The notes under the pieces were generated by a model. It was not told where the DNA came from, did no database searches, and saw only the letters and a list, made by a program, of their open reading frames with translations. The position numbers and the translations under genes are program-made. A DNA stretch of 64,000 nucleotides from NCBI GenBank assembly GCA_946902875.1, contig OX336336.1:28909558-28973557 (forward strand). The letters are read 5' to 3'. Shown here piece by piece: positions 1-64,000 of this stretch; the first letter of the stretch is position 1; every line of letters begins with the position of its first letter. The DNA comes from Nematopogon swammerdamellus. Its lineage: Eukaryota; Arthropoda; Insecta; Lepidoptera; Adelidae.

Positions 1-171
1 TATGTAGAATTCATGTAAAAATCAGTTTTTTATCCAGTCTTTTATTGCAAAGGCGGGCTTATTGCGCTAGGCATTCTTCTCAAGTTAACACGGTGGACTT
101 AAATTTTTACATGGAATCCGAACTATGGAGCAATGAGTGAAGGTATGTATGTACGTATTTTTTTTTTCAAA
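1..171. other. No feature recognised
   Basis: AT-rich DNA without a recognisable gene or repeat. A T-run and A-run near 150-182 mark the tail of the SINE-2 head that follows. Confidence 0.5.
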
Positions 172-268
172 TAAAAAAAAAACTCTGGTACACGCCACCG
201 GTTGGATTAGAACCTAGGACCGCTCGCAAGAGAAGCCGACGCCCAGACCTCTAGGTCGCCAGCCGTTG
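172..268 (-). mobile_element. SINE-2 head (tRNA-like), partial
   Basis: Read on the minus strand it starts GGCTGGCGACCTAGAGGTCT, continues through GCGTCGGCTTCTC and holds a B-box-like GGTTCTAATCC, then GGCGTGTACC and an A-rich end. It matches the tRNA-like heads at 3646, 5100 and 42186. Confidence 0.7.
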
Positions 269-289
269 TTATGTATGTTGTTTACCAAG

Positions 290-776
290 TACTTTGGTTG
301 GCAGAGAACAGTTCAGTTCTCTGCCGATCGTTGTTCTGTGATACATCCCTTTGGTTGGCAGAGAACAGTTCACTGCCGATCGTTGTTCTGTGATACATAT
401 CTTTGGTTGGCAGAGAACAGTTCAGTTCTCTACCGATCGTTGTTCTGTGATACATCCCTTTGGTTGGCAGAGAACAGTTCACTGCCGATCGTTGTTCTGT
501 GATACATCTCTTTGGTTGGCAGAGAACAGTTCAGTTCTCTGCCGATCGTTGTTCTGTGATCCGTCCCTTTGTTTGGCAGAGAACAGTTCAGTTCTCTGCC
601 GATCGTTGTTCTGTGATACATCTCTTTGGTTGGCAGAGAACAGTTCAGTTCTCTGCCGATCGTTGTTCTGTGATACATCTCTTTGGTTGTCAGAGAACTG
701 TTCAGTTCTCTGCCGATCGTTGTTCTGTGATCCATCCCTTTAGTTGGCAGAGAACAGGTTCAGTTCTCTGCCAACC
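290..776. repeat. 57-bp satellite with internal dyad, about 9 units
   Basis: Each unit carries GGTTGGCAGAGAACAGTTCA, then GTTCTCTGCCGATCG and TTGTTCTGTGATACATC. Full units are about 57 bp, and two shorter units lack TCAGTTC. Within a unit GGCAGAGAAC and GTTCTCTGCC form 10-bp inverted arms around 6 bases. Open frames across it are by-products of the repeat. The right flank (777-815) matches part of the MITE at 22876-23045. Confidence 0.9.
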
Positions 777-815
777 ATCGCACGAGGCAGAGCGTTCATG
801 AGGATGGACCGTACG

Positions 816-1254
816 TTTGGCTAAATAATAGATGGCGCCACAGGTAGTTTGCATTGCAGGCAGACAAAAGATAGACGTATATGTTTTTCACAGGTATTGT
901 ACGTATATCGGATCTACGGAACCCTACGTGTGCGAGGAAATTTCGCGCTTGACCGATTTTATTTTATGTAACTGCACAACAGAATAATGGTCGATATAAA
1001 TAGGTACGTACATGGCACCTTGACAGTGTGACACGCGATTAGCATACATTAGCATATTAACTCGAATTCTTTATATGGAAAGCCGGTCCATGCACACACA
1101 TACATATACGTTAGTTAAGTCTATTCAATACATTCCGGTGAATCACTTCCGAATACTTGAGTTGAGACGTTTTAAAAATGAATGTAAACACGCAATAATA
1201 AAATGTTAGCCAAACATTATTAGCAAGTTGTTAGAAATAAATGTCAGTACAATA
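816..1254. other. No feature recognised
   Basis: Non-coding DNA with no clear repeat match inside the window; presumed intergenic or far intron sequence of jbug. Confidence 0.4.
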
Positions 1255-1820
1255 ATTAAAAAAATTCCCGACTCTTGAAAAGCCAAAAATAATTTCCATT
1301 TACTTATTTAAAGGAGTCCGGGGACCGCTAAGTAAATAAAATATAAAAAACTCAAGAGCTGCGCGGGTATTAACTTTGCGGTCCCCAACTGCTACTGTAA
1401 GTAAACGGATATTGTTGTTGCCTTTTGACATTGGAAATGTCTTTTCGTTCGCTCCAGTGTAGGCTCCGATTTCACGAAAAAGTGCGATCCCCTTATATCT
1501 CGGAGAGTTGTGAAGATATGATATTCAAAAGACGCGTATTCATGAGAGCTGTAAGTTGCAAAAAGAATTATTCGAGAAAGTCAAAAACGAAAAGAGTTAT
1601 GGCCGAAATTGTGAAAAAAAAAAAAATCCGAATTTTTTATTTTGACGCTCGATATTTTGGAAACGAAGAATGATATCAGAAATTTGAGAAAATTTCGAAA
1701 TTTCAAAAAGTCAGAACAAATTTTTTTCGAATTCCATAGGTTCATTTCCAATGTGCTCGAAAGTCGTGTGAGGCACGAAATCTGTGAATTTTTAAGGGTG
1801 TGGGTTTTTTTTTAATTTGT
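1255..1820. mobile_element. MITE-like element, copy 1 (CCCGACTC ends)
   Basis: Left part (AAAAAATTCCCGACTCTTG, then GGGGACCGCTAAGTAAAT) and right part (TTTAAGGGTGTGGGTTTTTT) match the two ends of the compact copy at 39183-39346. About 390 bases lie between that are absent from the other copy, so this is either the longer form or carries an insertion. Confidence 0.55.
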
Positions 1821-3009
1821 AATTTTAAGTGTCCGTCCTTATCAGCGTCGCTGTCTACGAAAACCTAAAAAGTAATACCCAATCGCAAAACTTTCTTCTT
1901 TAAACAAACCCTAGTACCTATTGAGTTGGCGTGTAAAACAGCGAAGTCTATTCAACATCGTCAGCGGGTAGCAGGAAGTGCACAAGGCATTCATTATGCG
2001 CTTTTGTTCTCCTCAGCAGAGCACGTTCAACCGACTAACAGGTAATTAAATATACATTAGAAGCTGGCTGGTACCCCGTCCGCTAATCCGTCACGCATCG
2101 AATAATCTCAGGGGAATATTCACCACTTTAACTGGCTATGCACTGCAATGCACATTGCGTGCAAGCTGCATACAGATGTGGAGAAATTTATTTGTACACA
2201 TATGCAGTTATATCAATAACAGCTACATACATAGACCTCCTATCAGAGTATGAAAAGGCTCGATGGACGACCAAGTATATTGTATATTGTATAAATTCAT
2301 CAATAGGTATGTAACCTACGCTTGGATATGTCGAAAATTCCGCCAGTTCTAAATTCTATGCAAAGAAGAACTGACAAACAAACTTCGCAAGTCACAATGT
2401 TTTGTTAGTACCTTATAAGTATTATATTATAGTATCTTATAAATAATTAACCCATACTACCGCTCACAAGGGCATTAATATTTACAGCATAAACATGAAT
2501 ACTGAAAAATCTGACCACTCCGCCTATTTACATTATCCATATCTAGTGTATAGTGCCATCGTCAATATGATACTTAAATATATCAAGTCAATTCAACAAC
2601 ACTTAAGTCTGTGCTACCCTTTGATCGAGCCGGCTACACTGAACTGGGCAGAAAACATGAACATTGTACCTATATTATACACTTTTTTCGCCTGTGTGTT
2701 ATGTTATTAACTTATTAGGGTGGTCTTAATGTGCAAAAAATTACCGCCCCCAGGGAGGGGTCCCTGGTCTACCTACTAGGTTTCTAAAGCAATATTTTTT
2801 TATAGGGTTAGTAGAATTAAGCCATAGGTTACAGGAAAACTGAGTCAGGTTTTTACGAAAAGGTAAAAGTTACGGCAAAAAAAAAACCTTTTTTTTGCAA
2901 TGATTTTTTTAAGAAAGCAATGGTTTTCCTGAGAGTCAAACCATTTCTGTAGTTTTTATTTAGGATTTTCGTTATTTTCGAAAACACAATTATTTTGGTC
3001 TATATAACA
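1821..3009. other. Mostly unassigned; LINE tail fragment at about 2305-2410
   Basis: 2305-2410 is the reverse complement of 31975-32085 (shared GTAACCTACGCTTGG and AAGAAGAACTGACAAAC). The rest is AT-rich with no supported gene; a 71-codon open frame at 2495-2710 has no recognisable features. Confidence 0.45.
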
Positions 3010-3095
3010 TAAATATAAGGTGTGGTGGTACGGAACCCTCGGTGCGCGAGACCGACTCGCACGCCACCCCCGCCTCAAAGCCGCCAGCTTTTTTT
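3010..3095 (-). repeat. Fragment of REP-Y (TGCGAGTCGG element)
   Basis: Contains GTACGGAACCCTCGGTGCGC and GACCGACTCGCAC, the shared end of the REP-Y elements at 7495, 16195, 34960 and 42370. Confidence 0.65.
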
Positions 3096-3136
3096 ATTAA
3101 TAAGTAAATTTTGATTTTAATTTCAACTATGAGTTT

Positions 3137-3352
3137 GTAGCCTTTGCTTTAGAGACTCTTGGGGCATTGCAGCCCGGACGCGATCAGTCTCTCCAAGAAA
3201 TTGGGAAAACTACTCATTGACGCGTCTGGGGACCGCCCCGTGCCCGGGCGCATTTCAACCAGCGGATCAGCCTGGCGATCCAGAGGGGGAACGCCGCTTC
3301 AGTCATGGGGACCATGCTTATGGTTCCTATGGAAGACTATTTTTATTTATAG
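3137..3352 (+). pseudogene. Degenerate C-terminus of retroelement nuclease-like ORF
   Basis: Begins VAFALETLGALQPG, hits a stop, then in another frame reads FNQRISLAIQRGNAASVMGT and ends MEDYFYL-stop. The same block (VAFAVETFGSWSEE, RISLAIQRGNAAGILGT) is at the end of the ORF at 58284-58676. Frames are broken, so it is a dead fragment of the same family. Confidence 0.75.
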
Positions 3353-3645
3353 TTACGAGTAGATCTATTTTAATAGTTAATTTAGTTATTTTTAGGTCCA
3401 TAATTTAGTTATATTTCTATTTATTTATAATTATTTTTGTTAATCTTGTGTGTTCAATAATTTGAACCCTCCGATATTTTGAACGTCCGATACGAAGCGG
3501 ATGTCCGCATCAGTAGCTGCCGGGCGGGGCGCGTGCGCGGGCGCAGGTGATCCACGGTACAATAGAGTTGAACGCGCTCACAGAAGAAACCCTTCCATAA
3601 TACCCAATTAACCGTGACCAATGAGTTTGACGCTCTTCCAATCAA
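3353..3645. other. No feature recognised; GC-rich 3490-3560
   Basis: AT-rich tail of the preceding fragment followed by a short CpG-rich stretch (GGGCGGGGCGCGTGCGCGGG) with no gene or repeat I can name. Confidence 0.4.
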
Positions 3646-3838
3646 TACGTACAAGCGGCGGGTGGCCGTGGCCAACGGCTTCTCTTGCGAGAGGTCCGAG
3701 GTTCGAAACCGATCGGCGTGTGCCATTAACTATTTTCTGACGGGAAAATTCTGTATACGTACACCTGCTGCTTCACCGTTCGGAACCGGTGTAAAACAGT
3801 GTAAAACAGTGGGCCTATTAAGTCCAAACCCACACCAT
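3646..3838 (+). mobile_element. SINE-2 5' part
   Basis: Head GGCGGGTGGCCGTGGCCAAC lacks part of the tRNA A box. The B box GAGGTTCGAAACCG is followed by GATCGGCGTGTGCC, CTGCTGCTTCACCGTTCGGA and CCGGTGTAAAACAGTG. Truncated before the shared core; REP-X follows directly. Confidence 0.75.
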
Positions 3839-4072
3839 CCTTAGCTTTAATAAAATCCAACGTCTGCTTTCTTTCTGTACGTATGTATGTATGTCTGTCT
3901 GTCCGCTTATAACTCGAGAACCACTTAACCGATTTTAATAAAAAAAAAATCTACGGATAGTTTGATTCTTCCCATCAACTAAAGGCTTTACTATCACGCT
4001 AAATGGCTTATGAGGTTAGCAGAGAAGTCAAATAGAGAGCGGGCGGAGCCGCGGGCACAGCTAGTACAATAT
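3839..4072 (-). repeat. REP-X, copy 1
   Basis: AATAAAATCCAACGTCTGC ... TAACTCGAGAACCACTTAAC ... GGGCGGAGCCGCGGGCACAG. About 230 bp, found six times here (also 23398, 27842, 50940, 54958, 55866). The AGCTGTGCCCGCGGCTCC end is typical of lepidopteran interspersed repeats; no coding capacity. Confidence 0.8.
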
Positions 4073-4413
4073 AATGGATATATTGGAATATTATTTTCGG
4101 CTAGTTTATTTTATATTTGTTAATAAAAACGTTAGTATTTACTTCATTTCTGTTTGTTCCTTATTGTGATCTGGTAGATATCTCTTTGTTCTCGATTTTA
4201 ATCATATACATAATACTTATATTGTATGCTTAGTCAAAATTCAAACGTCCAAAATTTAAATTGATATTTACCTTGTGTTTCGTAATAATGTATTCTAGTT
4301 ACTTTGTCAAAAAAAAATGGATTTTTATATTATAATATTATACCTACCTATATCTACTATATTGTATGCTTAGTCAAAATATATATTTACCTTGTTGTTT
4401 GTTAAAATATCTC
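4073..4413. other. AT-rich DNA with an internal short duplication
   Basis: ATATTGTATGCTTAGTCAAA occurs twice (near 4220 and 4361), followed each time by TATTTACCTTG. Nothing else recognised. Confidence 0.5.
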
Positions 4414-4472
4414 AATCTTTCTTCTAATTCTGTTGTGTTAAACTTTAACACAACAGAATTAGAAGAAAGATT
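4414..4472. repeat. Near-perfect hairpin, ~28-bp arms
   Basis: Left arm starts AATCTTTCTTCTAATTC, right arm ends GAATTAGAAGAAAGATT, loop of about 3 bases. The arms are complementary over their whole length. Confidence 0.9.
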
Positions 4473-4756
4473 AACAGTTCAAGGAATCTTCACTGGTTCT
4501 TATTGATATATTCATAATGTGTTTGTTCTTTTAAGTTCTTTATGTACTGTTTGATTCGTAAATAAATAATAAATAAATAAATAAATAAAAATAGTTTGTC
4601 ATGTCATGATAAAATAATAATGATAAAAATGCATAATCTCATACTGTAGATTTAGAAAATTATTGTTCTTCCTCCAGTACATACAGGTTAGGTTCTCAGA
4701 AAAGTGTTATTATTATAAACGCCGCAGTGAGAGCGACAACCGTGGGTTGTCAAACA
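4473..4756. other. No feature recognised; (AAAT)n near 4560-4590
   Basis: AT-rich intergenic or intronic DNA containing a short AAATAAATAAAT tract. Confidence 0.5.
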
Positions 4757-5166
4757 ACCTTTTTTTTATGTAATCCGGTATGGGTGGCCAAGTCAGAGGG
4801 GCCAAAGCACATGCTTCGACCAGCCAATATCACCTCCGAAAAGGTAGGTGCCATACCGGAGAGTTCCCTGGATTGCTGGCTACACTGGACTAGAGGAGAA
4901 CACAACCGAGGTTGCCATGCGGCCATCTTATATCCATTGCGGTGGTACCAACCCAGTCGACTATAATTTGAGCCTACCACCTAGTAAGGGGCAAGGGAAG
5001 GGACCTACAGTTTTACACCGGTTCCGAACGGTGAAGCAGCAGGTTTAGGTAGGCGCGCACGTAATTTTTTACTAAGAAAAAACTTATCGGTACACGCCGA
5101 TCGGATTCGAACCTCGAACCTCTCGCATGAGAAGCCGATGCCCAAACCACTCGGCCACCCGCCGCT
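4757..5166 (-). mobile_element. SINE-2, near full-length reference copy
   Basis: Minus-strand order: head GGCGGGTGGCCGAGTGGTTT with a tRNA A box, GCATCGGCTTCTCATGCGAG, B box GAGGTTCGAATCC, GGCGTGTACCGATAAG; then ACCGGTGTAAAACTGTAGG, core CCTTACTAGGTGGTAGG and GGGTTGGTACCACCGCAATG; then body to GGATTACATAAAAAAAAGG. The head resembles a class II (Ser/Leu-type) tRNA. Non-coding. Confidence 0.85.
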
Positions 5167-6149
5167 TTACCTACACCAACCTACACCAAACAAAGTAATA
5201 TAAGGTAACTAGTATCTCATCTGTAACCAAAATCGACATTCCGTGTCTCTCATATTCCGTAGACAAGGATCCGTCTGAGTACAGACTGCGACACGGCACT
5301 CACCTCAACGTATGCAAATTAATTCTCTTGTTTGCTTTCAATTGGTCCCAGCGACCGGCTGGATGTAACTAGGACAACAGTCAAGACGCACGGAGGAGGA
5401 TTCCGGTTTTAACACAGCACTAATTCGATGCACGACACTTTAATCACACAAGTTTATTCAAATCAATGTATTGAAAATGTTATTTTGTAAACATTTGATA
5501 TATTGCCATCCTTGTACGCGTGTCGATGAAGGTAGTGACGCCACGCGTCCGGCTCGCTTCGCTGTTCTCTACCTACTGAGGAACGAACGTGTAGATAGAT
5601 GGCACCGTGGGTAGACCTACCTGATGCGCGGGCGCAGGCCACACGAGAGCGCGGAATTCAAAATGGCGGCGAAAGAATCTGAAGTACGGTGCTCAGAAGC
5701 AATGATAGACTAAAGCAATGAAAGACTGGTATAGCAAGAAATATTGATTAATTGTAATAATAAAAAGACAAAATTCGCCAAATTGGTAATAAATAAACAA
5801 TATTATAATGTTTTGTTATAATTACAAGAAATGCAACAAAATCTTAATTTAAATGCAATAACTTGAGTTAGAAATTAGAATGTATTGTAAAGTTTACTAT
5901 ATAGGTACGTGTAAAAACACCATTAAATTTTTATTACAAAACAACTAAACTACATTAACATAGGTACAAGGAAAAATAAAATTTTTATTCCTCATAACTT
6001 TATAACAATCTATTTTCATTGCGCACTTGAAACTTTTTTTTTCAACGTTATAATTTTTTTTTTATTTTGAATTTTAAATTTGGTACATATTTTTCTATAT
6101 ATACCAAATCAAACGTTTTTCCTGGCGAAAATAAACTGTGATAGACAGA
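5167..6149. other. Unassigned; CpG-rich 5515-5670
   Basis: No gene or known repeat recognised. A GC-rich block (CCACGCGTCCGGCTCGCTTC, GATGCGCGGGCGCAGGCCAC) sits in AT-rich DNA. Its role is unknown. Confidence 0.4.
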
Positions 6150-6750
6150 AGAGTGATCGGCTGAGTATTGATTAGCGACGGTAAGATCGAATATTGCTGG
6201 TATGCTTATTGCGTAGACCGACTTAAAAGATGAATTATAGTGAAAGAATTTGTTTGCCGGAAATGCGTAGTTTCGGAGAAAATTTTTTTTGAAAAAAATA
6301 TTTTTCATACAAAATTAATTTTCGATTTTATATTTTTTTTTTTAATGCACCAAAACATTTATTTTGAATAGGAATTTATGTAAAAACGACATGCGCCTTT
6401 AGGTTAGGGTTAATTTATAGAAGATGCGCGCGACGCATCTTCTATAAATTAACCCAGGTTATTTTTTTTTTAAACCACCAAAACATCCACCCATACCACT
6501 TCCCTTGTTTTTACATACATTTATATTCAAAACCAATGTTTTTGTGACTTAAAAAAAACAATTTTTTTTATTTTGTATGAAAAATTAATTTTGTATGGGA
6601 ATTTTTTTTTTTCTCCGAAACTACTCATTTCCGGCAAACAATTCTTTCACTATAATTCATCTTTCAACTCGGCCTACACAATAAGCATACCAGCAATATT
6701 CGATCTTACCGTCGCTAATCTAATCCCCCCCCCCCCCCCCCCCCCCCGAG
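6150..6750. mobile_element. Fold-back (long inverted repeat) element
   Basis: ATTAGCGACGGTAAGATCG at 6171 pairs with CGATCTTACCGTCGCTAAT ending near 6720. Inside, GCATACCAGCAATATTCG/CGAATATTGCTGGTATGC, AATTCTTTCAC and the A/T runs also pair, so the whole block folds on a centre near 6440. A run of about 22 C at 6726-6747 has replaced part of the right end. Confidence 0.8.
6407..6455. repeat. Perfect palindrome at the centre of the fold-back element
   Basis: 22-bp arms (6407-6428 and 6434-6455) starting GGGTTAATTTATAGAAG are perfectly complementary around the loop CGCGA. Confidence 0.93.
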
Positions 6751-6932
6751 TGATCTTATAAGGATTCCGTTTTTTTTTCTTTTTTAAATTTTTAAGTTAA
6801 GTTTAAGTATTTAAATTTTTAAAACCCGTACGGAACCCTAAAAACAGTTAAAAAAATATGTTAGGTTTTCTCCGAAAGTCTAAAGTGAAACCTAAAAAAA
6901 CCTCCTTCATACCTGGATGGACAAATATTATG

Positions 6933-6989
<57 letters not shown>

Positions 6990-7494
6990 TGTGTTTGCAG
7001 ATACATATAAATTTAATTAACTAGAATCTACTTACATGTATTATTAATAAGCATTCTTATTAGTTGTTTTTTTTTCTATCTTTCGATCTAACTAAATCTA
7101 ATAAAAATTATCTAAAAATGAGTTCAGTAATTTACTCACTAAATAATTTTATCAGTATCTTAAATCAGTAATTTACTTACTAAAAACAGGTAATAAAAAA
7201 ATTACTCCCTATATATTATCAGAAAATATACTTAAATGTTATAATAGTAAATATAAACCAAAATTTAATTATCGAAGTAAACAAGCATACCTTTTTTTTT
7301 GGGAAGCACGACCTACCTTCTTGTGTACGAAGTTTTTTCTCCATCTGTACCTGCGCGCGCCTTTCACTTCGGCGCGGGGAGAGTGAGACGACCGCCATCA
7401 TTCATTCATTCATTACGATTAGAGTGAAAGAGATGGGGCTATCATATAAAACCTTCCGTAAATACTAGTAGCGTGAAGAACATATTAAATAAAA
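6751..7494. other. AT-rich; (AT)n at about 6936-6984
   Basis: Contains a TA dinucleotide run of about 48 bases and (CATT)n at 7400. Nothing coding recognised; a CpG-rich patch at 7345-7395 is not supported as an exon. Confidence 0.5.
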
Positions 7495-7912
7495 AACCAA
7501 ACTGACCAAGTGCGAGTCGGTCTCACGCACCGTGGGTTCCGTACCACCACACAATAATATAATATCTGTGTCATTTATTTACCAAAAACATTTGTTTTCT
7601 TTCATTCAGTTCCGGATAACGAGCGCAAGCGCGACTCACATTTGGCTGGTTTTTAGGGTTCCGTATCCGGTACGGGACCCTATTAAGCCTAAACCGTCTG
7701 TCCGTCCGTCCAACGGCTGTATCTCTTGAACCGTAATAGGTAGCCCGTTGAAATTTTCACAGAATATGTGTTATTATTATGGCCGATATAAGAAGAAATA
7801 ATAAAAATAAGATAACGTAAAAAATTCACGGGGGTTTCTATAGAAGAAAGTTAAAAAATTTTTGCGCGCCATCTACCGAAAAGAGTATGAAGCATTTTAA
7901 CTAATCATGAAA
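7495..7912. repeat. REP-Y element, copy at 7.5 kb
   Basis: CAAGTGCGAGTCGGTCTCAC near the left end, then TTTTTAGGGTTCCGTATCCG, GTCTGTCCGTCCGTCC, CTGTATCTCTTGAACCGTAA, GAAATTTTCACAGAATATGT and GCGCGCCATCTACCGAA. The same order of blocks is seen at 34960-35375. Confidence 0.75.
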
Positions 7913-8445
7913 CCGAAATAAATAAATTATAGACATATTATTAAAAGAAAAATTTAATCACCTGCAATGCTTTCAACATTTGAATAGTCGCCTGAGTGTG
8001 CGCGCCAAAATTCAAAAACAAGGACACCTCATTGTCCACATTGGCTATGATTTTTACCGTGGACAGTACATCGAAAACATCGACTGTCCACGGTAAAGGT
8101 GACAACCCTGACAACCCTGGATGCAACCAACCACCGACAGGTTCCATAGATAATTACGCGTTTATAAATTACCTGTTTCACACAGCCATTAGCTTCAAAT
8201 CATAACCAAGGTACCTACAACCATGACCGCTCTTGATGTAAACACTTTCTGCACAACAGCGTTTTAATTATTGCTTATCATTTCTATAAACCACACTCTT
8301 TCTAATGCAGAGGGAAATTAAATTTAATACATAATTATGATAAGACAATTTTTTCTATGAACTCGAAAGGCACTGTTCAGTTACTCCATAAAGTATTCTA
8401 CTGGTCACATTCAAAAGTTACGAATAAATATACAAACATACAAAT
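7913..8445. other. Unassigned; 15-bp-arm hairpin at 8053-8097
   Basis: TTTACCGTGGACAGT and ACTGTCCACGGTAAA are perfect inverted arms around a 15-base loop. No gene or named repeat in this stretch. Confidence 0.6.
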
Positions 8446-8758
8446 GTCAGTACTTGGATAGGTGACCGCTCGACCGTTGGGAGGCTGACCGTGGTTCGGA
8501 TTCCACGTAAACTGTAGGTCCCTTCCCTTCCTACCTTACTCGGTGGTAGGGTTTAACCCGCCCGGGTTGATACCACTGCACTGAATGAAACGTCGGTCGA
8601 AACGGCTATGTAAATAGTTTGTGTTTTCCGTCCAGTTCAGTGTAGCCGGCACGATCGAAGGGAAGCACTGATATGGCACCTAGTTCACCCGGTGTTATGG
8701 GCTGACATCACGTATGTCATGTCAGCCAACAGTGTCAGTTTCCATATAAAAAAAAAAA
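8446..8758 (+). mobile_element. SINE-1, 5'-truncated within the 5S-like part
   Basis: Begins GTCAGTACTTGGATAGGTGA, then GTGGTTCGGATTCCACG, core TTACTCGGTGGTAGGGTTTA, tail GGTGTTATGGGCTGACATCA and GTGTCAGTTTCCATATAAA. Ends in a long A run. Confidence 0.9.
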
Positions 8759-9612
8759 AACCAAAAAATGTTTAGTGAATAACATATCCAAATTTTTTTT
8801 GACAGCGCGACATATGGCGCCGAGCCACCCATAAGGTGTCTTAACCATTATTAAACATTTAATTCTGCAGTGACGTACGCAAACGTATATCAAGTCAATA
8901 ACAATTTTAGTAATGCAATTTTAGATTACAAAGAAAACGCAAGAAAAATATTGACAGATCAAAAAGTTCGTTCACGTTCCAGTGAGTGAATGCAAAATCG
9001 AATTCTTCACCGGAGCTGTCAACGTGCTGAGTAATCAACACGTGATCATTCAGATCGTGGGAACACACTCCAATGTCAATAGATCAGCCGAAGGCAATAA
9101 AAAAGAAATTTATCAATAACTCTATAATGCATTCTGTGAGAGCCAATCAAACAATGGCTTTAGTTTGATGTTTTAATAATTTATGAACATTTTAAAAGGT
9201 ATGGTTAATGGTATTACTTGGTGACCGTCCGAACCTTGAGGCTGGTCGTGGTTCGGATTCAACGTAAAAGTGTGAGTAATAATAGTCTCGGCTGGCACGG
9301 CCATGAATAAATTTCAATAAGAGGTTTAAAGTTTTCAAAAATTCAATCTAAGTTTTCGAAACTCGTAGTGCGTCAGTGGAGTATAGGTTTATATGTGGTC
9401 TCAACCTCCACATGAACGTCTATAGGGGATGCACACTTCTCCCGGTCGGTATGTGCCCTAAATTATATTGGTTCAAGGAGTTCCAAAATTACCGGACTTT
9501 CCACTATGAAAATAAGACGTCCAAACCCATAACCCTGGAGAATGCTGCAATCAGTTGACCTAGCGATAGTTACCCATAGCTGTCCTTTATGACCAAAGCG
9601 TAATCATAATCA
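8759..9612. other. Unassigned; SINE-1 fragment at 9217-9292
   Basis: 9217-9292 has GGTGACCGTCCGAACCTTGA and GTGGTTCGGATTCAACG, the middle of the SINE-1 head. The remainder has no recognisable feature; an open frame at 9376-9558 shows no domain. Confidence 0.5.
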
Positions 9613-9835
9613 TCAGCCCATATTGGTCCACTCCTGGATGTAGGCCTCTCCCAAGGCACACCACGACACGCGGTCTTCCGCTCTTCTCATCCATCCACTC
9701 CCGGCTACCTTTTTAGGTCGTCTGTTCCACCTAACCGGGGGGCGTCCCACGCGACGTTTGCTTGTCTGGAGGACGTTTGCTTGCTTGCTTGTCTGCTTGA
9801 ATGGAGGATGCCACGTATCCTCCATTCGAGCACCC
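9613..9835 (-). pseudogene. RTE-like retrotransposon C-terminus
   Basis: Minus-strand frame reads RPKKVAGSGWMRRAEDRVSW then GEAYIQEW, the usual end of an RTE-type non-LTR endonuclease/RT protein. Only the last ~70 codons remain. A related tail is at 37376-37500. Confidence 0.75.
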
Positions 9836-10204
9836 GTCTACCCCAGCGGTTGTCGGCAGATGAGCCGTGTCCACTGCCACTTTGCTTGCAAATTTCCTAA
9901 CAATGTCGTAATTTTCCTTAATTCTTTGTTCGTGTTTCGTGATTACGGATTTTATCGATAAAAGCGACTTTAAATTTGTTGACCAGACCCACCGTCAGCA
10001 TCAACGCTCCGTACATCATTACTGGTAGAACGCACTAATTAAAGACCTTCTTCTTTAATGACTGAACTGACTGACGAATGAAGATAAGATGTGACGGAGT
10101 CCCCCATATGCCGCTGAGAGCTGCGGTTTCAAACCTCGACGATTGACTCAACAACGGTTGACTCAACGTGATGGCTCAAAGGAAAATCACAATGCTCGAC
10201 TTAC
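9836..10204. other. jbug intron 19 or beyond, nothing recognised
   Basis: Immediately downstream of exon 19 on the minus strand. No further filamin exon or named repeat was seen. Confidence 0.5.
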
Positions 10205-10381
10205 CCAATACAGGCTGGCCGTTGAAAGTGACGCTGACTCTATGCGGGCGCGCGGCTACTGGAGTAAAAGCGGCCATATAGCGGTGACCACCCAGCGAGC
10301 GCACCGAGCTGGCCACCGCCGCGCCTCCACCGGTCTCCACCTCGATCTCCAGGTGTCCAGGGCCAGCCTGACCGCCGTCCA
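10205..10381 (-). CDS. jbug: jbug exon 19: filamin repeat, last exon seen
   Basis: 177 bases, phase 1 to phase 1. Encodes VDGGQAGPGHLEIEVETGGG, then SLGGHRYMAAFTPVAARPHR and VSVTFNGQPVL, a full filamin strand series ending just before the expected G-S-P motif. Acceptor CATTGACAG/TGGACG, donor GTATTGG/GTAAGT. I found no convincing following exon in 1-10204, so the gene probably continues left of the window. Confidence 0.92.
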
Positions 10382-13300
10382 CTGTCAATGGAGAAATATT
10401 CTTAACATTTTCAATGAATCGTTCCTTTGAGGAAATTGTTAGCCTCGATAGCTCGGTGGTGCATCAATCTTGTCTTTAAATATGGTTTCATATGAATTTT
10501 TTATCCCCAAAATGGGATGAGTTCTTTTGCACATACAACGCAGCTCTAATCTTTACCAATAAGTTATATGTGATGAAATTTTTTTGTGTGATATTTTTTT
10601 AATAGTTGTGTGCAGTGGGCGTCCCATCATTATTTTATTATTAGGCGTATTGCCGTCTTTTGAAGTCTCACAGTTTCTCCTGAAGGGTCCCAGAATTCTA
10701 TTCCATGATGTAACTTTGCCGTTATGAGAACATGGCTGTGTGTGCTTACCCAAAAATTCAACTGCCTCTCCGACAACTCCTTCGTAAGTCGGCTTTATGA
10801 TGATACCTCCTGCTCCTTTGTTCTTCGATTTATCATTGGACCTGAAAGCATTACAATATGCTGTACTTGGGGGGAAATGTGTGGGCAGGGAGAGCGTTCC
10901 AGAGTTTACCGGTTCTGTGGAGGAAGGATATGCAGAACCGATTGGTACGCATCCGCGGTAAGTCCAGCGTGTAGGGATGCAATTCCTACCCAGTGTGCAT
11001 TGTACGGAGGTGGAAAGTTGACGGCGCAATCGCGTCAAACAGCTCATGCGAGTACTCCCCGGAGAAAAACACACTTAGGGCGCCGGCATCCCTACGAAGT
11101 TGCAGTGGTTCTAGATCACATATAGGCGGTCCTTCAAAAGAGGCGTGAATGGTAACCTGTCAGGCCGGCATGGCATTCGCGGCCCCCGCATGCGACCGAA
11201 TGTCCATGGGTATCGCTAGACACCTTATGGGTGGTTCGGCGCAAAGTGCCGCGCTTACTATAAAAAAAAAAACATTTTCTATTTGTTACGCTGAGATTTT
11301 TGAGAAATCCTAATAATTAGATAACAATGCCAGCTAACATGCTGATGCGAAACAAATTCAGCAAATGAAAGCCTTCCGGATATTATTACGCAACCCGTTA
11401 TGTGCTGCTGGGTCAGAGGGGCCAGAGCACATGCTATGACCAGACAATATCACCTCCGAGAACGTGTCATACCGAAAACTTCTCTGTGGATTGCTGGTGG
11501 TATGAATCCAGGAGACAATTTGATGCTACCGCCTAGTAAGGGCCCAGGAAATGGTACACAGGTGTAAACAGGTTTCGAACAGTGACACAGCACGTGTATA
11601 CCTACACGTACATTTTTAAATAAGAAAAACTCGACACATATTTGGCAGATTCGAACCTTGGACCTTGAGGATGGCTCGATCACCCGCCCCTTCCGAATAT
11701 GTAAATTATGTTGTATTCAGATACTTCTCACAAAGATAATGTGCGATGCTACCGAGCAGCCGAGACTATCCGTACTGGCCACGGCTACAATCTTCGTCAT
11801 CCGCGACGACGCGCGGAGAACTGACAGTTCTCTGAAAACCGTCGCACCAGTCAGAGCGCTCATGCGTTTGTAGTCGACAGAAGAGTTCTTCGAACTGTAC
11901 GATTCTCTAAATCGTTCTTGTGTCGCACTGCAAAGGTGTGCAACGGGCTGCCAGGGAATATCTTCCCCCACTCCTACAATCCACGGATCTTCAAATCGCG
12001 GGTTAATAGCCTCTCCCCAGCAACATTAGTCCACCTCCAAGCCGGACTGGCACCTCCTCGAGGGTGAAATTGGCTGCGCCTGAGGTTGCGACCTCGGACA
12101 GAGCCACCCAGTTCGGTAGCAATAAAAAATAAATAAAAAAAGAGAAACAAAAACGAGCTCACCTAAAACGGCTGTGTGTAGCATCCGTTTCTGTGATGGA
12201 CTTGCCACCACCGGCCCCCCCGGTCGGTTCGCGGGGGGGCCTACTGGATAAAAAAGACTGCTGCTGTTGTTGCTGGCGCTCCTCCACGCTGCTGTAGGAC
12301 GAGTCCCGCACCACGTAGCTCTGTTTCACCTCACGCTTGCTGTACTCCTGTTCAAACGTTAGGTACCCATTGTCAGCGACACATCATATTATATGACAGG
12401 TGCTATCACCTGCAATGCCTATACGTCGTCGGCTTAAGGTGGAAACGACTTGACACAGGAATTGTGCAACTGAGGATAATAAAATATATCCCATTACTTT
12501 AAGTGAGCTACTTATATTCTAAAAATGGTTTCTCGGAAACCTCTCTAACCATTTGGATGAAATTTGTATCTTACACCGTTGTGGGAGAACTCCTGGCTGG
12601 GAGGTGCTGCAAGTTCAAGTTCAAGTTAGATAATTTTTTTAATGTTTATCTAGATAGTTGTTGACGCCCAGGTACTTATAATTAAATAAGAAAATAAATA
12701 TTAAATTAATCGTCGAAAGAGTGTAAGAAACGCTCCAGTATGCTAGTCTCTTGTCAAGACTGCTAAATCTGTCGTAGAGTTCTCATTTTTTAAGACCTCC
12801 ACATATTATCATCACGTGCAAAATTTTACATAATTTTGAATCGCATACACTTTGAATCGATTAGAGTGTTCTCTTCCCTTGCAGACATTTTAGTTGTGAC
12901 ACTTACTGCATGACTGTCTAAGAAAAGTGCCAAGGTGAGAGGTAGCTAGCATGTCGCCCTTTATGACTATATGAATAGTAACACAAAGGGCGACTAAGGG
13001 ATATGACTCCCTTCTTATATTACTAGGTGGTAGGGTTTAACCCGCCCGGGTTGGTACCATCGCACTGAATGAAAGGTCGGTCGAAACGGCTATGTAAATA
13101 GTTTGTGTTTTCCGTCCAGTTCAGTGTAGCCGGCACGACCGAAGGGAAGAACTGACGTGGCACCAAGTTCACCCGGTGTTATGGGCTGACATCACGGATG
13201 ATGTAGGTGAGGTAGCCAACCGTATCAGTTTCCATAAAAAAAAAAACAAGGTAACTACAATCAAGCACTCACGTATGTGTCCGAGTGTTCGGACCTCTCG

Positions 13301-15273
13301 TCCACCATGCGGTCGAGGTGTTTGTTGAATGTGTCGTGCGACATGTCGGAGAACTTGTTGAGTTGCGTGTTGCGCCGGGTCTCGGTGTCCAGTGTGCTGC
13401 GCCATTCGTCCTTCGGCTTGTCCGCTAGGCTCGTCAGCGACTCCAGGCTGAGGACAAATAAGGAATAACTTGTTGAGTTGCGTGTTGCGTCGGGTCTCGG
13501 TGTCCAGTGTGCTGCGCCATTCGTCCTTCGGCTTGTCCGCTAGGCTCGTCAGAGACTCCAGGTTGAGGACAAATAAGGAATAACTTGTTGAGTTGCGTGT
13601 TGCGTCGGGTCTCGGTGTCCAGTGTGCTGCGCCATTCGTCCTTCGGCTTGTCCGCTAGGCTCGTCAGCGACTCCAGGCTGAGGACAAATAAGGAATAACT
13701 TGTTGAGTTGCGTGTTGCGTCGGGTCTCGGTGTCCAGTGTGCTGCGCCATTCGTCCTTCGGCTTGTCCGCTAGGCTCGTCAGAGACTCCAGGCTGAGGAC
13801 AAATAAGGAATAACTTGTTGAGTTGCGTGTTGCGTCGGGTCTCGGTGTCCAGTGTGCTGCGCCATTCGTCCTTCGGCTTGTCCGCTAGGCTCGTCAGAGA
13901 CTCCAGGCTTAGGACAAATAAGGAATAACTTGTTGAGTTGCGTGTTGCGTCGGGTCTCGGTGTCCAGTGTGCTGCGCCATTCGTCCTTCGGCTTGTCCGC
14001 TAGAGACTCCAGGCTGAGGACAAATAAGGAATAACTTGTTGAGTTGCGTGTTGCGTCGGGTCTCGGTGTCCAGTGTGCTGCGCCATTCGTCCTTCGGCTT
14101 GTCCGCTAGGCTCGTCAGAGACTCCAGGCTTAGGACAAATAAGGAATAACTTGTTGAGTTGCGTGTTGCGTCGGGTCTCGGTGTCCAGTGTGCTGCGCCA
14201 TTCGTCCTTCGGCTTGTCCGCTAGAGACTCCAGGCTGAGGACAAATAAGGAATAACGTGTTGAGTTGCGTGTTGCGTCTGGTCTCGGTGTCCAGTGTGCT
14301 GCGCCATTCGTCCTTCGGCTTGTCCGCTAGGCTCGTCAGAGACTCCAGGCTTAGGACAAATAACGAATAACTTGTTGAGTTGCGTGTTGCGTCGGGTCTC
14401 GGTGTCCAGTGTGCTGCGCCATTCGTCCTTCGGCTTGTCCGCTAGAGACTCCAGGATGAGGACAAATAAGGAATAACTTGTTGAGTTGCGTGTTGCGTCG
14501 GGTCTCGGTGTCCAGTGTGCTGCGCCATTCGTCCTTCGGCTTGTCCGCTAGGCTCGTCAGAGACTCCAGGCTGAGGACAAATAAGGAATAACTTGTTGAG
14601 TTGCGTGTTGCGTCGGGTCTCGGTGTCCAGTGTGCTGCGCCATTCGTCCTTCGGCTTGTCCGCTAGGCTCGTCAGAGACTCCAGGCTGAGGACAAATAAG
14701 GAATAACTTGTTGAGTTGCGTGTTGCGTCGGGTCTCGGTGTCCAGTGTGCTGCGCCATTCGTCCTTCGGCTTGTCCGCTAGGCTCGTCAGAGACTCCAGG
14801 TTAAGGACAAATAAGGAATAACTTGTTGAGTTGCGTGTTGCGTCGGGTCTCGGTGTCCAGTGTGCTGCGCCATTCGTCCTTCGGCTTGTCCGCTAGGCTC
14901 GTCAGAGACTCCAGGCTGAGGACAAATAAGGAATAACTTGTTGAGTTGCGTGTTGCGTCGGGTCTCGGTGTCCAGTGTGCTTCGCCATTCGTCCTTCGGC
15001 TTGTCCGCTAGGCTCGTCAGCGACTCCAGGCTGAGGACAAATCTGGAATAACTTTTGAACAAGTAAATATTCAATAAGGCTAGCTGAATCAGAGGAGCCA
15101 GAACAAGTGCTCCCATCAGCCACTATCACTTCAGAGAAGGTGTCATTTTTTACTTTCGAGCGACTGTAAGGAGAAAGGACGTATAGTAATCGTCCAAAAT
15201 TTCGAAGTTGAGATTTCGACTGATTTGGGCTATATATCATTCAACGATCCCAAAAAAGTGGTTTTGAAAAACA

Positions 15274-15310
<37 letters not shown>

Positions 15311-18300
15311 GTCCAGCGACCATGCGCCTCAACCGCTCAACCCATTTCGTTCAAAATTCTTATTTGGTAGTTTGAAACGATTATCTAGGGGTACCCTTTT
15401 TTAGTGTTTTTTTATTCAAAAAAATAAGGGTAGCTGTCATACAAATTATTTTGATAAGATAGATTTTCTCAAAAATGGCTCTAACGATTGTTATTATATT
15501 TTCCACATAGAAACCATTACTAGACTAGAAAGATAACATTACCAGTTTTTCCAGGAAAACTCAAAAAAAAGGTGGCTGTCATACAAACGAAGGTTTCTTT
15601 CTATTAAATATTGCATACAAAATGTTTGTTGCGAGCGCCTATCTAATTCAACGGAACTGTCCTGTCAGTATATTATTTTGAATTTCGAACATAAAAACCT
15701 TGAGTTCGCCAAACAAGCAAGAAAGTCAGTGAGGTATTACCCTACCATTTCTTTTTTAATTCACATTTTCGATTGTCGAAGATGCGTGAGGGATGTGATT
15801 TAACTGTTGTATTTAACGATCCGTTTTCTCCGTCTGTCCTATGGGGAAACAGGCTTGGCATTATATGCGGTGTATTTCACACAAACACGCGCTGATTAAA
15901 TAAAACAAGTAGGCCCCTTTATTTCCGTATCCCGTACGGAAGCCTATTACTAAGACTACGCCGTCTGTCTGTCTGTTTGTCTGTCCGTCCATCCGTCTTT
16001 TTTAATTTTTTTTATGTAATCCGGTATGGGTGGCTGAGTCAGAGGGGCCAAAGCAGATGCTCTGGCTAGCCAATATCACGTTCGAGAAGGTAGAGGTAGG
16101 TGCCACACCGGAGACTTACCTGGATTGCTGGCTATACTGGACTAGAGGAGAACACAACCGAGGCTGCTATGCGGCCATCTTACATTCAGTCTGACTGTCC
16201 GAGGGCTGTATCTCGTGAACCGTAATAGGTAGCCCGTTGAAATTTTTACAGAACATGTGTTATTATGGCGGATATAACAACAAATAATAAAAAATCGAAA
16301 AAGTAAAAAATTAAGGGGTTCCCATATAAGAAACGCGTTTTTTCTTTATGATTTTTTTGATGGTGCGGAAACCTCGGTGCGCGAGTCCGACTAGCATTTG
16401 GCCGGTTTTTTGGAGTACTGCGCGCACTTGTGGGATGGCTCAGCCAAATTCCAGCTTGTGCCTTTGGACTCGATCCAGCGTCGAGCCGTGCGACTAGTGA
16501 CCTCGAAGTGTCCCGCGATCTAGAACCACACCACAACTTCGGAGGGATGTCGGCGCTCTAAGTGCGTTCTATCGCTTATTCCATGGGGAATGCTCGGAAG
16601 AGATGTTTGACGCGATCCCGCAGTCCCCTTTCCACCTCCGCACAATGCGCACTGAGCAGGGATTGCATCCCTATACGCTGGAATTACCGCGGATGCGTAC
16701 CAATCGGTTATGCTGATCTTTCCTCCACCGGACTGGTTAACTCTGGAATGCTACCGTGTGGGGTCGGTACTTAAAAAGAATAGCCCCACTGCATCTCTCC
16801 CCGTCGCATGTCGTAAAAGTCGACTAAGGGATAAGAAAATTCGTCAGCCTCGGTAGCTCAGTGGCGCGGTTGGTTAGTCAACTGTTATTAAGCAACGCTG
16901 AGCGCGGTCAGTGATTGGATGGGTGACCGCTCGACCGTTGGAGGCTGACCGTGGTTCGGATTCCACGTTAAACTGTAGGCCCCTTCCCTTCTTACCTTAC
17001 TAGGTGGTAGGGTTTATCCCGGCCGGGTTGGTACCACCGCACTGAACGAAACGTCGGTCGAAACGGCTATGTAAATAGTTCGTGTTTTCCGTCCAGTTTA
17101 GTGTAGCCGACATGAAATGAAGGGAAGCACTGACATGGCACCTAGTTCACCCTGTGTTATGGGCTGACATAGCGGATGTTGTAGGTGATGTAGCCAACCG
17201 TGTCAGGTTCCATAAAAAAAAAAAAAAAAGAAAAAAAAAGGCTCTCCCTGCCCACATATTATTCCCAAAATATAGTATCAGGTCCTTTAAGAGAGGCGTG
17301 AATAGGCACCTGTCAGGCCGGCATAACATTCGCAACGCCCGCGTACCACCGAATGTTCATGGGCGTCGTTAGACACCTTATGGGTGGCTCGGCGCCACAT
17401 GTCGCTCTTTCAATATAAAAGAAAGTCTATACGTTGAAACATGAAGTTACCTGTTATCGCTGAGCAAACGGCGAGTCTTCTCTATGGCATCCCAAGAATC
17501 TTTCCGGCCTACGAAGGGCTTCCCACCAGGATCGCCGGCACCTGTGGAAGTTCACAGTTTTCTTCATCCATACAGCATACATTTCGACCATGTTGCTGAT
17601 TTAATAGCGGGGTGGCTGTCTGCGCCCCCACGACGCAGGGCGAGGCATGGCGCGCCACAGCTAGATGACCAGGTGAGGCGCGACGACCGACTGACGAAAG
17701 CAGACGCCGGGGCGATTCGGGACGCGAGGACCGGGGCGACAAGTCGCTGTTTGTGACGTTGTCTCCCATCAGGGACGCAGACTGACGGACGCAAGACGTA
17801 GATGGGGACATTCTTCGGAGTCGGTGCACTCCAAGGGGGGGGGGGGCTCAGAACGCCTTTATGAGTCCCTCCAAGGGGGGGCCGGACCGCAGTCAATGCG
17901 CGTCACCGGGACCAAATTGGTGGTATCCCGGCAGCAGGCCTCCCTGCGTGCAACGACTTTCAAATGATTGTTCCATGATGAAGTTGTGACACAGTGCGGG
18001 TGCTATGGCCGCAAGGCTGGTGCGCTCGGGTCAGTGGCGGGTTAATATGTGCTGATTTAATAGCACCAAACCTTAGATCAGGAAACCAAACCAAGCACAG
18101 GTATAAGAGGAACAAGGAAAGGGTTGAGAAAGTAATGTTTCTGTGATTCAGCCACATTGGAAGAATAGATGATAGAAGAACAATGAAAGAGATTTATGGC
18201 GCTAATATGAGCGGAAGAGTCAGGAAGAGTCGCCCCAGACGTGCGTGCCTGGATCAGATCGGGCATGTGCTAAAAAATGATCAAGGTCGTGTACCCATAA

Positions 18301-21300
18301 CCGACGAGCATTTATGAAGAACATTATTCTGAGAGTGGGAAAGGCGGCAGAGGTGTGTCAGGATCGTGGCACGTGGAGATACGTTGACTCTGCCTAACCC
18401 ACTGGGATACAGGGGTGACGTTTTGTATGTATGTAAGAAAAGGGTCAAAAATAAGATGTCAATCAGACACTTTAGCGTCCACTGCTGGCCTCTTCAGTAC
18501 TTCTCCAATTGTTCCGGCCTTAAATGGTGCGGACCCATGGTGTTACTCGTATGGTGTATAGGGGGCCAATTCACCGACGAGACGCAACGAAGTGGTAGAT
18601 ATGTCTAAGGTCAAGTGGCAGTGGACTAAGCACGTCAGCCGATGAGACAATAGTAACCGTGCCCTGCACTGTCGACCGCGGACAGAAAAGCGGAGTGTGA
18701 GAAGACGACACGCCAAGTGGGACGACGACATCGATTACGTCGGAGGCACACATATAAATATGACAAATGTACATATTACAATTACAATGTAAATATGACA
18801 AATCTGAGCGCGGTGTACTGCCGATAGATGCTAAATAAACAATAAACAATATATGTAGATCTCTTTAATAGTACTCACTAGGACTGCCGAGGCGGTGAGG
18901 GCGGTCGTAGTCGATGCTGGGAAAGGCACTGGCTTGATCCAACTGGTCTCCGGAATCGTACGAGCTGTACTTGTAGTTAGATCGCTTCTCCACCACCTTG
19001 CGACTCGTCGTCACCGGACTGAAGCGGTCGCTCGGACTGCCCATTCTGTGAAGAACGTTCATCGTTATAAATTGTTCAATTTGATCTACTGGCATACTGT
19101 TCTCTCATCATGTCAAGTCGTTTTGAACAGTAAGAATCATTGTCACAATACTATTACAGGACTAGAACCAAATAGAAGCAAGGTCAGTGCAGACACTGTA
19201 ACTGCTGGTATTGTGTCTCACTGATCGTGGTTTTGCGATGTGTGGTGGATTTGGATGTTTCCGGTACCTCTGTTACCTCATCACAGACTGATACTTTTCA
19301 TTTCAACTATTTAAATTCGGTGAGATAATGTAAAGATTTGTGGAATCAGCTGTTAATCCTCCTTTTCGTAATTTAGCCTAAGAATACATCTTCAATCATA
19401 AGTAGATCTGTACCTGTTGATTGGACTAGCTGCTCTGATCAGCGGACTCGACACTGGACTGTTTCTTCCTATGGGACTCGTCGCCCTATACGGACTTGTC
19501 GGCCTTACATCAGGCCTACCGCCGTCTCCAAGATATTTGGACGTGATAGGACTGGCCGTCCTGTTCCTGGGACTCTCAGACCCGTATCTGGTTGTGTATA
19601 TCTCCTGTTTCTTGTTGATCTTCGAGGTGTATCCGGAGTCGACGACGTCGTAGGACTTGTCGTGCTGAGCGTCGGAGTAGTTGGCGGATTTGTAAATGTC
19701 GGTGTCTCGGGATCGGTCGTACAGTTTGCCCTTGCTGGATTCGAATTGGTTGTACATCGGACTTTCGGATCGGAATCGGGTAGCTGTAACGTAAGATTAG
19801 TTAGTATGGATAGAACTTCACTGACGTGGAATGTGTCTGTAAGCGCAAATTATTATTTCATCATTAAACCGTTAGATATAAAGATAATATCCGTTAGATA
19901 TAACGATAATACAACTAAATAGTAGGTACGTACTCGTATAAATACGTATAGTTATAATATAATTGACATTTATGATAGATTAGGTAAAATGGTCAATGAT
20001 ATTACCAATTCTAAGTAAACTGACATGGGTGGAATGGATCTATATTGGTGTAAAACTATAGATCCCTTCCATAGCCCCTTACTAGGTGGTAGGCGCGTAG
20101 CAGACTCGATACCACTAAACAGGACGAAAGATGAACACATAGTAGCCTCAGCTGTCTCCTTTAATCCATTATAGGGAAGTGTTCGAGAAAATAAAGATAA
20201 TTGCTTACTCGGACTGGCGACTCTAGGTGGACTGGATCGTAAGTTCGTTGGGCTGAGGCTTTCTCTGGGGCGAGACTTGCTCTTGCTGCCGACTCGGAAC
20301 ATGTGCGGCGAACCCTTCACGTCATACCCGTTGAAATAGATGTAGAGCTGTAGGTAATGTTAAACTTATATGTAATCAATATAGATACATGGACGCTGCT
20401 CGATTGTCACGGACGATACTATCAAGGAAGCTGCTCGTGCTTCTTTCGGTCATGCCGGCTACACTAAACTGGACGAAAAACATTAACTACATAAATAACC
20501 GTTTCAATCGACCTTTCATTAAGTGCGGTTTAAACCCTACCACCTAGTAAGGTAAGAAGGGAAAAGACCAACAGTTTTACGTGAAATCCGATTCGCGGTC
20601 AGCCTCCAACGGTCGATCGGTCACCCATCTATCCACTGGCCGCGCCCCGTGTGCTCATGATACGACTTAAAGTCAACAGACCGCACCACTGAGCTACCGA
20701 GGCTGACAAAATCATATCTCCGCATGACTCGTCGCAGAGAGACTCTGAACCTTTTTTGTTGTTGTTGAGAATACCCATCGGTTCTCTTAATCATTTCTTT
20801 GTCGCACCGCTAGGGTGTGGAACTGTCTTACGGCGAGTGTGTTTCCCGAATCATTTAACCTGGGTGTCGGTCGACAGACTAGCAACAGTCCGCAAATCTG
20901 CTAGCATGGCAGTGACCTAGTTAGGTCACTGCAATGCTAGGTTAGGTTTCGCGAGGAGAGGTGATTTTAGCTCTGTCGACTGCACCATTGGTCTCTCAGC
21001 ACAGCCACCCAAGATAGTTTACATAAACAAACTATAAAAACTAATTTATCGGTAGAAAATTACGTAAATTAAATAAAGAAACGGCTAAAGTTAGAAGACG
21101 TGGGATAAGACTAAGTCTAGGTTTAGAAGTGTTTATTTTTAAAGATTGGCAAATCCGGCTTCTATCTACGACTTCAACCAAGTACTGGCACGTAAAACTG
21201 CAGATCCCTTCCTTTTACCTATGTAGTAGGGCTCAATTCGACCGGATTGATACTACCGCACTGAACGCAAAGTTTGTCGAAGCGGACATTTAAATAGTTC

Positions 21301-24300
21301 GTGTTCTTCATTCTTCCCAGTGTTTCCCGTTCAATTCTTCAAGGACCACTGACGTGGCACCTAGTTATCCAAGGTATTATGGGGTGACACGGATGTTTTA
21401 GGTTATATAGCCAAGCATTTCAGATTCCATAAATTTTAGTTCAAGTTTATTTTATATTTTTATTATTTATAAAGTTCCATAAGCTTCATTTATCATCCTC
21501 CTGACACCCTGAATCCCAGTGTCACTGAGAAACCATAGTCAGTATGTAATTAACATACTTTGGGCAACTCAGCCCACAGCCCACTCAGCCCGCGGGCTTT
21601 AATTAAAACAAAATTAATTAAAATATATTTACTCTGTGTTTCCCCTGCGCCTTGGGCATGAACGTGGCTCTGTATCTAGTGTTGGATAGTTTCTCAAGCG
21701 CGCACATGACGCTACGCTTGTCGTGTACGATGTCCAGCTGCACGTCTCCCTTGGCCCCGCACCCCGACGTGTCCAGCTCGAAGGAATGAGGCTTCAGCGG
21801 TTGAGCACCTTCCAGAGCTCCCTCGCTGAGACGCACCCCGGCCGGGTCGAACACTTCGCATGTGAACGGACCGCCCTGAGGAAGACCATGTTCAAAGCTA
21901 AACTTTTTCAAAAGTAAAAGAATTCTTCATATCCATTAATCAACGTTCAGTTCTCGACGCCCATGGACATTTGATGGTTTGCGGGGGTCTCAAATGGTAT
22001 GCCGCCCTGACAGGTGTCTCTGAAAGGACCCAAGGCTGTCCTTAATTTTTTATATGGGCAGGTAGAGTTTCCAGCGTAAACCAGTTCTGTAGATGAAAAT
22101 GTACATGCAAATGCGAAGTTTCTTTTCGATTCTTCCTCGTGAGTGTAATCGAACCGGATAGAACAAATTGTGACAAGTTCGAGGGCAAACTAACTGCCAT
22201 ATGAATCATCAATAAACAATACAATACAAAAGATAAAATATTACCTCTCGGCTACCACTCCTTCCTCTCTCTTGCTTTCTTTTTCTATAATATAGATATA
22301 TTATATCTTTCCATCTCTCTCTACGTCTCTTTCTCTCTCGTTTTTCTCTCGTCTCGTCTTACCATTGTCCTCAATCTTTGACTTAATCCCTTTGATATTT
22401 TTCTGTCTGTTCCCATCAAAGTGAATGACACGAACCTGTATGTGCTCCCCCCTATACGTTATTGCGATGGTCCAGAGACCGGGCTCGTCCGGTTGGAAGG
22501 TGGCACTGGAGGCTGTGGTGCCAGGCTCGGTGGGCGGCGGGTGGCGAGGCTGCAGCGCCACTTTGCGTCCGCTCGGCGCATGCGCTGTAACGTCGATGTC
22601 TTCGCGCCGAGGAGCACCTGGTGAATTATTTTGGGTAGGTTAGGTTTTTCAAAATCATGTGTATGTGTTGATAAACTGAGATCACCGACAAATGAGGCGA
22701 TTGAGATGCTTGGGTTTAGGTCAATTATATTATAACCCTAGTGTTGAGTGTCCGCCTGTGGGTCCAACAATGATTTATTCGGCCCCTATAGCGCAATTGG
22801 CAAATACAGCTTACCACGACTCTTTGGGGATGTCTAATAATATCCATATATGGGTTTTTAGACATTATTTTTTTATAACAAAACAGCTTTACGCACGGTT
22901 GTTCCGAGCTATGTTGCTCGATGTTTCGGGCCAAGCGTATGGCCCATCCTCATGAGCGCTCTGCCTGGTGCGACGGTTGGCAGAGAACTGCCAGTTCTCA
23001 GCAACATAGCTCGGAACAACCGTGAGTAAAGCTGTTTTGTTTTAAAAAAATAATAATAATATCCATTCTCCAAATACCGATATTTGGAATTCCATAAACA
23101 AAACATAGATATTGTAAACAGAGAGACCTATCTGTAGGCAAAGACGGTACCTACTTGTAGAAAATAACAATAGAAACTCGTTATTGCACACAATTGAAAG
23201 ATGAACAGTACATGACAAGAAACAAGAAATATAGGAGTGCACAAAGACGGACTTATCACTGCAAGTTATTTCTTTCAGTCAAACTTTATTGGAAATTATT
23301 AAGCATTCCACAATATCCTTGGGTTTCTATGTGTCAGTACAAGAACAATAATAAAATTATAATAATACTTGGTATCCTTATCCTTCCTTCCTCCTTACCT
23401 ATAATAAAATCCAACGTCTGCTTTCTGTCTGAGTGTCTGAGTGTCCGAGTGTATGTCTGTCTGTCCGCTTATAACTCGAGAACCACTGAACCGATTTTAA
23501 TAAAACAAAATTCTACGGATAGCTTGATTCTTCCCATCAACTATAGGCTACTTACTATCACGCTAAATGGCTTATGAGGTTAGCAGTGAAGTTAAATATG
23601 AGAGCGGGCGGAGCCGCGGGCACAGCTAGTTAATAAATACAAGCATAGTTATCTTAACGATTTCCCTAGCTGCTGACGCTTACCAGTAGCGCTGACGAGG
23701 ACCTCAACGACGCTGCCGACAGCGCAGGGTGCCATACCAGGCGGCGGAACAGTCATCAAGCGAGGCAGCACACGGAAGAAGAAACGACCGTCGATCCTTG
23801 TGCAGAACATTCAGTTAAAATGACTTGAATGAAATCAATAAATGTAATAAAATTTAATTAAAAAAAAAACAGAATATAATAGAATATAGGTACATTATAC
23901 ACTCAGTACAAGAAAAGAAACAAGAATTGCAGAGTGAGCGAAGGCGGACTTATCGTTTCTAGTAAGTTCTTCCAGTCAACATTTACAAGAGAAGAGTCTG
24001 CTTGAACGAGATCTTAGACAACTACGTATTGGAAATAGCAGTCGCAATGAAAAATGACTTTCGTCTGTTAGTTATAGACATAGTGTGAGAGAGAGCTAAC
24101 GATCGAAAGAGTACCTACTTAAAGGGTTGGGAGGGAGAATATTATCGGTATAGTTTTTGTGGATGACTGTACTCGAGAACGGAGCCATAGGCACAGCCAA
24201 TTTCACCCCCGAGGTGGTGCCAGTCCGGCATTAAAGACTAAAGTCGCTGGGCTATTAACGCGCGATTTCCAAATCCTTCGATTGTAAGAGTAGGAAAAGA

Positions 24301-27300
24301 TATTCCCTGGAAGGCCATTCCACACCTTTGCAGTGCGGCACAAGGACGATTTAGAGAATCGTGCTGTTGGAAGATTTCTTCTGTCGACTACAAAGGATTT
24401 TCCGCGAGAGTATGGTGGATTTGGCGAATGCGAACAGGAGGATGGACGAGGGAAGCATCAGAGCAGCGGCCATAGCAGTGTATTATGTTTCAAGATATTA
24501 TGCCAGAAAAGTTGACTTTCAGAAGGTAGCACAACTTCTCGTACCTACATATATGCAAAAGGAAAGAATGAAACTATGCTGTACCGTGTGGTGCCGGTAC
24601 CTTAAAAGAATAGCCCCACTGCATCTCTCCCCGTGTATGTCGTACAGGGCGACTAAGTGATATGACTCCCTTCTTATATTACTAGGTGGTAGGGTTTAAC
24701 CCGCCCCGGTTGATACCACCGCACTGAATGAAAGGTCGGTCGAAACGGCTATGTAAATAGTTTGTGTTTTCCGTCCAGTTCAGTGTAGCCGGCACGACCG
24801 AAGGGAAGGCTGACTTGGCACCAAGTTCACCCGGTGTTATGGGCTGACATCAACGATGTTGTGGGTGATGTAGCCAACCGTGTCAGTTTCCATAAATGAG
24901 CAAATGTGCAGCTCACCTGATGTCTTCCCTGGTGAGCACGATCTCGTGCATACCCGCGTGCTCGGGCACGAACTCGCCCGCGCCGCGCGCGTCCAGCCGC
25001 ACGCGCGACTCCTGCTCCAGGGGGTTCACCACGCTCGTCCGCAGCTCCGACACCGAGATCTCCTCGCTGGTGCTTTCCACGCGGATCAGCGTCTGCACGC
25101 ATGAGAACGACACGTGGATTACTCATTCTAGTACTGTCACTTCTTGACATCTTGATGGCTATCTGATAAATCGTCTTTTACTTCTTTGGCCTGATAATGC
25201 ATCATCAGATGATCAGGTCTTTATCATTAAAGGAACCTCTCTTTAGTAGATACTGCATCTCGAAAATGTGGAATTAGTACCTAAGCTATGGAATCCTCGT
25301 ATGATCTTATGCATGAAAAGTGGCTGTCTTAAAATCTAAGTTGACTATTCACAGCTTTCTTAAAAAAATTAGTAAAATGTACTCAAACTAGTCTCATTTG
25401 TGATGTCCTCTAGTCCAGCCAGCAATTCAAAAACAAGTATACTAGTGATATTCTTTTGCTGGTCGGGTCTTTTCGACTGGCCTCATACATAGTTAGTTCG
25501 CCTTACACCTTGTTTCCCTTATTCCTTACCACCCAACCTATCTTCGCAGTAGTCGCCGCAGAGAAACTGAGCACCCTTTTGTTGTTGACATTGGGCTTTA
25601 GAGAGCACGTCAGTTCTCAAAAACGTTTCTTTAGCGCATCGTTAGGGTGTGGAACTGTCTTCCGGCGAGTGTGTTTCCCGACTCCTTTAACCTAGGTGTC
25701 CTCAAACATAGTATCAACGGGCAAGACAGCCTAGCATAGCAACAGTCCGCAAATCTGCTGGCATGGCGCCTCACTGAGCGTGGTTTTGTGAGGAGATGTG
25801 TTTTTGGCTCTGTCGACTGTACCATTTGGTCGCTCGACACAGCCACCCATGTTGGTTTACATAAAAAAGTTAGTTTACCGGTTCGCCGACTCTGCCGGAC
25901 GTGGAGTCCAGCGCGACGCGCAGCATATCGTGCAGCGGCGGGCGCGGCTTGGTGTGCCGTAAGTGTGTCGCGTACGTCATCACGCTCAGGTGCTCCACTT
26001 CCGGCTGAGACATCTCCCGCGCAGACAGCACGGGCTGCACTCCTGTCGACCATTCACCATCATCATTCACAATCATGGGAAGGTACACAGACAAGAAATG
26101 GAACAGACCTGTCAGTCTATGGTCCTCACATAAAAATTCCACTTTCCTTGTTTCCATCGTTATACATTCGATCCTTCCATACATAGGCGTGGAAGGAGAA
26201 TTGTTACCCACGAGATTGCTCAATCAATACTACAATTACATACGATAGGTCTCAATATGACACGATATAAACATGCAATAGGTCTCAAACTCTGGCACAC
26301 GAATGAACTTTTCGAAGTTTCAAAGAGTTTTGAAATCATGAAACCTACAGTATTCTATCTAACATTACTCTGACATGCATTCTGCTGCTTTACACATCCA
26401 TCCATGAAGCACTGAAGAAAATTATGTGATGATCACTAATATTGGAAGCTAACTTGAGTCATTGCGCAACAGGCGAACAATCGGTTCCACTATGGTTCCC
26501 CTCGCCTGTTTGATGGGCGCTGCCACGGCCGGCGCTCAGATAAATTGGCTTCCCTCATTCTTTCGGCCCCATTCCACATCCGCCACACTCACTGAACTCG
26601 CTGGGTATATGCATATTTGCTGTTAACACCCAACTTCTGAGAACGCATCTTAGAAGCTGTCACCAACGCCTTATAGCTGGCATGGTGCCTCGGTCGGTGA
26701 GCGTTATTTCACGAGATTCGTGGGTATTTTCTGAACTTTTGGGCTCAGCAGTCAGTGCCGACTGTTAAAAAAAGCAAAGAGTCTTAGAGTAGTTGCCATG
26801 TATTTATAGAAGCATGGTTGGCAGCTGTTACCATGCGCCAACTGTAGGCCGCACCATAGAATCATAATATACTTCACTCACAAAATTACGTTCACTCACG
26901 AAATTACTGCCCACCTCGAGAGGCAAGATGTTACATATCAAAAATATTCAAAAGTGGTTTCCTACCAAGTTTCTTGCCAGCCTCAATAGCCTGATGCTGG
27001 TTCTCCTCCCAGCGCGTCACCTCATGTCGCAGCCGGCTCGGCGGCGGCGCTGGACCGCCCAGGGATCGGATCAGCTCGCACGCGACCCGACCGTCGTTCC
27101 AGTCCGTCTGTCGCACACATAACACGTGTGTTACATATTAAATGTGTGAAGCTGTAGATCGCTTGTACACTAGACGGTAGGCTCAAATTGTAGCCGACTG
27201 GTCTGGTGCAATACAGCGATGTGAAAGCGATGAAAAAGGCGTGACCGTATGTATGTATGGTCTGGTACTGGACGTAAGATGGCCACATGGCAGCCTCAGC

Positions 27301-30300
27301 TGTGTTCTCCTCTTTTTTTTTTTTATTGAAACCGACACGGTTGGCTACATCACCTACAACATCCGTGATGTCAGCCCATAATACCGGGTGAACTTGGTGC
27401 CACGTCAGCCTTCCCTTTGGTGGTGCCGGCTACACTGAACTGGACGAAAAAAACACAAACTATTTACATTGCCGTTTCGACCGACCTTTCATTCAGTGCG
27501 GTGGTACCTACCCGGGCGGGTTAAACCCTACCACCTAGTAATATAAAAAGGGAGTCATATCCCTTAGTCGCCTTTTCGCTCTTCCTCTGGTCCAGTATAG
27601 CCAGCAACCCAAGAATCTCCGATGTCTCCGGTAAGGTACCTTATTATTGCGCTTGTTGGAGCAAGTGTTTTCACTTCTTTGACTCCATCCATATCGGATT
27701 GCATAAAAAAATGCAGATGGTGCCGACACTCAATGTTAAAATGTGTACACATCACTCGAAAGCGTCACCGTTGGCATCACCAAATCGCAATTCAATGCAG
27801 CCCTGAAACATCTTCGTGGTCTCGGTAGAGATAAAATCCTTCCTTACCTATAATAAAATCCAACGTCTGCTTTCTGTCTGTCTGAGTGTCTGTCTGTCCG
27901 CTTATAACTCGAGAAGCACTGAACCGATTTTAATAAAACAAAATTCTACGGATAGCTTGATTCTTCCCATCAACTATAGGCTACTTACTATCACGCTAAA
28001 TAGCTTATGAGGTTAGCAGTGAAGTGAAATATGAGAGCGGGCGGAGCCGCGGGCACAGCTTGTATGTACTACACGTCAACTTATTGATGTCTACCGCGAA
28101 GCGCTCAACTCACAGTGAAATTGGTGATGGGTCTGTCGAGCCTCGAGTTGACCCAGTGGAGAGTGGCGCGGAAGCCTGGCGAGCCGGGCCTCATGAAGTA
28201 GGAGAGGTACGTCATGCCCGACAGCTCGTCCAGCCAGGGCGAGGCGAGGTACTCCGGCTCCAGCACCATCGGGATGTCGAACTCGCGGTGCGCCAGGCGC
28301 ATCGCTCTCGAGCAGTTCTCAATAGCTTCGTGTCGATCTGCAAGAATAGAATAGAGTACAATAGAATACAATATAATAGAATAGAATGGAATATAATTGA
28401 ATAGAATGGAAAATAATGGAATAGAACGGAACAGAATGGAATAGAATTAAATGGGATAGATTGGAATAGAATGGCATAGAATGGAATAGAATGAAATAGA
28501 AATGGAATGTAATGGAATTGAATTGAATAGCATGTAATAGAATGGAATAGAATGGAATAGAATGGAATGCAATGGAATAGAATGGAATAGAATGGAATAG
28601 AATGGAATAGAATGGAATAGAATGGAATAGAATGGAATAGAATAGAATAGAATGGAATAGTATGGAATTGAATTAAATAGAATGGGATAGAGTGGAATAG
28701 AATGGAATATAATGGAATAGTATGGAATTGAATGAAATAGAAATGAAATGGAATTGAATTGAATGGAATGGGATACAATGGAATAGAACAGAATAGAAGA
28801 TAATAGAACACAATAGAACAGACCAGAATATAGTATAATAGAACAAAATAGAATAGAACAGAAGAGAACAGATTTTTTTTTTATCTAAACTGAGACAGTT
28901 GGCTACATCACCTACAACGTCGGTGATGTCAGTCCATAACACCGGGTGAACTAGGTGCCATGTCAGTGCTTCCCCCTTTGATCGTGCCGGCTACACTGAA
29001 CTGGTCGGAAAACACAAACTATTTACATAGCCGTTTCAACCGACGTTTCATTCAGTGCGGTGGTACCAACCCGGGCGGGTTAAACCCTACCACCAAGTAA
29101 GATTAGGAGGGAAGGGACCTACAGTTTTACGAGGAATCCGAACCTCGGTCAGCCTCCAACGGTCAGCGGTCACCCATCCAAGTACTGACCGCACCCAGCG
29201 TTGCTTAACATTCAATAGCGACAGTTGACTGTCTGCACCACTGAGCTATCGAGGCTGACAGAATAGAATAGAATAGAACAGAACAGAATAGAATAGAATA
29301 TAATAGAGTCGTATGATGAGAGAATTCCCAACATGGATATGGAGAGGGGTGATTCCAAACATGTGGTGAAAATTTGTCCTATCCGCTCCGTAATGAAAAA
29401 AATGAACGTTTTCCATATCCCAAAGGGTAATTAGTAAAGAATGCCGCAAGGCATTAAACTCGTGTTTTGTGACCCCTTGATACTGGTGAACAATAAAGTA
29501 TATTTTCATTTAATTTCAAGAATAAAGTGCACTTACTCAGCTCGCGCCAATCTGGGAAGATGCCCGGGCGACAGTAGTCGAGCAGAGCTGAGAGCAGCAC
29601 TCCGCTGTTCCAGTCCGTGGTCAGGTTGCCGACGCGACACTCGGGGAGCGCTGCCTGCAGCCAGGACAGCATCAGCTTCCTGCAACACCAGGTACCGGCA
29701 GCGTTAGTTCCGTAGTCTAGGTACTACGACTACAAATTTGCAAATATTATATAATTGTTCAAATTTTTATATTGGAAGCCTAAATAACTCTGCTATTTAT
29801 AACTATCCCAAATAAAACCAGAATGCCGGTAGTTTTAAAAAAAAAAATGTTCAGGTCTATTTTTTTCTAAAAAAATAAATGACTCCGATTTTTTTTTCTT
29901 ATTTTTCCCTGGGTAGTTATAACCTGGCCTACTCCCTGGTTCCGGCTTGACGTTGAGTTTTGGGACACGTTGTATAATAGAAAAACCCAAAAATCTAAAA
30001 ACCTATGTAACATGAAATCAAGATTTAATTAGTGCTGTAAAAGAGTCAGTGACTGCACCATCTGACCCAACTCATAAGCGTAACCACCAATGCCGCGAGC
30101 ACAGACGCGGGAAAAAGTTCCTAATACATATATCACTTTCTTGTGCTCACTCGCCATACAGCATTTAAAGATGACCGACAACGCGCCGACGAGACGACGC
30201 CTTCCAAGAGTTCGCTAATTGATGTAGCAATGACCGTGGAGCAAGCACACAGCATAGATACGATATAGCGGCGAATCCGTTGGTCCACATAAAATGGGAC

Positions 30301-33300
30301 GGCTCGTCTCATATTCACACAATGTACAATTATTCTGCTCACACATGGAATAGTAGTCAAGGTAAGCAGGTTAGCCGCTATTTCAGGTTGGCGTAGCACG
30401 GACATGTTTAGCTTAAGCGAAAATTCAGTTCTCTATTTTTATTTTTAATGCAAACTACGAATTTAAACAAAAATTTGAAAAAACTAGCAACATGGATATG
30501 AATATCCATCTCGAATATCAACGAATAAAAACTATTTTTTTTCCAAAACCTTGCTTCGGCCACGGTACGTCCAACGTAAATTCAAAGCCTTTTTCATAAT
30601 GTTTCTCTATCAATTGAAAATTAATAACATCATATTTTAAAAAAAACTACCGATCTGCCCTGAGGTGAAGTTTTACCTATACTAAATAATATTTATTATT
30701 TAGTATTATGAATACATATTATGTCTGGTGAGTATTATTGACGGTGCATTACTCAGAAAGAGCGAAATTGTATGCACCCTTAAAAATTATGAGTCTCATT
30801 CGTCCGCGTCGAGTTTTGCATCTCTTCTTCGCATGTTGTACATGTATTATCTACTTTGCCCTATATTGTATTATATACTATATTATATTATTTATACCCT
30901 ATCTCCGCAAGACTCGTCGCAGAAAGACTCTTAGCTCTCTTAGCGCCCTTTTATTGTTGAAATTGGGCTTTTGAGAACCCATTGGTTCTCTAAATCCATT
31001 CTTTGTCGCACCGCTGCTAGGTTGTGGAACTGTCTTCCGGTGAGTCTGTTTCCTGAATCCTTTAACCTGGGTGTTTTCAAACGTCGTATTAACAGGCTAG
31101 ACAGCCTAGCAACGTGGTTGGTTTCGAGCGTGGTTTCGCGAGGAGAGGTGTTCTTGGCTCTTTCAACTGCACTATTGGCCTCTCGAAACAGCAACCCATG
31201 TAGGTTTACACAAAAAAATTTACAATCATAGCTACTTTTGTCTTTGCTGACCGCTCTCATACCTAATAGTATTGACATACAACGGTCCGTTCTCGTGACA
31301 AGCTTAGTATGCGGTTTGCATATCTAGTGTTGTGCTTGATCGATGGCAATGGTCGTATTTTTACGTTCGCACATAGCCGTAAATACTTCACACCTTATTC
31401 AAGAATTACAATATCACAGAGTTGTCTGAGAATTTGAAGTTTTCGCTTGGATTTTCAATTATAATGCAACCTTGGTTCACACTCCACTATTCGTGTTCGT
31501 GTTTCAATTATTTGCGAGCACGTGTTAAAATATTGGTCGATGAGAGATATAGTGCAAGACGAAATTAGAGATATTCTCTTCTTACTTACGTGGGGGGGGG
31601 GGGGCGGCCTTAATTTTTTTCAACAAACTTTCATCCATTATTTTACCCTCTCAGGGGATGATAACTCAGGCACCCATACAGGTCTGCATAAACAACCAGG
31701 TATAGAATCGCCTAGAAACCATCTACTGAGTACTGATGATTCTGTTCAGGTTTGGGTATTGATAACAGTTCAAGAGATGTACCTGGGTGGAAACTTGCTC
31801 CTGCCGATCTGGTAGCGCACGATGAGGGACCATATCAATCCGAGGATCAGCTTCAGGTTGCCATTCACGATGTCTACGTTACCTGAAAACAAAGCGTAAA
31901 CAGTTTATTAGGTCCAGCTTAGCAACAGAACGTTACTTCGGGTTTCTCGGTGGAAAAGAGAGTATATCATGTATGTACTTACAAAACAGTGTGACTTGCG
32001 AAGTTTGTCAGTTCTTCTTCGCATTGAATTTAGAACTGGCGGACTTTTCGACATTTCTAAGCGTAGGTTACCTACCTAATGGATGGATGTAGCCCATGGC
32101 GTGGACTAATGGAGTCGAATAAAAAATTATTTATTTATTTATTTATGTCAGTCAATCAGTCAGCGTCCTCCCAGTCCTCCGGCCTTCAGCGGTACTGAAT
32201 CACTGCTTTCCGCCAACGTAGGTACTTGATGTCGTCGTCCCTCCTAGCGGGTCTTCGGGGTCCTCTCACACTCCGTTTTCCTGTCCACGGCCGCCAGTGT
32301 AGGAAATGTTTACTCCAACGGTCATCGTATCTTTGGCTCGGTCGGCGGTATCGGCGGTCGAGAATTTTATGCATAAGTACTACAGAAGTCGTCAAATAAC
32401 ATAACCCTCTTTTGACTACTTCGCAGTTGAGTAAAAAGAATGTTCGGGATGTAAATAATATTGAACAAACTCACTAGAACTCGAAGAAGCGACGGAAATA
32501 GCGTCACGCCTATTTCCCGGTGGGTTAGGCAGAGACAACGGATCTCCACGTGCCACGATCCTGACACACCTCTGCCGCCTCTTCCACTTCCATAATGTTC
32601 TTCATGCATGCTCGTCGGTTACGGGTACTACGCACTGCCCCTTTTTGAGCACATGCCCGATCTGGTCCAGGTGCGTGCGTCTAGGGCGACCAATCCCAAC
32701 TCTCTCTCTCACATTTGCTTCATAAATTTCTTTCGTTAGTCTCCTATCATCCATTCTTCCAACTTGACCGAACCCCCGAAGCATCCCTTTCTTAATCCTT
32801 GTCACTATATCTTCTTCTAAGCAACGGAAACTCACCAATATTGACTAGTTTAACTCCGTCGTCCTCAATGGCCTGCAGTGCGGTGGTGACGTTTTCCAGC
32901 TTGTGATGTTGATTGCTCGGCTTGGTGCTCCAGCCGCGCAGCCTGCGGCCCTGCAGGGCCTCCACGAGCGCACACAGGTTTGTGCCGTCCCGGAGATCTT
33001 CAACCAGATCCACCACCTGAGCAGAGCGTGCGATTTTGATTATATGGGGAATTTGTATGTGATCGTGCGCATGCGTTCAAGCAACACCCTAGAAACAGTG
33101 ATGCGGAGGTTACTAAACAAGAACCCAGCCTTTCAGGAAATGTATTATCTTATTGATTCTCTCGGCAAACTAAACGCAGTACTCTGGAAAATTGATAGTA
33201 TGAGGTCTCAAAGCATTCAGTATTAGATAAACTTAAAATTGGAATTGCCACAGTACAGTTAACAGTTCTTTCCTTGGAAGATAACGTAATATTAGAAGAG

Positions 33301-34162
33301 ATAAATTCACATACCGTGTAGGGTCAGTAGTTACTTAAAAAGAATAGCCCCGCTGCATCTCTTTCTGTGTACGTAGCAAAAGTCGACAAGGATGAGGACA
33401 AGATACTGTGCATAAGGGCGACAGGCTAGCCACCTTTCACCTTGGCAGGGTCCTTCCAACGAGTCGTGTAGCAGGTGGGTCCTCGTGCCTTTTTTTATGT
33501 AATCCGGTATGGGTGGCTGAGTCAGAAGGGCCTAAGCGCATGCTCCAACCAGCCAACATCACCTCCGAGAAAGTAGGTGCCTTACCGGAGACTTCCCTAG
33601 ATTGCTGGCTATACTGGACTAGAGGAGAACACAACCGAGGCTGCTATGCGGCCATCTTACATCCAGTACGGTGGTACCAACCCAGTCGGCTACAATTTGA
33701 GCCTACCACCTAGTAAGGGGCAAGGGAAGGGACCTACAGTTTTACACCGGTTCCGAACGGTGAAGCAGCCTTACTTGCTTCACTGCTTGATAGTTATCTT
33801 GTCCTGATACTTTGCTAAATGTGATGGTTTGTGTTGTGGTGTAAGTCACAAGAGTAGTTGCTTACCCCGATTGCCGGGATACAACGCGTGGTATGTATGT
33901 ATAAATTCACGTATGAGTCTAAATTCTCCCGCAGGTCTTCACTCACCTTCATATTAACCGGCTTCAGATGCTCGTTTATCCAGTTTCTGAAGGTGTTCGC
34001 CTGGATCTCGACCCATAGGTCCTCGTGGCCCTTAATGGGCATCCCCTTGGCGGCCGTGCCCTCGGGGCTCCGCGCTGCCATGCCGGCCTGCGTGATGCGG
34101 CCGGCGGTGCCCTCGGCGGAGTGGGTCCGCACGCCCTGGTGCGACACCCGCCCGGCTTCCAT
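10205..34162 (-). CDS. jbug: jitterbug (filamin-type protein, three CH domains), exons 1-19, 5' part of gene
   Basis: Actin-binding cytoskeletal protein of the filamin type. Nineteen coding exons were placed by reading the minus strand: 34162-33947, 33016-32836, 31882-31783, 29679-29537, 28337-28114, 27107-26966, 26042-25879, 25092-24917, 23796-23684, 22617-22436, 21875-21633, 20347-20209, 19783-19414, 19045-18879, 17541-17451, 13447-13273, 12347-12163, 10841-10750, 10381-10205. Every intron starts GT and ends AG, every phase agrees with the next exon, and no stop occurs in 3280 bases. Predicted residues: CH1 about 54-157, CH2 about 166-268, CH3 about 272-372, filamin Ig-like repeats about 373-645, low-complexity insert about 646-1003, next filamin repeat from about 1013. 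Typical filamins have two CH domains; the third CH domain is the known mark of insect jitterbug, so this rather than cheerio is the best name. The gene is incomplete here: exon 19 ends in phase 1 and I found no later exon. Start choice: ATG at 34162 in AAGATGG context. Confidence 0.88.
10382..10749 (-). other. jbug intron 18
   Basis: Contains a short SINE-1 head fragment at 10438-10466 (AGCCTCGATAGCTCGGTGG). Otherwise unassigned. Confidence 0.6.
10750..10841 (-). CDS. jbug: jbug exon 18: start of next filamin repeat
   Basis: 92 bases, phase 2 to phase 1. Encodes SNDKSKNKGAGGIIIKPTYE and GVVGEAVEFL. Together with exon 19 (VDGGQAGPGHLEIEV) it restores a canonical filamin repeat start (GxVGExxxFxVDxxxAGxGxLxIxV). 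Acceptor AATGCTTTCAG/GTCCAA, donor TTTTTGG/GTAAGC. A LINE insertion begins only about 15 bases upstream of the acceptor. Confidence 0.88.
10857..11117 (-). mobile_element. LINE-a C-terminal piece, inverted part of a twin-primed insertion
   Basis: On the minus strand it reads from GATCTAGAACCACTGCAACT through CGGATGCGTACCAATCGG to CCCCCCAAGTACAG, i.e. the RT C-terminus as at 57450-57720. It is in opposite orientation to the contiguous 3' part at 11118. Confidence 0.85.
11118..11272 (+). mobile_element. LINE-a 3' end, sense part of the same insertion
   Basis: GGTCCTTCAAAAGAGGCGTG, CTGTCAGGCCGGCATGGC, GACACCTTATGGGTGG, CGCGCTTACTATAAAAAAAA. It resumes where the inverted piece stops, as shown by the uninterrupted copy at 62400. 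Confidence 0.85.
11405..11692 (-). mobile_element. SINE-2, diverged copy
   Basis: GGTCAGAGGGGCCAGAGCAC, TATCACCTCCGAGAACGTG, CGCCTAGTAAGGGCCCAGG, AGATTCGAACCTTGG and the reversed head end GGCTCGATCACCCGCC. Same order as 4757-5166. Confidence 0.8.
11693..11867. other. jbug intron 17 part; piece shared with MITE at 22.9 kb
   Basis: GAGAACTGACAGTTCTCTG with GTCGCACCAGTCAGAGCGCT and CATGCG (about 11810-11868) matches the interior of the MITE at 22876-23045 and the right flank of the satellite at 290-776. Confidence 0.6.
11868..12150 (+). pseudogene. LINE-b2 RT C-terminus and 3' end
   Basis: Degenerate frames with CRTAKVCNGLPGNIFP and FKSRVNSLSPATLVH, then GACAGAGCCACCCAGTTCGG and an A-rich tail. 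This is the usual C-terminal end of a Jockey/CR1-type RT. A minus-strand relative is at 24165-24445. It lies antisense to jbug, its tail about 12 bases from exon 17. Confidence 0.75.
12163..12347 (-). CDS. jbug: jbug exon 17: Gln- and Gly-rich insert
   Basis: 185 bases, phase 0 to phase 2. Encodes EYSKREVKQSYVVRDSSYSS, then VEERQQQQQQS with six glutamines in a row, then a Pro/Gly loop (RPPREPTGGAGGG) and KSITETDATHSRF. It contains a C7 and a G7 run, so sequencing indels could alter the frame. Acceptor TTTGAACAG/GAGTAC, donor TTTTAG/GTGAGC. A LINE A-tail ends about 12 bases beyond the donor. Confidence 0.87.
12348..12984. other. jbug intron 16, unassigned part
   Basis: Moderately AT-rich, no recognisable repeat or exon. 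Confidence 0.5.
12985..13247 (+). mobile_element. SINE-1, B-type (head A deleted), 5'-truncated
   Basis: GGGCGACTAAGGGATATGAC leads straight to TTACTAGGTGGTAGGGTTTA, GGTTGGTACCATCGCACTG, GTGTAGCCGGCACGACCGAA, tail GTATCAGTTTCCATAAAAA. Antisense to jbug; ends about 25 bases from exon 16. Confidence 0.9.
13273..13447 (-). CDS. jbug: jbug exon 16: charged insert, 5' end amplified in tandem
   Basis: 175 bases, phase 2 to phase 0. Encodes SLESLTSLADKPKDEWRSTL, DTETRRNTQLNKFSDMSHDT and FNKHLDRMVDERSEHSDTY, a charged, probably helical stretch with no filamin-repeat pattern. Acceptor TTTGTCCTCAG/CCTGGAG, donor ACATAC/GTGAGTG. The first ~93 bases, together with the acceptor, are repeated about 14 more times on the upstream side (13448-15044). 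Only this proximal acceptor joins the rest of the exon in frame without an intervening repeat. A SINE-1 copy ends about 25 bases beyond the donor. Confidence 0.87.
13448..15044 (-). repeat. Tandem array of exon-16 5' end plus its 3' splice site (about 14 units)
   Basis: Unit starts (at AGGAATAAC on the plus strand or a variant) read 13461, 13576, 13691, 13806, 13921, 14027, 14142, 14248, 14363, 14469, 14584, 14699, 14814, 14929, ending near 15044. Spacing is 115 bp or 106 bp. Each unit holds the acceptor TTTGTCCTCAG and ~93 coding bases of jbug exon 16. The 106-bp units lack 9 bases (GCTCGTCAG, plus strand), an in-frame loss of three codons. 115- and 106-bp units alternate between 13806 and 14469, giving a 221-bp higher-order repeat of three dimers. 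The outermost unit still joins the ancestral intron. Confidence 0.95.
15076..15150 (-). mobile_element. SINE-2 3' fragment
   Basis: GCTGAATCAGAGGAGCCAGA, CAGCCACTATCACTTCAGAG and AAGGTGTC match the end of SINE-2. Confidence 0.65.
15151..15899. other. jbug intron 15; (GT)n at 15275-15308
   Basis: The GT microsatellite is followed by CCGTCCAGCGACCATGCGCC and two related AGGTGGCTGTCATACAAA/AGGGTAGCTGTCATACAAA motifs. Probably a diverged interspersed repeat; not named. Confidence 0.5.
15900..16410. repeat. REP-Y element interrupted by SINE-2
   Basis: Left part 15920-16005 (TTTCCGTATCCCGTACGGA, GTCTGTCTGTTTGTCTGTCC) and right part 16193-16410 (GAGGGCTGTATCTCGTGAAC, CTCGGTGCGCGAGTCCGACT) are halves of one REP-Y. 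Confidence 0.8.
16006..16192 (-). mobile_element. SINE-2 3' part nested in REP-Y
   Basis: TTTTTATGTAATCCGGTATG, GGTGGCTGAGTCAGAGGGGC, AATATCACGTTCGAGAAGG, AGAGGAGAACACAACCGAGG. 5'-truncated SINE-2 inserted in the GTCTGTC region of REP-Y. Confidence 0.85.
16411..16751 (+). pseudogene. LINE-a RT C-terminus, left half
   Basis: GAGTACTGCGCGCACTTGTG, ATCCAGCGTCGAGCCGTGCG, CTATCGCTTATTCCATGGGG, CGGATGCGTACCAATCGG. It corresponds to residues about 230-350 of the ORF at 56658 but with frameshifts. The same copy resumes at 17236 after a SINE-1. Confidence 0.85.
16752..17235 (+). mobile_element. SINE-1, full-length with both heads
   Basis: Head B (ACCGTGTGGGGTCGGTACTT, AATAGCCCCACTGCATCTCT, TCGTAAAAGTCGACTAAGGG), then head A (CAGCCTCGGTAGCTCAGTGG; TTAAGCAACGCTGAGCGCGG; GGATGGGTGACCGC; GTGGTTCGGATTCCACG), then core and tail (CCGTGTCAGGTTCCATAAAA). 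Inserted in a LINE-a copy. Confidence 0.92.
17236..17425 (+). mobile_element. LINE-a 3' end, right half
   Basis: GGCTCTCCCTGCCCACATAT, GTCCTTTAAGAGAGGCGTGA, GACACCTTATGGGTGGCTCG, CATGTCGCTCTTTCAATATA. Continues 16411-16751. Ends about 26 bases from jbug exon 15. Confidence 0.85.
17451..17541 (-). CDS. jbug: jbug exon 15: short insert exon
   Basis: 91 bases, phase 1 to phase 2. Encodes AGDPGGKPFVGRKDSWDAIE then KTRRLLSDN. Found by phase matching between exons 14 and 16. Acceptor CTTCCACAG/GTGCCG, donor GATAACAG/GTAACT. A LINE 3' end is about 26 bases beyond the donor. Confidence 0.85.
17542..18079. other. jbug intron 14, unassigned GC-rich part
   Basis: Holds G runs near 17836 and 17874 and GCTGATTTAATAGC twice (17591, 18051). 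No known repeat identified. Confidence 0.5.
18080..18430 (+). pseudogene. RTE-like (type c) retrotransposon tail
   Basis: CAGCCACATTGGAAGAATAG, GATCAGATCGGGCATGTGCT, CCGACGAGCATTTATGAAGA, GTCAGGATCGTGGCACGTGG. Same tail at 36300 and 60300 (plus) and 32455-32815 (minus), where it still reads DQIGHVLKKGQ. Confidence 0.8.
18431..18853 (+). pseudogene. RTE-like (type d) tail with AATAAAC end
   Basis: Frame with KWQWTKHVSR and CRPRTEKRSVRRRHAKWDDD, then CAAATCTGAGCGCGGTGTAC, TGCCGATAGATGCTAAAT and AAACAATAAACAAT. The same protein end is at 32170-32400 (minus). The same 3' tail is at 46003-46050. Confidence 0.75.
18879..19045 (-). CDS. jbug: jbug exon 14: insert, GSPS-flanked
   Basis: 167 bases, phase 2 to phase 1. 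Encodes RMGSPSDRFSPVTTSRKVVE, then a Tyr/Ser/Asp-rich stretch (KYSSYDSGDQLDQASAFPSI) and HRLGSPS at the 3' end. The same GSPS motif stands at both ends of the exon. Acceptor TCTTCACAG/AATGGG, donor AGTCCTA/GTGAGT. Confidence 0.88.
19046..19413. other. jbug intron 13
   Basis: No repeat or exon recognised. Confidence 0.5.
19414..19783 (-). CDS. jbug: jbug exon 13: Ser/Pro-rich insert
   Basis: 370 bases, the longest exon here, phase 1 to phase 2. The first part is Tyr/Asp/Ser rich (MYNQFESSKGKLYDRSRD). The second carries about eight Ser-Pro dipeptides at 4-8 residue spacing (TSPYRATSPIGRNSPVSSPL, AASPIN). It has no Ig or CH pattern and looks intrinsically disordered. Ser-Pro sites are possible targets of proline-directed kinases (inference). 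Acceptor ACGTTACAG/CTACCC, donor ATCAACAG/GTACAG. Confidence 0.88.
19784..20208. other. jbug intron 12; SINE-2 core fragment at 20050-20162
   Basis: GGTGTAAAACTATAGATCCC, CCCTTACTAGGTGGTAGG, GATACCACTAAACAGGAC and GTAGCCTCAGCTGTCTCCT match the SINE-2 core and part of its body, plus orientation. Confidence 0.65.
20209..20347 (-). CDS. jbug: jbug exon 12: end of third filamin repeat and start of Ser/Pro insert
   Basis: 139 bases, phase 0 to phase 1. Encodes LYIYFNGYDVKGSPHMFRVG, the last strands of a filamin repeat with the G-S-P motif, then a basic Ser/Pro stretch (KSKSRPRESLSPTNLRSSPP). The repeat therefore ends and an unstructured insert begins inside this exon. Acceptor ACCTACAG/CTCTAC, donor AGTCCGA/GTAAGC. 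Confidence 0.92.
20448..20707 (-). mobile_element. SINE-1, head A type
   Basis: GCCGGCTACACTAAACTGGA, ACCGTTTCAATCGACCTTTC, ACCACCTAGTAAGGTAAGAA, reversed A box CACTGAGCTACCGAGGCTGA. The 3' tail is lost. Confidence 0.88.
20740..21055 (+). pseudogene. LINE-b RT C-terminus and 3' end, with templated hairpin
   Basis: TTTGTCGCACCGCTAGGGTG, TGGAACTGTCTTACGGCGAG, CCTGGGTGTCGG, TTTCGCGAGGAGAGGTG, CTCTGTCGACTGCACCATTG. Same family as 25500-25866, 30900-31235 and 58820-59095. A 19-bp-arm hairpin occupies 20901-20940. Confidence 0.75.
21178..21438 (+). mobile_element. SINE-1 core and tail, diverged
   Basis: CTGCAGATCCCTTCC, TACCGCACTGAACGCAAAG, ATTTAAATAGTTCGTGTTC, GGTATTATGGGGTGACACGG, AGATTCCATAAA. 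Most diverged SINE-1 copy seen. Confidence 0.7.
21633..21875 (-). CDS. jbug: jbug exon 11: GGPFTCEVFD and third filamin repeat
   Basis: 243 bases (81 codons), phase 0 at both ends. GGPFTCEVFDPAGVRLSEG closes the previous repeat (the filamin GSPFxxxVxD motif). PHSFELDTSGCGAKGDVQLD opens the next (FxVDTSGAGxGxLxV) and RYRATFMPKAQGKHR continues it. Acceptor TTCCTCAG/GGCGGT, donor CACAGA/GTAAAT. Confidence 0.93.
21950..22100 (-). mobile_element. LINE-a 3' end fragment
   Basis: CGACGCCCATGGACATTTGA, GCCGCCCTGACAGGTGTC, GAAAGGACCCAAGG and GGGCAGGTAGAGTTTCCAGC are reversed LINE-a C-terminal and 3' UTR sequence. Confidence 0.75.
22101..22225 (+). repeat. REP-T copy (AACCGGATAGAAC tail)
   Basis: TCGAACCGGATAGAACAAAT, TGTGACAAGTTCGAGGGC, ATCAATAAACAATAC. 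Also at 37990-38112 and 39045-39165; probably a LINE 3' tail. Confidence 0.7.
22226..22435. other. jbug intron 10, CT-rich
   Basis: Pyrimidine-rich plus strand (CTCTCT tracts 22255-22360), purine-rich on the transcribed RNA. Confidence 0.6.
22436..22617 (-). CDS. jbug: jbug exon 10: rest of second filamin repeat
   Basis: 182 bases, phase 1 to phase 0. Encodes REDIDVTAHAPSGRKVALQP, a Pro/Thr loop, then ATFQPDEPGLWTIAITYRGE. This is the filamin block in which a strand with PxGxxxxx is followed by F-x-P-x-E-x-G-x-W-x-I-x-I-x-Y-x-G. Acceptor TTCACCAG/GTGCTC, donor ATACAG/GTTCGT. Confidence 0.92.
22876..23045. mobile_element. MITE with ~38-bp inverted ends
   Basis: AAAACAGCTTTACGCACGGT ... CCGAGCTATGTTGCT at 22879-22918 is matched in reverse by AGCAACATAGCTCGG ... 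AAAGCTGTTTT at 23001-23041. The interior has GCCCATCCTCATGAGCGCTC, GGTGCGACGGTTGGCAGAG and GTTCTC, the source-like sequence of the satellite at 290-776. Confidence 0.85.
23165..23300 (-). repeat. REP-Z copy
   Basis: ACACAATTGAAAGATGAACA, GACGGACTTATCACTGCAAG, TTATTTCTTTCAGTC. Also at 23895-23990 (same strand) and 40070-40190 (plus, with AATAAAGAG). Confidence 0.65.
23398..23632 (-). repeat. REP-X, copy 2
   Basis: AATAAAATCCAACGTCTGC, AACTCGAGAACCACTGAACC, CTACGGATAGCTTGATTC, GGGCGGAGCCGCGGGCACAG. Confidence 0.85.
23684..23796 (-). CDS. jbug: jbug exon 9: start of second filamin repeat
   Basis: 113 bases, phase 2 to phase 1, found by requiring a phase match between exons 8 and 10. Encodes IDGRFFFRVLPRLMTVPPPG and MAPCAVGSVVEVLVSATG. 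Acceptor GCACAAG/GATCGAC is weak (AAG), donor GCTACTG/GTAAGC is strong. The join to exon 10 gives SATGAPRREDIDVTA, a good filamin strand. Confidence 0.82.
24165..24445 (-). pseudogene. LINE-b2 RT C-terminal fragment
   Basis: Reverse complement of the 11868-12150 family: GCCATTCCACACCTTTGCAG, GCACAAGGACGATTTAGAGA, GGTGCCAGTCCGGC. Frames degenerate. Confidence 0.65.
24581..24896 (+). mobile_element. SINE-1, B-type, near complete
   Basis: GTACCGTGTGGTGCCGGTAC, AATAGCCCCACTGCATCTCT, GACTCCCTTCTTATATTACT, GGCACGACCGAAGGGAAGG, GTGTCAGTTTCCATAAA. Antisense to jbug, ending 20 bases from exon 8. Confidence 0.92.
24917..25092 (-). CDS. jbug: jbug exon 8: first filamin-type repeat
   Basis: 176 bases, phase 0 to phase 2. 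Very GC-rich compared with the surrounding introns, with strong third-position G/C. Encodes RVESTSEEISVSELRTSVV, then ESRVRLDARGAGEFVPEHAG and MHEIVLTRE, a beta-strand pattern ending in an Ig-like AGxHxIxL block. Acceptor GCGTGCAG/ACGCTG, donor ATCAG/GTGAGC. A SINE-1 copy ends 20 bases beyond the donor. Confidence 0.9.
25093..25499. other. jbug intron 7, unassigned part
   Basis: No repeat recognised until the LINE-b fragment at 25500. Confidence 0.5.
25500..25866 (+). pseudogene. LINE-b RT C-terminus and 3' end
   Basis: CGCATCGTTAGGGTGTGGAA, CTGTCTTCCGGCGAGTGTGT, GCAAATCTGCTGGCATGGCG, TCTGTCGACTGTACCATTTG and a short A tail. Frames broken. Antisense to jbug, tail about 12 bases from exon 7. 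Confidence 0.75.
25879..26042 (-). CDS. jbug: jbug exon 7: end of CH3 and linker
   Basis: 164 bases, phase 1 to phase 0. Starts VQPVLSAREMSQPEVEHLSV and MTYATHLRH, the last helices of CH3. The rest (PPLHDMLRVALDSTSGRVGE) leads into the first Ig-like repeat. Acceptor GTCGACAG/GAGTGC, donor GAACCG/GTAAAC. A LINE 3' end lies about a dozen bases beyond the donor. Confidence 0.9.
26043..26965. other. jbug intron 6
   Basis: About 920 bases with no recognised repeat; one of the few repeat-poor introns here. Confidence 0.5.
26966..27107 (-). CDS. jbug: jbug exon 6: core of CH3
   Basis: 142 bases, phase 0 to phase 1. Encodes TDWNDGRVACELIRSLGG and then a Pro-rich loop and EVTRWEENQHQAIEAGKKLG. The DWNDGRxxxxLIxSLG block is the CH signature of filamin-like actin-binding regions, and its position directly after CH2 shows a third CH domain. 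Acceptor TGCGACAG/ACGGAC, donor AACTTG/GTAGGA. Confidence 0.92.
27145..27715 (+). mobile_element. SINE-2 body interrupted by SINE-1
   Basis: Left 27170-27312 (GGTAGGCTCAAATTGTAGCC, AAGATGGCCACATGGCAGCC, TGTGTTCTCCTC) and right 27580-27715 (GGTCCAGTATAGCCAGCAAC, CATCCATATCGGATTGCATA) are halves of one SINE-2. Confidence 0.8.
27316..27579 (-). mobile_element. SINE-1 B-type nested in SINE-2
   Basis: T run, GAAACCGACACGGTTGGCTA, ACACCGGGTGAACTTGGTGC, ACCACCTAGTAATATAAAAA and GGGAGTCATATCCCTTAGTC. Confidence 0.9.
27842..28063 (-). repeat. REP-X, copy 3
   Basis: AATAAAATCCAACGTCTGC, CTCGAGAAGCACTGAACCG, GGGCGGAGCCGCGGGCACAG. Lies about 50 bases from exon 5. Confidence 0.85.
28114..28337 (-). CDS. 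jbug: jbug exon 5: end of CH2, start of CH3
   Basis: 224 bases, phase 1 to phase 0. Starts HEAIENCSRAMRLAHREFD, then IPMVLEPEYLASPWLDELS and MTYLSYF, the typical second half of a CH2 domain (xIPxVxxPEEIxxPxxDExSVMTYLSxF). A third CH domain follows at once: FRATLHWVNSRLDRPITNFT. A pentanucleotide (GAATA) satellite starts right after the acceptor side of this exon at about 28340. Confidence 0.93.
28340..28872. repeat. Pentanucleotide (GAATA/GAATG) satellite
   Basis: Imperfect tandem GAATAGAATG units over ~530 bases, in jbug intron 4. The Phe/Ile/Pro-rich open frames on the minus strand are by-products. Continues at 29261-29312 beyond a SINE-1 insertion. Confidence 0.95.
28873..29260 (-). mobile_element. 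SINE-1, head A, inside the GAATA satellite
   Basis: TTTTTTTTTATCTAAACTGA, ACACCGGGTGAACTAGGTGC, TTTGATCGTGCCGGCTACAC, CAAGTACTGACCGCACCCAG, CACTGAGCTATCGAGGCTGA. Nearly identical to the copy at 40192-40581. Confidence 0.92.
29313..29536. other. jbug intron 4, remainder
   Basis: Nothing recognised between the satellite and exon 4. Confidence 0.5.
29537..29679 (-). CDS. jbug: jbug exon 4: first half of CH2
   Basis: 143 bases, phase 2 to phase 1. Encodes KLMLSWLQAALPECRV, then NLTTDWNSGVLLSALLDYC, then RPGIFPDW. This parallels filamin CH2 (LLxWIQ, NFxxDWxxGxALxALVDxC, PGLCPDW). Acceptor GTTGCAG/GAAGCTG, donor GAGCTGA/GTAAGT. Confidence 0.93.
29680..30889. other. jbug intron 3, unassigned part
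   Basis: AT-rich, with an open frame on the minus strand (30133-30405) that I cannot match to any family. Confidence 0.45.
30890..31235 (+). pseudogene. LINE-b RT C-terminus and 3' end
   Basis: One frame reads LCRTAARLWNCLPVSLFPES and FNLGVFKRRINR, the RT C-terminal motif (RT.RLWN.LP...FP). Then CTCTTTCAACTGCACTATTG and an A-rich end. Confidence 0.8.
31236..31782. other. jbug intron 3, remainder; G12 run at about 31592
   Basis: No recognised repeat apart from a poly-G run. Confidence 0.5.
31783..31882 (-). CDS. jbug: jbug exon 3: end of CH1
   Basis: 100 bases, phase 1 to phase 2. Encodes GNLKLILGLIWSLIVRYQI, the classic last helix of an actin-binding CH1 domain (filamin/spectrin DGNxKLILGLIW). 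Acceptor TTTTCAG/GTAACG, donor CCCAG/GTACAT. The exon is too short and out of register to show as an ORF with its own start. Confidence 0.93.
31975..32085. repeat. LINE tail fragment (matches 2305-2410 in reverse)
   Basis: GTGTGACTTGCGAAGTTTGT, CAGTTCTTCTTCGCATTG, TTCTAAGCGTAGGTTAC. Confidence 0.65.
32130..32400 (-). pseudogene. RTE-like (type d) C-terminal fragment
   Basis: Reads DDRWSKHFLHWRPWTGKRSV and RDDDIKYLRWRKAVIQY, the end of an RTE-type ORF (RxxGRPxxRWxDDI). Related to 18431-18853. Confidence 0.75.
32455..32815 (-). pseudogene. RTE-like (type c) C-terminus, 78-codon open remnant
   Basis: Frame with EEDIVTRIKKGMLRGFGQVG, RMDDRRLTKEIYEANVRE and HLDQIGHVLKKGQCVV then stop, followed by 3' sequence to the TTTCCCGGTGGG end. 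Best-kept protein tail of this family in the window. Ends about 20 bases from exon 2, same strand as jbug. Confidence 0.82.
32836..33016 (-). CDS. jbug: jbug exon 2: core of CH1
   Basis: 181 bases, enters in phase 0 and leaves in phase 1. Carries the CH1 signature DLVEDLRDGTNLCALVEAL followed by KLENVTTALQAIEDDGVKLV, equivalent to the filamin segment with LxDGxxLxxLLE and LENVxxALxFL. Acceptor ...TCAG/GTGGTG, donor ...ATTG/GTGAGT. An RTE-like retrotransposon tail ends about 20 bases beyond the donor. Confidence 0.93.
33017..33312. other. jbug intron 1, unassigned part
   Basis: Nothing recognised; the open frame through 32903-33226 (plus) is a shadow of exon 2. Confidence 0.5.
33313..33390 (+). 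mobile_element. SINE-1 head B fragment
   Basis: ATACCGTGTAGGGTCAGTAG, ACTTAAAAAGAATAGCCCCG, CTGCATCTCTTTCTGTGTAC. Confidence 0.75.
33487..33775 (-). mobile_element. SINE-2, headless copy
   Basis: TTTTTTTATGTAATCCGGTA, AACATCACCTCCGAGAAAGT, ACCACCTAGTAAGGGGCAAG, TTTTACACCGGTTCCGAACG. Very close to 4757-5040. Confidence 0.88.
33947..34162 (-). CDS. jbug: jbug exon 1: start codon and start of CH1
   Basis: 72 codons ending in phase 0 at the donor AAG/GTGAGTG. The first ~46 residues are polar and unstructured-looking (Gly, Ala, Thr rich). CH1 starts at EIQANTFRNWINEHLKPVN, which matches the first helix of filamin CH1 (xxTFxxWxNxHL). The reading frame stays open a little upstream of this ATG, and an AG acceptor could lie just before it (GAGTGCAG), so the 5' edge of the exon and any 5' UTR exon are not determined. 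Confidence 0.85.
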
Positions 34163-34319
34163 CTTGGATTGCGTCACTGCACTCGCATCACTGAGACATT
34201 CACTGGTATCTCACTGTCGTCTGTCTTTCACTAAATTATTATTTCACTCTCACAGGTTCGAACACATTCTGAAAAGTTACGAGTGCCAAATCAAATGTAA
34301 ATTATACTTTAGAACTTAG

Positions 34320-34715
34320 GGTTGGAAAAATGTATACGCTTTAGAACGAATGGTTGGGAAAAGGTATATGCTTTAGAACGAATGGTTGGGAAAATATATA
34401 CGCTTTTAAACGTATGGTTGGAACCAAAGTTGGAACAGTGATAGGCTTTAGAACGAAAGGTTGGAAAAAGGTAGGTATACGCTTTAGAACATATGGTTTG
34501 GGAAAAGGTGTACTTACTCTTTACAACGAATGGTTGCAAAAAGGTATACGCTTTTTAATGAATGATTAGAAAAATGTATATGCTGTAGAACTAATGGTTG
34601 GAAAAAGTTATGCGCTTTAGAACGAATGGTTGGAAAAATGTATACGCTTTAGAACGTATGGTTGGCAAAGGTATTCCGCTCTAGAATGAAGGGTTGAAAA
34701 AAGGTATATACCCAC
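34320..34715. repeat. ~31-bp minisatellite upstream of jbug start
   Basis: About 13 imperfect units of TTTAGAACGAATGGTTGG followed by GAAAAAGGTATACGC. Lies 160-550 bases upstream of the start codon. Confidence 0.9.
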
Positions 34716-34959
34716 TTACGTTGTTTTTCACAAACATAACGCTAATGTTAGGTTCGCGCAGTCGGTTAAAAACAAACATTTTTGGTGGTAAGCCCGGCAA
34801 ATAACTACGGACTGCATGATGGAACTGAGTCAACAGATTTCTCGCGCAAAGCTAACAATTAGGTAAGCGCTTAGTTCTAATGTTGACGTGTGGTTTTTGC
34901 GCCGAATTCCGAACGTTAGATTTCTTATTTAATTTTGGAACGTTGTCCATTGTATATTT
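34716..34959. other. Unassigned upstream DNA
   Basis: No promoter element, exon or repeat that I can support. Confidence 0.45.
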
Positions 34960-35375
34960 TCTTTTTAGCGTTCCGTATCCGGTACGGGACCCTATTACTA
35001 AGCCTACGCCGTCTGTCTGTCTGTCTGTCTGTCCGTCCGTCCGTCCGTCTGTCTGTCCGAGGGCTGTATCTCTTGAACCGTAATAGGTAGCCCTTTGAAA
35101 TTTTCACAGAATATGTACTATTATGGCCGATATAACAACAAATAATAAAAATTTGAAAAAGTAACAAATTCACGGGGGTTCCCATAGAAGAAACCAAAGA
35201 GTGTATGCGCGCGCGCCATCTACCGAATAGAGTATGAAGTATTTTAACTAATGATGACATTTAACTAATATGAAGCATTTCATAACACGCCATAGATGGT
35301 GTGAGTGGCGTTAACCATGACTTGGCGATAAGGAACCCTCGGTGCGCGAGTTCTATTCGCACTTGGCCGGTTTTT
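34960..35375. repeat. REP-Y element, best copy
   Basis: TTTAGCGTTCCGTATCCGGT, GTCTGTCTGTCTGTCTGTCC, CTGTATCTCTTGAACCGTAA, ACGGGGGTTCCCATAGAAGA, GCGCGCCATCTACCGAATAG, GAACCCTCGGTGCGCGAG, CACTTGGCCGGTTTTTT. Non-coding, about 415 bp. Confidence 0.85.
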
Positions 35376-35416
35376 TCATGTACCCTGCGGCATGTCTCCT
35401 ACTACACCCGTGCTGT

Positions 35417-35500
35417 CAGGCCACCACACCTAGGTGACATGCCAGTGCTTCCCCCTTTGATCGTGCGATACATTGAACTGGAAGGAAAAGGGAAAATCGA
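35417..35500 (-). mobile_element. SINE-1 tail fragment
   Basis: CACCTAGGTGACATGCCAGT, GCTTCCCCCTTTGATCGTGC, ATTGAACTGGAAGGAAAAG, the TTTGATCGTG subfamily. Confidence 0.65.
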
Positions 35501-35593
35501 ACTATAGTAACGTTAAACCGTCCTGGCACTTCTAGCCATAAATTATTCCGACCCGAGTCGACCGAGTACAATGGTGTTGAACCATAAAACTAT

Positions 35594-35907
35594 ATTGGAT
35601 GGGTGACCGCTCGACCGTTGGAGGCTGACCGTGGTTCGGATTCCACGGTAAACTGTAGGTCCCTTCCCTTCTTACCTTATTAGGTGGTAGGGTTTATCCC
35701 GGCCGGGTTGGTACCACCGCACTGAACGAAACGTCGTCGGTCGAAACGGCTATGTAAATAGTTCGTGTTTCCGTCCAGTTTAGTGTAGCCGACATGAAAT
35801 GAAGGGAAGCACTGACATGGCACCTAGTTCACGCTGTGTTATGGGCTGACATCACGGATGTTGTAGGTGATGTAGCCAACCGTGTCAGATTCCATAAAAA
35901 AAAAATA
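35594..35907 (+). mobile_element. SINE-1, 5'-truncated
   Basis: TTGGATGGGTGACCGCTCGA, GTGGTTCGGATTCCACGGTA, TTTATCCCGGCCGGGTTGGT, GACATGAAATGAAGGGAAGC, CGTGTCAGATTCCATAAAA. Same subfamily as 16752-17235. Confidence 0.9.
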
Positions 35908-36299
35908 ATAATTTTATAGTGAAGCGGCACTAGGCATCACACAATATTCCTTTTCGATGCGCGCTAATGAGTCATGCTTTAGTTTTACATCGATATATCA
36001 GCGTGACCACCGTTTGGCATGAAAGTGACTTTTATAGCCGTAATTGCCATGAAGAAATAAGTTTAGTATAGTTGCATAGCCGCTTCGACCGATCTGCATT
36101 CAATGAGGTGTTACCACAGAGCTGTGGTTAGTTAGAGGGGGAAATACATACATAGCGTCACGCTTGTTTCTCAGTAGGGTAGGCAGAGAGGGGAATTTTT
36201 TGTTTCAGTTAAGATCGCACTACCCTTCAACCTTACCCACAAGATGAAATGACTGGTAGAGAATGCCTTTAGGCTTTAACTACGCATTTTGTAATTTTT
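35908..36299. other. Unassigned; RTE tail scrap at 36145-36197
   Basis: CATAGCGTCACGCTTGTTTC and GTAGGGTAGGCAGAGAG are the reversed end of the type c RTE tail. Rest not recognised. Confidence 0.5.
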
Positions 36300-36590
36300 T
36301 ATTGCGCAGTAAATTTTCATGGTTCGGTCATGTTGGAAGAATGGATGATATGATACTAACGAAAGAAATGTATGGAGTGAGTGGAAGAGTCGGGAAGGGT
36401 CGCTCTAGCGAAACGTAAACCTAGACCAGATCGGGCATGTGCTCAAAAAGGGTCAAGTGCGTATTACCCGTAACCGACGAGCATGAATGAAGAATATTAT
36501 GAGAGTAGGAGTGGCAGCAGAGGTGTTTCAGGATCGTGGCACGTAGAGATCCGTTGTCACCGGGAAACAGGCGTGACGCTATGAATATTT
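36300..36590 (+). pseudogene. RTE-like (type c) tail
   Basis: TTCGGTCATGTTGGAAGAAT, GACCAGATCGGGCATGTGCT, GTAACCGACGAGCATGAATG, GGATCGTGGCACGTAGAGAT, AAACAGGCGTGACGCTATG. Confidence 0.8.
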
Positions 36591-36811
36591 TCATTTTATT
36601 TAATTTAAACTCGAATTTCTAAGAGGCATAAATACCTAAGATATTGTAATCAATACTTTCATCAAAACAATTTAAATGATGTGCATAACGAATTGTTCAA
36701 TCGAAACTAACTTTTATAAGAAAGTAGTAAAACCACCGAGCTGTGAGCCTAGGGGCCAAAGCATCTTTGAAATAAAGAAACCAAATGCGCCGAAAATCTT
36801 CCGTGCAATAC

Positions 36812-36895
36812 TAGTGGGTGACCCCGACGACAACGTGTTCCGCGATCTAAAACCACTGCAACTTCGTAGGGATGTCATCGCCTTAAGGTGATGTG
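36812..36895 (+). mobile_element. LINE-a RT fragment
   Basis: One frame reads LVGDPDDNVFRDLKPLQLRR, matching LVGDPAVSRDLEPLQLRRDV of the ORF at 56658. Confidence 0.75.
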
Positions 36896-37989
36896 AGACT
36901 GCGTCTGACTCGAATTTCAAGAAGTGTACCGCCAATATTACTTACCTGACAGATTCAGTTTTAATATATGTAAAACTTCATGTATCAGCGCAGATGGATA
37001 GCTTTTTGAAAATACGATTTGATTAACTTCGCTCGATAGAAAAAAATCATGAACATGCTTGTAAATTTAGTTATAAAAACGTATTTAAGGCAACATGACC
37101 AAATCAAGGCTTTGGAAAAAATATATTTTATTTATCGAATATAATATATCTAAATCCGTAGCTTTTTATTTTTTTGTTTCGATCCGTAGTTTCGGAATAA
37201 AAAAATAAAAAGCACCCTACTCGAACCAGCGAAAGCGGCGCCTTGAAAGAGGAGTATCGTTGAACACGGGTTGACGAGGCCTTAAGTGGGTTTTATCGCT
37301 TATTCCATGGGGAATGCTCGGAGGAATACTCCGACCGATAGCCGGCCGACCGCACCACTGAGCTACCGAGGCTGACAAATGACTGATGAATGAATGAGAA
37401 GAGCGGAAGACTGCTTGGGGCGTTGTGCCTTGGGAGAGGCGCAGTAGCGGTCCATCAGTGAACAGATATGGGCTAATGATGACGATCATTATGCGTTGCC
37501 AGCGCATAAAAGTACTAAGGCGTGTGGCGCGCTAATATGTGGTCCCTAGGCTCAGCGGTCCGTGCGTAAAACCGTGAACCGTACAATCCCCTTCCCACGT
37601 TGTAAGCGGAACTAATCGCTCATGATAAATTATCTACATAATACGATACATTGTAACAAAATGGAAGTGCGCATGTGCAACCAAGTCACATGTTATTTAT
37701 ACATATATTATATTATATTTTTATGAATATATCCTCGACTTAATATTTTTAATTTTTACTTAGATATATAACTTATTAGTTATATATATGATAAGCAAAA
37801 CTTAGTATAAGTAATATAAGTTAAGAAATATACAAATTAAATAATATTAAATATATTATACCTATTATTACTTTTTATGGCGAAATAAATATCTGAATCG
37901 GAATAAATTCTGATTAATTTAATGAAGCCAATAAATAATCACATAATTATCTAATATTTAAATTATGTGGATAGTTACTAAGATATTTA
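36896..37989. other. Upstream mosaic of scraps and AT-rich DNA
   Basis: Holds a LINE-a piece at 37260-37330 (GCTTATTCCATGGGGAATGC), a SINE-1 head end at 37341-37376 (ACTGAGCTACCGAGGCTGAC) and an RTE tail (type e) at 37376-37500 (GGGAGAGGCGCAGTAGC). 37500-37985 is AT-rich with nothing recognised. Confidence 0.6.
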
Positions 37990-38112
37990 TGAAAAACCCT
38001 GCGAACTTTCTTGCCGGTTCTTCTTCGTATTCGTGTAATCGAACCGGATAGAACAAATTGTGACAAGTTCGAGTGCATTCTGCCATAAGAATGTTCAATA
38101 AACAATAAACAA
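37990..38112 (+). repeat. REP-T copy
   Basis: TTGCCGGTTCTTCTTCGTAT, TCGAACCGGATAGAACAAAT, GTTCAATAAACAATAAAC. Confidence 0.75.
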
Positions 38113-38139
38113 CAAATATGTCATGATTCATAAACATAT

Positions 38140-38364
38140 GTTTAGTGCGGCAAGGTTCTAGAGATGATTATGCAGGTCACACAAGTCGATCGCACAAGGA
38201 ATGCACATCGGTGCATAGGTGCAAGCAATAACGGTGCCGCGTGGGAGTGAATGCGCCCGCGCCGCGGCCGGTGCAGTCGGTAATGCGCACGCGCAGCGCT
38301 TGTCTCTTCCTCTGTTCGGTACATATATATATTTATGTAGTAGGTAATACATTTTATATCACAC
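38140..38364. other. CpG-rich stretch 38230-38320
   Basis: GCGCCCGCGCCGCGGCCGG and GCGCACGCGCAGCGC stand out in AT-rich DNA about 4.1 kb upstream of the jbug start codon. It could be a promoter region, but I see no initiator or TATA box that I would defend. Confidence 0.3.
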
Positions 38365-38700
38365 TAGCTGTGCCCGCGACTTCGTCCGCGTGGACTTATC
38401 ACCACGCCATCTACCGGGTCCAATTGTATTTTCAAACCATCCAGGGACCCACTCAAATATACACACAAAATTTCATCCAAATCGGTCCAGCCGTTCAGGA
38501 GAAGTTAGGTGACAAACACACGTACAGAAGAATTATATTTAAATATAAAGATAAAGAAGAAGATAAGAAGAATTAACTTAAAGTTTGGTATGTAAGTTAT
38601 AATTTAGAAACAATTAATAAAATTAATAATAATAAATTAATAAAACTCTGTCTTGCCCGGTTCTTCCTTATACTCGTAGATTGCGTTACTAAACGGGACA
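38365..38700. repeat. Lepidopteran repeat, AGCTGTGCCCGCGACTTC type
   Basis: CTAGCTGTGCCCGCGACTTC, AAATTTCATCCAAATCGGTC, AGGAGAAGTTAGGTGACAAA. Distinct from REP-X beyond the first 15 bases. AT-rich spacer follows from 38550. Confidence 0.65.
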
Positions 38701-39044
38701 AGATAAAACAAAAACCGGCCAAGTGCGAGTCGGACTCGCACCGAGGCTTCCGTACCACCACGAAATTGGTCGGTTTTTAACGCCCGATTCAAAAAGATGG
38801 GTCATAAAAGTTTAACGTGTGTGTGTGTATGTATGTAAGGGTGTGTCTGTCTGTGACATCGTAGCTACCAAACGGATGGACCGATTTGGATGCGGTTTTT
38901 TTATTAGAAAGCTGGTTTAATCCGGATGGTTCTTAGCTCTATGTTTGTAATCAAGTAATCAAGTAATTAAGTAATCAAAAAACTAATTATCTTTAAAAAT
39001 GGACCTATTTAATGCGGGTTTTTTTAAAGCTTGAAATAAACTGC
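38701..39044. repeat. REP-Y end and a second simple interspersed repeat
   Basis: 38705-38785 has AACCGGCCAAGTGCGAGTCG and TCCGTACCACCACG. 38818-38995 has GTGACATCGTAGCTACCAAA, GGATGGACCGATTTGGATGC and repeated AATCAAGTAATC, a known style of lepidopteran repeat. Confidence 0.55.
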
Positions 39045-39165
39045 GGAGTTTCTTGTCGGTTCTTCTTCGTGGGTGTAATCGAACCGGATAGAACAAATTG
39101 TGACAAGTTCGAGAGCAGTCTAACTGCCATATGAATGATCAATAAACAATACAAAAAAACAATAC
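39045..39165 (+). repeat. REP-T copy
   Basis: GTTTCTTGTCGGTTCTTCTT, TCGAACCGGATAGAACAAAT, TGATCAATAAACAATAC. Confidence 0.75.
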
Positions 39166-39182
39166 AAAAAACGTTAAATTAT

Positions 39183-39346
39183 AAATTAAAAAACCCCCGA
39201 CTCTAAAAAGTTGAAAATAATTTCCGTTTACTTAGTCGGGGGACCGCTAAGTAAATAAAATATAAAAATTCAGAGCTGTGCGCGAATTTACCTAGCGGAC
39301 CCCCGAAATTATTTTTGACTTTTTAAGGGTCAGGGGTTTTTTAAAT
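39183..39346. mobile_element. Compact MITE, CCCCCGACTC ends
   Basis: AAAAAACCCCCGACTCTAAA at the left and GGGTCAGGGGTTTTTT at the right are imperfect inverted ends. The inside also pairs (AAAATAATTTCCG / AAATTATTTTTGAC; GGGGGACCGCTAAGTAAA / CCTAGCGGACCCCC). Confidence 0.75.
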
Positions 39347-40069
39347 ATGTAATTTAACTTTTTGACAATCTTGGTGGACAAGTTAAGTGTAAGAATTCTG
39401 GTCTGATCTTTTCGACGTTCGACTTTGATATCTTGCAGGAGTCGCAAGGCAAGTCATGAAATTATTAATCAATGCAAGTCATCAAATTAATTTTTACAAT
39501 CATATTTGAATTCTAGAAGATTCTTTATGATAATGTGACGCAAAACAGGCATTATGCGTCCGGCGGCACCGCTACACAAGAGGTACAAAACCGCTAGATA
39601 ATAATCTCCAAGTTTATCGATATTGCGGTACTGTTTCGGTTTGTACTAAAGTCAGTGATTTGTGCCCAGTTATGCGACCGTAATAGAAGACCGTAGAAAA
39701 GTAAGAAATGTCGGTAAATCGGTGCGGATATTAGCAAAGGGTTGCCATAAAGGTGCAGGTACTGACCGGGACACTATAGAGAAACCTTAGAAAAGTTGGT
39801 TGCCTTTGAGCGGGGAAATGCAGCGCCTGTTCTATGAATATAAAATTAAATTTTAGATGATAGGTACCTTTTACATTTAAGAATAGATTATACATAAATT
39901 CTATTAGGTAGGCAATGGTTTTAAATGTCCATTAGCCAATAAATTATAGGCCCAAGAAAAGTGTCCGATTCAGAACGATCCACGCAGCTCTGTATGCTCA
40001 CAGATAGTTAGCCAAAAGTCTCCACTGAACGTTCGTTGTTTATGTATACACATAATTGGGTTGGTTGAA
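39347..40069. other. No feature recognised
   Basis: About 720 bases without a supported gene or repeat. Confidence 0.45.
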
Positions 40070-40191
40070 AGGTTGACTGGAAGAAATCACTTGCAGTGAT
40101 AAGTCCGCCTTTGCGCACTTCTGTATTGGTTTGTTCTACTCGTGTACTGTTCTTCTTTCCATTGTGTGCAATAAAGAGTTTCTATTCTATT
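40070..40191 (+). repeat. REP-Z copy
   Basis: CACTTGCAGTGATAAGTCCG, CCTTTGCGCACTTCTGTATT, GTGTGCAATAAAGAGTTTC. Confidence 0.65.
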
Positions 40192-40581
40192 CTTTTTTTT
40201 TTTTATGGAAACTGACACGGTTGGTTTCATCACCTACAACGTCCGTGATGTCAGCCCATAACACCGGGTGAACTAGGTGCCATATCAGTGCTTACCCCTT
40301 TGATCGTGCCGGCTACACTGAACTGGTCGGAAAACACAAACTATTTACATAGCCGTTTAGACCGACGTTTCATTCAGTGCGGTGGTACCAACCCGGGCGG
40401 GTTAAACCCTACCACCAAGTAAGATTAGGAGGGAAGGGACCTACAGTTTTACGAGGAATCCGAACCTCGGTTAGCCTCCAACGGTCAGCGGTCACCCATC
40501 CAAGTACTGACCGCACCCAGCGTTGCTTAACATTCAATGGCGACAGTTGACTGTCTGCACCACTGAGCTAACGAGGCTGAC
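40192..40581 (-). mobile_element. SINE-1, head A, complete 5' end
   Basis: GGAAACTGACACGGTTGG, ACACCGGGTGAACTAGGTGC, TTTGATCGTGCCGGCTACAC, CAAGTACTGACCGCACCCAG, GTTGCTTAACATTCAATGGC, GAGCTAACGAGGCTGAC. Sister of 28873-29260. Confidence 0.93.
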
Positions 40582-41064
40582 AAAAATTATTCTATTTTAT
40601 AATTGACATATGCGACTGAAATCTGCGGACTTCTGATGCCCGAAACGCTCTGTCATGCGTGTTAGGAAATAACAAGAAACACTAAACCTGTTCAATTTTT
40701 TTTATTTTTTAGTATGAATAAAACTAACTGGCTTTTGGTTCCTGACCGGAACATTTGGTGGTCAGGCGGGACGGCCGGGACTGAGATTCTAAACCGGTGA
40801 CAAGTCCGGGACGAATGGCAACCCTATTTTGCAAAAAAATTGGCGGCAACAGGTGACTGGTGGAGAACCAGTGCGGAGTGACACCGTTGTCATAATGTGA
40901 CAACGGTGTCAGACCACACACCGTGGTGTGTGACGGTCACACATCAACACGATGCATAGAACGATAAGGCTGTAATAGGCTTCCTCTGTAGGTACATTTT
41001 CTAGAATAGTACCAAGTACCAAGCATATTAGAATATTTACTTAAGGTGTCACCATCGGTATTTT
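40582..41064. other. Unassigned; perfect 14-bp-arm hairpin at 40879-40911
   Basis: TGACACCGTTGTCA and TGACAACGGTGTCA flank a 5-base loop, and a second short palindrome (ACACACCGTGGTGTGT) follows at once. No gene recognised. Confidence 0.65.
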
Positions 41065-41371
41065 GTCAGCCTCGGTAGCTCAGTGGTACGGTCGGTGGAC
41101 TGTTGGTAAGCAACCCTGGGCGCGATCAGTACTTGGATGGGTGACCACGTTAATTCCACGTTAAACTGTAGGTTCCTTCCCTACATACCTTACTAGGTGG
41201 TAGGGTTTATCCCGACCGGGTTGGTACCCCCGCTCTGAACGAAACGCCGCGAAACGACTATGTAAATAGTTCGTGTTTTCGCCCCAGTTCAGTGTAGCCG
41301 ACATGAAATGAAGGGAAGCACTGACACGGCACCTAGCTCACCCGGTGTTATGGGCTGACATCACGGATATA
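41065..41371 (+). mobile_element. SINE-1, clearest tRNA/5S head copy
   Basis: CAGCCTCGGTAGCTCAGTGG (A box), AAGCAACCCTGGGCGCGATC, AGTACTTGGATGGGTGACCA (5S internal element), then core CTTACTAGGTGGTAGGG and tail to GCTGACATCACGGAT. The 3' end is cut short, and the B-box segment is partly deleted in this copy. Confidence 0.92.
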
Positions 41372-41712
41372 GCGAGCCAATTGCCATATGTACATATACT
41401 TACGCTTGGAATAACACCATTGAAGAGTCATGGTACCCACTTACTGTTAGAGTTTGTCATTAATTTGGCATCATTAGCGCCATGGCAAAGTTGAAGGAAA
41501 CGCGATGACGTATTGTCGTTAAAACTTGAACCTTGAGCGCGTGACATAAGGAGTCACAATGGAGCGACAGCGTCGAAGGCCGAGCCGTTTCGCTTGGGTT
41601 CACACTAGTCTATTATTCCACTGCAGTTCGCTTGTTTATAGTTGCAGTTAGTTACGTGCATTGAGTTAAAGCTGAGTACGTTCTTTTTATAAATATTTAT
41701 TTTTATTTAATT
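41372..41712. other. No feature recognised
   Basis: Short interval between two SINE-1 copies of opposite strand; no gene or repeat identified. Confidence 0.45.
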
Positions 41713-42151
41713 TTCTTTTTTATGGAAACTGACACTGTTTGCTACATCACCTACAACATCCGTGAGGTCAGCCCATAACACCGGGTGAACTAGGTGCCGT
41801 ATCAGTGCTTCCCTTCATTTCATGTCGGCCACACTGAACTGGACACGAAAACACGAACTATTTACATAGCCGTTTCGACTGACGTTTCATGCAGTGCGGT
41901 GGTAGCAACCAGGGCGGGATTAACCCTACCACTTACATAGCCGTTTCGAATTCAGTGCGGTGGTATCAAATCGGGCGCGATAAACCCTACCACCTAGTAA
42001 GGTAAGAAGGGAAGGGACCTACAGTTTTACGTGGAATCCGAACCACGGTCAGGCTCCAACCGGTCGAGCGATCTACACCAATCCAAGTACTGATCGAGCT
42101 CAGGGTTGCTTAACAGTCGAATGACCGCACCACTGAGCTACCGAGGCTGAT
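41713..42151 (-). mobile_element. SINE-1 with internal duplication
   Basis: GGAAACTGACACTGTTTGCT, TTTCATGTCGGCCACACTGA, then the block CATAGCCGTTTCGA ... CCCTACCAC occurs twice (41869-41932 and 41939-41995), then the head ending GAGCTACCGAGGCTGA. Confidence 0.88.
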
Positions 42152-42185
42152 GTTAAATTTTTTTACGTGGGTAAAAATTGGCTAT

Positions 42186-42354
42186 GTTAAAAGTGGCTAT
42201 GAGTGGCCTAGTGGTCTGGGCGTCGGTTTCTCTTAGAAGAGGTCCATGTTTGAAATCTGGTCGGCGTGTGATTTGAGTTTTCTCCTGACGGAAAAAAATT
42301 ACGTGCATTCCTGCACCAGCTGATCAACGTACGGAACTGGTGTAAAATGGCTCA
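42186..42354 (+). mobile_element. SINE-2 head
   Basis: TGAGTGGCCTAGTGGTCTGG, GCGTCGGTTTCTCTTAG, TTTGAAATCTGGTCGGCGTG (B box decayed), CGTACGGAACTGGTGTAAAA. Confidence 0.75.
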
Positions 42355-42680
42355 GCGCCGTACTATAAAAAAAACCGGCCAAGTGCGAGTCGGACTCGCG
42401 CCCCGAGGTTTCCACACCACAACAAAAACATTGAAAGAAAACACGTTTCTTGTATGGGAACCCCCCTTAATTTTTTACTTTTGCTATTTTTTATTATTTG
42501 TTGTTACATATATCCGCCATAATAAATAACACATATTCTGTGAAAATTTGAACGGGCTACATATTACGGTTCAAGAGATACCTCGGACAGACAGACAGAC
42601 AGACGGACGGACGGAAAGACAGAAAGACGGCGTAGGCTTAGTAATAGGCTTCCGTACGAGATACAGAAACCTAAAAACTG
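42355..42680. repeat. REP-Y, reverse orientation
   Basis: AACCGGCCAAGTGCGAGTCG, TTTGTTGTTACATATATCCG, CTACATATTACGGTTCAAGA, GACAGACAGACAGACAGACG, GGCTTCCGTACGAGATAC. Confidence 0.8.
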
Positions 42681-42853
42681 TAGGTCCCTTCCCTTGCAAC
42701 TTACTCTAGGTTGTAGGCTGAAGGCTTTAAGTTTTCAATTCCGATGGCACCAAAGCCGGCATATGAAATAAAATATATTTAAATTATAATAACATAATAT
42801 ACATTACATTTTTAACTGTTAATTTATCAGTTTTAATTTCTTTAAATGTTTTT
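42681..42853. other. SINE-2 core scrap and AT-rich DNA
   Basis: CTGTAGGTCCCTTCCCTTGC at 42679 is the shared SINE core start; nothing else. Confidence 0.5.
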
Positions 42854-43186
42854 TTATTTTTTTTTATTGAAACTGACACGGTTGGCTACATCACCTACAA
42901 CGTCCGTGATGTCAGCCCATAACACCGGGTGAACTTGGTGCCACCTCAGTGCTTCCCTTCGGTCGTGCCGGCTACACTGAACTGGACGGAAAACACAAAC
43001 TATTTACATAGCCGTTTCGACCGACCTTTCATTCAGTGCGGTGGTACCAACCCGGGCGGGTTAAACCCTACCACCTAGTAATATAAGAACGGAGTCATCC
43101 CTTAGTCGCCTTTTACAACATACACGGGGAGAGATGCAGTGGGGCTATTCTTTTAAAGTACCGGCCCCACACGGTACTTTTCTTTC
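42854..43186 (-). mobile_element. SINE-1, B-type, complete
   Basis: TTTTTATTGAAACTGACACG, GGTCGTGCCGGCTACACTGA, ACCACCTAGTAATATAAGAA, AGAGATGCAGTGGGGCTATT, GGCCCCACACGGTAC. Confidence 0.92.
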
Positions 43187-43741
43187 TCTTACACTGTCGT
43201 ATACTTATTTTTATATGTAGTGACCTATTAGCGGTGTACATATGTGTGACCCATTGTGTTATTGTAAACTTTATATGTGTGATGATCATCAACACTCAAA
43301 ATAAATAAATAAAAAAATAAATAAAAATGACCCTGAAGGCCACAGAGGCGAGATGCCAATTTCGTTGGTTTACCAGCTCGTTGCCGTCGTGTCTACACAA
43401 TCCCTTCTGTTTATTTTGAGCAGCTAAAAAGCTGTCATTGTTTGTCAAACTGTCAAAAGGTGTAAGGGTTTTGTCAACTGAATATGTATTGTACAACTAC
43501 TTACTGTCGTTTATTCCTACGCATTCAACTAATCGCTCTGGCTGCCATATCCTCATTCAAATATCATCCATGTGGGAGTGGACTCGATCACTTCCACATT
43601 TATCATTTTAATCATATTTTTCAACCTGCAATAATTGAGTTTTTTCCATTGAATTATTCTCATAGATTTGAGGATGTCAATTTTGTAATAAATTATTATG
43701 TTCAGCGTAAAACGCGCACCACCGCACGGGTCGATTAGACA
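43187..43741. other. No feature recognised
   Basis: AT-rich, with (AAATA)n near 43300. Open frames at 43484-43738 and 43553-43828 show no known domain. Confidence 0.45.
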
Positions 43742-44485
43742 AACTATCCTACAAATATTATAAACGTGAAAGTTTGTGAGGATGTATGGATTTAATGATG
43801 TAAGGATCTTTGTTCCTCTTTCACGCAAAAAACTACTGAACGGATTTTGATGAGACTTTATAGTACTAGTAGCTTATACATCAGAATAGCACATAGGCTA
43901 TAATTTATAAATAATATAAAGATATTGTGTAAATTTGCCAAAATATAACGATAAATGTCAAGTAAGTCGGAAAAAATCCCGCCTTCATCTCTTCTCCCAA
44001 GAAAAACAAAAGCCTATCAACGTCACATAAAAACTTAAATTTCGAATTCTGTTCTTTTTTTAAAATTTGCAGAAAACAAATATGGCCATTGGCCAGTACG
44101 GAAAGGCGCGGGGCGGTGCGGAGCGGCGCGGGGCACCGCGGGGCGGCGCAGAGCGGCGCGGGGCACCGCGGCGCGGCGCGGAAAGTCGCGGGGCGGCGTG
44201 GAGCGACGCGGGTCGGCGGGGGGCGGCGCGGTACGGCGCGGTGCGGCACGGAGCGGCGTGGAACGGCGCGGTACGGCGCGGAGCGGCGCGGAGCGGCGCG
44301 GTTCGGCTCAGAGCGGCGCGGCGCAGAGCGGCGCGGGGCTGAGCGGCGCGGGACGGCGTGGACCGGCGCGGAAAGGCGCGGAAAGGCTTGAAAAGGCGCG
44401 GGGCGGCGCGTGACAGCGCGGGTCGGCGCGGGGTGCCGCGGGACGGCGCGGGGCGGCGAGCAAAGCTGCGGGCAAAAGCTAGGCT
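43742..44485 (+). mobile_element. Helitron/Lep1-like element with GC minisatellite inside
   Basis: Left end ATCCTACAAATATTATAAAC, GTGAAAGTTTGTGAGGATGT, CTACTGAACGGATTTTGATG, ACATAGGCTATAATTTAT; right end GCTGCGGGCAAAAGCTAG. These are the usual ends of a common lepidopteran Helitron-type repeat; 44097-44461 is a minisatellite. Confidence 0.65.
44097..44461. repeat. GC-rich minisatellite (GGCGCGGAGC)n
   Basis: About 365 bases of 10-15-base variants of GGCGCGGAGCGGCGCGGGGC. All six frames stay mostly open as Arg/Gly/Ala-rich peptides; these are repeat artefacts. Confidence 0.93.
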
Positions 44486-44885
44486 TCCATATATTACTAA
44501 CTCAAGCTTACAAGCGCATACCGGCAAGAAATACTCTCTTGGGCACACAACCAAAGCAAGCAGCACTGGTTCCAACTGCCCGGGCAGAAGCACGCGAAGG
44601 CACTGCTTTCTGGGCACTCGCGTAAATTCACTTCCGAGGTATTCCGAATGTGCCTTAGCGACACACCGGTGTGCAGGTTCTGTATAAAAGAGCATATGAA
44701 ACGCCCATACACGTCCTTTGTGAATGTGAAGTGCTCATTCACAGTAGAAGCTACGGCTTCTTGGGGGTTATATTTTTAACCCATGCGAAATACAGGCACT
44801 CAACCCCAAAAAATATAACTCGGTTCATAACAGAAATCGTACTTGGGGGTGAGGCTATAAACTTTTGAGAGATCACAATAGATGT
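44486..44885 (+). pseudogene. LINE RNase H-type C-terminus, zinc-knuckle end
   Basis: One frame reads ETPIHVLCECEVLIHSRSYG with an upstream CRFC in a neighbouring frame (CRFC...E.P.H.LC.C), the usual C-terminal Cys/His motif after RNase H in Jockey-type elements. It ends at EIVLGGEAINF-stop. At least one frameshift. Confidence 0.65.
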
Positions 44886-44944
44886 TCTTGTAGGTCGCAG
44901 TGACAACAGGGTTCAGGAGCCCAAACTCTCACACTTTAAATAAT

Positions 44945-45405
44945 TTTTTTAATGGAAACTGACACGGTTGGCTACGTCACCTACAACATCGGTGATGTCA
45001 GCCCATTACACCGGGTGAACTAGGTGCTATGTCAGTTCTTCCCCTCATTTCACACCGGCTACACTGAACTGGACGGAAAACACGAACTATTTACATAGCC
45101 GTTTCGACCGACGACGTTTCACTCAGCGCGGTGGTACCAACCCGGCCGGGATAAACCCTACCACCTAGTAAGGTAAGAAGGGAAGGGACCTACAGTTTAA
45201 CGTGGACTCCGAACCACGGTCAGCCTCCAACGGTCGAGCTCCAAGTACTGACCGTGCATCAGCATTGCTCAACAACAGTCGACTGACCGCACCACTGAGC
45301 TACCGAGGCTGACGAATTTCCTTATCTCTTAGTCGACTTATACGACATGCGACGGGGAGAGATGCAGTGGGGCTATTATTTTTAAGTACCGAACCCACAC
45401 GGTAC
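44945..45405 (-). mobile_element. SINE-1, full-length with both heads
   Basis: GGAAACTGACACGGTTGGCT, GGATAAACCCTACCACCTAG, CACTGAGCTACCGAGGCTGA, then TTAGTCGACTTATACGACAT, AGAGATGCAGTGGGGCTATT, ACCCACACGGTAC. Second clear copy in which head B precedes head A. Confidence 0.92.
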
Positions 45406-45450
45406 AAATTCCACGGACACGGTTTCAATCTAAAGCACGACAATATACTG

Positions 45451-45759
45451 GGGCCGGTACTTCAAAAGAATAGCCCCACTGCATCTCTCCCCGTGTATGT
45501 CGTAAAAGGCGACTAAGGGATATGACTCCCTTCTTATATTACTAGGTGGTAGGGTTTAACCCGCCCGGGTTGGTACCACCGCACTGAATGAAAGGTCGGT
45601 CGAAACGGCTATGCAAATAGTTTGTGTTTTCCGTCCATTTCAGTGTAGCCGGCACGACCGAAGGGAAGCACTGACGTGGCACCAAGTTCACCCGGTGTTA
45701 TGGGCTGACATCACGGATGTTGTAGCCAACCGTGTCAGTTTCCATAAAAAAAAAAATAA
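45451..45759 (+). mobile_element. SINE-1, B-type
   Basis: GGGCCGGTACTTCAAAAGAA, TAGCCCCACTGCATCTCTCC, GGTTGGTACCACCGCACTGA, GTGTCAGTTTCCATAAAAAA. Head-to-head with the preceding minus-strand copy. Confidence 0.92.
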
Positions 45760-45825
45760 TAATAATTGTTACCCGTGCGTGGTGTGGCACAGTATGCATA
45801 AGGTGAGGTGTCTGCTCTCGTGGTG

Positions 45826-46050
45826 CTGTTTATTGTTTATTGTTTATTGTTTATTGTTTATTGTTTATTGTTTATTGTTTATTGTTTATTGTTTTTGTTT
45901 ATTGTTTATTGTTTATTGTTTATTGTTTATTGTTTATTGTTTATTGTTTATTGTTTATTGTTTATTGTTTATTGTTTATTGTTTATTGTTTATTGTTTAT
46001 TTAGCATCTATTGGCAGTACACTGCGCTCAGATTTTAGACCTGTAGCGCT
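45826..46050 (-). repeat. Expanded heptanucleotide LINE tail (TTTATTG)n
   Basis: About 24 copies of TTTATTG, one imperfect, at 45829-46003, then TTAGCATCTATTGGCAGTAC and ACTGCGCTCAGATTT. The latter is the reverse of the type d RTE tail at 18790-18853, so the heptamer is an extended retroelement 3' tail. Confidence 0.85.
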
Positions 46051-46599
46051 AGGATTTTTGGTTTCAAAAATATTAAAGTTGTTTATTTGTCGCATATAGT
46101 TTCCGAACCATTTGCCCAACCTAATATATTAGTTTGTGTCATCCTAGGAATTTGCATACGTAGAAATTTAGGTATTTGTCTTTTAGATCAGTATTGGACG
46201 AAAAGAAAATTAGAAAAGAAAATTTTACTTTCATGATAATATTGAAGTAGTAACCGATGTGCAAAAACATTTTGTGTCATCTCTGTCCACGGAAATCCTT
46301 AAATTTAACCAGTACCTAATACATCGCGCAAATAGCTCTAAAAGAATATTAGAAAAGGTTAAATAGGTGTTACTCGTTTTAAAGTACTGATATCTGTTGT
46401 TCTAAATATTTTGTGTCGAATTCATCCACGAAGTTTATAGATATTTAATATTTTTATTACAACAACCTCTAAAAGCCACAAAAGAAAATACGGGTTATTA
46501 GAGTTTACGTCTTTTTGATTATTATGGTGTAACAAAACACTATTCATAATTTGTGTCGTTTTTATCCACGGAATTTTATTATTTGAAAAAAAAAAACTA
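46051..46599. other. Unassigned; recurring TTTGTGTCATC motif
   Basis: TTTGTGTC followed at 5-10 bases by TCCACGGAA or TCCACGAAG occurs at about 46271, 46411 and 46550, and a weaker one at 46134. Similar GATGACACAAA motifs recur at 50360-50780. Confidence 0.5.
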
Positions 46600-46790
46600 A
46601 CTTCGCATGAAGTCCGAGCGCGGGGAATAGCGCGGGCGCGGGCGGCGGGGCGGCGGGCGAGGCGAGCGAGCGATCGAGGCACGCGCATGCCGCCTCCCCC
46701 CCCGCCCCGCCGCGCTCGTGGGTCGTTCAGCCAGCCGTACGCGGGGCGCGCGTTGCGTTGCGTGGCGCGGTGCGAGTTGCGACGTGCGTG
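46600..46790. repeat. GC-rich block, copy 1
   Basis: GAAGTCCGAGCGCGGGGAAT, GGCGGGCGAGGCGAGCGAGC, GAGGCACGCGCATGCC. The same orientation and motif order appear at 50117-50250. Confidence 0.65.
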
Positions 46791-46817
46791 CGTTATCATA
46801 TCAATTATCAATTATTA

Positions 46818-47175
46818 TTATTATTACTAATAATAAATCTGTAAGGGATGGTCATGGAGTAAGTTACTTTGTTTTAGGAAATATTGAGTTTGTAGCCTCT
46901 ATGTATGATACTAAAGCTAAATTGACGATTTTGAGAAATCTTTTCTGTATGTATGTATGTATGTATGTATGTATGTATGTATGTATGTTCCGCAATAACT
47001 CTTAAGCCGATTATCCGAATTCGATGAAACTTTGTACAAGCACATTTAACTAAGTATACGGGACACAGCTTGGGACACAGGATAGGCTACATAAAATTCA
47101 GTTCCGGTTACGCTAAGATGTGGCTCTCATACAAATCAAATTGTTCCGCGCGCAAAATAAAGGTATGCAGCGGCG
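46818..47175 (+). repeat. REP-U, copy 1
   Basis: ATCTGTAAGGGATGGTCATG, GTATGATACTAAAGCTAAAT, TATG microsatellite at 46943-46988, CCGATTATCCGAATTCGATG, TTCCGGTTACGCTAAGATGT. Second copy at 56320-56625. Confidence 0.75.
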
Positions 47176-47558
47176 GACGGCTGGCGGAGGTGCGGGGCGC
47201 GGCGCTGCGGGAGGGCGAGTGGTTCTAATAGCGCACCAGGCTGCCGCGCTGCCACGCGGTGTGTGTATGCATTGTCTCGAGCAGTTTCTTATTTAATACC
47301 ATTTCATAATATTATGTAGATTTACTTCGTTGGGTATCTATTTGATTAATTTTAGGTGCAAACCTATGTAAAAAAATGTGTTGTTGCGAGTCGATGTTAG
47401 CGGATATTTACTTAACTGAAGTTTCTATTTGATTTAAGTTAATTGATCGTGTGTTTATTATATTGTACGTAGTGTAGTATGCGCGCAATATTAGCGAACA
47501 GATTCTTATTTTTACCCGACTACGGCGAAGCGAGAAGGAAGGTTATGTGTTTGACCGG
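47176..47558. other. Unassigned; GC-rich then AT-rich
   Basis: GGCGGACGGCTGGCGGAGGT near 47170-47260, later ACCCGACTACGGCGAAGCG just before the microsatellite, a common lead-in of lepidopteran (GTAT)n repeats. Confidence 0.5.
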
Positions 47559-47657
47559 TATGTATGTATGTATGTATGTATGTATGTATGTATGTATGTA
47601 TGTATGTATGTATGTATGTATGTATGTATGTATGTATGTATGTATGTATGTATGTAT
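47559..47657. repeat. (GTAT)n microsatellite, left part
   Basis: Uninterrupted tetranucleotide run up to the hAT-like element. Confidence 0.95.
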
Positions 47658-48317
47658 CAGGGATGTTGCGGATGCGATTTATTTGACATCCGCGGATACG
47701 GATGCAGATGCGGATTTTTGGACGCTCACATCCGCGGATGCGGATGCGGATGCGGATGTTAACAAGATTGCTTGAAGAGCCGGTTAGTTTAAGTCCTTGA
47801 ATAAAAGAGATTATGCTTTCAATATGTTTTTTTTATCAATCAATTTTTAGTAAGAAAATTTCAAGATTGGGCTATTGTATTTAATGAAAAGTAACTTGTT
47901 ACACTTTATGAATAACATTCACTTCTGGGACACTATACTTCGCCGCACTATATACAGTGGAAATGGAATACTCGAGTCGGAAATTCAACTTAGAAGACGT
48001 GTCGTCGCGCGTGTTTAGTTAGACACGCATGCATACACGAAACGTGACGGAATGAAATGACGCAATAATAATGGAAAACAAAGTCGTCAGCACTGCACTG
48101 CACCGTCGCACAGCATATTCCCTTCCTATTGGTCAATTGCAGCGCGCGCCACTCGCGGACTCCGCCCAATTTCATTCAAGTCTCAACCTGCACTACATCC
48201 GCATCCGCATGAGTTCCGCATCGATTTAATGCGGATGCGAATGCAGATGCGGATGTCAAAATCAATGCGGATGCTCCGCATTTACGGATGCGGATGCGAA
48301 TATCCGCAACATCCCTG
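47658..48317. mobile_element. Non-autonomous hAT-like element, 660 bp
   Basis: Ends CAGGGATGTTGCGGAT and ATCCGCAACATCCCTG are inverted. Subterminal arrays of GCGGATGCGGATGCGGAT stand at both ends in opposite orientation. The 8 bases on each side are GTATGTAT, compatible with an 8-bp target duplication although the flank is a microsatellite. CAGGGATG ends and 8-bp duplications are known hAT traits. No transposase frame inside. Confidence 0.88.
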
Positions 48318-48602
48318 GTATGTATGTATGTATGTATGTATGTATGTATGTATGTATGTATGTATGTATGTATGTATGTATGTATGTATGTATGTATGCA
48401 TGCATGCATGCATGCATGCATGCATGCATGTATGTATGTATGTATGTATGTATGTATGTATGTATGTATGTATGTATGTATGTATGTATGTATGTATGTA
48501 TGTATGTATGTATGTATGTATGTATGTATGTATGTATGTATGTATGTATGTATGTATGTATTTATGTATGTATGTATGTATGTATGTATGTATGTATGCA
48601 TG
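48318..48602. repeat. (GTAT)n microsatellite, right part
   Basis: Tetranucleotide run with a (GCAT)n patch at 48398-48429. Apparent long Met-Tyr-Val-Cys open frames are artefacts. Confidence 0.95.
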
Positions 48603-48919
48603 TTCATCTGTTCCCTCAAACATAACTTCGAAACTACCTACTTATCATAATTTGAAAAAATCGAAGGTATCGTTGGATGCGTCTTGACCGTCTGCTGGTT
48701 GACTATGGTTGGCTGGTTGGCTATGTGACGTCCCATAAAAATGGGATATGGCGCCCTCTAGAGGACATAAAGTGATGACCTAAAAAAAATGTTTTTAGTG
48801 TGGGGTATCAAATGAAAGGGCTTAATTAGCACATTTCAAAAATTTATATATTGTTAGCTGTTGCTTTCGGATTTGCTTGCATGCATCCGATAATTGCGAA
48901 TAATTTCTAAAACCTATCT
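48603..48919. other. No feature recognised
   Basis: Spacer between microsatellite and the 100-bp array; GTTGGCTGGTTGGC near 48708. Confidence 0.45.
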
Positions 48920-49288
48920 ATCTGTCACGTGAACCTTTGTTTTGGTCATAACTCGAGAACCAGTGGTGCTAGACCCATCGTGTTGGTACTCAAACTTCAT
49001 GTCTCGGTGAGATCTATCCATCTGTCACGTGAACTTTTGTTTTGGTCATAACTCGAGAACCACTGGTGCTAGACGCATCGTGTTGGTACTCAAACTTCAG
49101 GTGTCGGTGAGATCTATCCATCTGTCACGTGAACATTGGTCATAACTCGAGGAACACTGGTGCTAGACCCATCGTGTTGGTACTCAAACTTCAATTCTCC
49201 ATGAGATCTATCCATCTGTCAGGTGAACTTTTGTTTTGGTCATAACTCGAGAACCACTGGTGCTAGACCCATCGTGTTGGTACTCACA
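48920..49288 (+). repeat. 100-bp tandem array, forward arm (about 3.7 units)
   Basis: Units start near 48921, 49021, 49121, 49215 with TCTGTCACGTGAAC, then GGTCATAACTCGAGAACCAC, GGTGCTAGACCCATCGTG and CTCAAACTTCAGGTCTCGG. Confidence 0.93.
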
Positions 49289-49885
49289 CAGATGGATAGA
49301 TCTCACCGAGACCTGAAGTTTGAGTACCAACACGTTGTGTCTAGCACCAGTGATTCTCGAGTTATGATCAAAACAAAAGTTCAGCTGACAGATGGATAGA
49401 TCTCAGCGAGACTTGAAGTTTGAGTACCAACACGATGGGTCTAGCACCAGTGGTTCTCGAGTTATGACCAAAGCAAAAGTTCACGTGACAGATGGATAGA
49501 TCTCACCGAGACCTGAAGTTTGAGTACCAACACGATGGGTCTAGCACCAGTGGTTCTCGAGTTATGACCAAAACAAAAGTTCTCATGACAGATGGATAGA
49601 TCTCACCGAGACCTGAAGTTTGAGTACCAACACGATGGGTCTAGCACCAGTGGTTCTCGAGTTATGACCAAAACAAAAGTCACGTGACAGATGGATAGAT
49701 CTCACCGAGACCTGAAGTTTGAGTACCAACACGATGGGTCTAGCACCAGTGGTTCTCGAGTTATGACCAAAACAAAAGTTCACGTGACAGATGGATAGAT
49801 CTCACCGAGACCTGAAGTTTTGAGTACCAATACGATGGGTCTAGCACCAGTGGTTCTCGAGTTATGACCAAAATAAAAGTTCATG
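49289..49885 (-). repeat. 100-bp tandem array, inverted arm (about 6 units)
   Basis: Units start near 49289, 49389, 49489, 49589, 49688 and 49788 with CAGATGGATAGATCTCACCG, the reverse complement of the forward arm. Arms meet at about 49287 with no spacer. Confidence 0.93.
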
Positions 49886-50116
49886 ACGAAGTTTCTAGTT
49901 CTCACAGAAAACGGGATATTAGTTCAGCACGATTGTGTTAGGGTCATGAAAGGTGGGTCAGTTTGAACTTATGCAAATTTTAAGCGAATCGAAGCGTCAA
50001 TCTAAAATAATATTGACCATATTGACCATTGACATTCGTAGGTATTGAGATTGCAGACGCGGGCTTTGTACAAAATTCGCACTGCATTATTTATTATCTC
50101 TATAGGAGATACCAAA
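49886..50116. other. No feature recognised
   Basis: Short unique-looking DNA between the inverted array and the second GC-rich block. Confidence 0.45.
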
Positions 50117-50330
50117 CTTCTTTGCACGAAGTGCGAGCGCGGGCGCGGGCGGCGCGGCGGGCGAGGCGAGCGAGCGAGGCACGCGGGGCACGCCAGCCAG
50201 CCACCGGCCGCCGCTTCGCATAGAAGAAATCGTAGGTACCGAACGAACGTGTGTGCGTGCGTATGCCCCCCGCCCGCCGCCATCTGCCCGCGTCCGTCCG
50301 CTTTGACCGCAACAACTGTTTTTGTGTTTT
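50117..50330. repeat. GC-rich block, copy 2
   Basis: CACGAAGTGCGAGCGCGGGC, GGCGCGGCGGGCGAGGCGAG, CACGCCAGCCAGCCACCGGC. Related to 46600-46790. Confidence 0.65.
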
Positions 50331-50937
50331 ATTGATTTATTTCGGGCATGAAAATGACACAACTTTACAATGTACATTTTTTATGCATTGATGAAATTGA
50401 ATATGTAAACTCTAATCATTCTAATATTTTTTTGAAGCTTTTGTGGCTTGGAAAAATAACATAATTGAAAATCTTAAAATTGCGTGCCCTAATTTGGCAC
50501 AAATTCATTTAATGGGCATATGTAAGTGATCTGAGATAGGAAATAACAATTTTGTCAATTCTAATTTTGTTTTAGGCACTGTTTTTACATACTGACCATA
50601 GGTCAGTTTGCACTGGACGAAGATGACACAAACTGGGTTTGCACACTCCGCAGGCTATCCTAGATATGATACCATAATTATTTTAAAGTTTAGATTAATT
50701 TTGCCAGTTTTGAATGGAATTAAAAAAAACAACCACAAATCTTCGAATTGCTGAAAATGCAAGTGACAGATATGACACAAAACGCAATATTATGCTTCTT
50801 ATGTACGACTGTATCCACAGGCAAGAAATAAGCAAGTTTAGAATTTTTTTAACTTATGTCCTCAAAATAGCCCAGCGCTATCGGTCTATTTGTCATATGC
50901 ACATTGTAACATTCCGCCAGTTCGATTTATATGTTAT
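50331..50937. other. Unassigned; GACACAAA motifs
   Basis: GATGACACAAACTGGG (50622), GAAAATGACACAACTT (50350) and ATATGACACAAAACGC (50770). No gene recognised. Confidence 0.45.
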
Positions 50938-50939
50938 AC

Positions 50940-51173
50940 AAGCTGTGCCCGCGGCTCCGCCCGCTCTCATATTTCACTTCACTGCTAACCTCATAAGCCG
51001 TTTAGCGTGATAGTAAGTAGCCTATAGTTGATGGGAAGAATCAAGCTATCCGTAGAATTTTGTTTTATTAAAATCGGTTCAGTGGTTCTCAAGTTATGAG
51101 CGGACAGACAGACACTCAGACAGACAGAAAGCAGACGTTGGATTTTATTATAGGTAAAGGTTAGGGAAGGATA
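50940..51173 (+). repeat. REP-X, copy 4
   Basis: AGCTGTGCCCGCGGCTCCGC, CTAACCTCATAAGCCGTTTA, GCTATCCGTAGAATTTTG, GCAGACGTTGGATTTTATTA. Confidence 0.85.
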
Positions 51174-51559
51174 CTTGATATGTATTCATTGCGCTATATG
51201 AATTATATTGTGTGCACGCTTGTAATTAATTAATTAATTAGTAAGTAAACTATTTGTGAAAAACGTCGCTGGTTACATACCTAATTCTTTATAGTTTCTA
51301 CTGTCTCCATAACTTACATTTGTATTGTAATTGTTTGTTTTTCCTAAATAAATAAATGGATAAATAAAATAAAAAGGCACTCATTATTTACTGCCAGGAG
51401 CTGTACTCGTAGCTGTCACAGTGTTGCTGTGCTCCCACACGGATGATAATTATGGCACTGCCCACGCGCCGCCCATATACCAAACCTATCGGCATACTTC
51501 TATTAATTTACATTTGTGAAAATATCGTCGCAATATACATTTCGTATTGTCATTGTTTG
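51174..51559. other. No feature recognised
   Basis: AT-rich, contains TTAATTAATTAATTA near 51226. Confidence 0.45.
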
Positions 51560-51750
51560 GTTTCGGTATGCGTACGGAAGCGTATTGTCCGTCTATCTGT
51601 CCGTCTGTCCGTCTGTTCTACCGTTAAAGGGCTGTATCTTCTAAACCGTAAATAGTTAGCAGGTTGCAATTTTCACAGAACGAGAAATTAATTTCGTCCG
51701 TCACTAGAATCACCAAGTTACGCTCTATAGGCACTACAATATGTGTTATG
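51560..51750. repeat. REP-Y-like fragment
   Basis: GGTTTCGGTATGCGTACGGA, GTCCGTCTGTCCGTCTGTTC, GGGCTGTATCTTCTAAACCG, GCAATTTTCACAGAAC. Confidence 0.6.
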
Positions 51751-51758
51751 TTTATGTC

Positions 51759-52042
51759 CACAGAGCATCAAATACCTACCGCGCGCGCCCCCTACTAGAG
51801 ACGCCCTAAGCGATAATATTTGAAACCTAAAAACTACACGCAGTGCTGCTAGCGCTTCGTATGTGTGTGTGTGTGCTAGTATCGACACTACACACAAAGA
51901 TGATCAAGTTAGGCACACGCACAAAACAAATGCACACGCACAACACACATATGTAAGTCATAGGCTTCAGGCTTCAACGGCGTTGTAGAGAAATCGCGCT
52001 CAGGGCGCCTCTAGGAGGGGCGCGCGCATTTGATGCTCCGTG
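51759..52042. mobile_element. MITE with 8-bp target duplication, copy 1
   Basis: Ends CACAGAGCATC and GATGCTCCGTG. Inverted subterminal blocks are CGCCCCCTACTAGAG and CTCTAGGAGGGGCGCG. Flanked on both sides by TTTATGTC (51751-51758, 52043-52050). Non-coding, 284 bp. Confidence 0.92.
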
Positions 52043-52050
52043 TTTATGTC

Positions 52051-52776
52051 CATACAATATTTTCGAAATGCAAATTCGTTCATCGTTCATTCGATTAATT
52101 TTGACGCAAATGTCCTGATATAGAGCGTGTTTCTGAACGAAGAAGGTGAGACATCACTGAGGGGAGGGATTTTCGCGACCGTATTTCTAATAAATGTAAT
52201 TTCTACTTCACTCAACTGGAGATACATCTGTGGAACCTTACCATACACACGTTCACTCACTGTGTGTAGTCTTTATAGGAAAAATGTGTTAGATTATTTC
52301 TATGACATGGTTCTACAAGAATGTATGTTCACTTGTGCCTAACTAACTTGCTACTAACTATTTGCAGACATAAGTATCGACTGCGGAGCGGCCACACAGT
52401 ACTGGAAGGTCGTTTTAGGAAAAAAATCTTGACGTCCATGATGCGTACAGCTTCACGTCATCGTGGTATTCTGCAGACATGTTTTATTTATGTCAGTGCC
52501 GTGCGTCGTCGCCTAGATGCGTGATGTCACCGCATTACACCACGCACTAGCCCTGACATTGGTCTTATCTTACATTGGTACAATAAATTATCGTTTAATT
52601 ATTTGTAAATTACTATAACATCATACTTATTATAATGTAGAGGCATGCCTTTTAAGTTCTGTCCTTTACGTATTTACCGGCAGCTTTGAATTTGGAACTG
52701 TTCGATATTCAAATTTGTTTGAATTTAGAATCTCAAAACAATTGAAAGTATTAGGATTAATGCTATTGTTTAGTCA
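52051..52776. other. Unassigned
   Basis: Open frame 52127-52342 has no domain I know. 52370-52530 may be old transposon sequence but cannot be assigned. Confidence 0.4.
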
Positions 52777-53842
52777 TTGCGTCGTTTTGAATCTATCAAG
52801 TCACGTACGAAAATGAATCTTACTAAGGAAAATGCCCGTACAATAATTTTATACAACTTTAAAGGCCGAACACGGCTTCAGTGCTTTGAAGAGCTAACAT
52901 CTGTGTTCCATGATGAAGCCCCATCTCTGCGGACTGTCGAACGCTGGTATTTAGAATTCCAGCGTGGACATACCAGTCTTAGTGACAAATCTCGTGAAGG
53001 ACGTCCAAAATCCGCCTTCACTGAAGAAAACATCATTGCTGTGAGACAACTAATTCTCGAAGATCGTCGTGTGACATATCGAGAGATAGAGGCGTTATTA
53101 GGCATCTCAGGCACAACCATTCAGAACATCTTGTATGAGGATCTTGGTGTGAGACATTAAGTTTGCCGTTGGATCCCGCATTTGCTTTCCGACGATAATA
53201 AGGGGGCCCGCGTCAGATGGTGTTAGAAAATTCTTCAAAGGTTCAACCGAGGAGAGTCAAATCACGTCTACGGCATCATCAGTGGTGACGAATCTTGGAT
53301 CTATGCCTACGATCCTGATTACAAACAACAATCTACAGTCTGGGTCCTCCAAGACGAGCCACAGCCGACTAAATTTGTTCGCTCTCGAAGCACTTCAAAG
53401 AAGATGGTGGCCACGTTCGTTGCGAAAACCGGTCATGTTGCGACGATTGCACGTGAAGATCGTAGAACGGTTAATGCAGAGTGGTAATACCACAGTTTGT
53501 TTACCACAAGTCATCGTCGAACTTCGGAAATCTAACCCAAAGAGACGCATCATCCTACACCATGACAACGCAAGCTCACACAGCGCTAGTCAAACTATTC
53601 AGTATTTGAAGCAGAAAAACGTAAAAATGCTTAACCATCCTCCATACAGTCCTGACCTAAGCCCTAAAGATTTCTTTACATTTCCTAAAATAATTAAGAA
53701 AAATCTTCGTGGTCAACACAGCCATATTGAACACCCCTACTTTGGAGTGGAATAAAGGTTTTAATAACTGGTTCGAGCGAATGGAAAAGTGTATTAAACT
53801 ACGTGGTAGGTTACCTGCCTATATGGATGAAATTATACAATA
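52777..53842 (+). pseudogene. mariner transposase remnant
   Basis: Cut-and-paste transposase of the mariner family. The N-terminal DNA-binding half is open for 127 codons (52777-53160): TIILYNFKGRTRLQCFEELT, DEAPSLRTVERWYLEF, SREGRPKS, REIEALLGISGTTIQNIL. After a frameshift near 53158 and a stop at 53224 the catalytic part reads ISGDESWIYAYDPDYKQQST, further frame changes, then LHHDNASSHSASQTIQYLK and HPPYSPDLSPKDFFTFP, giving the D,D34D pattern. The C-terminal end (WFERMEKCIKLRGR, YMDEI) is near 53765-53842. Several frameshifts and one stop make it inactive. I did not find clear terminal repeats. Full mariner proteins are about 345 residues, so almost the full ORF length is present. Confidence 0.9.
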
Positions 53843-54188
53843 AACAATTTCTAAGTGCAGTGCACTGGTGCATGCTCATTTGGCGGGCGACCGACGACGA
53901 CGCATCCAAATAATATCGGTGCGGGCGGGGCGTCTATTGCAACTCATTCGAATCGCAAGTGGTAAATTGTAATGTAGGTAATTATTGTGAAAATATTCGC
54001 TTCAGTAACCGCTTCGCTAACCTCGCTAACGCTTCTGTAATAGAGCGAGGAATTAATGACTGAGTTATGTATCTATTAGTGATTTGATTATTCAATATTA
54101 TTTATTATCTACTAAATACCTCAAGGTCATATCGCAGTCACAATTCGGAAAATTGCGAATATTTTTAAAACTAAAATTAGTACCTAGT
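53843..54188. other. No feature recognised
   Basis: Flank of the mariner, with CGACGACGACGC and GGTGCGGGCGGGGCG at 53890-53935; nothing assigned. Confidence 0.4.
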
Positions 54189-54895
54189 GGGGCCGGTACT
54201 TAAAAATAATAGCCCCACTGCATCTCTCCCCGTGCATGTCGTAAAAGGCGACCAAGCGATAAGGCCAAGGTGCCGCGTACTTGGATGGGTGACCGCTCGA
54301 CTGGTTAGAGGCTGGCCGTGGTTCGGATTCCACGTAAGATTTTAGGTCCCTTCCCTTCTTACCTTACTAGGTGGTAGGGCATAAACCGCCCGGCTTGATA
54401 CCACCCTACTGAATGAAAGGTTGGTTGAAACGGCTATGTGAATAGTTCGTGTTCTCCGTCCTGTTCAGTCTAACCGGCAAGACCGAAGGGAAGCACTAAC
54501 ATGGCACCTTCCACAAAGGTATTATGGGCTGACATCACGGATGTAGTGTAGGTGATGACGCCAACCACAGACCATCAAATACCTACCGTCCGCGCCCCCT
54601 ACTAGAGGCGCCCTAAGCGATGATATTTGAAACCCAATAACCGTACGCTGAGCTGCTAGCGCTTCGTATGTGTGTGTGTGTGCTAGTATCGACACTACAC
54701 ACAAAGAGGAGCAAGTTAGGCACACGCACAAAACAAATGCACACGCACAACACACATATGCAAGTCATAGGCCACGCCCACAGGCTTCAACGGCGTTGTA
54801 GAGAAATCGCGCTCACGGCGCCTCTAGTAGGGGCGGGCGCGCGCATTTCATGCTCTGTGACGACAACCGTGTCAGTTACCATAAAAATTTTTTTT
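54189..54895 (+). mobile_element. SINE-1 (both heads, partly deleted) split by a MITE
   Basis: Head B GGGGCCGGTACTTAAAAATA, AGCCCCACTGCATCTCTCCC, then CGTACTTGGATGGGTGACCG (5S part), GTGGTTCGGATTCCACG, core and tail to 54565; resumes at 54868 with CGTGTCAGTTACCATAAAAA. Confidence 0.88.
54566..54859. mobile_element. MITE with 8-bp target duplication, copy 2, nested in SINE-1
   Basis: Ends CACAGACCATC and CATGCTCTGTG, inverted blocks CGCCCCCTACTAGAGGCGCC and GGCGCCTCTAGTAGGGGCG. Flanks ACGCCAAC and ACGACAAC agree at 7 of 8 bases. Closely similar to 51759-52042. Confidence 0.92.
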
Positions 54896-54957
54896 AATAT
54901 TTTTGAAGTACTTATCCTTCCTTCCTTATCCTTTCCTTCCTTCCTTCCTTATCCTTC

Positions 54958-55175
54958 CTTACCTTTAATAAAATCCAAAGTCTGCTTTCTGTCTGTCTGT
55001 CTGTCTGTCCGCTTATAACTCGAGAACCACTGAACCGATTTTAATAAAAAAAAAAAACTACGGATAGCTTGATTCTTCTCATCAACTATAGGCTACTTAC
55101 TATCACGCTAAATGGCTTATGAGATTAGCAGAGAAGTCAAATATGAGAGCGGGCGGGGCCGCGGGCACAGCTAGT
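54958..55175 (-). repeat. REP-X, copy 5
   Basis: AATAAAATCCAAAGTCTGC, AACTCGAGAACCACTGAACC, GGGCGGGGCCGCGGGCACAG. Preceded by a (CCTT)n tract. Confidence 0.85.
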
Positions 55176-55865
55176 AATTTATAATTTTCATTACGCAAAG
55201 TATCCAGCGCTTATTATATTCTCGATAGGAGATAGTAAATGGCTTAAAGACCACTTAGAGACAAACCGTTCATACACACAAGCTAGGCGATAAATCAACA
55301 ACACGTATGCGCATGCGCACACGCGGCTCTTTACAAATAGTGGATTGTCTGAAGATTTATCTAACTCTATTGAAAGCGCTGATGACGAATATTTACTTTC
55401 ATACATAGGAAATGTTGTCAGATGTAAGTACCTACTACCTACAACTACTATGATTATATTACACTAGCTTTTCCCCGCGGCTTCGCTCGCGGTAGACTCG
55501 GTTTAATATCAAAACCGATTTAAACGCAAATTATCTCTATATCTTCTTCTTCTCTACTTCTTTTAAAATGAAATTATTAGAATAAGTAGTTTTGAGGTAA
55601 ACTTGCGGACTACATAACAGATTTTGATGCGATTTGCACAAATGGAAAGAGTAGTTCTTGAAGCTCACTATAGGGCTGTATCCCATCACGCCAAATAGCC
55701 TTAGGGCTGAGCAGTATGAAAAAAAAGTATAGTACCTATGGATGGGAGAGAGAGAGAGAGAGAGAGAATATAACATTGCAACCGTTTAAATCGGTTTATA
55801 TAGGGATGGGAATGGCATGGGATTACATAGGTTCCCTCACATTCAAATGACACACTTATACACTA
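55176..55865. other. Unassigned, with repeat piece 55465-55745 and (GA)n 55747-55768
   Basis: ACTAGCTTTTCCCCGCGGCT and CGCTCGCGGTAGACTCGG at 55465, GAAGCTCACTATAGGGCTGT at 55660: an interspersed repeat whose opposite end type reappears at 57880-57917. No gene. Confidence 0.5.
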
Positions 55866-56095
55866 CAAGCTGTGCCCGCGGCTCCGCCCGCTCTCATATT
55901 TCACTTCACTGGTAACCTCATAAGCTATTTAGCGTGATAGTAAGTAGCCTATAGTTGATGGGAAGAATCAAGCTATCCGTAGAATTTTGTTTTATTAAAA
56001 TCGGTTCAGTGGTTCTCGAGTTATAAGCGGACAGACAGACACTCAGACATTCAGAAAGCAGAAGTTGGATTTTATTATAGGTAAGGACATAACTA
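55866..56095 (+). repeat. REP-X, copy 6
   Basis: AGCTGTGCCCGCGGCTCCGC, GTTGATGGGAAGAATCAAGC, GGTTCTCGAGTTATAAGCGG, GTTGGATTTTATTATAGG. Confidence 0.85.
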
Positions 56096-56319
56096 GGTAT
56101 CTGGCCATTAAACTAGATAATTATGTAATTTTAATGTAAGAACGTAGAAGGTGGCTGGGTACCTGTCAAGTAAGGTTGTAAGTTGTCAAACCTTTATGCT
56201 ACTTAGGTTACTTCCCACAGGACAAACTTAGTTTTGTGTGGGAAGTGACATATAAATATGTGTAAAACATTTTTTATCATCAATCATCCAACATCAATCA
56301 TCATCAATCAATATCATCA
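56096..56319. other. No feature recognised
   Basis: Ends in an ATCATCAATCAATATCATC tract. Confidence 0.45.
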
Positions 56320-56625
56320 ATACTAATAATAAATCTGTAAGGGATGGTCATGCAGTAAGTTACTTTGTTTTATGAGATAGGTTACATTTGTAGACTGTAT
56401 GTATGATACTAAACCAAATTGATGATTTTTAGAAATCTTTTCTGTATGTATGTGTGTATGTATGTTCCTCCATAACTCTTAAACCGATCATCCGAATTCA
56501 AAGAAACTTAGTGTAAAAACTATACGGGACACAGGATATGCTAAATAAAATTCAGTTCCGGTTACGCTAAGATGTGACTCTCATACAAATCGAATTGTTC
56601 CGCGCGCCGAAATAAAGGTACGGTA
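56320..56625 (+). repeat. REP-U, copy 2
   Basis: ATCTGTAAGGGATGGTCATG, GTATGTATGATACTAAACC, CCGATCATCCGAATTC, TTCCGGTTACGCTAAGATGT, GTTCCGCGCGCC. Confidence 0.75.
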
Positions 56626-56639
56626 GCGGGCTTACTTAC

Positions 56640-57872
56640 TTTATTCTGTTTAAATCCTTGGCAATTGGACTCGATATTGCCAAGGCATTTGACCGGGTCT
56701 GGCACAAAGCACTTCTGGGCAAGCTGCCGGCGTACGGAATCCCCTCTGGCCTTTGTGACTGGGTCACCGACTTCCTACATGGGCGTAGCATTCAGGTCCT
56801 CGTGGACGGCTGCTCGTCGGACGCCATGTCAGTGAATGCCGGTGTACCACAGGGTTCTGTGTTGTCTCCCACGCTGTTTCTTCTGCATATCAATGATATG
56901 CTGCCACTCGGCAACATACATTGTTATGCAGACGACAGTACGGCACACGGATCCTACACCAGTCACCCTTCAGCCGGACGGAAAGTTGTGGACGAGAAGA
57001 GGCTAGCACTTGTGTCTGAACTCGAGCAAACACTCCAGTCTATTGCCGAATGGGGCCGGAGCAACTTGGTCGTGTTCAACGCATCGAAGACACAAGTGTG
57101 TGCGTTTAGTGCGAAGAGAACGGCGTTCACGCCAGCTCCTTCCTTCCAAAACACGTCGCTGAAATTAAGCGACCACCTCGGGGTCCTCGGTGTCGAACTG
57201 TCGCACGACTTGAACTTCCGGCGCCACATTGAGGGCAAGGCCAAGCTGGCCTCAAAAAAGCTGGGCGTACTAAACAAGGTGCGGCGGTACTTCACGTCGG
57301 GCCAAAAACTGACGCTGTATAAAACACAGGTTAGGTCCTGCTTGGAGTACTGCTCGCACTTGTGGGACGGCTCAGCTAAATACCAGCTTGCGCCGCTAGA
57401 CTCAATCCAGCGTCGTGCAGTGCGACTGGTGGGTGACCCTGCGGTGTCCCGCGACTTAGAACCACTGCAACTCCGTAGGGACGTCGGCTCCCTAAGTGTG
57501 TTCTATCGTCTATTTCATGGGGAGTGTTCGGAGGAGCTGTTTAACGCGATTCCGCCGTCCCCATTCCACCTCCGCACCACGCGTACTGGGCAGGGGATGC
57601 ACCCCTACTCAATCGACCTACCACGGATGCGCACCAACCGATTCTGTAGATCTTTTATTCACAGAACCGGGAAAATGTGGAACGCACTCCCTGCCCATCT
57701 ATTTCCTCCCAAGTACAACCTGGGGTTCTTCAAAAGGGGCGTGAAAAGGCTCCTGTCAGGCCGGCATGGCATTCGCAATCCCCGTGCATCACAGAATGTC
57801 CATGGGCATCGTTAGACACCTACTTGTAGGTGAAACGATGCCACATGTCGCGCTATCAATAAAAAAAAAAAA
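56640..57872 (+). mobile_element. LINE-a, 5'-truncated non-LTR retrotransposon with open RT C-terminal half
   Basis: The longest open frame in the window (56658-57815, 385 codons as drawn; the frame is already open when it begins). It encodes the catalytic half of a non-LTR reverse transcriptase. Motif A is LDIAKAFDRVWHKAL, motif B is GVPQGSVLSPTLFLLHIND, motif C is CYADDSTAH with the catalytic YADD. The thumb and C-terminus follow (VRSCLEYCSHLWDG; SIQRRAVRLVGDP; LFHGECSEELFNAIPPSPFH; RTNRFCRSFIHRTGKMWNAL). A 3' UTR and an A15 run end it at 57872. The endonuclease and the first RT motifs are missing, so the copy is dead on arrival, but the lack of stops suggests a young insertion. I place it in the Jockey/CR1-like group by motif style only. 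C-terminal fragments recur at 10857, 16411, 21950, 36812, 62222 and 63106. Confidence 0.9.
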
Positions 57873-57957
57873 AAATACGAATTTGACGCGAGCGAGACCG
57901 CGGGAAAAAGCTAGTATAATAAATAAATAAATTGAATTGAATTGAATTGAATTTACC

Positions 57958-58680
57958 GAACCTTTGAGTGCCTCCACTCGAAGGGAGTCTGGGGCCTGGT
58001 TGCATGCTATTCCATCCCGATCAATCGGCACGCTGCTAGACCCAGATTCACTTCGCATTGGAATGGCACTCAGGCTTGGGTGCAAAATTTATGAACAACA
58101 TTCATGCGTGTGTGGAGTTACTGTCGACCCGTTAGGCTACCACGGTCTGAGCTGTGCCAAAAACGCGGGCCGGTACGCTCGACATCACGCATTAAATGAT
58201 ATCCTCAAAAGAGGTCAATTGATTTTCCGAGTATCCTAGAACCACCAGGCCTATGCCGTGATGATGGAAAGCGCCCCGACGGCATGACGATTGTCCCATG
58301 GAAGAACGGAAGGGCGCTAGTCTGGGACGCAACATGTGTCGATACCATCTGTGCCAGCAACCTCGCCCTATCGGCCAAGAAGCCGGGTTCGGCTGCGGAG
58401 GCTGCAGCCAAAAGAAAGCACAAAAAGTATGAAAACATCAGCGTGAATTATTGGTTTGTGGCTTTCGCGGTCGAAACCTTCGGCTCCTGGTCCGAGGAGG
58501 CGATAGCTTTTGTCCACGAGATAGGGTCGAGGATGTCTGCTGCCATAGGTCACCCCTCTTGCCTCACCTTCTTCCGCCAAAGGATAAGCCTGGCAATTCA
58601 GAGGGGTAACGCGGCTGGCATCCTCGGCACAATCCCGGGGACAAAAGCACTAAATGCAATATATTTTTTAAGTTAGTTTA
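57958..58680 (+). pseudogene. Retroelement C-terminal region with zinc knuckle and nuclease-like motif
   Basis: Two overlapping frames, 57964-58239 and 58225-58676, separated by about one lost or gained base near 58222. First part: [20 protein letters not shown] gives Cys-x-Cys-x11-His-x4-Cys, followed by [16 protein letters not shown]. Second part: [38 protein letters not shown], an Ala/Lys linker, VAFAVETFGSWSEEAIAFV and RISLAIQRGNAAGILGT. The order zinc knuckle, RHH, RPD, then WDAT resembles the restriction-like endonuclease (PD-(D/E)XK) found at the C-terminus of some non-LTR elements; the nuclease role is inference. A decayed relative is at 3137-3352. Confidence 0.7.
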
Positions 58681-58819
58681 TTTCCTAAGTTAGTTTATAT
58701 AATTTTTAGATTAGTTAATTATTTTATACCTATGTTAATTTGAATTTACCGGACTGAGATGAAACGATTCTCCATGTTGCTTACAACATGGAGAATCGTT
58801 TCATAAAACTATGTACTAT
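58681..58819. repeat. Perfect hairpin 58759-58804 in AT-rich DNA
   Basis: 21-bp arms starting ATGAAACGATTCTCC and ending GGAGAATCGTTTCAT around the loop CTTA, with no mismatch. Lies just past the end of the retroelement fragment. Confidence 0.93.
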
Positions 58820-59095
58820 GTACACTCTTCGCAGCCGAGAGGCTTAGTGCTTACATTGAGCTTTTAAGAACAAAATATATTTTCTCAAAATCCTTACATT
58901 GTCACACCGCAATTAGCGTGGAACTGTTTTCTAGTGAATGCGTTTCCCGAATGCTTTATCCTTCGGAGGGCTACAAAAGTCGTATCCAGCCCAGTTAATC
59001 TGCTGGCATGGCGCCTCATGTCCATGACATGCGTGGTTTCGTAAGGAGAGGTGCATTTAACTCTGTCGACTGCACCTTTGATCCCTTGCTTTCAT
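58820..59095 (+). pseudogene. LINE-b C-terminus and 3' end
   Basis: TTGTCACACCGCAATTAGCG, TGGAACTGTTTTCTAGTGAA, TGCTGGCATGGCGCCTCATG, TCTGTCGACTGCACCTTTGA. Frames decayed. Confidence 0.7.
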
Positions 59096-59096
59096 A

Positions 59097-59275
59097 CAGT
59101 TACCTACCACCTAGTAAGGTAAGAAGGGAAGGGACCTACAGTTATACGTGGAATCCGAATCACGGTCCCTCATACCGGTCAAATGCTCACCCGTCCAAGT
59201 TCTGACCCCACTCAGGTGTGCTTATGACCATCAACGACAGTGGACCGATCTCACCACTGAGCTACCGAGGCTGAC
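59097..59275 (-). mobile_element. SINE-1 head A and core
   Basis: TACCACCTAGTAAGGTAAGA, CGTGGAATCCGAATCACGGT, CCAAGTTCTGACCCCACTCA, CACTGAGCTACCGAGGCTGA. Tail missing. Confidence 0.85.
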
Positions 59276-59365
59276 AAACAACGGTACCAACTTTTATAGA
59301 ACGCACACACTGACGCATAAAAATTTACCAGATTTTTTATATTAATAATTTGCAAAATCTTGTCG

Positions 59366-59502
59366 TGTTTTCCGTCCAGTTCAGTGTAGCCGACATGAAA
59401 TGAAGGGAAGCACTGACACGGCACCTAGTTCACCCGGTGTTATGGGCTGATATTACAGATGTTTTAGGTAATGTAGCCAACCGTGTCAGTTTCCATAAAA
59501 AG
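59366..59502 (+). mobile_element. SINE-1 tail
   Basis: GTGTTTTCCGTCCAGTTCAG, GACATGAAATGAAGGGAAGC, CGTGTCAGTTTCCATAAAAA. 5'-truncated. Confidence 0.85.
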
Positions 59503-60299
59503 AAAATCGAAAGGATGTAGAGGTTCTAAGAAAACGAAGGAAATATAAGGGAACGCGTCTCATACAACTCGTCTATTTTTGGAAATCCGGTTATTTGCCG
59601 GTGTTATTTGCTCCTCGCGTCTGGGCACCGTGTACGTGTGGCCTTATCACATGATTTAAAAATATTATGTATCCGCTCAAATACATACTCGCAGAATATA
59701 TAAAAACACCTAAGTGATAAATGATTTCTCACGATTATTGAGTCTCTTGCATGTTCTTCAGACAGTGAAGAACATGGGGAACCCATACAAGAATCATTTT
59801 ATTCTTTCGACGTTTTTAGAGTTCCGTACCGCAAAAGAGGAAAAAGCAGTCACTCTCATCTGTCTGTCTGTCTGTCCGTCCGTCTCATTTCTCCCACAGC
59901 AGCCGTGGCGGTGCTCTCCTGTAGTCCAGTATACAGAGAGCAGATAGGATAGCTCGACATCCACGTAAAACTCGCCCCTTACTAGGTGGTAGGGTCAAAT
60001 TGTAGCCGATTCGGTCGATACGGGGTTCCGCGGAAGGTTCACAGGGGTTCCGTGGGTTACAGTAGGAAAAAGCACAAAACGCTCTCCCTAATCAAAAAAC
60101 GTGTAATATGTTTTAAATTTCGAACTCCTTGCTATTCAAATCTAACATGATAATCCGCCAACAATTTAGTATAAAAAATTAGGTATAGGTCACATAAATT
60201 TAGTTTTTATGTTCACAATAGCTAATTAACTTTTTTAATTGACTTGATGTTCCGCCAACAGAAGGAGGATCATTTAGGTTTCCGTAGCCGAAAATAATT
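59503..60299. other. Mostly unassigned; small repeat scraps
   Basis: 59815-59890 has AGAGTTCCGTACCGCAAAAG and GTCTGTCTGTCTGTCC (REP-Y-like). 59965-60030 has CCTTACTAGGTGGTAGGGTC and AATTGTAGCCGATTCGGTC (SINE-2 core). Nothing else recognised. Confidence 0.5.
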
Positions 60300-60530
60300 G
60301 GGAACCGCTGCTGCCCTAGACGCACGTACCTGGACCAGATCGGGCATGTGCTCAAAAATGTACTTGCGCACCTTAGGTAAACGCACTTGACGCGTAGTAC
60401 CCGTAACCGAAGAGCATGCATGAAGAACACTATGAGAGTAGAAGAGGCGACAGAGGTGTGTCAGGATCGTGGCACGTGGAGATCCATTGTATCAGCCTAC
60501 CCCACCGGGAAACAGGCGTGACGATATGTA
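60300..60530 (+). pseudogene. RTE-like (type c) tail
   Basis: CGCACGTACCTGGACCAGAT, GTAACCGAAGAGCATGCATG, GTCAGGATCGTGGCACGTGG, CACCGGGAAACAGGCGTGAC. A short extra stretch sits at 60358-60392. Confidence 0.8.
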
Positions 60531-61094
60531 TGGATAAATTGCGCGTAAATCTCTTGTACGCCTTTGATGTAACTTAGATTTAAAACGTAAATACTTCTAA
60601 ACGCCGCGCGAGGTTGTTTTGTGTGAGCCACCTACACCGAGGTCTAGGTAGGTTATTATGTATTCTAATTAGATAGTAGCTAGTCAGGTGCGGACTGCGG
60701 TGCGGTGGTACTACCGGTGCTGCGAAGGATCATGTCACAACCGCTAGTTCCGCACGCACTTACGGAATATAACAAGGTGCTGATGTCATAGGAGATCTTG
60801 TCACCGGCGAGGTGACACCACCCCGTCCGTGGTCAATCATTTTTAATGTGTACATACATGCCATCACGCTGTTCAGTTGGTTACTCAAGCCAGAGACCCA
60901 GGTTTGAATCCTGGCCAGGATGTATTTTTCCCAATGATTTTCGCTTTGCATTTTTCTAACAAAAATACCTATATATAAAGCGAGTACGTGCTTATTACTC
61001 ACATATAAACATAAAACATTATTTAATATACATCAGAATATACAATTTAAATACAAAACTAAAATGAGTTTCCACCACCGGCGGCGGGGCGAGC
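60531..61094. other. No feature recognised
   Basis: No supported gene or repeat. Confidence 0.4.
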
Positions 61095-61310
61095 TCAGTC
61101 TAGCGATGGTCGGGTCACAAAGAGAGGAACCTCCGGACGGTCGAGCTGGGCTGCCTTCTGGATCTGGCCCTCGATCCAACCACTCAGCGAGAGCCTCTCA
61201 AGGTGGTCATCGAGGCTCTTCGCTATCAGCCTATGCGCCGATACAACTATGGGCACAACGATCGTCAAGTCGACGGGCCACATTTTGGTGTCCATGATGA
61301 ACGTTTTTTA
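61095..61310 (-). pseudogene. Non-LTR retrotransposon C-terminal fragment (IVVPIVVSA type)
   Basis: Minus-strand frame reads KMWPVDLTIVVPIVVSAHRL, IAKSLDDHLERLSLSGW and IQKAAQL; a shifted frame then gives STVRRFLSL-stop. This is the conserved end of a family of insect non-LTR proteins (VVPxVxSAxGxIxKxL...MQKAxxLxTxRIVRRFL). One frameshift. Confidence 0.75.
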
Positions 61311-62221
61311 TTATTTTTGAAAAATTGTATTCAAAGCTAAAAGTTGAATCGATAATTAGTTTTTTTTTTTCAGTAAATATGTCTGTTAATCAGTCGGTCA
61401 GTCAGTCAGCGTTTGTGCCCGCTTCTGGATATACGCCTATCCAATTTTTCTGCAGTCCTCGGATACTTACAAATTATTAATCTTTGCATTTCGCCTTTCG
61501 ACAATAATATTTTACTCTTCCTGTGAGTCACTTCTACGAAACCCTTCTTGTCTTCCGTATATAGGTCGCATCTCGCTACTGCATGACTAATTGTGAAAAT
61601 TACTCATTCTCGCGTACTCCACTGCCATTGACACCATAAACGCATGGCGGGCGCGACCGCACCACAGCGATTCCACGCACGTCACGCACCTGTTCACTTA
61701 AACCTCTCTATTTGGTCGCATTAGCCTCGGAACCCTCGCTTTTTATACACACATTTCACAACACTTCACCGGTACCACGCTAGGGTATAAAATTATTTGA
61801 TATTTTTGGACTTTAGTTGTGTTATTTCTGCATTTGAAGGCTAGGTCAAAGTTTGTAAAGTATCATCTAAGTAGATAAAAACTGTTTTAGTTATGAATTT
61901 TCAAGTAATTAACTATGTAACATGCTTTATTTAACTGTAACTATACTGTAACTATACTGTAACTATAAGACACTCACACAAAACTGTAAGTTAACTCTTT
62001 TTAAGCGAAAATATTTTGACAGTAATAGTGTGAAGAGTGACCGATGGAGCGCGCGGTCTCGTTGGCGCGTCGCTACTGATGTCTGTATGGATACGGAGGA
62101 GGAGGCACATGGCTGTTGCGCGGCACAACTCCCTCCTCCTACCTCCGCGGGATCACCACAATAGCTCGAGGACTCCGATTGTGAGTTGTAGGTGGGAGGA
62201 CGGACGGTTTGTGGCTGCCTT
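61311..62221. other. Unassigned
   Basis: Contains (CAGT)n at 61390 and (ACTATACTGTA)n at 61940-61965. No gene recognised. Confidence 0.45.
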
Positions 62222-62580
62222 ATAATGCCTATTGAGCTGTTTAATGCGATCCCGCCGTCCCCTTTCCACCTTCGCACCACGCGCACTGGGCAGGGATTGC
62301 ATCCCTACACGCTGGACTTACCACGGATGCGTACCAATCGATTCTGCAGATCTTTCCTCTACAGAACCGGTAAACTCTGGAACGCTCTCCCTGCCCATAT
62401 ATTTCCCCCCAAGTACAGTCTCGGGTCCTTCAAGAGGGGCGTGAATGGGCACCTGTCAGGCCGGCATGGCATTCGCAACCCCCGCATACGACCGAATGTC
62501 CATGGGCGTCGTTAGACACCTTATGGGTGGCTCGGCGCCATATGTCGCGCTGTCAATAAAAAAAAAATAATAAAAAAAAA
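62222..62580 (+). mobile_element. LINE-a C-terminus and 3' end
   Basis: Open for about 97 codons of the RT C-terminus (ELFNAIPPSPFHLRTTRTGQ, RTNRFCRSFLYRTGKLWNAL, FKRGVNGHLSGRHG, PNVHGRR-stop at 62515), then CGCCATATGTCGCGCTGTCA and an A-rich tail. The 5' junction is at about 62226. Confidence 0.88.
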
Positions 62581-62648
62581 ATCATTCCTTTCAGTCTCAC
62601 ATTAAAATGGAAGCTTTCCAAGACACGAAAAAATAAGTATGTACATCG

Positions 62649-62988
62649 TCGTCGGTAGCTCAGTGATACGGTCCGTCGACAACGCAACGCTGACCGCGCT
62701 AATTAGGAGGCTGACCGTGGTTCGGATTCCACGTAAAACTGTAGTTCCCTTCTCTTCTTACCTTACTAGGTGGTAAGGTTTATCCCGGCCGGTTTGGTAC
62801 CACCGCACTGAGCGAAACGTCGGTCGCAACGGCTATGTAAATAGTTCGTGTTTTCCGTCCAGTTCAATGTAGCCGACACGAAATGAAGGGAAGCACTAAC
62901 ATTGCACTTAGTTCACCCGGTGTTATGGGCTGACATCACGGATGTTGTAGGTGATGTAGCCAACCGAGACAGATTCCATTAAAAAAAA
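62649..62988 (+). mobile_element. SINE-1, head A (5S part deleted)
   Basis: CGTCGGTAGCTCAGTGATAC, then directly GGAGGCTGACCGTGGTTCGG, core TTACTAGGTGGTAAGGTTTA, tail GAGACAGATTCCATTAAAA. Confidence 0.88.
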
Positions 62989-63297
62989 TTGTCTCAATCA
63001 AGTATTTTTATTTACATTTGTTCAAGCTCCCATACTATCACCACAGATTACTTAATAGTTACTTCTATCACGTCGTCGGGGTCACCAGTTGCACAAATTA
63101 TTGCACGTTAGACACCTTATGGGTGGCACGACGCCACATGTCGCGCTCCCAATAACATTGGCTTTAAAGCAAACAATTATTTGAACTTGGAATTTCTACG
63201 CAAAACTAAAATTAGCCTCGTTCAAAGTAGCCACTTTGAAAAAAACTGCAATTTCATAGGTAAGCATCTAATATTCTATATGTGTCTTCCCTAGAAT
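62989..63297. other. LINE-a 3' UTR scrap at 63106-63158
   Basis: TTAGACACCTTATGGGTGGC and GCCACATGTCGCGCTCCCAA. Rest not recognised. Confidence 0.6.
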
Positions 63298-63484
63298 TCC
63301 CCGTCTTACCTTACTAGGGGGCAGGGTTTATCCCGGCCGGGTTGCTACCACCGCACTGAATGAAACGTCGGTCGAAACGGCTATGTAAATAATTCGTGTT
63401 TTCCGTCCAGTTCAGTGTAGCCGACATGCAATGAAGGGAAGCACTGACGTGCCACCTAGTTTACCCGGTGTTATGGGCTGACAT
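63298..63484 (+). mobile_element. SINE-1 core and tail, both ends truncated
   Basis: CTTACCTTACTAGGGGGCAG, TATCCCGGCCGGGTTGCTAC, GACATGCAATGAAGGGAAGC, GTGTTATGGGCTGACATG. Confidence 0.85.
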
Positions 63485-63581
63485 GTATATGTATGTATAT
63501 ATTCTATAATGAACACCAATTACATTATTATGTACACACATAAATCAGTGGTACTGTTGTTCAACACCATCAATTTTTGTA

Positions 63582-63890
63582 CCGTGTGGGCCGGTACTTT
63601 ATCTCTACCCACTGCATCTCTCCCCGTGTATGTCGTAAAAGGCAACTAAGGGATATGACTCCCTTCTTATACTACTAGGTGGTAGGGTTCAACCCGCCCG
63701 GGTTGATACTACCGCACTGAATGAAAGGTCGATCGAAACGGCTATGTAAATAGTTTGTGTCCAGTTCAGTGTAGCCGGCACGACCGAAGGGAAGCACTGA
63801 CGGGGCACCAAGTTCACCCGGTGTTATGGGCTGACATCACGGATGTTGTAGGTGTTGTAGTGTAGCCAACCGTGTCAGTTTTCATAAAAA
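63582..63890 (+). mobile_element. SINE-1, B-type, near complete
   Basis: ACCGTGTGGGCCGGTACTTT, CCACTGCATCTCTCCCCGTG, GACTCCCTTCTTATACTACT, GGCACGACCGAAGGGAAGCA, CGTGTCAGTTTTCATAAAAA. Confidence 0.9.
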
Positions 63891-64000
63891 AAATTACAAA
63901 AAAACCTCACACCTGTCTACCTATCATCATGACACAATACAGGCTCGCCCCTCGCCCCGCGCCCCCCGCCGATGCCCTCCACCTCCGCACAGATGCGCGG
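63891..64000. other. Right end, GC-rich from 63945
   Basis: CCTCGCCCCGCGCCCCCCGC and CCTCCACCTCCGCACAG run to the window edge. Possibly an exon or promoter edge; not decidable here. Confidence 0.3.

Follow-up and report, generated by a model that had tools for sequence, protein, structure and literature searches.

The jbug-like gene and its exons

The window, the whole 64,000-nucleotide stretch of DNA analysed here, carries on its minus strand what is, by its predicted domain layout, a jbug-like filamin gene. In Pfam, the pieced exon translations gave CH matches over three stretches, and two of the three translations matched Filamin. Jbug-type filamins are characterised by three CH domains and then filamin repeats, and the name jbug is used on that basis. 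A protein search with the part of the query covering these exons (1791 candidates scored) returned a single homologue, a 1095-residue Leptidea sinapis protein, unnamed in the public record, that is 53% identical over 95% of the query part. Judged by this relative and by the overall character of the window, the genome is probably lepidopteran. This protein maps exon by exon to the minus strand from 34162 to 10203, alongside some weak chance rows. The exon behind a tandem array that dominates the region is the 16th in the mapped order and its upstream neighbour has a donor boundary at 17451, which agrees with a preliminary description that had placed the array before jbug exon 16 and the end of exon 15 at 17451. 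The introns flanking the true exon are 4003 nt (upstream) and 925 nt (downstream) long. The region is organised as follows.

17451..17541, minus strand: upstream coding exon (15th mapped), 91 nt, donor CAG and then GTAACT (CAG/GTAACT); Leptidea residues 868-896
15053..17450, minus strand: unrepeated part of the intron, with YTNAY matches at -34 and -45 relative to the AG of unit 1
13355..15052, minus strand: array of 15 units (22 nt of intron 3' end plus 93 or 84 nt of exon start)
14938..15052, minus strand: unit 1, CAG acceptor, first exon base 15030, three private differences
14708..14822, minus strand: unit 3, acceptor lost (TAA)
14372..14477, minus strand: unit 6, 106 bp, acceptor lost (CAT)
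13815..14477, minus strand: units 6-11, a higher-order repeat in which a 221-bp dimer (106-bp unit, then 115-bp AAG unit) occurs three times
13470..13584, minus strand: unit 14, the decoy adjoining the true exon, acceptor lost (CAA)
13355..13469, minus strand: unit 15, where the true exon starts (base 13447) after the true acceptor, CAG
13273..13447, minus strand: true exon (16th mapped), 175 nt, donor TAC/GTGAGT; Leptidea residues 899-947
12163..12347, minus strand: next coding exon (17th mapped), 185 nt

The assembly holds 22 filamin matches: nine on the minus strand of contig C4, which includes the window, 11 on C30 (10 of them within 3609505-3649976) and two on C2. Two of the C4 matches lie in the window and the other seven at 28867642 to 28830179, 42 to 79 kb beyond it; these seven presumably belong to the array-bearing gene. 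The 20 kb adjoining the window at lower coordinates contain no clear filamin exon among frames of at least 45 residues inspected by eye, and none of the listed filamin matches falls there either.

The window encompasses several other repeats. A 526-bp pyrimidine-rich pentamer array (ATTCT/ATTCC, minus strand; 28343-28868) forms the polypyrimidine region of another jbug exon and ends three bases before its CAG acceptor (28340-28338), making it a second acceptor-side array in the jbug-like gene. A 32/64-bp minisatellite (34303-34709) is found some 140 bp upstream of where the mapped jbug coding exons begin. At 48914-49883 one 100-bp unit forms two tandem arrays that run in opposite directions and meet at about 49287, with arms roughly 93% alike. 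There are also a minisatellite of 57-bp period with 8.6 copies and a higher period of 109 bp (292-772), GTAT tetranucleotide arrays at 47558-47657 (25 copies) and 48318-48603 (71.5 copies), and a TGTTTAT array of 25 copies (45827-46001). The only RNA-family match in the region, to SCARNA7 over a TG repeat at 15176-15316, scored 25.7, well short of the gathering score of 65, and we take it as chance.

Structure, growth and variation of the acceptor array

The array comprises 15 head-to-tail units on the minus strand from 15052 to 13355, 12 of 115 bp and three of 106 bp. Fourteen are extra copies, here called decoys, and the last is the start of the true exon. Each 115-bp unit consists of the last 22 nt of the intron and the first 93 nt of the exon, and the 106-bp units have an 84-nt exon part, with 9 bp missing from the exon-derived portion. 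This count bears out the claim that an acceptor and the start of its exon were amplified about 14-fold before the true exon, in units of 115 and 106 bp that are all 1 mod 3 in length; the figure of about 93 coding bases per unit, given for all units, applies to the longer ones and fails for the shorter. TRF delimits the array at 13352-15058, with a period of 115, 15.1 copies, 94% matches and a score of 3099. With up to three mismatches allowed, the window contains 15 matches to the 20-nt acceptor core, compared with a mean of 0.01 in 100 shuffled sequences. A search of the whole assembly (699,432,277 bases, 39 contigs) reported no unit outside the array; all reported matches, at least 15, lie inside it, and the search thus listed no intact duplicate of the exon at another locus.

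The commonest form of the 22-nt intron end is GTTATTCCTTATTTGTCCTCAG. This stretch is exactly the same in eight of the 15 units, and that of the true acceptor recurs in seven of the 14 decoys. Units 2, 4, 5 and 12 are identical to one another, and the exon-derived sequence is near-identical across all 15. Such identity, together with the fact that tandem arrays are a known weak point of assemblies, could mean that the number of units is inflated or wrong, and one amphioxus array of this type appears to have been aberrantly assembled in the genome draft (part of PMC3087553). We nevertheless consider an assembly artefact very unlikely. The 39 contigs for 699 Mb suggest long reads able to span 1.7 kb, and the differences between units (a dimer pattern, a 9-bp deletion and changes private to single units) do not resemble random errors. 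The exact number of 15 may still be off from the truth.

The sequences at the array's edges and joins point to its probable origin. The intron flank reads TTCAAAAGTTATTCC and the exon reads CTCAACAAGTTCTCC; 13 of the 14 internal joins read AAGTTATTC, and the join after unit 7 is ACGTTATTC. From these sequences, the first duplication most simply joined two AAGTT sites. The segment duplicated in tandem between these 5-bp microhomologies would have taken in the last 22 nt of the intron and the first 93 nt of the exon, and the array may then have grown by single units and by pairs (221 bp), via slippage or unequal exchange. The threefold 221-bp dimer in units 6-11 shows past copy-number change and indicates that growth also proceeded two units at a time.

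The acceptors differ between units. CAG is found in nine units (1, 2, 4, 5, 8, 10, 12, 13 and 15) and AAG in three (7, 9 and 11), and the AG is absent from the remaining three (TAA in unit 3, CAT in unit 6, CAA in unit 14). Eleven decoys keep an AG, eight of them within an intact CAG. With the true acceptor, the AG-bearing units have their first exon bases at 15030, 14915, 14685, 14570, 14349, 14234, 14128, 14013, 13907, 13792, 13677 and 13447. With six of the 14 decoy acceptors altered or dead, the gene presents nine CAG and three AAG acceptors, not the same CAG in every unit and about 15 near-identical acceptors as first described. The private differences of unit 1 include an AG at -14/-13, against TT in units 2-15; either state may be the older. 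As regards homogenisation away from the edges, unit 1 has three private differences and unit 15 has one, but the inner unit 7 also has three.

Ten of the 115 alignment columns vary, requiring at least 12 changes (a minimum estimate: distinct states less one, summed over columns). Four of these fall in the three columns of the acceptor triplet, giving a binomial P of 1.9e-4 with the triplet fixed beforehand. The pattern was noticed before it was tested, and P rises to 0.016 in 20,000 simulations that let the best triplet lie anywhere. Counted by columns the enrichment is weaker (two of the 10 variable columns, P 0.027). The 22 intron-derived columns are likewise richer in changes than the exon part (seven of 12, Fisher P 0.006), and within them the acceptor triplet still stands out (four of seven, P 0.0086). 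Alternative counts, on which we do not rely, give five of 13 changes (P 1.3e-5), four of 11 when neighbouring changes are merged (P 1.3e-4) and, in a version chosen post hoc, four of five when the private changes of units 1, 7 and 15 are left out (P 2.3e-6). The clustering hints that selection acts mildly against live decoys; it could also stem from a mutational hot spot or from homogenisation of the exon part.

Reading frame and probable choice of the last acceptor

Joining the upstream exon to unit 15 leaves the frame open through the next exon. This holds for one of the 15 acceptor choices: all 14 upstream choices meet an early stop, and skipping the true exon also gives a stop. The claim that splicing must reach the last acceptor for an open frame is therefore upheld. 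For 13 of the 14 upstream units the stop lies within the lengthened exon, and for unit 14, which adds a single unit and has an acceptor without AG, it lies in the next exon (position 304, compared with a 290-nt exon). The first stops for units 1-13 are TGA in six cases, TAG in three (in 106-bp units) and TAA in four, the last created by the altered acceptors of units 3, 7, 9 and 11. A TGA at the unit start had been proposed for every choice with two or more extra units; it is found in six of these 13 and replaced by TAG or TAA in the other seven. The Leptidea sinapis orthologue has a single copy of the segment and likewise reads on as ..NS|L.. over the corresponding exon junction, so use of the last acceptor matches the orthologue.

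The near identity of the exon-derived sequence in all 15 units might be read as a sign that the array is coding, with an isoform that carries several units as protein repeats or with units serving as alternative exons. This reading is hardly credible. Every unit is 1 mod 3 and each of the 14 inclusions runs into a stop, so simple inclusion closes the frame and coding repeats in the protein are ruled out; the near identity would be explained by recent amplification. The units also lack a donor-like GT. On an approximate matrix, the best GT in the array scores -1.9, compared with 5.1, 1.7 and 4.7 for three real donors, the low value of 1.7 being that of the true exon's own donor. Units without a good donor are unlikely to act as separate exons, and by the same approximate matrix, applied to the GTs of the array and to the three donors, separate exons or recursive splicing inside the array are ruled out. 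Mutually exclusive exons that arose by tandem duplication have one acceptor and one donor per copy, and the donor scores (-1.9 against 1.7 to 5.1) set the array apart from that class. When an intron is gained because an AGGT site was duplicated in tandem, the duplicate provides a donor as well as an acceptor, and units without a donor-like GT do not fit this class either.

Unit 1 alone keeps the original branch-point surroundings, with YTNAY at -34 and -45. Judged by this motif, the original branch-point region likely lies before unit 1, within 15053..17450. What precedes units 2-15 is copied exon sequence in place of the original intron. Each of them has a CTNA match (CTCA, with its A at -27) in the copied coding sequence that is a plausible candidate branch point. 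A strict YTNAY in units 2, 3 and 15, taken as examples, occurs only at -12 and was judged too close.

We propose, with a probability of about 0.78, that the array is a boundary minisatellite (a 'mirage') that arose through microhomology and is excised as intron, with the last acceptor used through its position. In the normal mRNA, the upstream exon would be joined to the last acceptor and the other 14 units would leave with the intron. The transition to exon definition occurs at an intron length of 200-250 nt, and exon definition favours the sites closest across the exon (sections of PMC9225289). The flanking introns (4003 and 925 nt) exceed that range, so exon definition is expected and should favour removal of the 14 units, the acceptor nearest the exon's donor being preferred. 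That acceptor is the last one, which is the live acceptor closest to the donor and defines a 175-nt exon; the next live acceptor, in unit 13, would define an exon of 405 nt. Since unit 14 is dead, the nearest live rival lies 230 nt further upstream. Exon definition would thus select the last acceptor by position and not by local sequence, and for the seven decoys identical to the true acceptor over 22 nt position must decide.

Four points count against this proposal. When 3' splice sites of equal strength compete between two long introns, the preference for the upstream one is significantly reduced and no more than that (as reported in part of PMC9225289), eight decoys have an intact CAG, the original branch-point surroundings are those of unit 1, and the true exon's donor scores low on the approximate matrix. 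Some leakage to the decoys would be expected, the mis-spliced RNA would decay, and mild selection against live decoys could follow. The preliminary description saw an unusual demand on a cytoskeletal gene here, and this is too strong, as exon definition is expected and amphioxus offers a precedent with regular RT-PCR products.

The leakage could itself have a function. A steady fraction of transcripts would use a decoy, meet an early stop and be degraded, and the array length would set the amount of full-length protein. The AG is kept in 12 of the 15 units, all 11 AG-bearing decoys give an early stop, and four of at least 12 inferred changes fall at the acceptor triplet, as expected if live decoys are costly. 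We regard such a functional attenuator as quite unlikely: a cost is not a function, and amphioxus mirages are reported, in the parts of that literature cited here, not to disturb splicing. A version that invokes selection, in which live decoys cost filamin and alleles with mutated decoys are favoured in an array of variable length, is also improbable, if slightly less so. Were it true, the decoys would have been silenced one by one, including the one beside the true exon, and the array length would be a dosage setting.

Boundary minisatellites in amphioxus, human and an insect

By its sequence anatomy the jbug array is a mirage of the amphioxus kind, filed there because it clearly shows three of the four testable features of mirages; for the fourth, escape of the edge units from homogenisation, units 1 and 15 and the inner unit 7 give a mixed picture. 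Mirages are tandem units of 10-160 bp that span an intron/exon boundary (PMC3087553, in part). In BflGb6 they repeat the 3' intron end and the 5' part of the exon in units of 150-160 bp, with six and three units in two haplotypes; the splice signals are found in many but not all copies, and RT-PCR suggested regular splicing (same source and extent). Mirages were also described in BflGb9, Adh3, troponin C and PGBD5 (parts of PMC3087553 and PMC3902484, the latter adding PGBD5 and citing Adh and troponin C).

Like mirages, the jbug array has units that span the boundary (15 of 15), unit sizes inside the 10-160 bp range (115 and 106 bp) and an AG kept in many but not all copies (12 of 15). As in BflGb6, it is exactly the 3' intron end and the 5' exon part that are repeated, and both arrays have signs of turnover. 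Unlike BflGb6, the jbug array has 15 copies (against six and three) and shorter units, and resides in an insect. It further differs from the amphioxus mirages in that its changes are apparently concentrated at the acceptor, and its splicing is predicted here from DNA, that of BflGb6 having been followed by RT-PCR. What stands out is the higher copy number than in BflGb6 and the apparent clustering of changes at the acceptor; the anatomy was already known from amphioxus.

Other systems share single aspects with the jbug array. A human interferon-induced minisatellite, reportedly in the 6-16/IFI6 gene, is said to contain many copies of one splice donor site (work listed among the references of PMC2572611); it repeats one splice site like the jbug array, but donors instead of acceptors. 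In human genes within segmental duplications, tandem repeats at exon-intron boundaries alter gene structure, and these variable repeats, averaging 30-bp units and four copies, can form novel introns (PMC2812944, in part). The jbug array likewise sits at an exon-intron boundary, but its units have no donor and its frame forbids inclusion. In the laboratory assay of Reed and Maniatis, position decides between competing splice sites (as described in part of PMC9225289); the jbug array would be a natural, 15-fold counterpart. Literature searches directed at insects or Lepidoptera, with other wordings and subscription journals outside their coverage, each listed only the amphioxus globin paper.

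The jbug array suggests that boundary minisatellites, described from amphioxus and human in the papers cited here, occur in insects too, where they could disturb gene annotation. If its decoy acceptors are truly lost more quickly than other positions change, the array is a record of selection against mis-splicing. It also amounts to a natural test of how cells choose one frame-preserving splice site. With nine CAG, three AAG and three dead copies in a row, and eight of the 15 sharing an identical 22 nt, position is the main variable left, and junction counts would therefore directly test the donor-nearest choice of exon definition.
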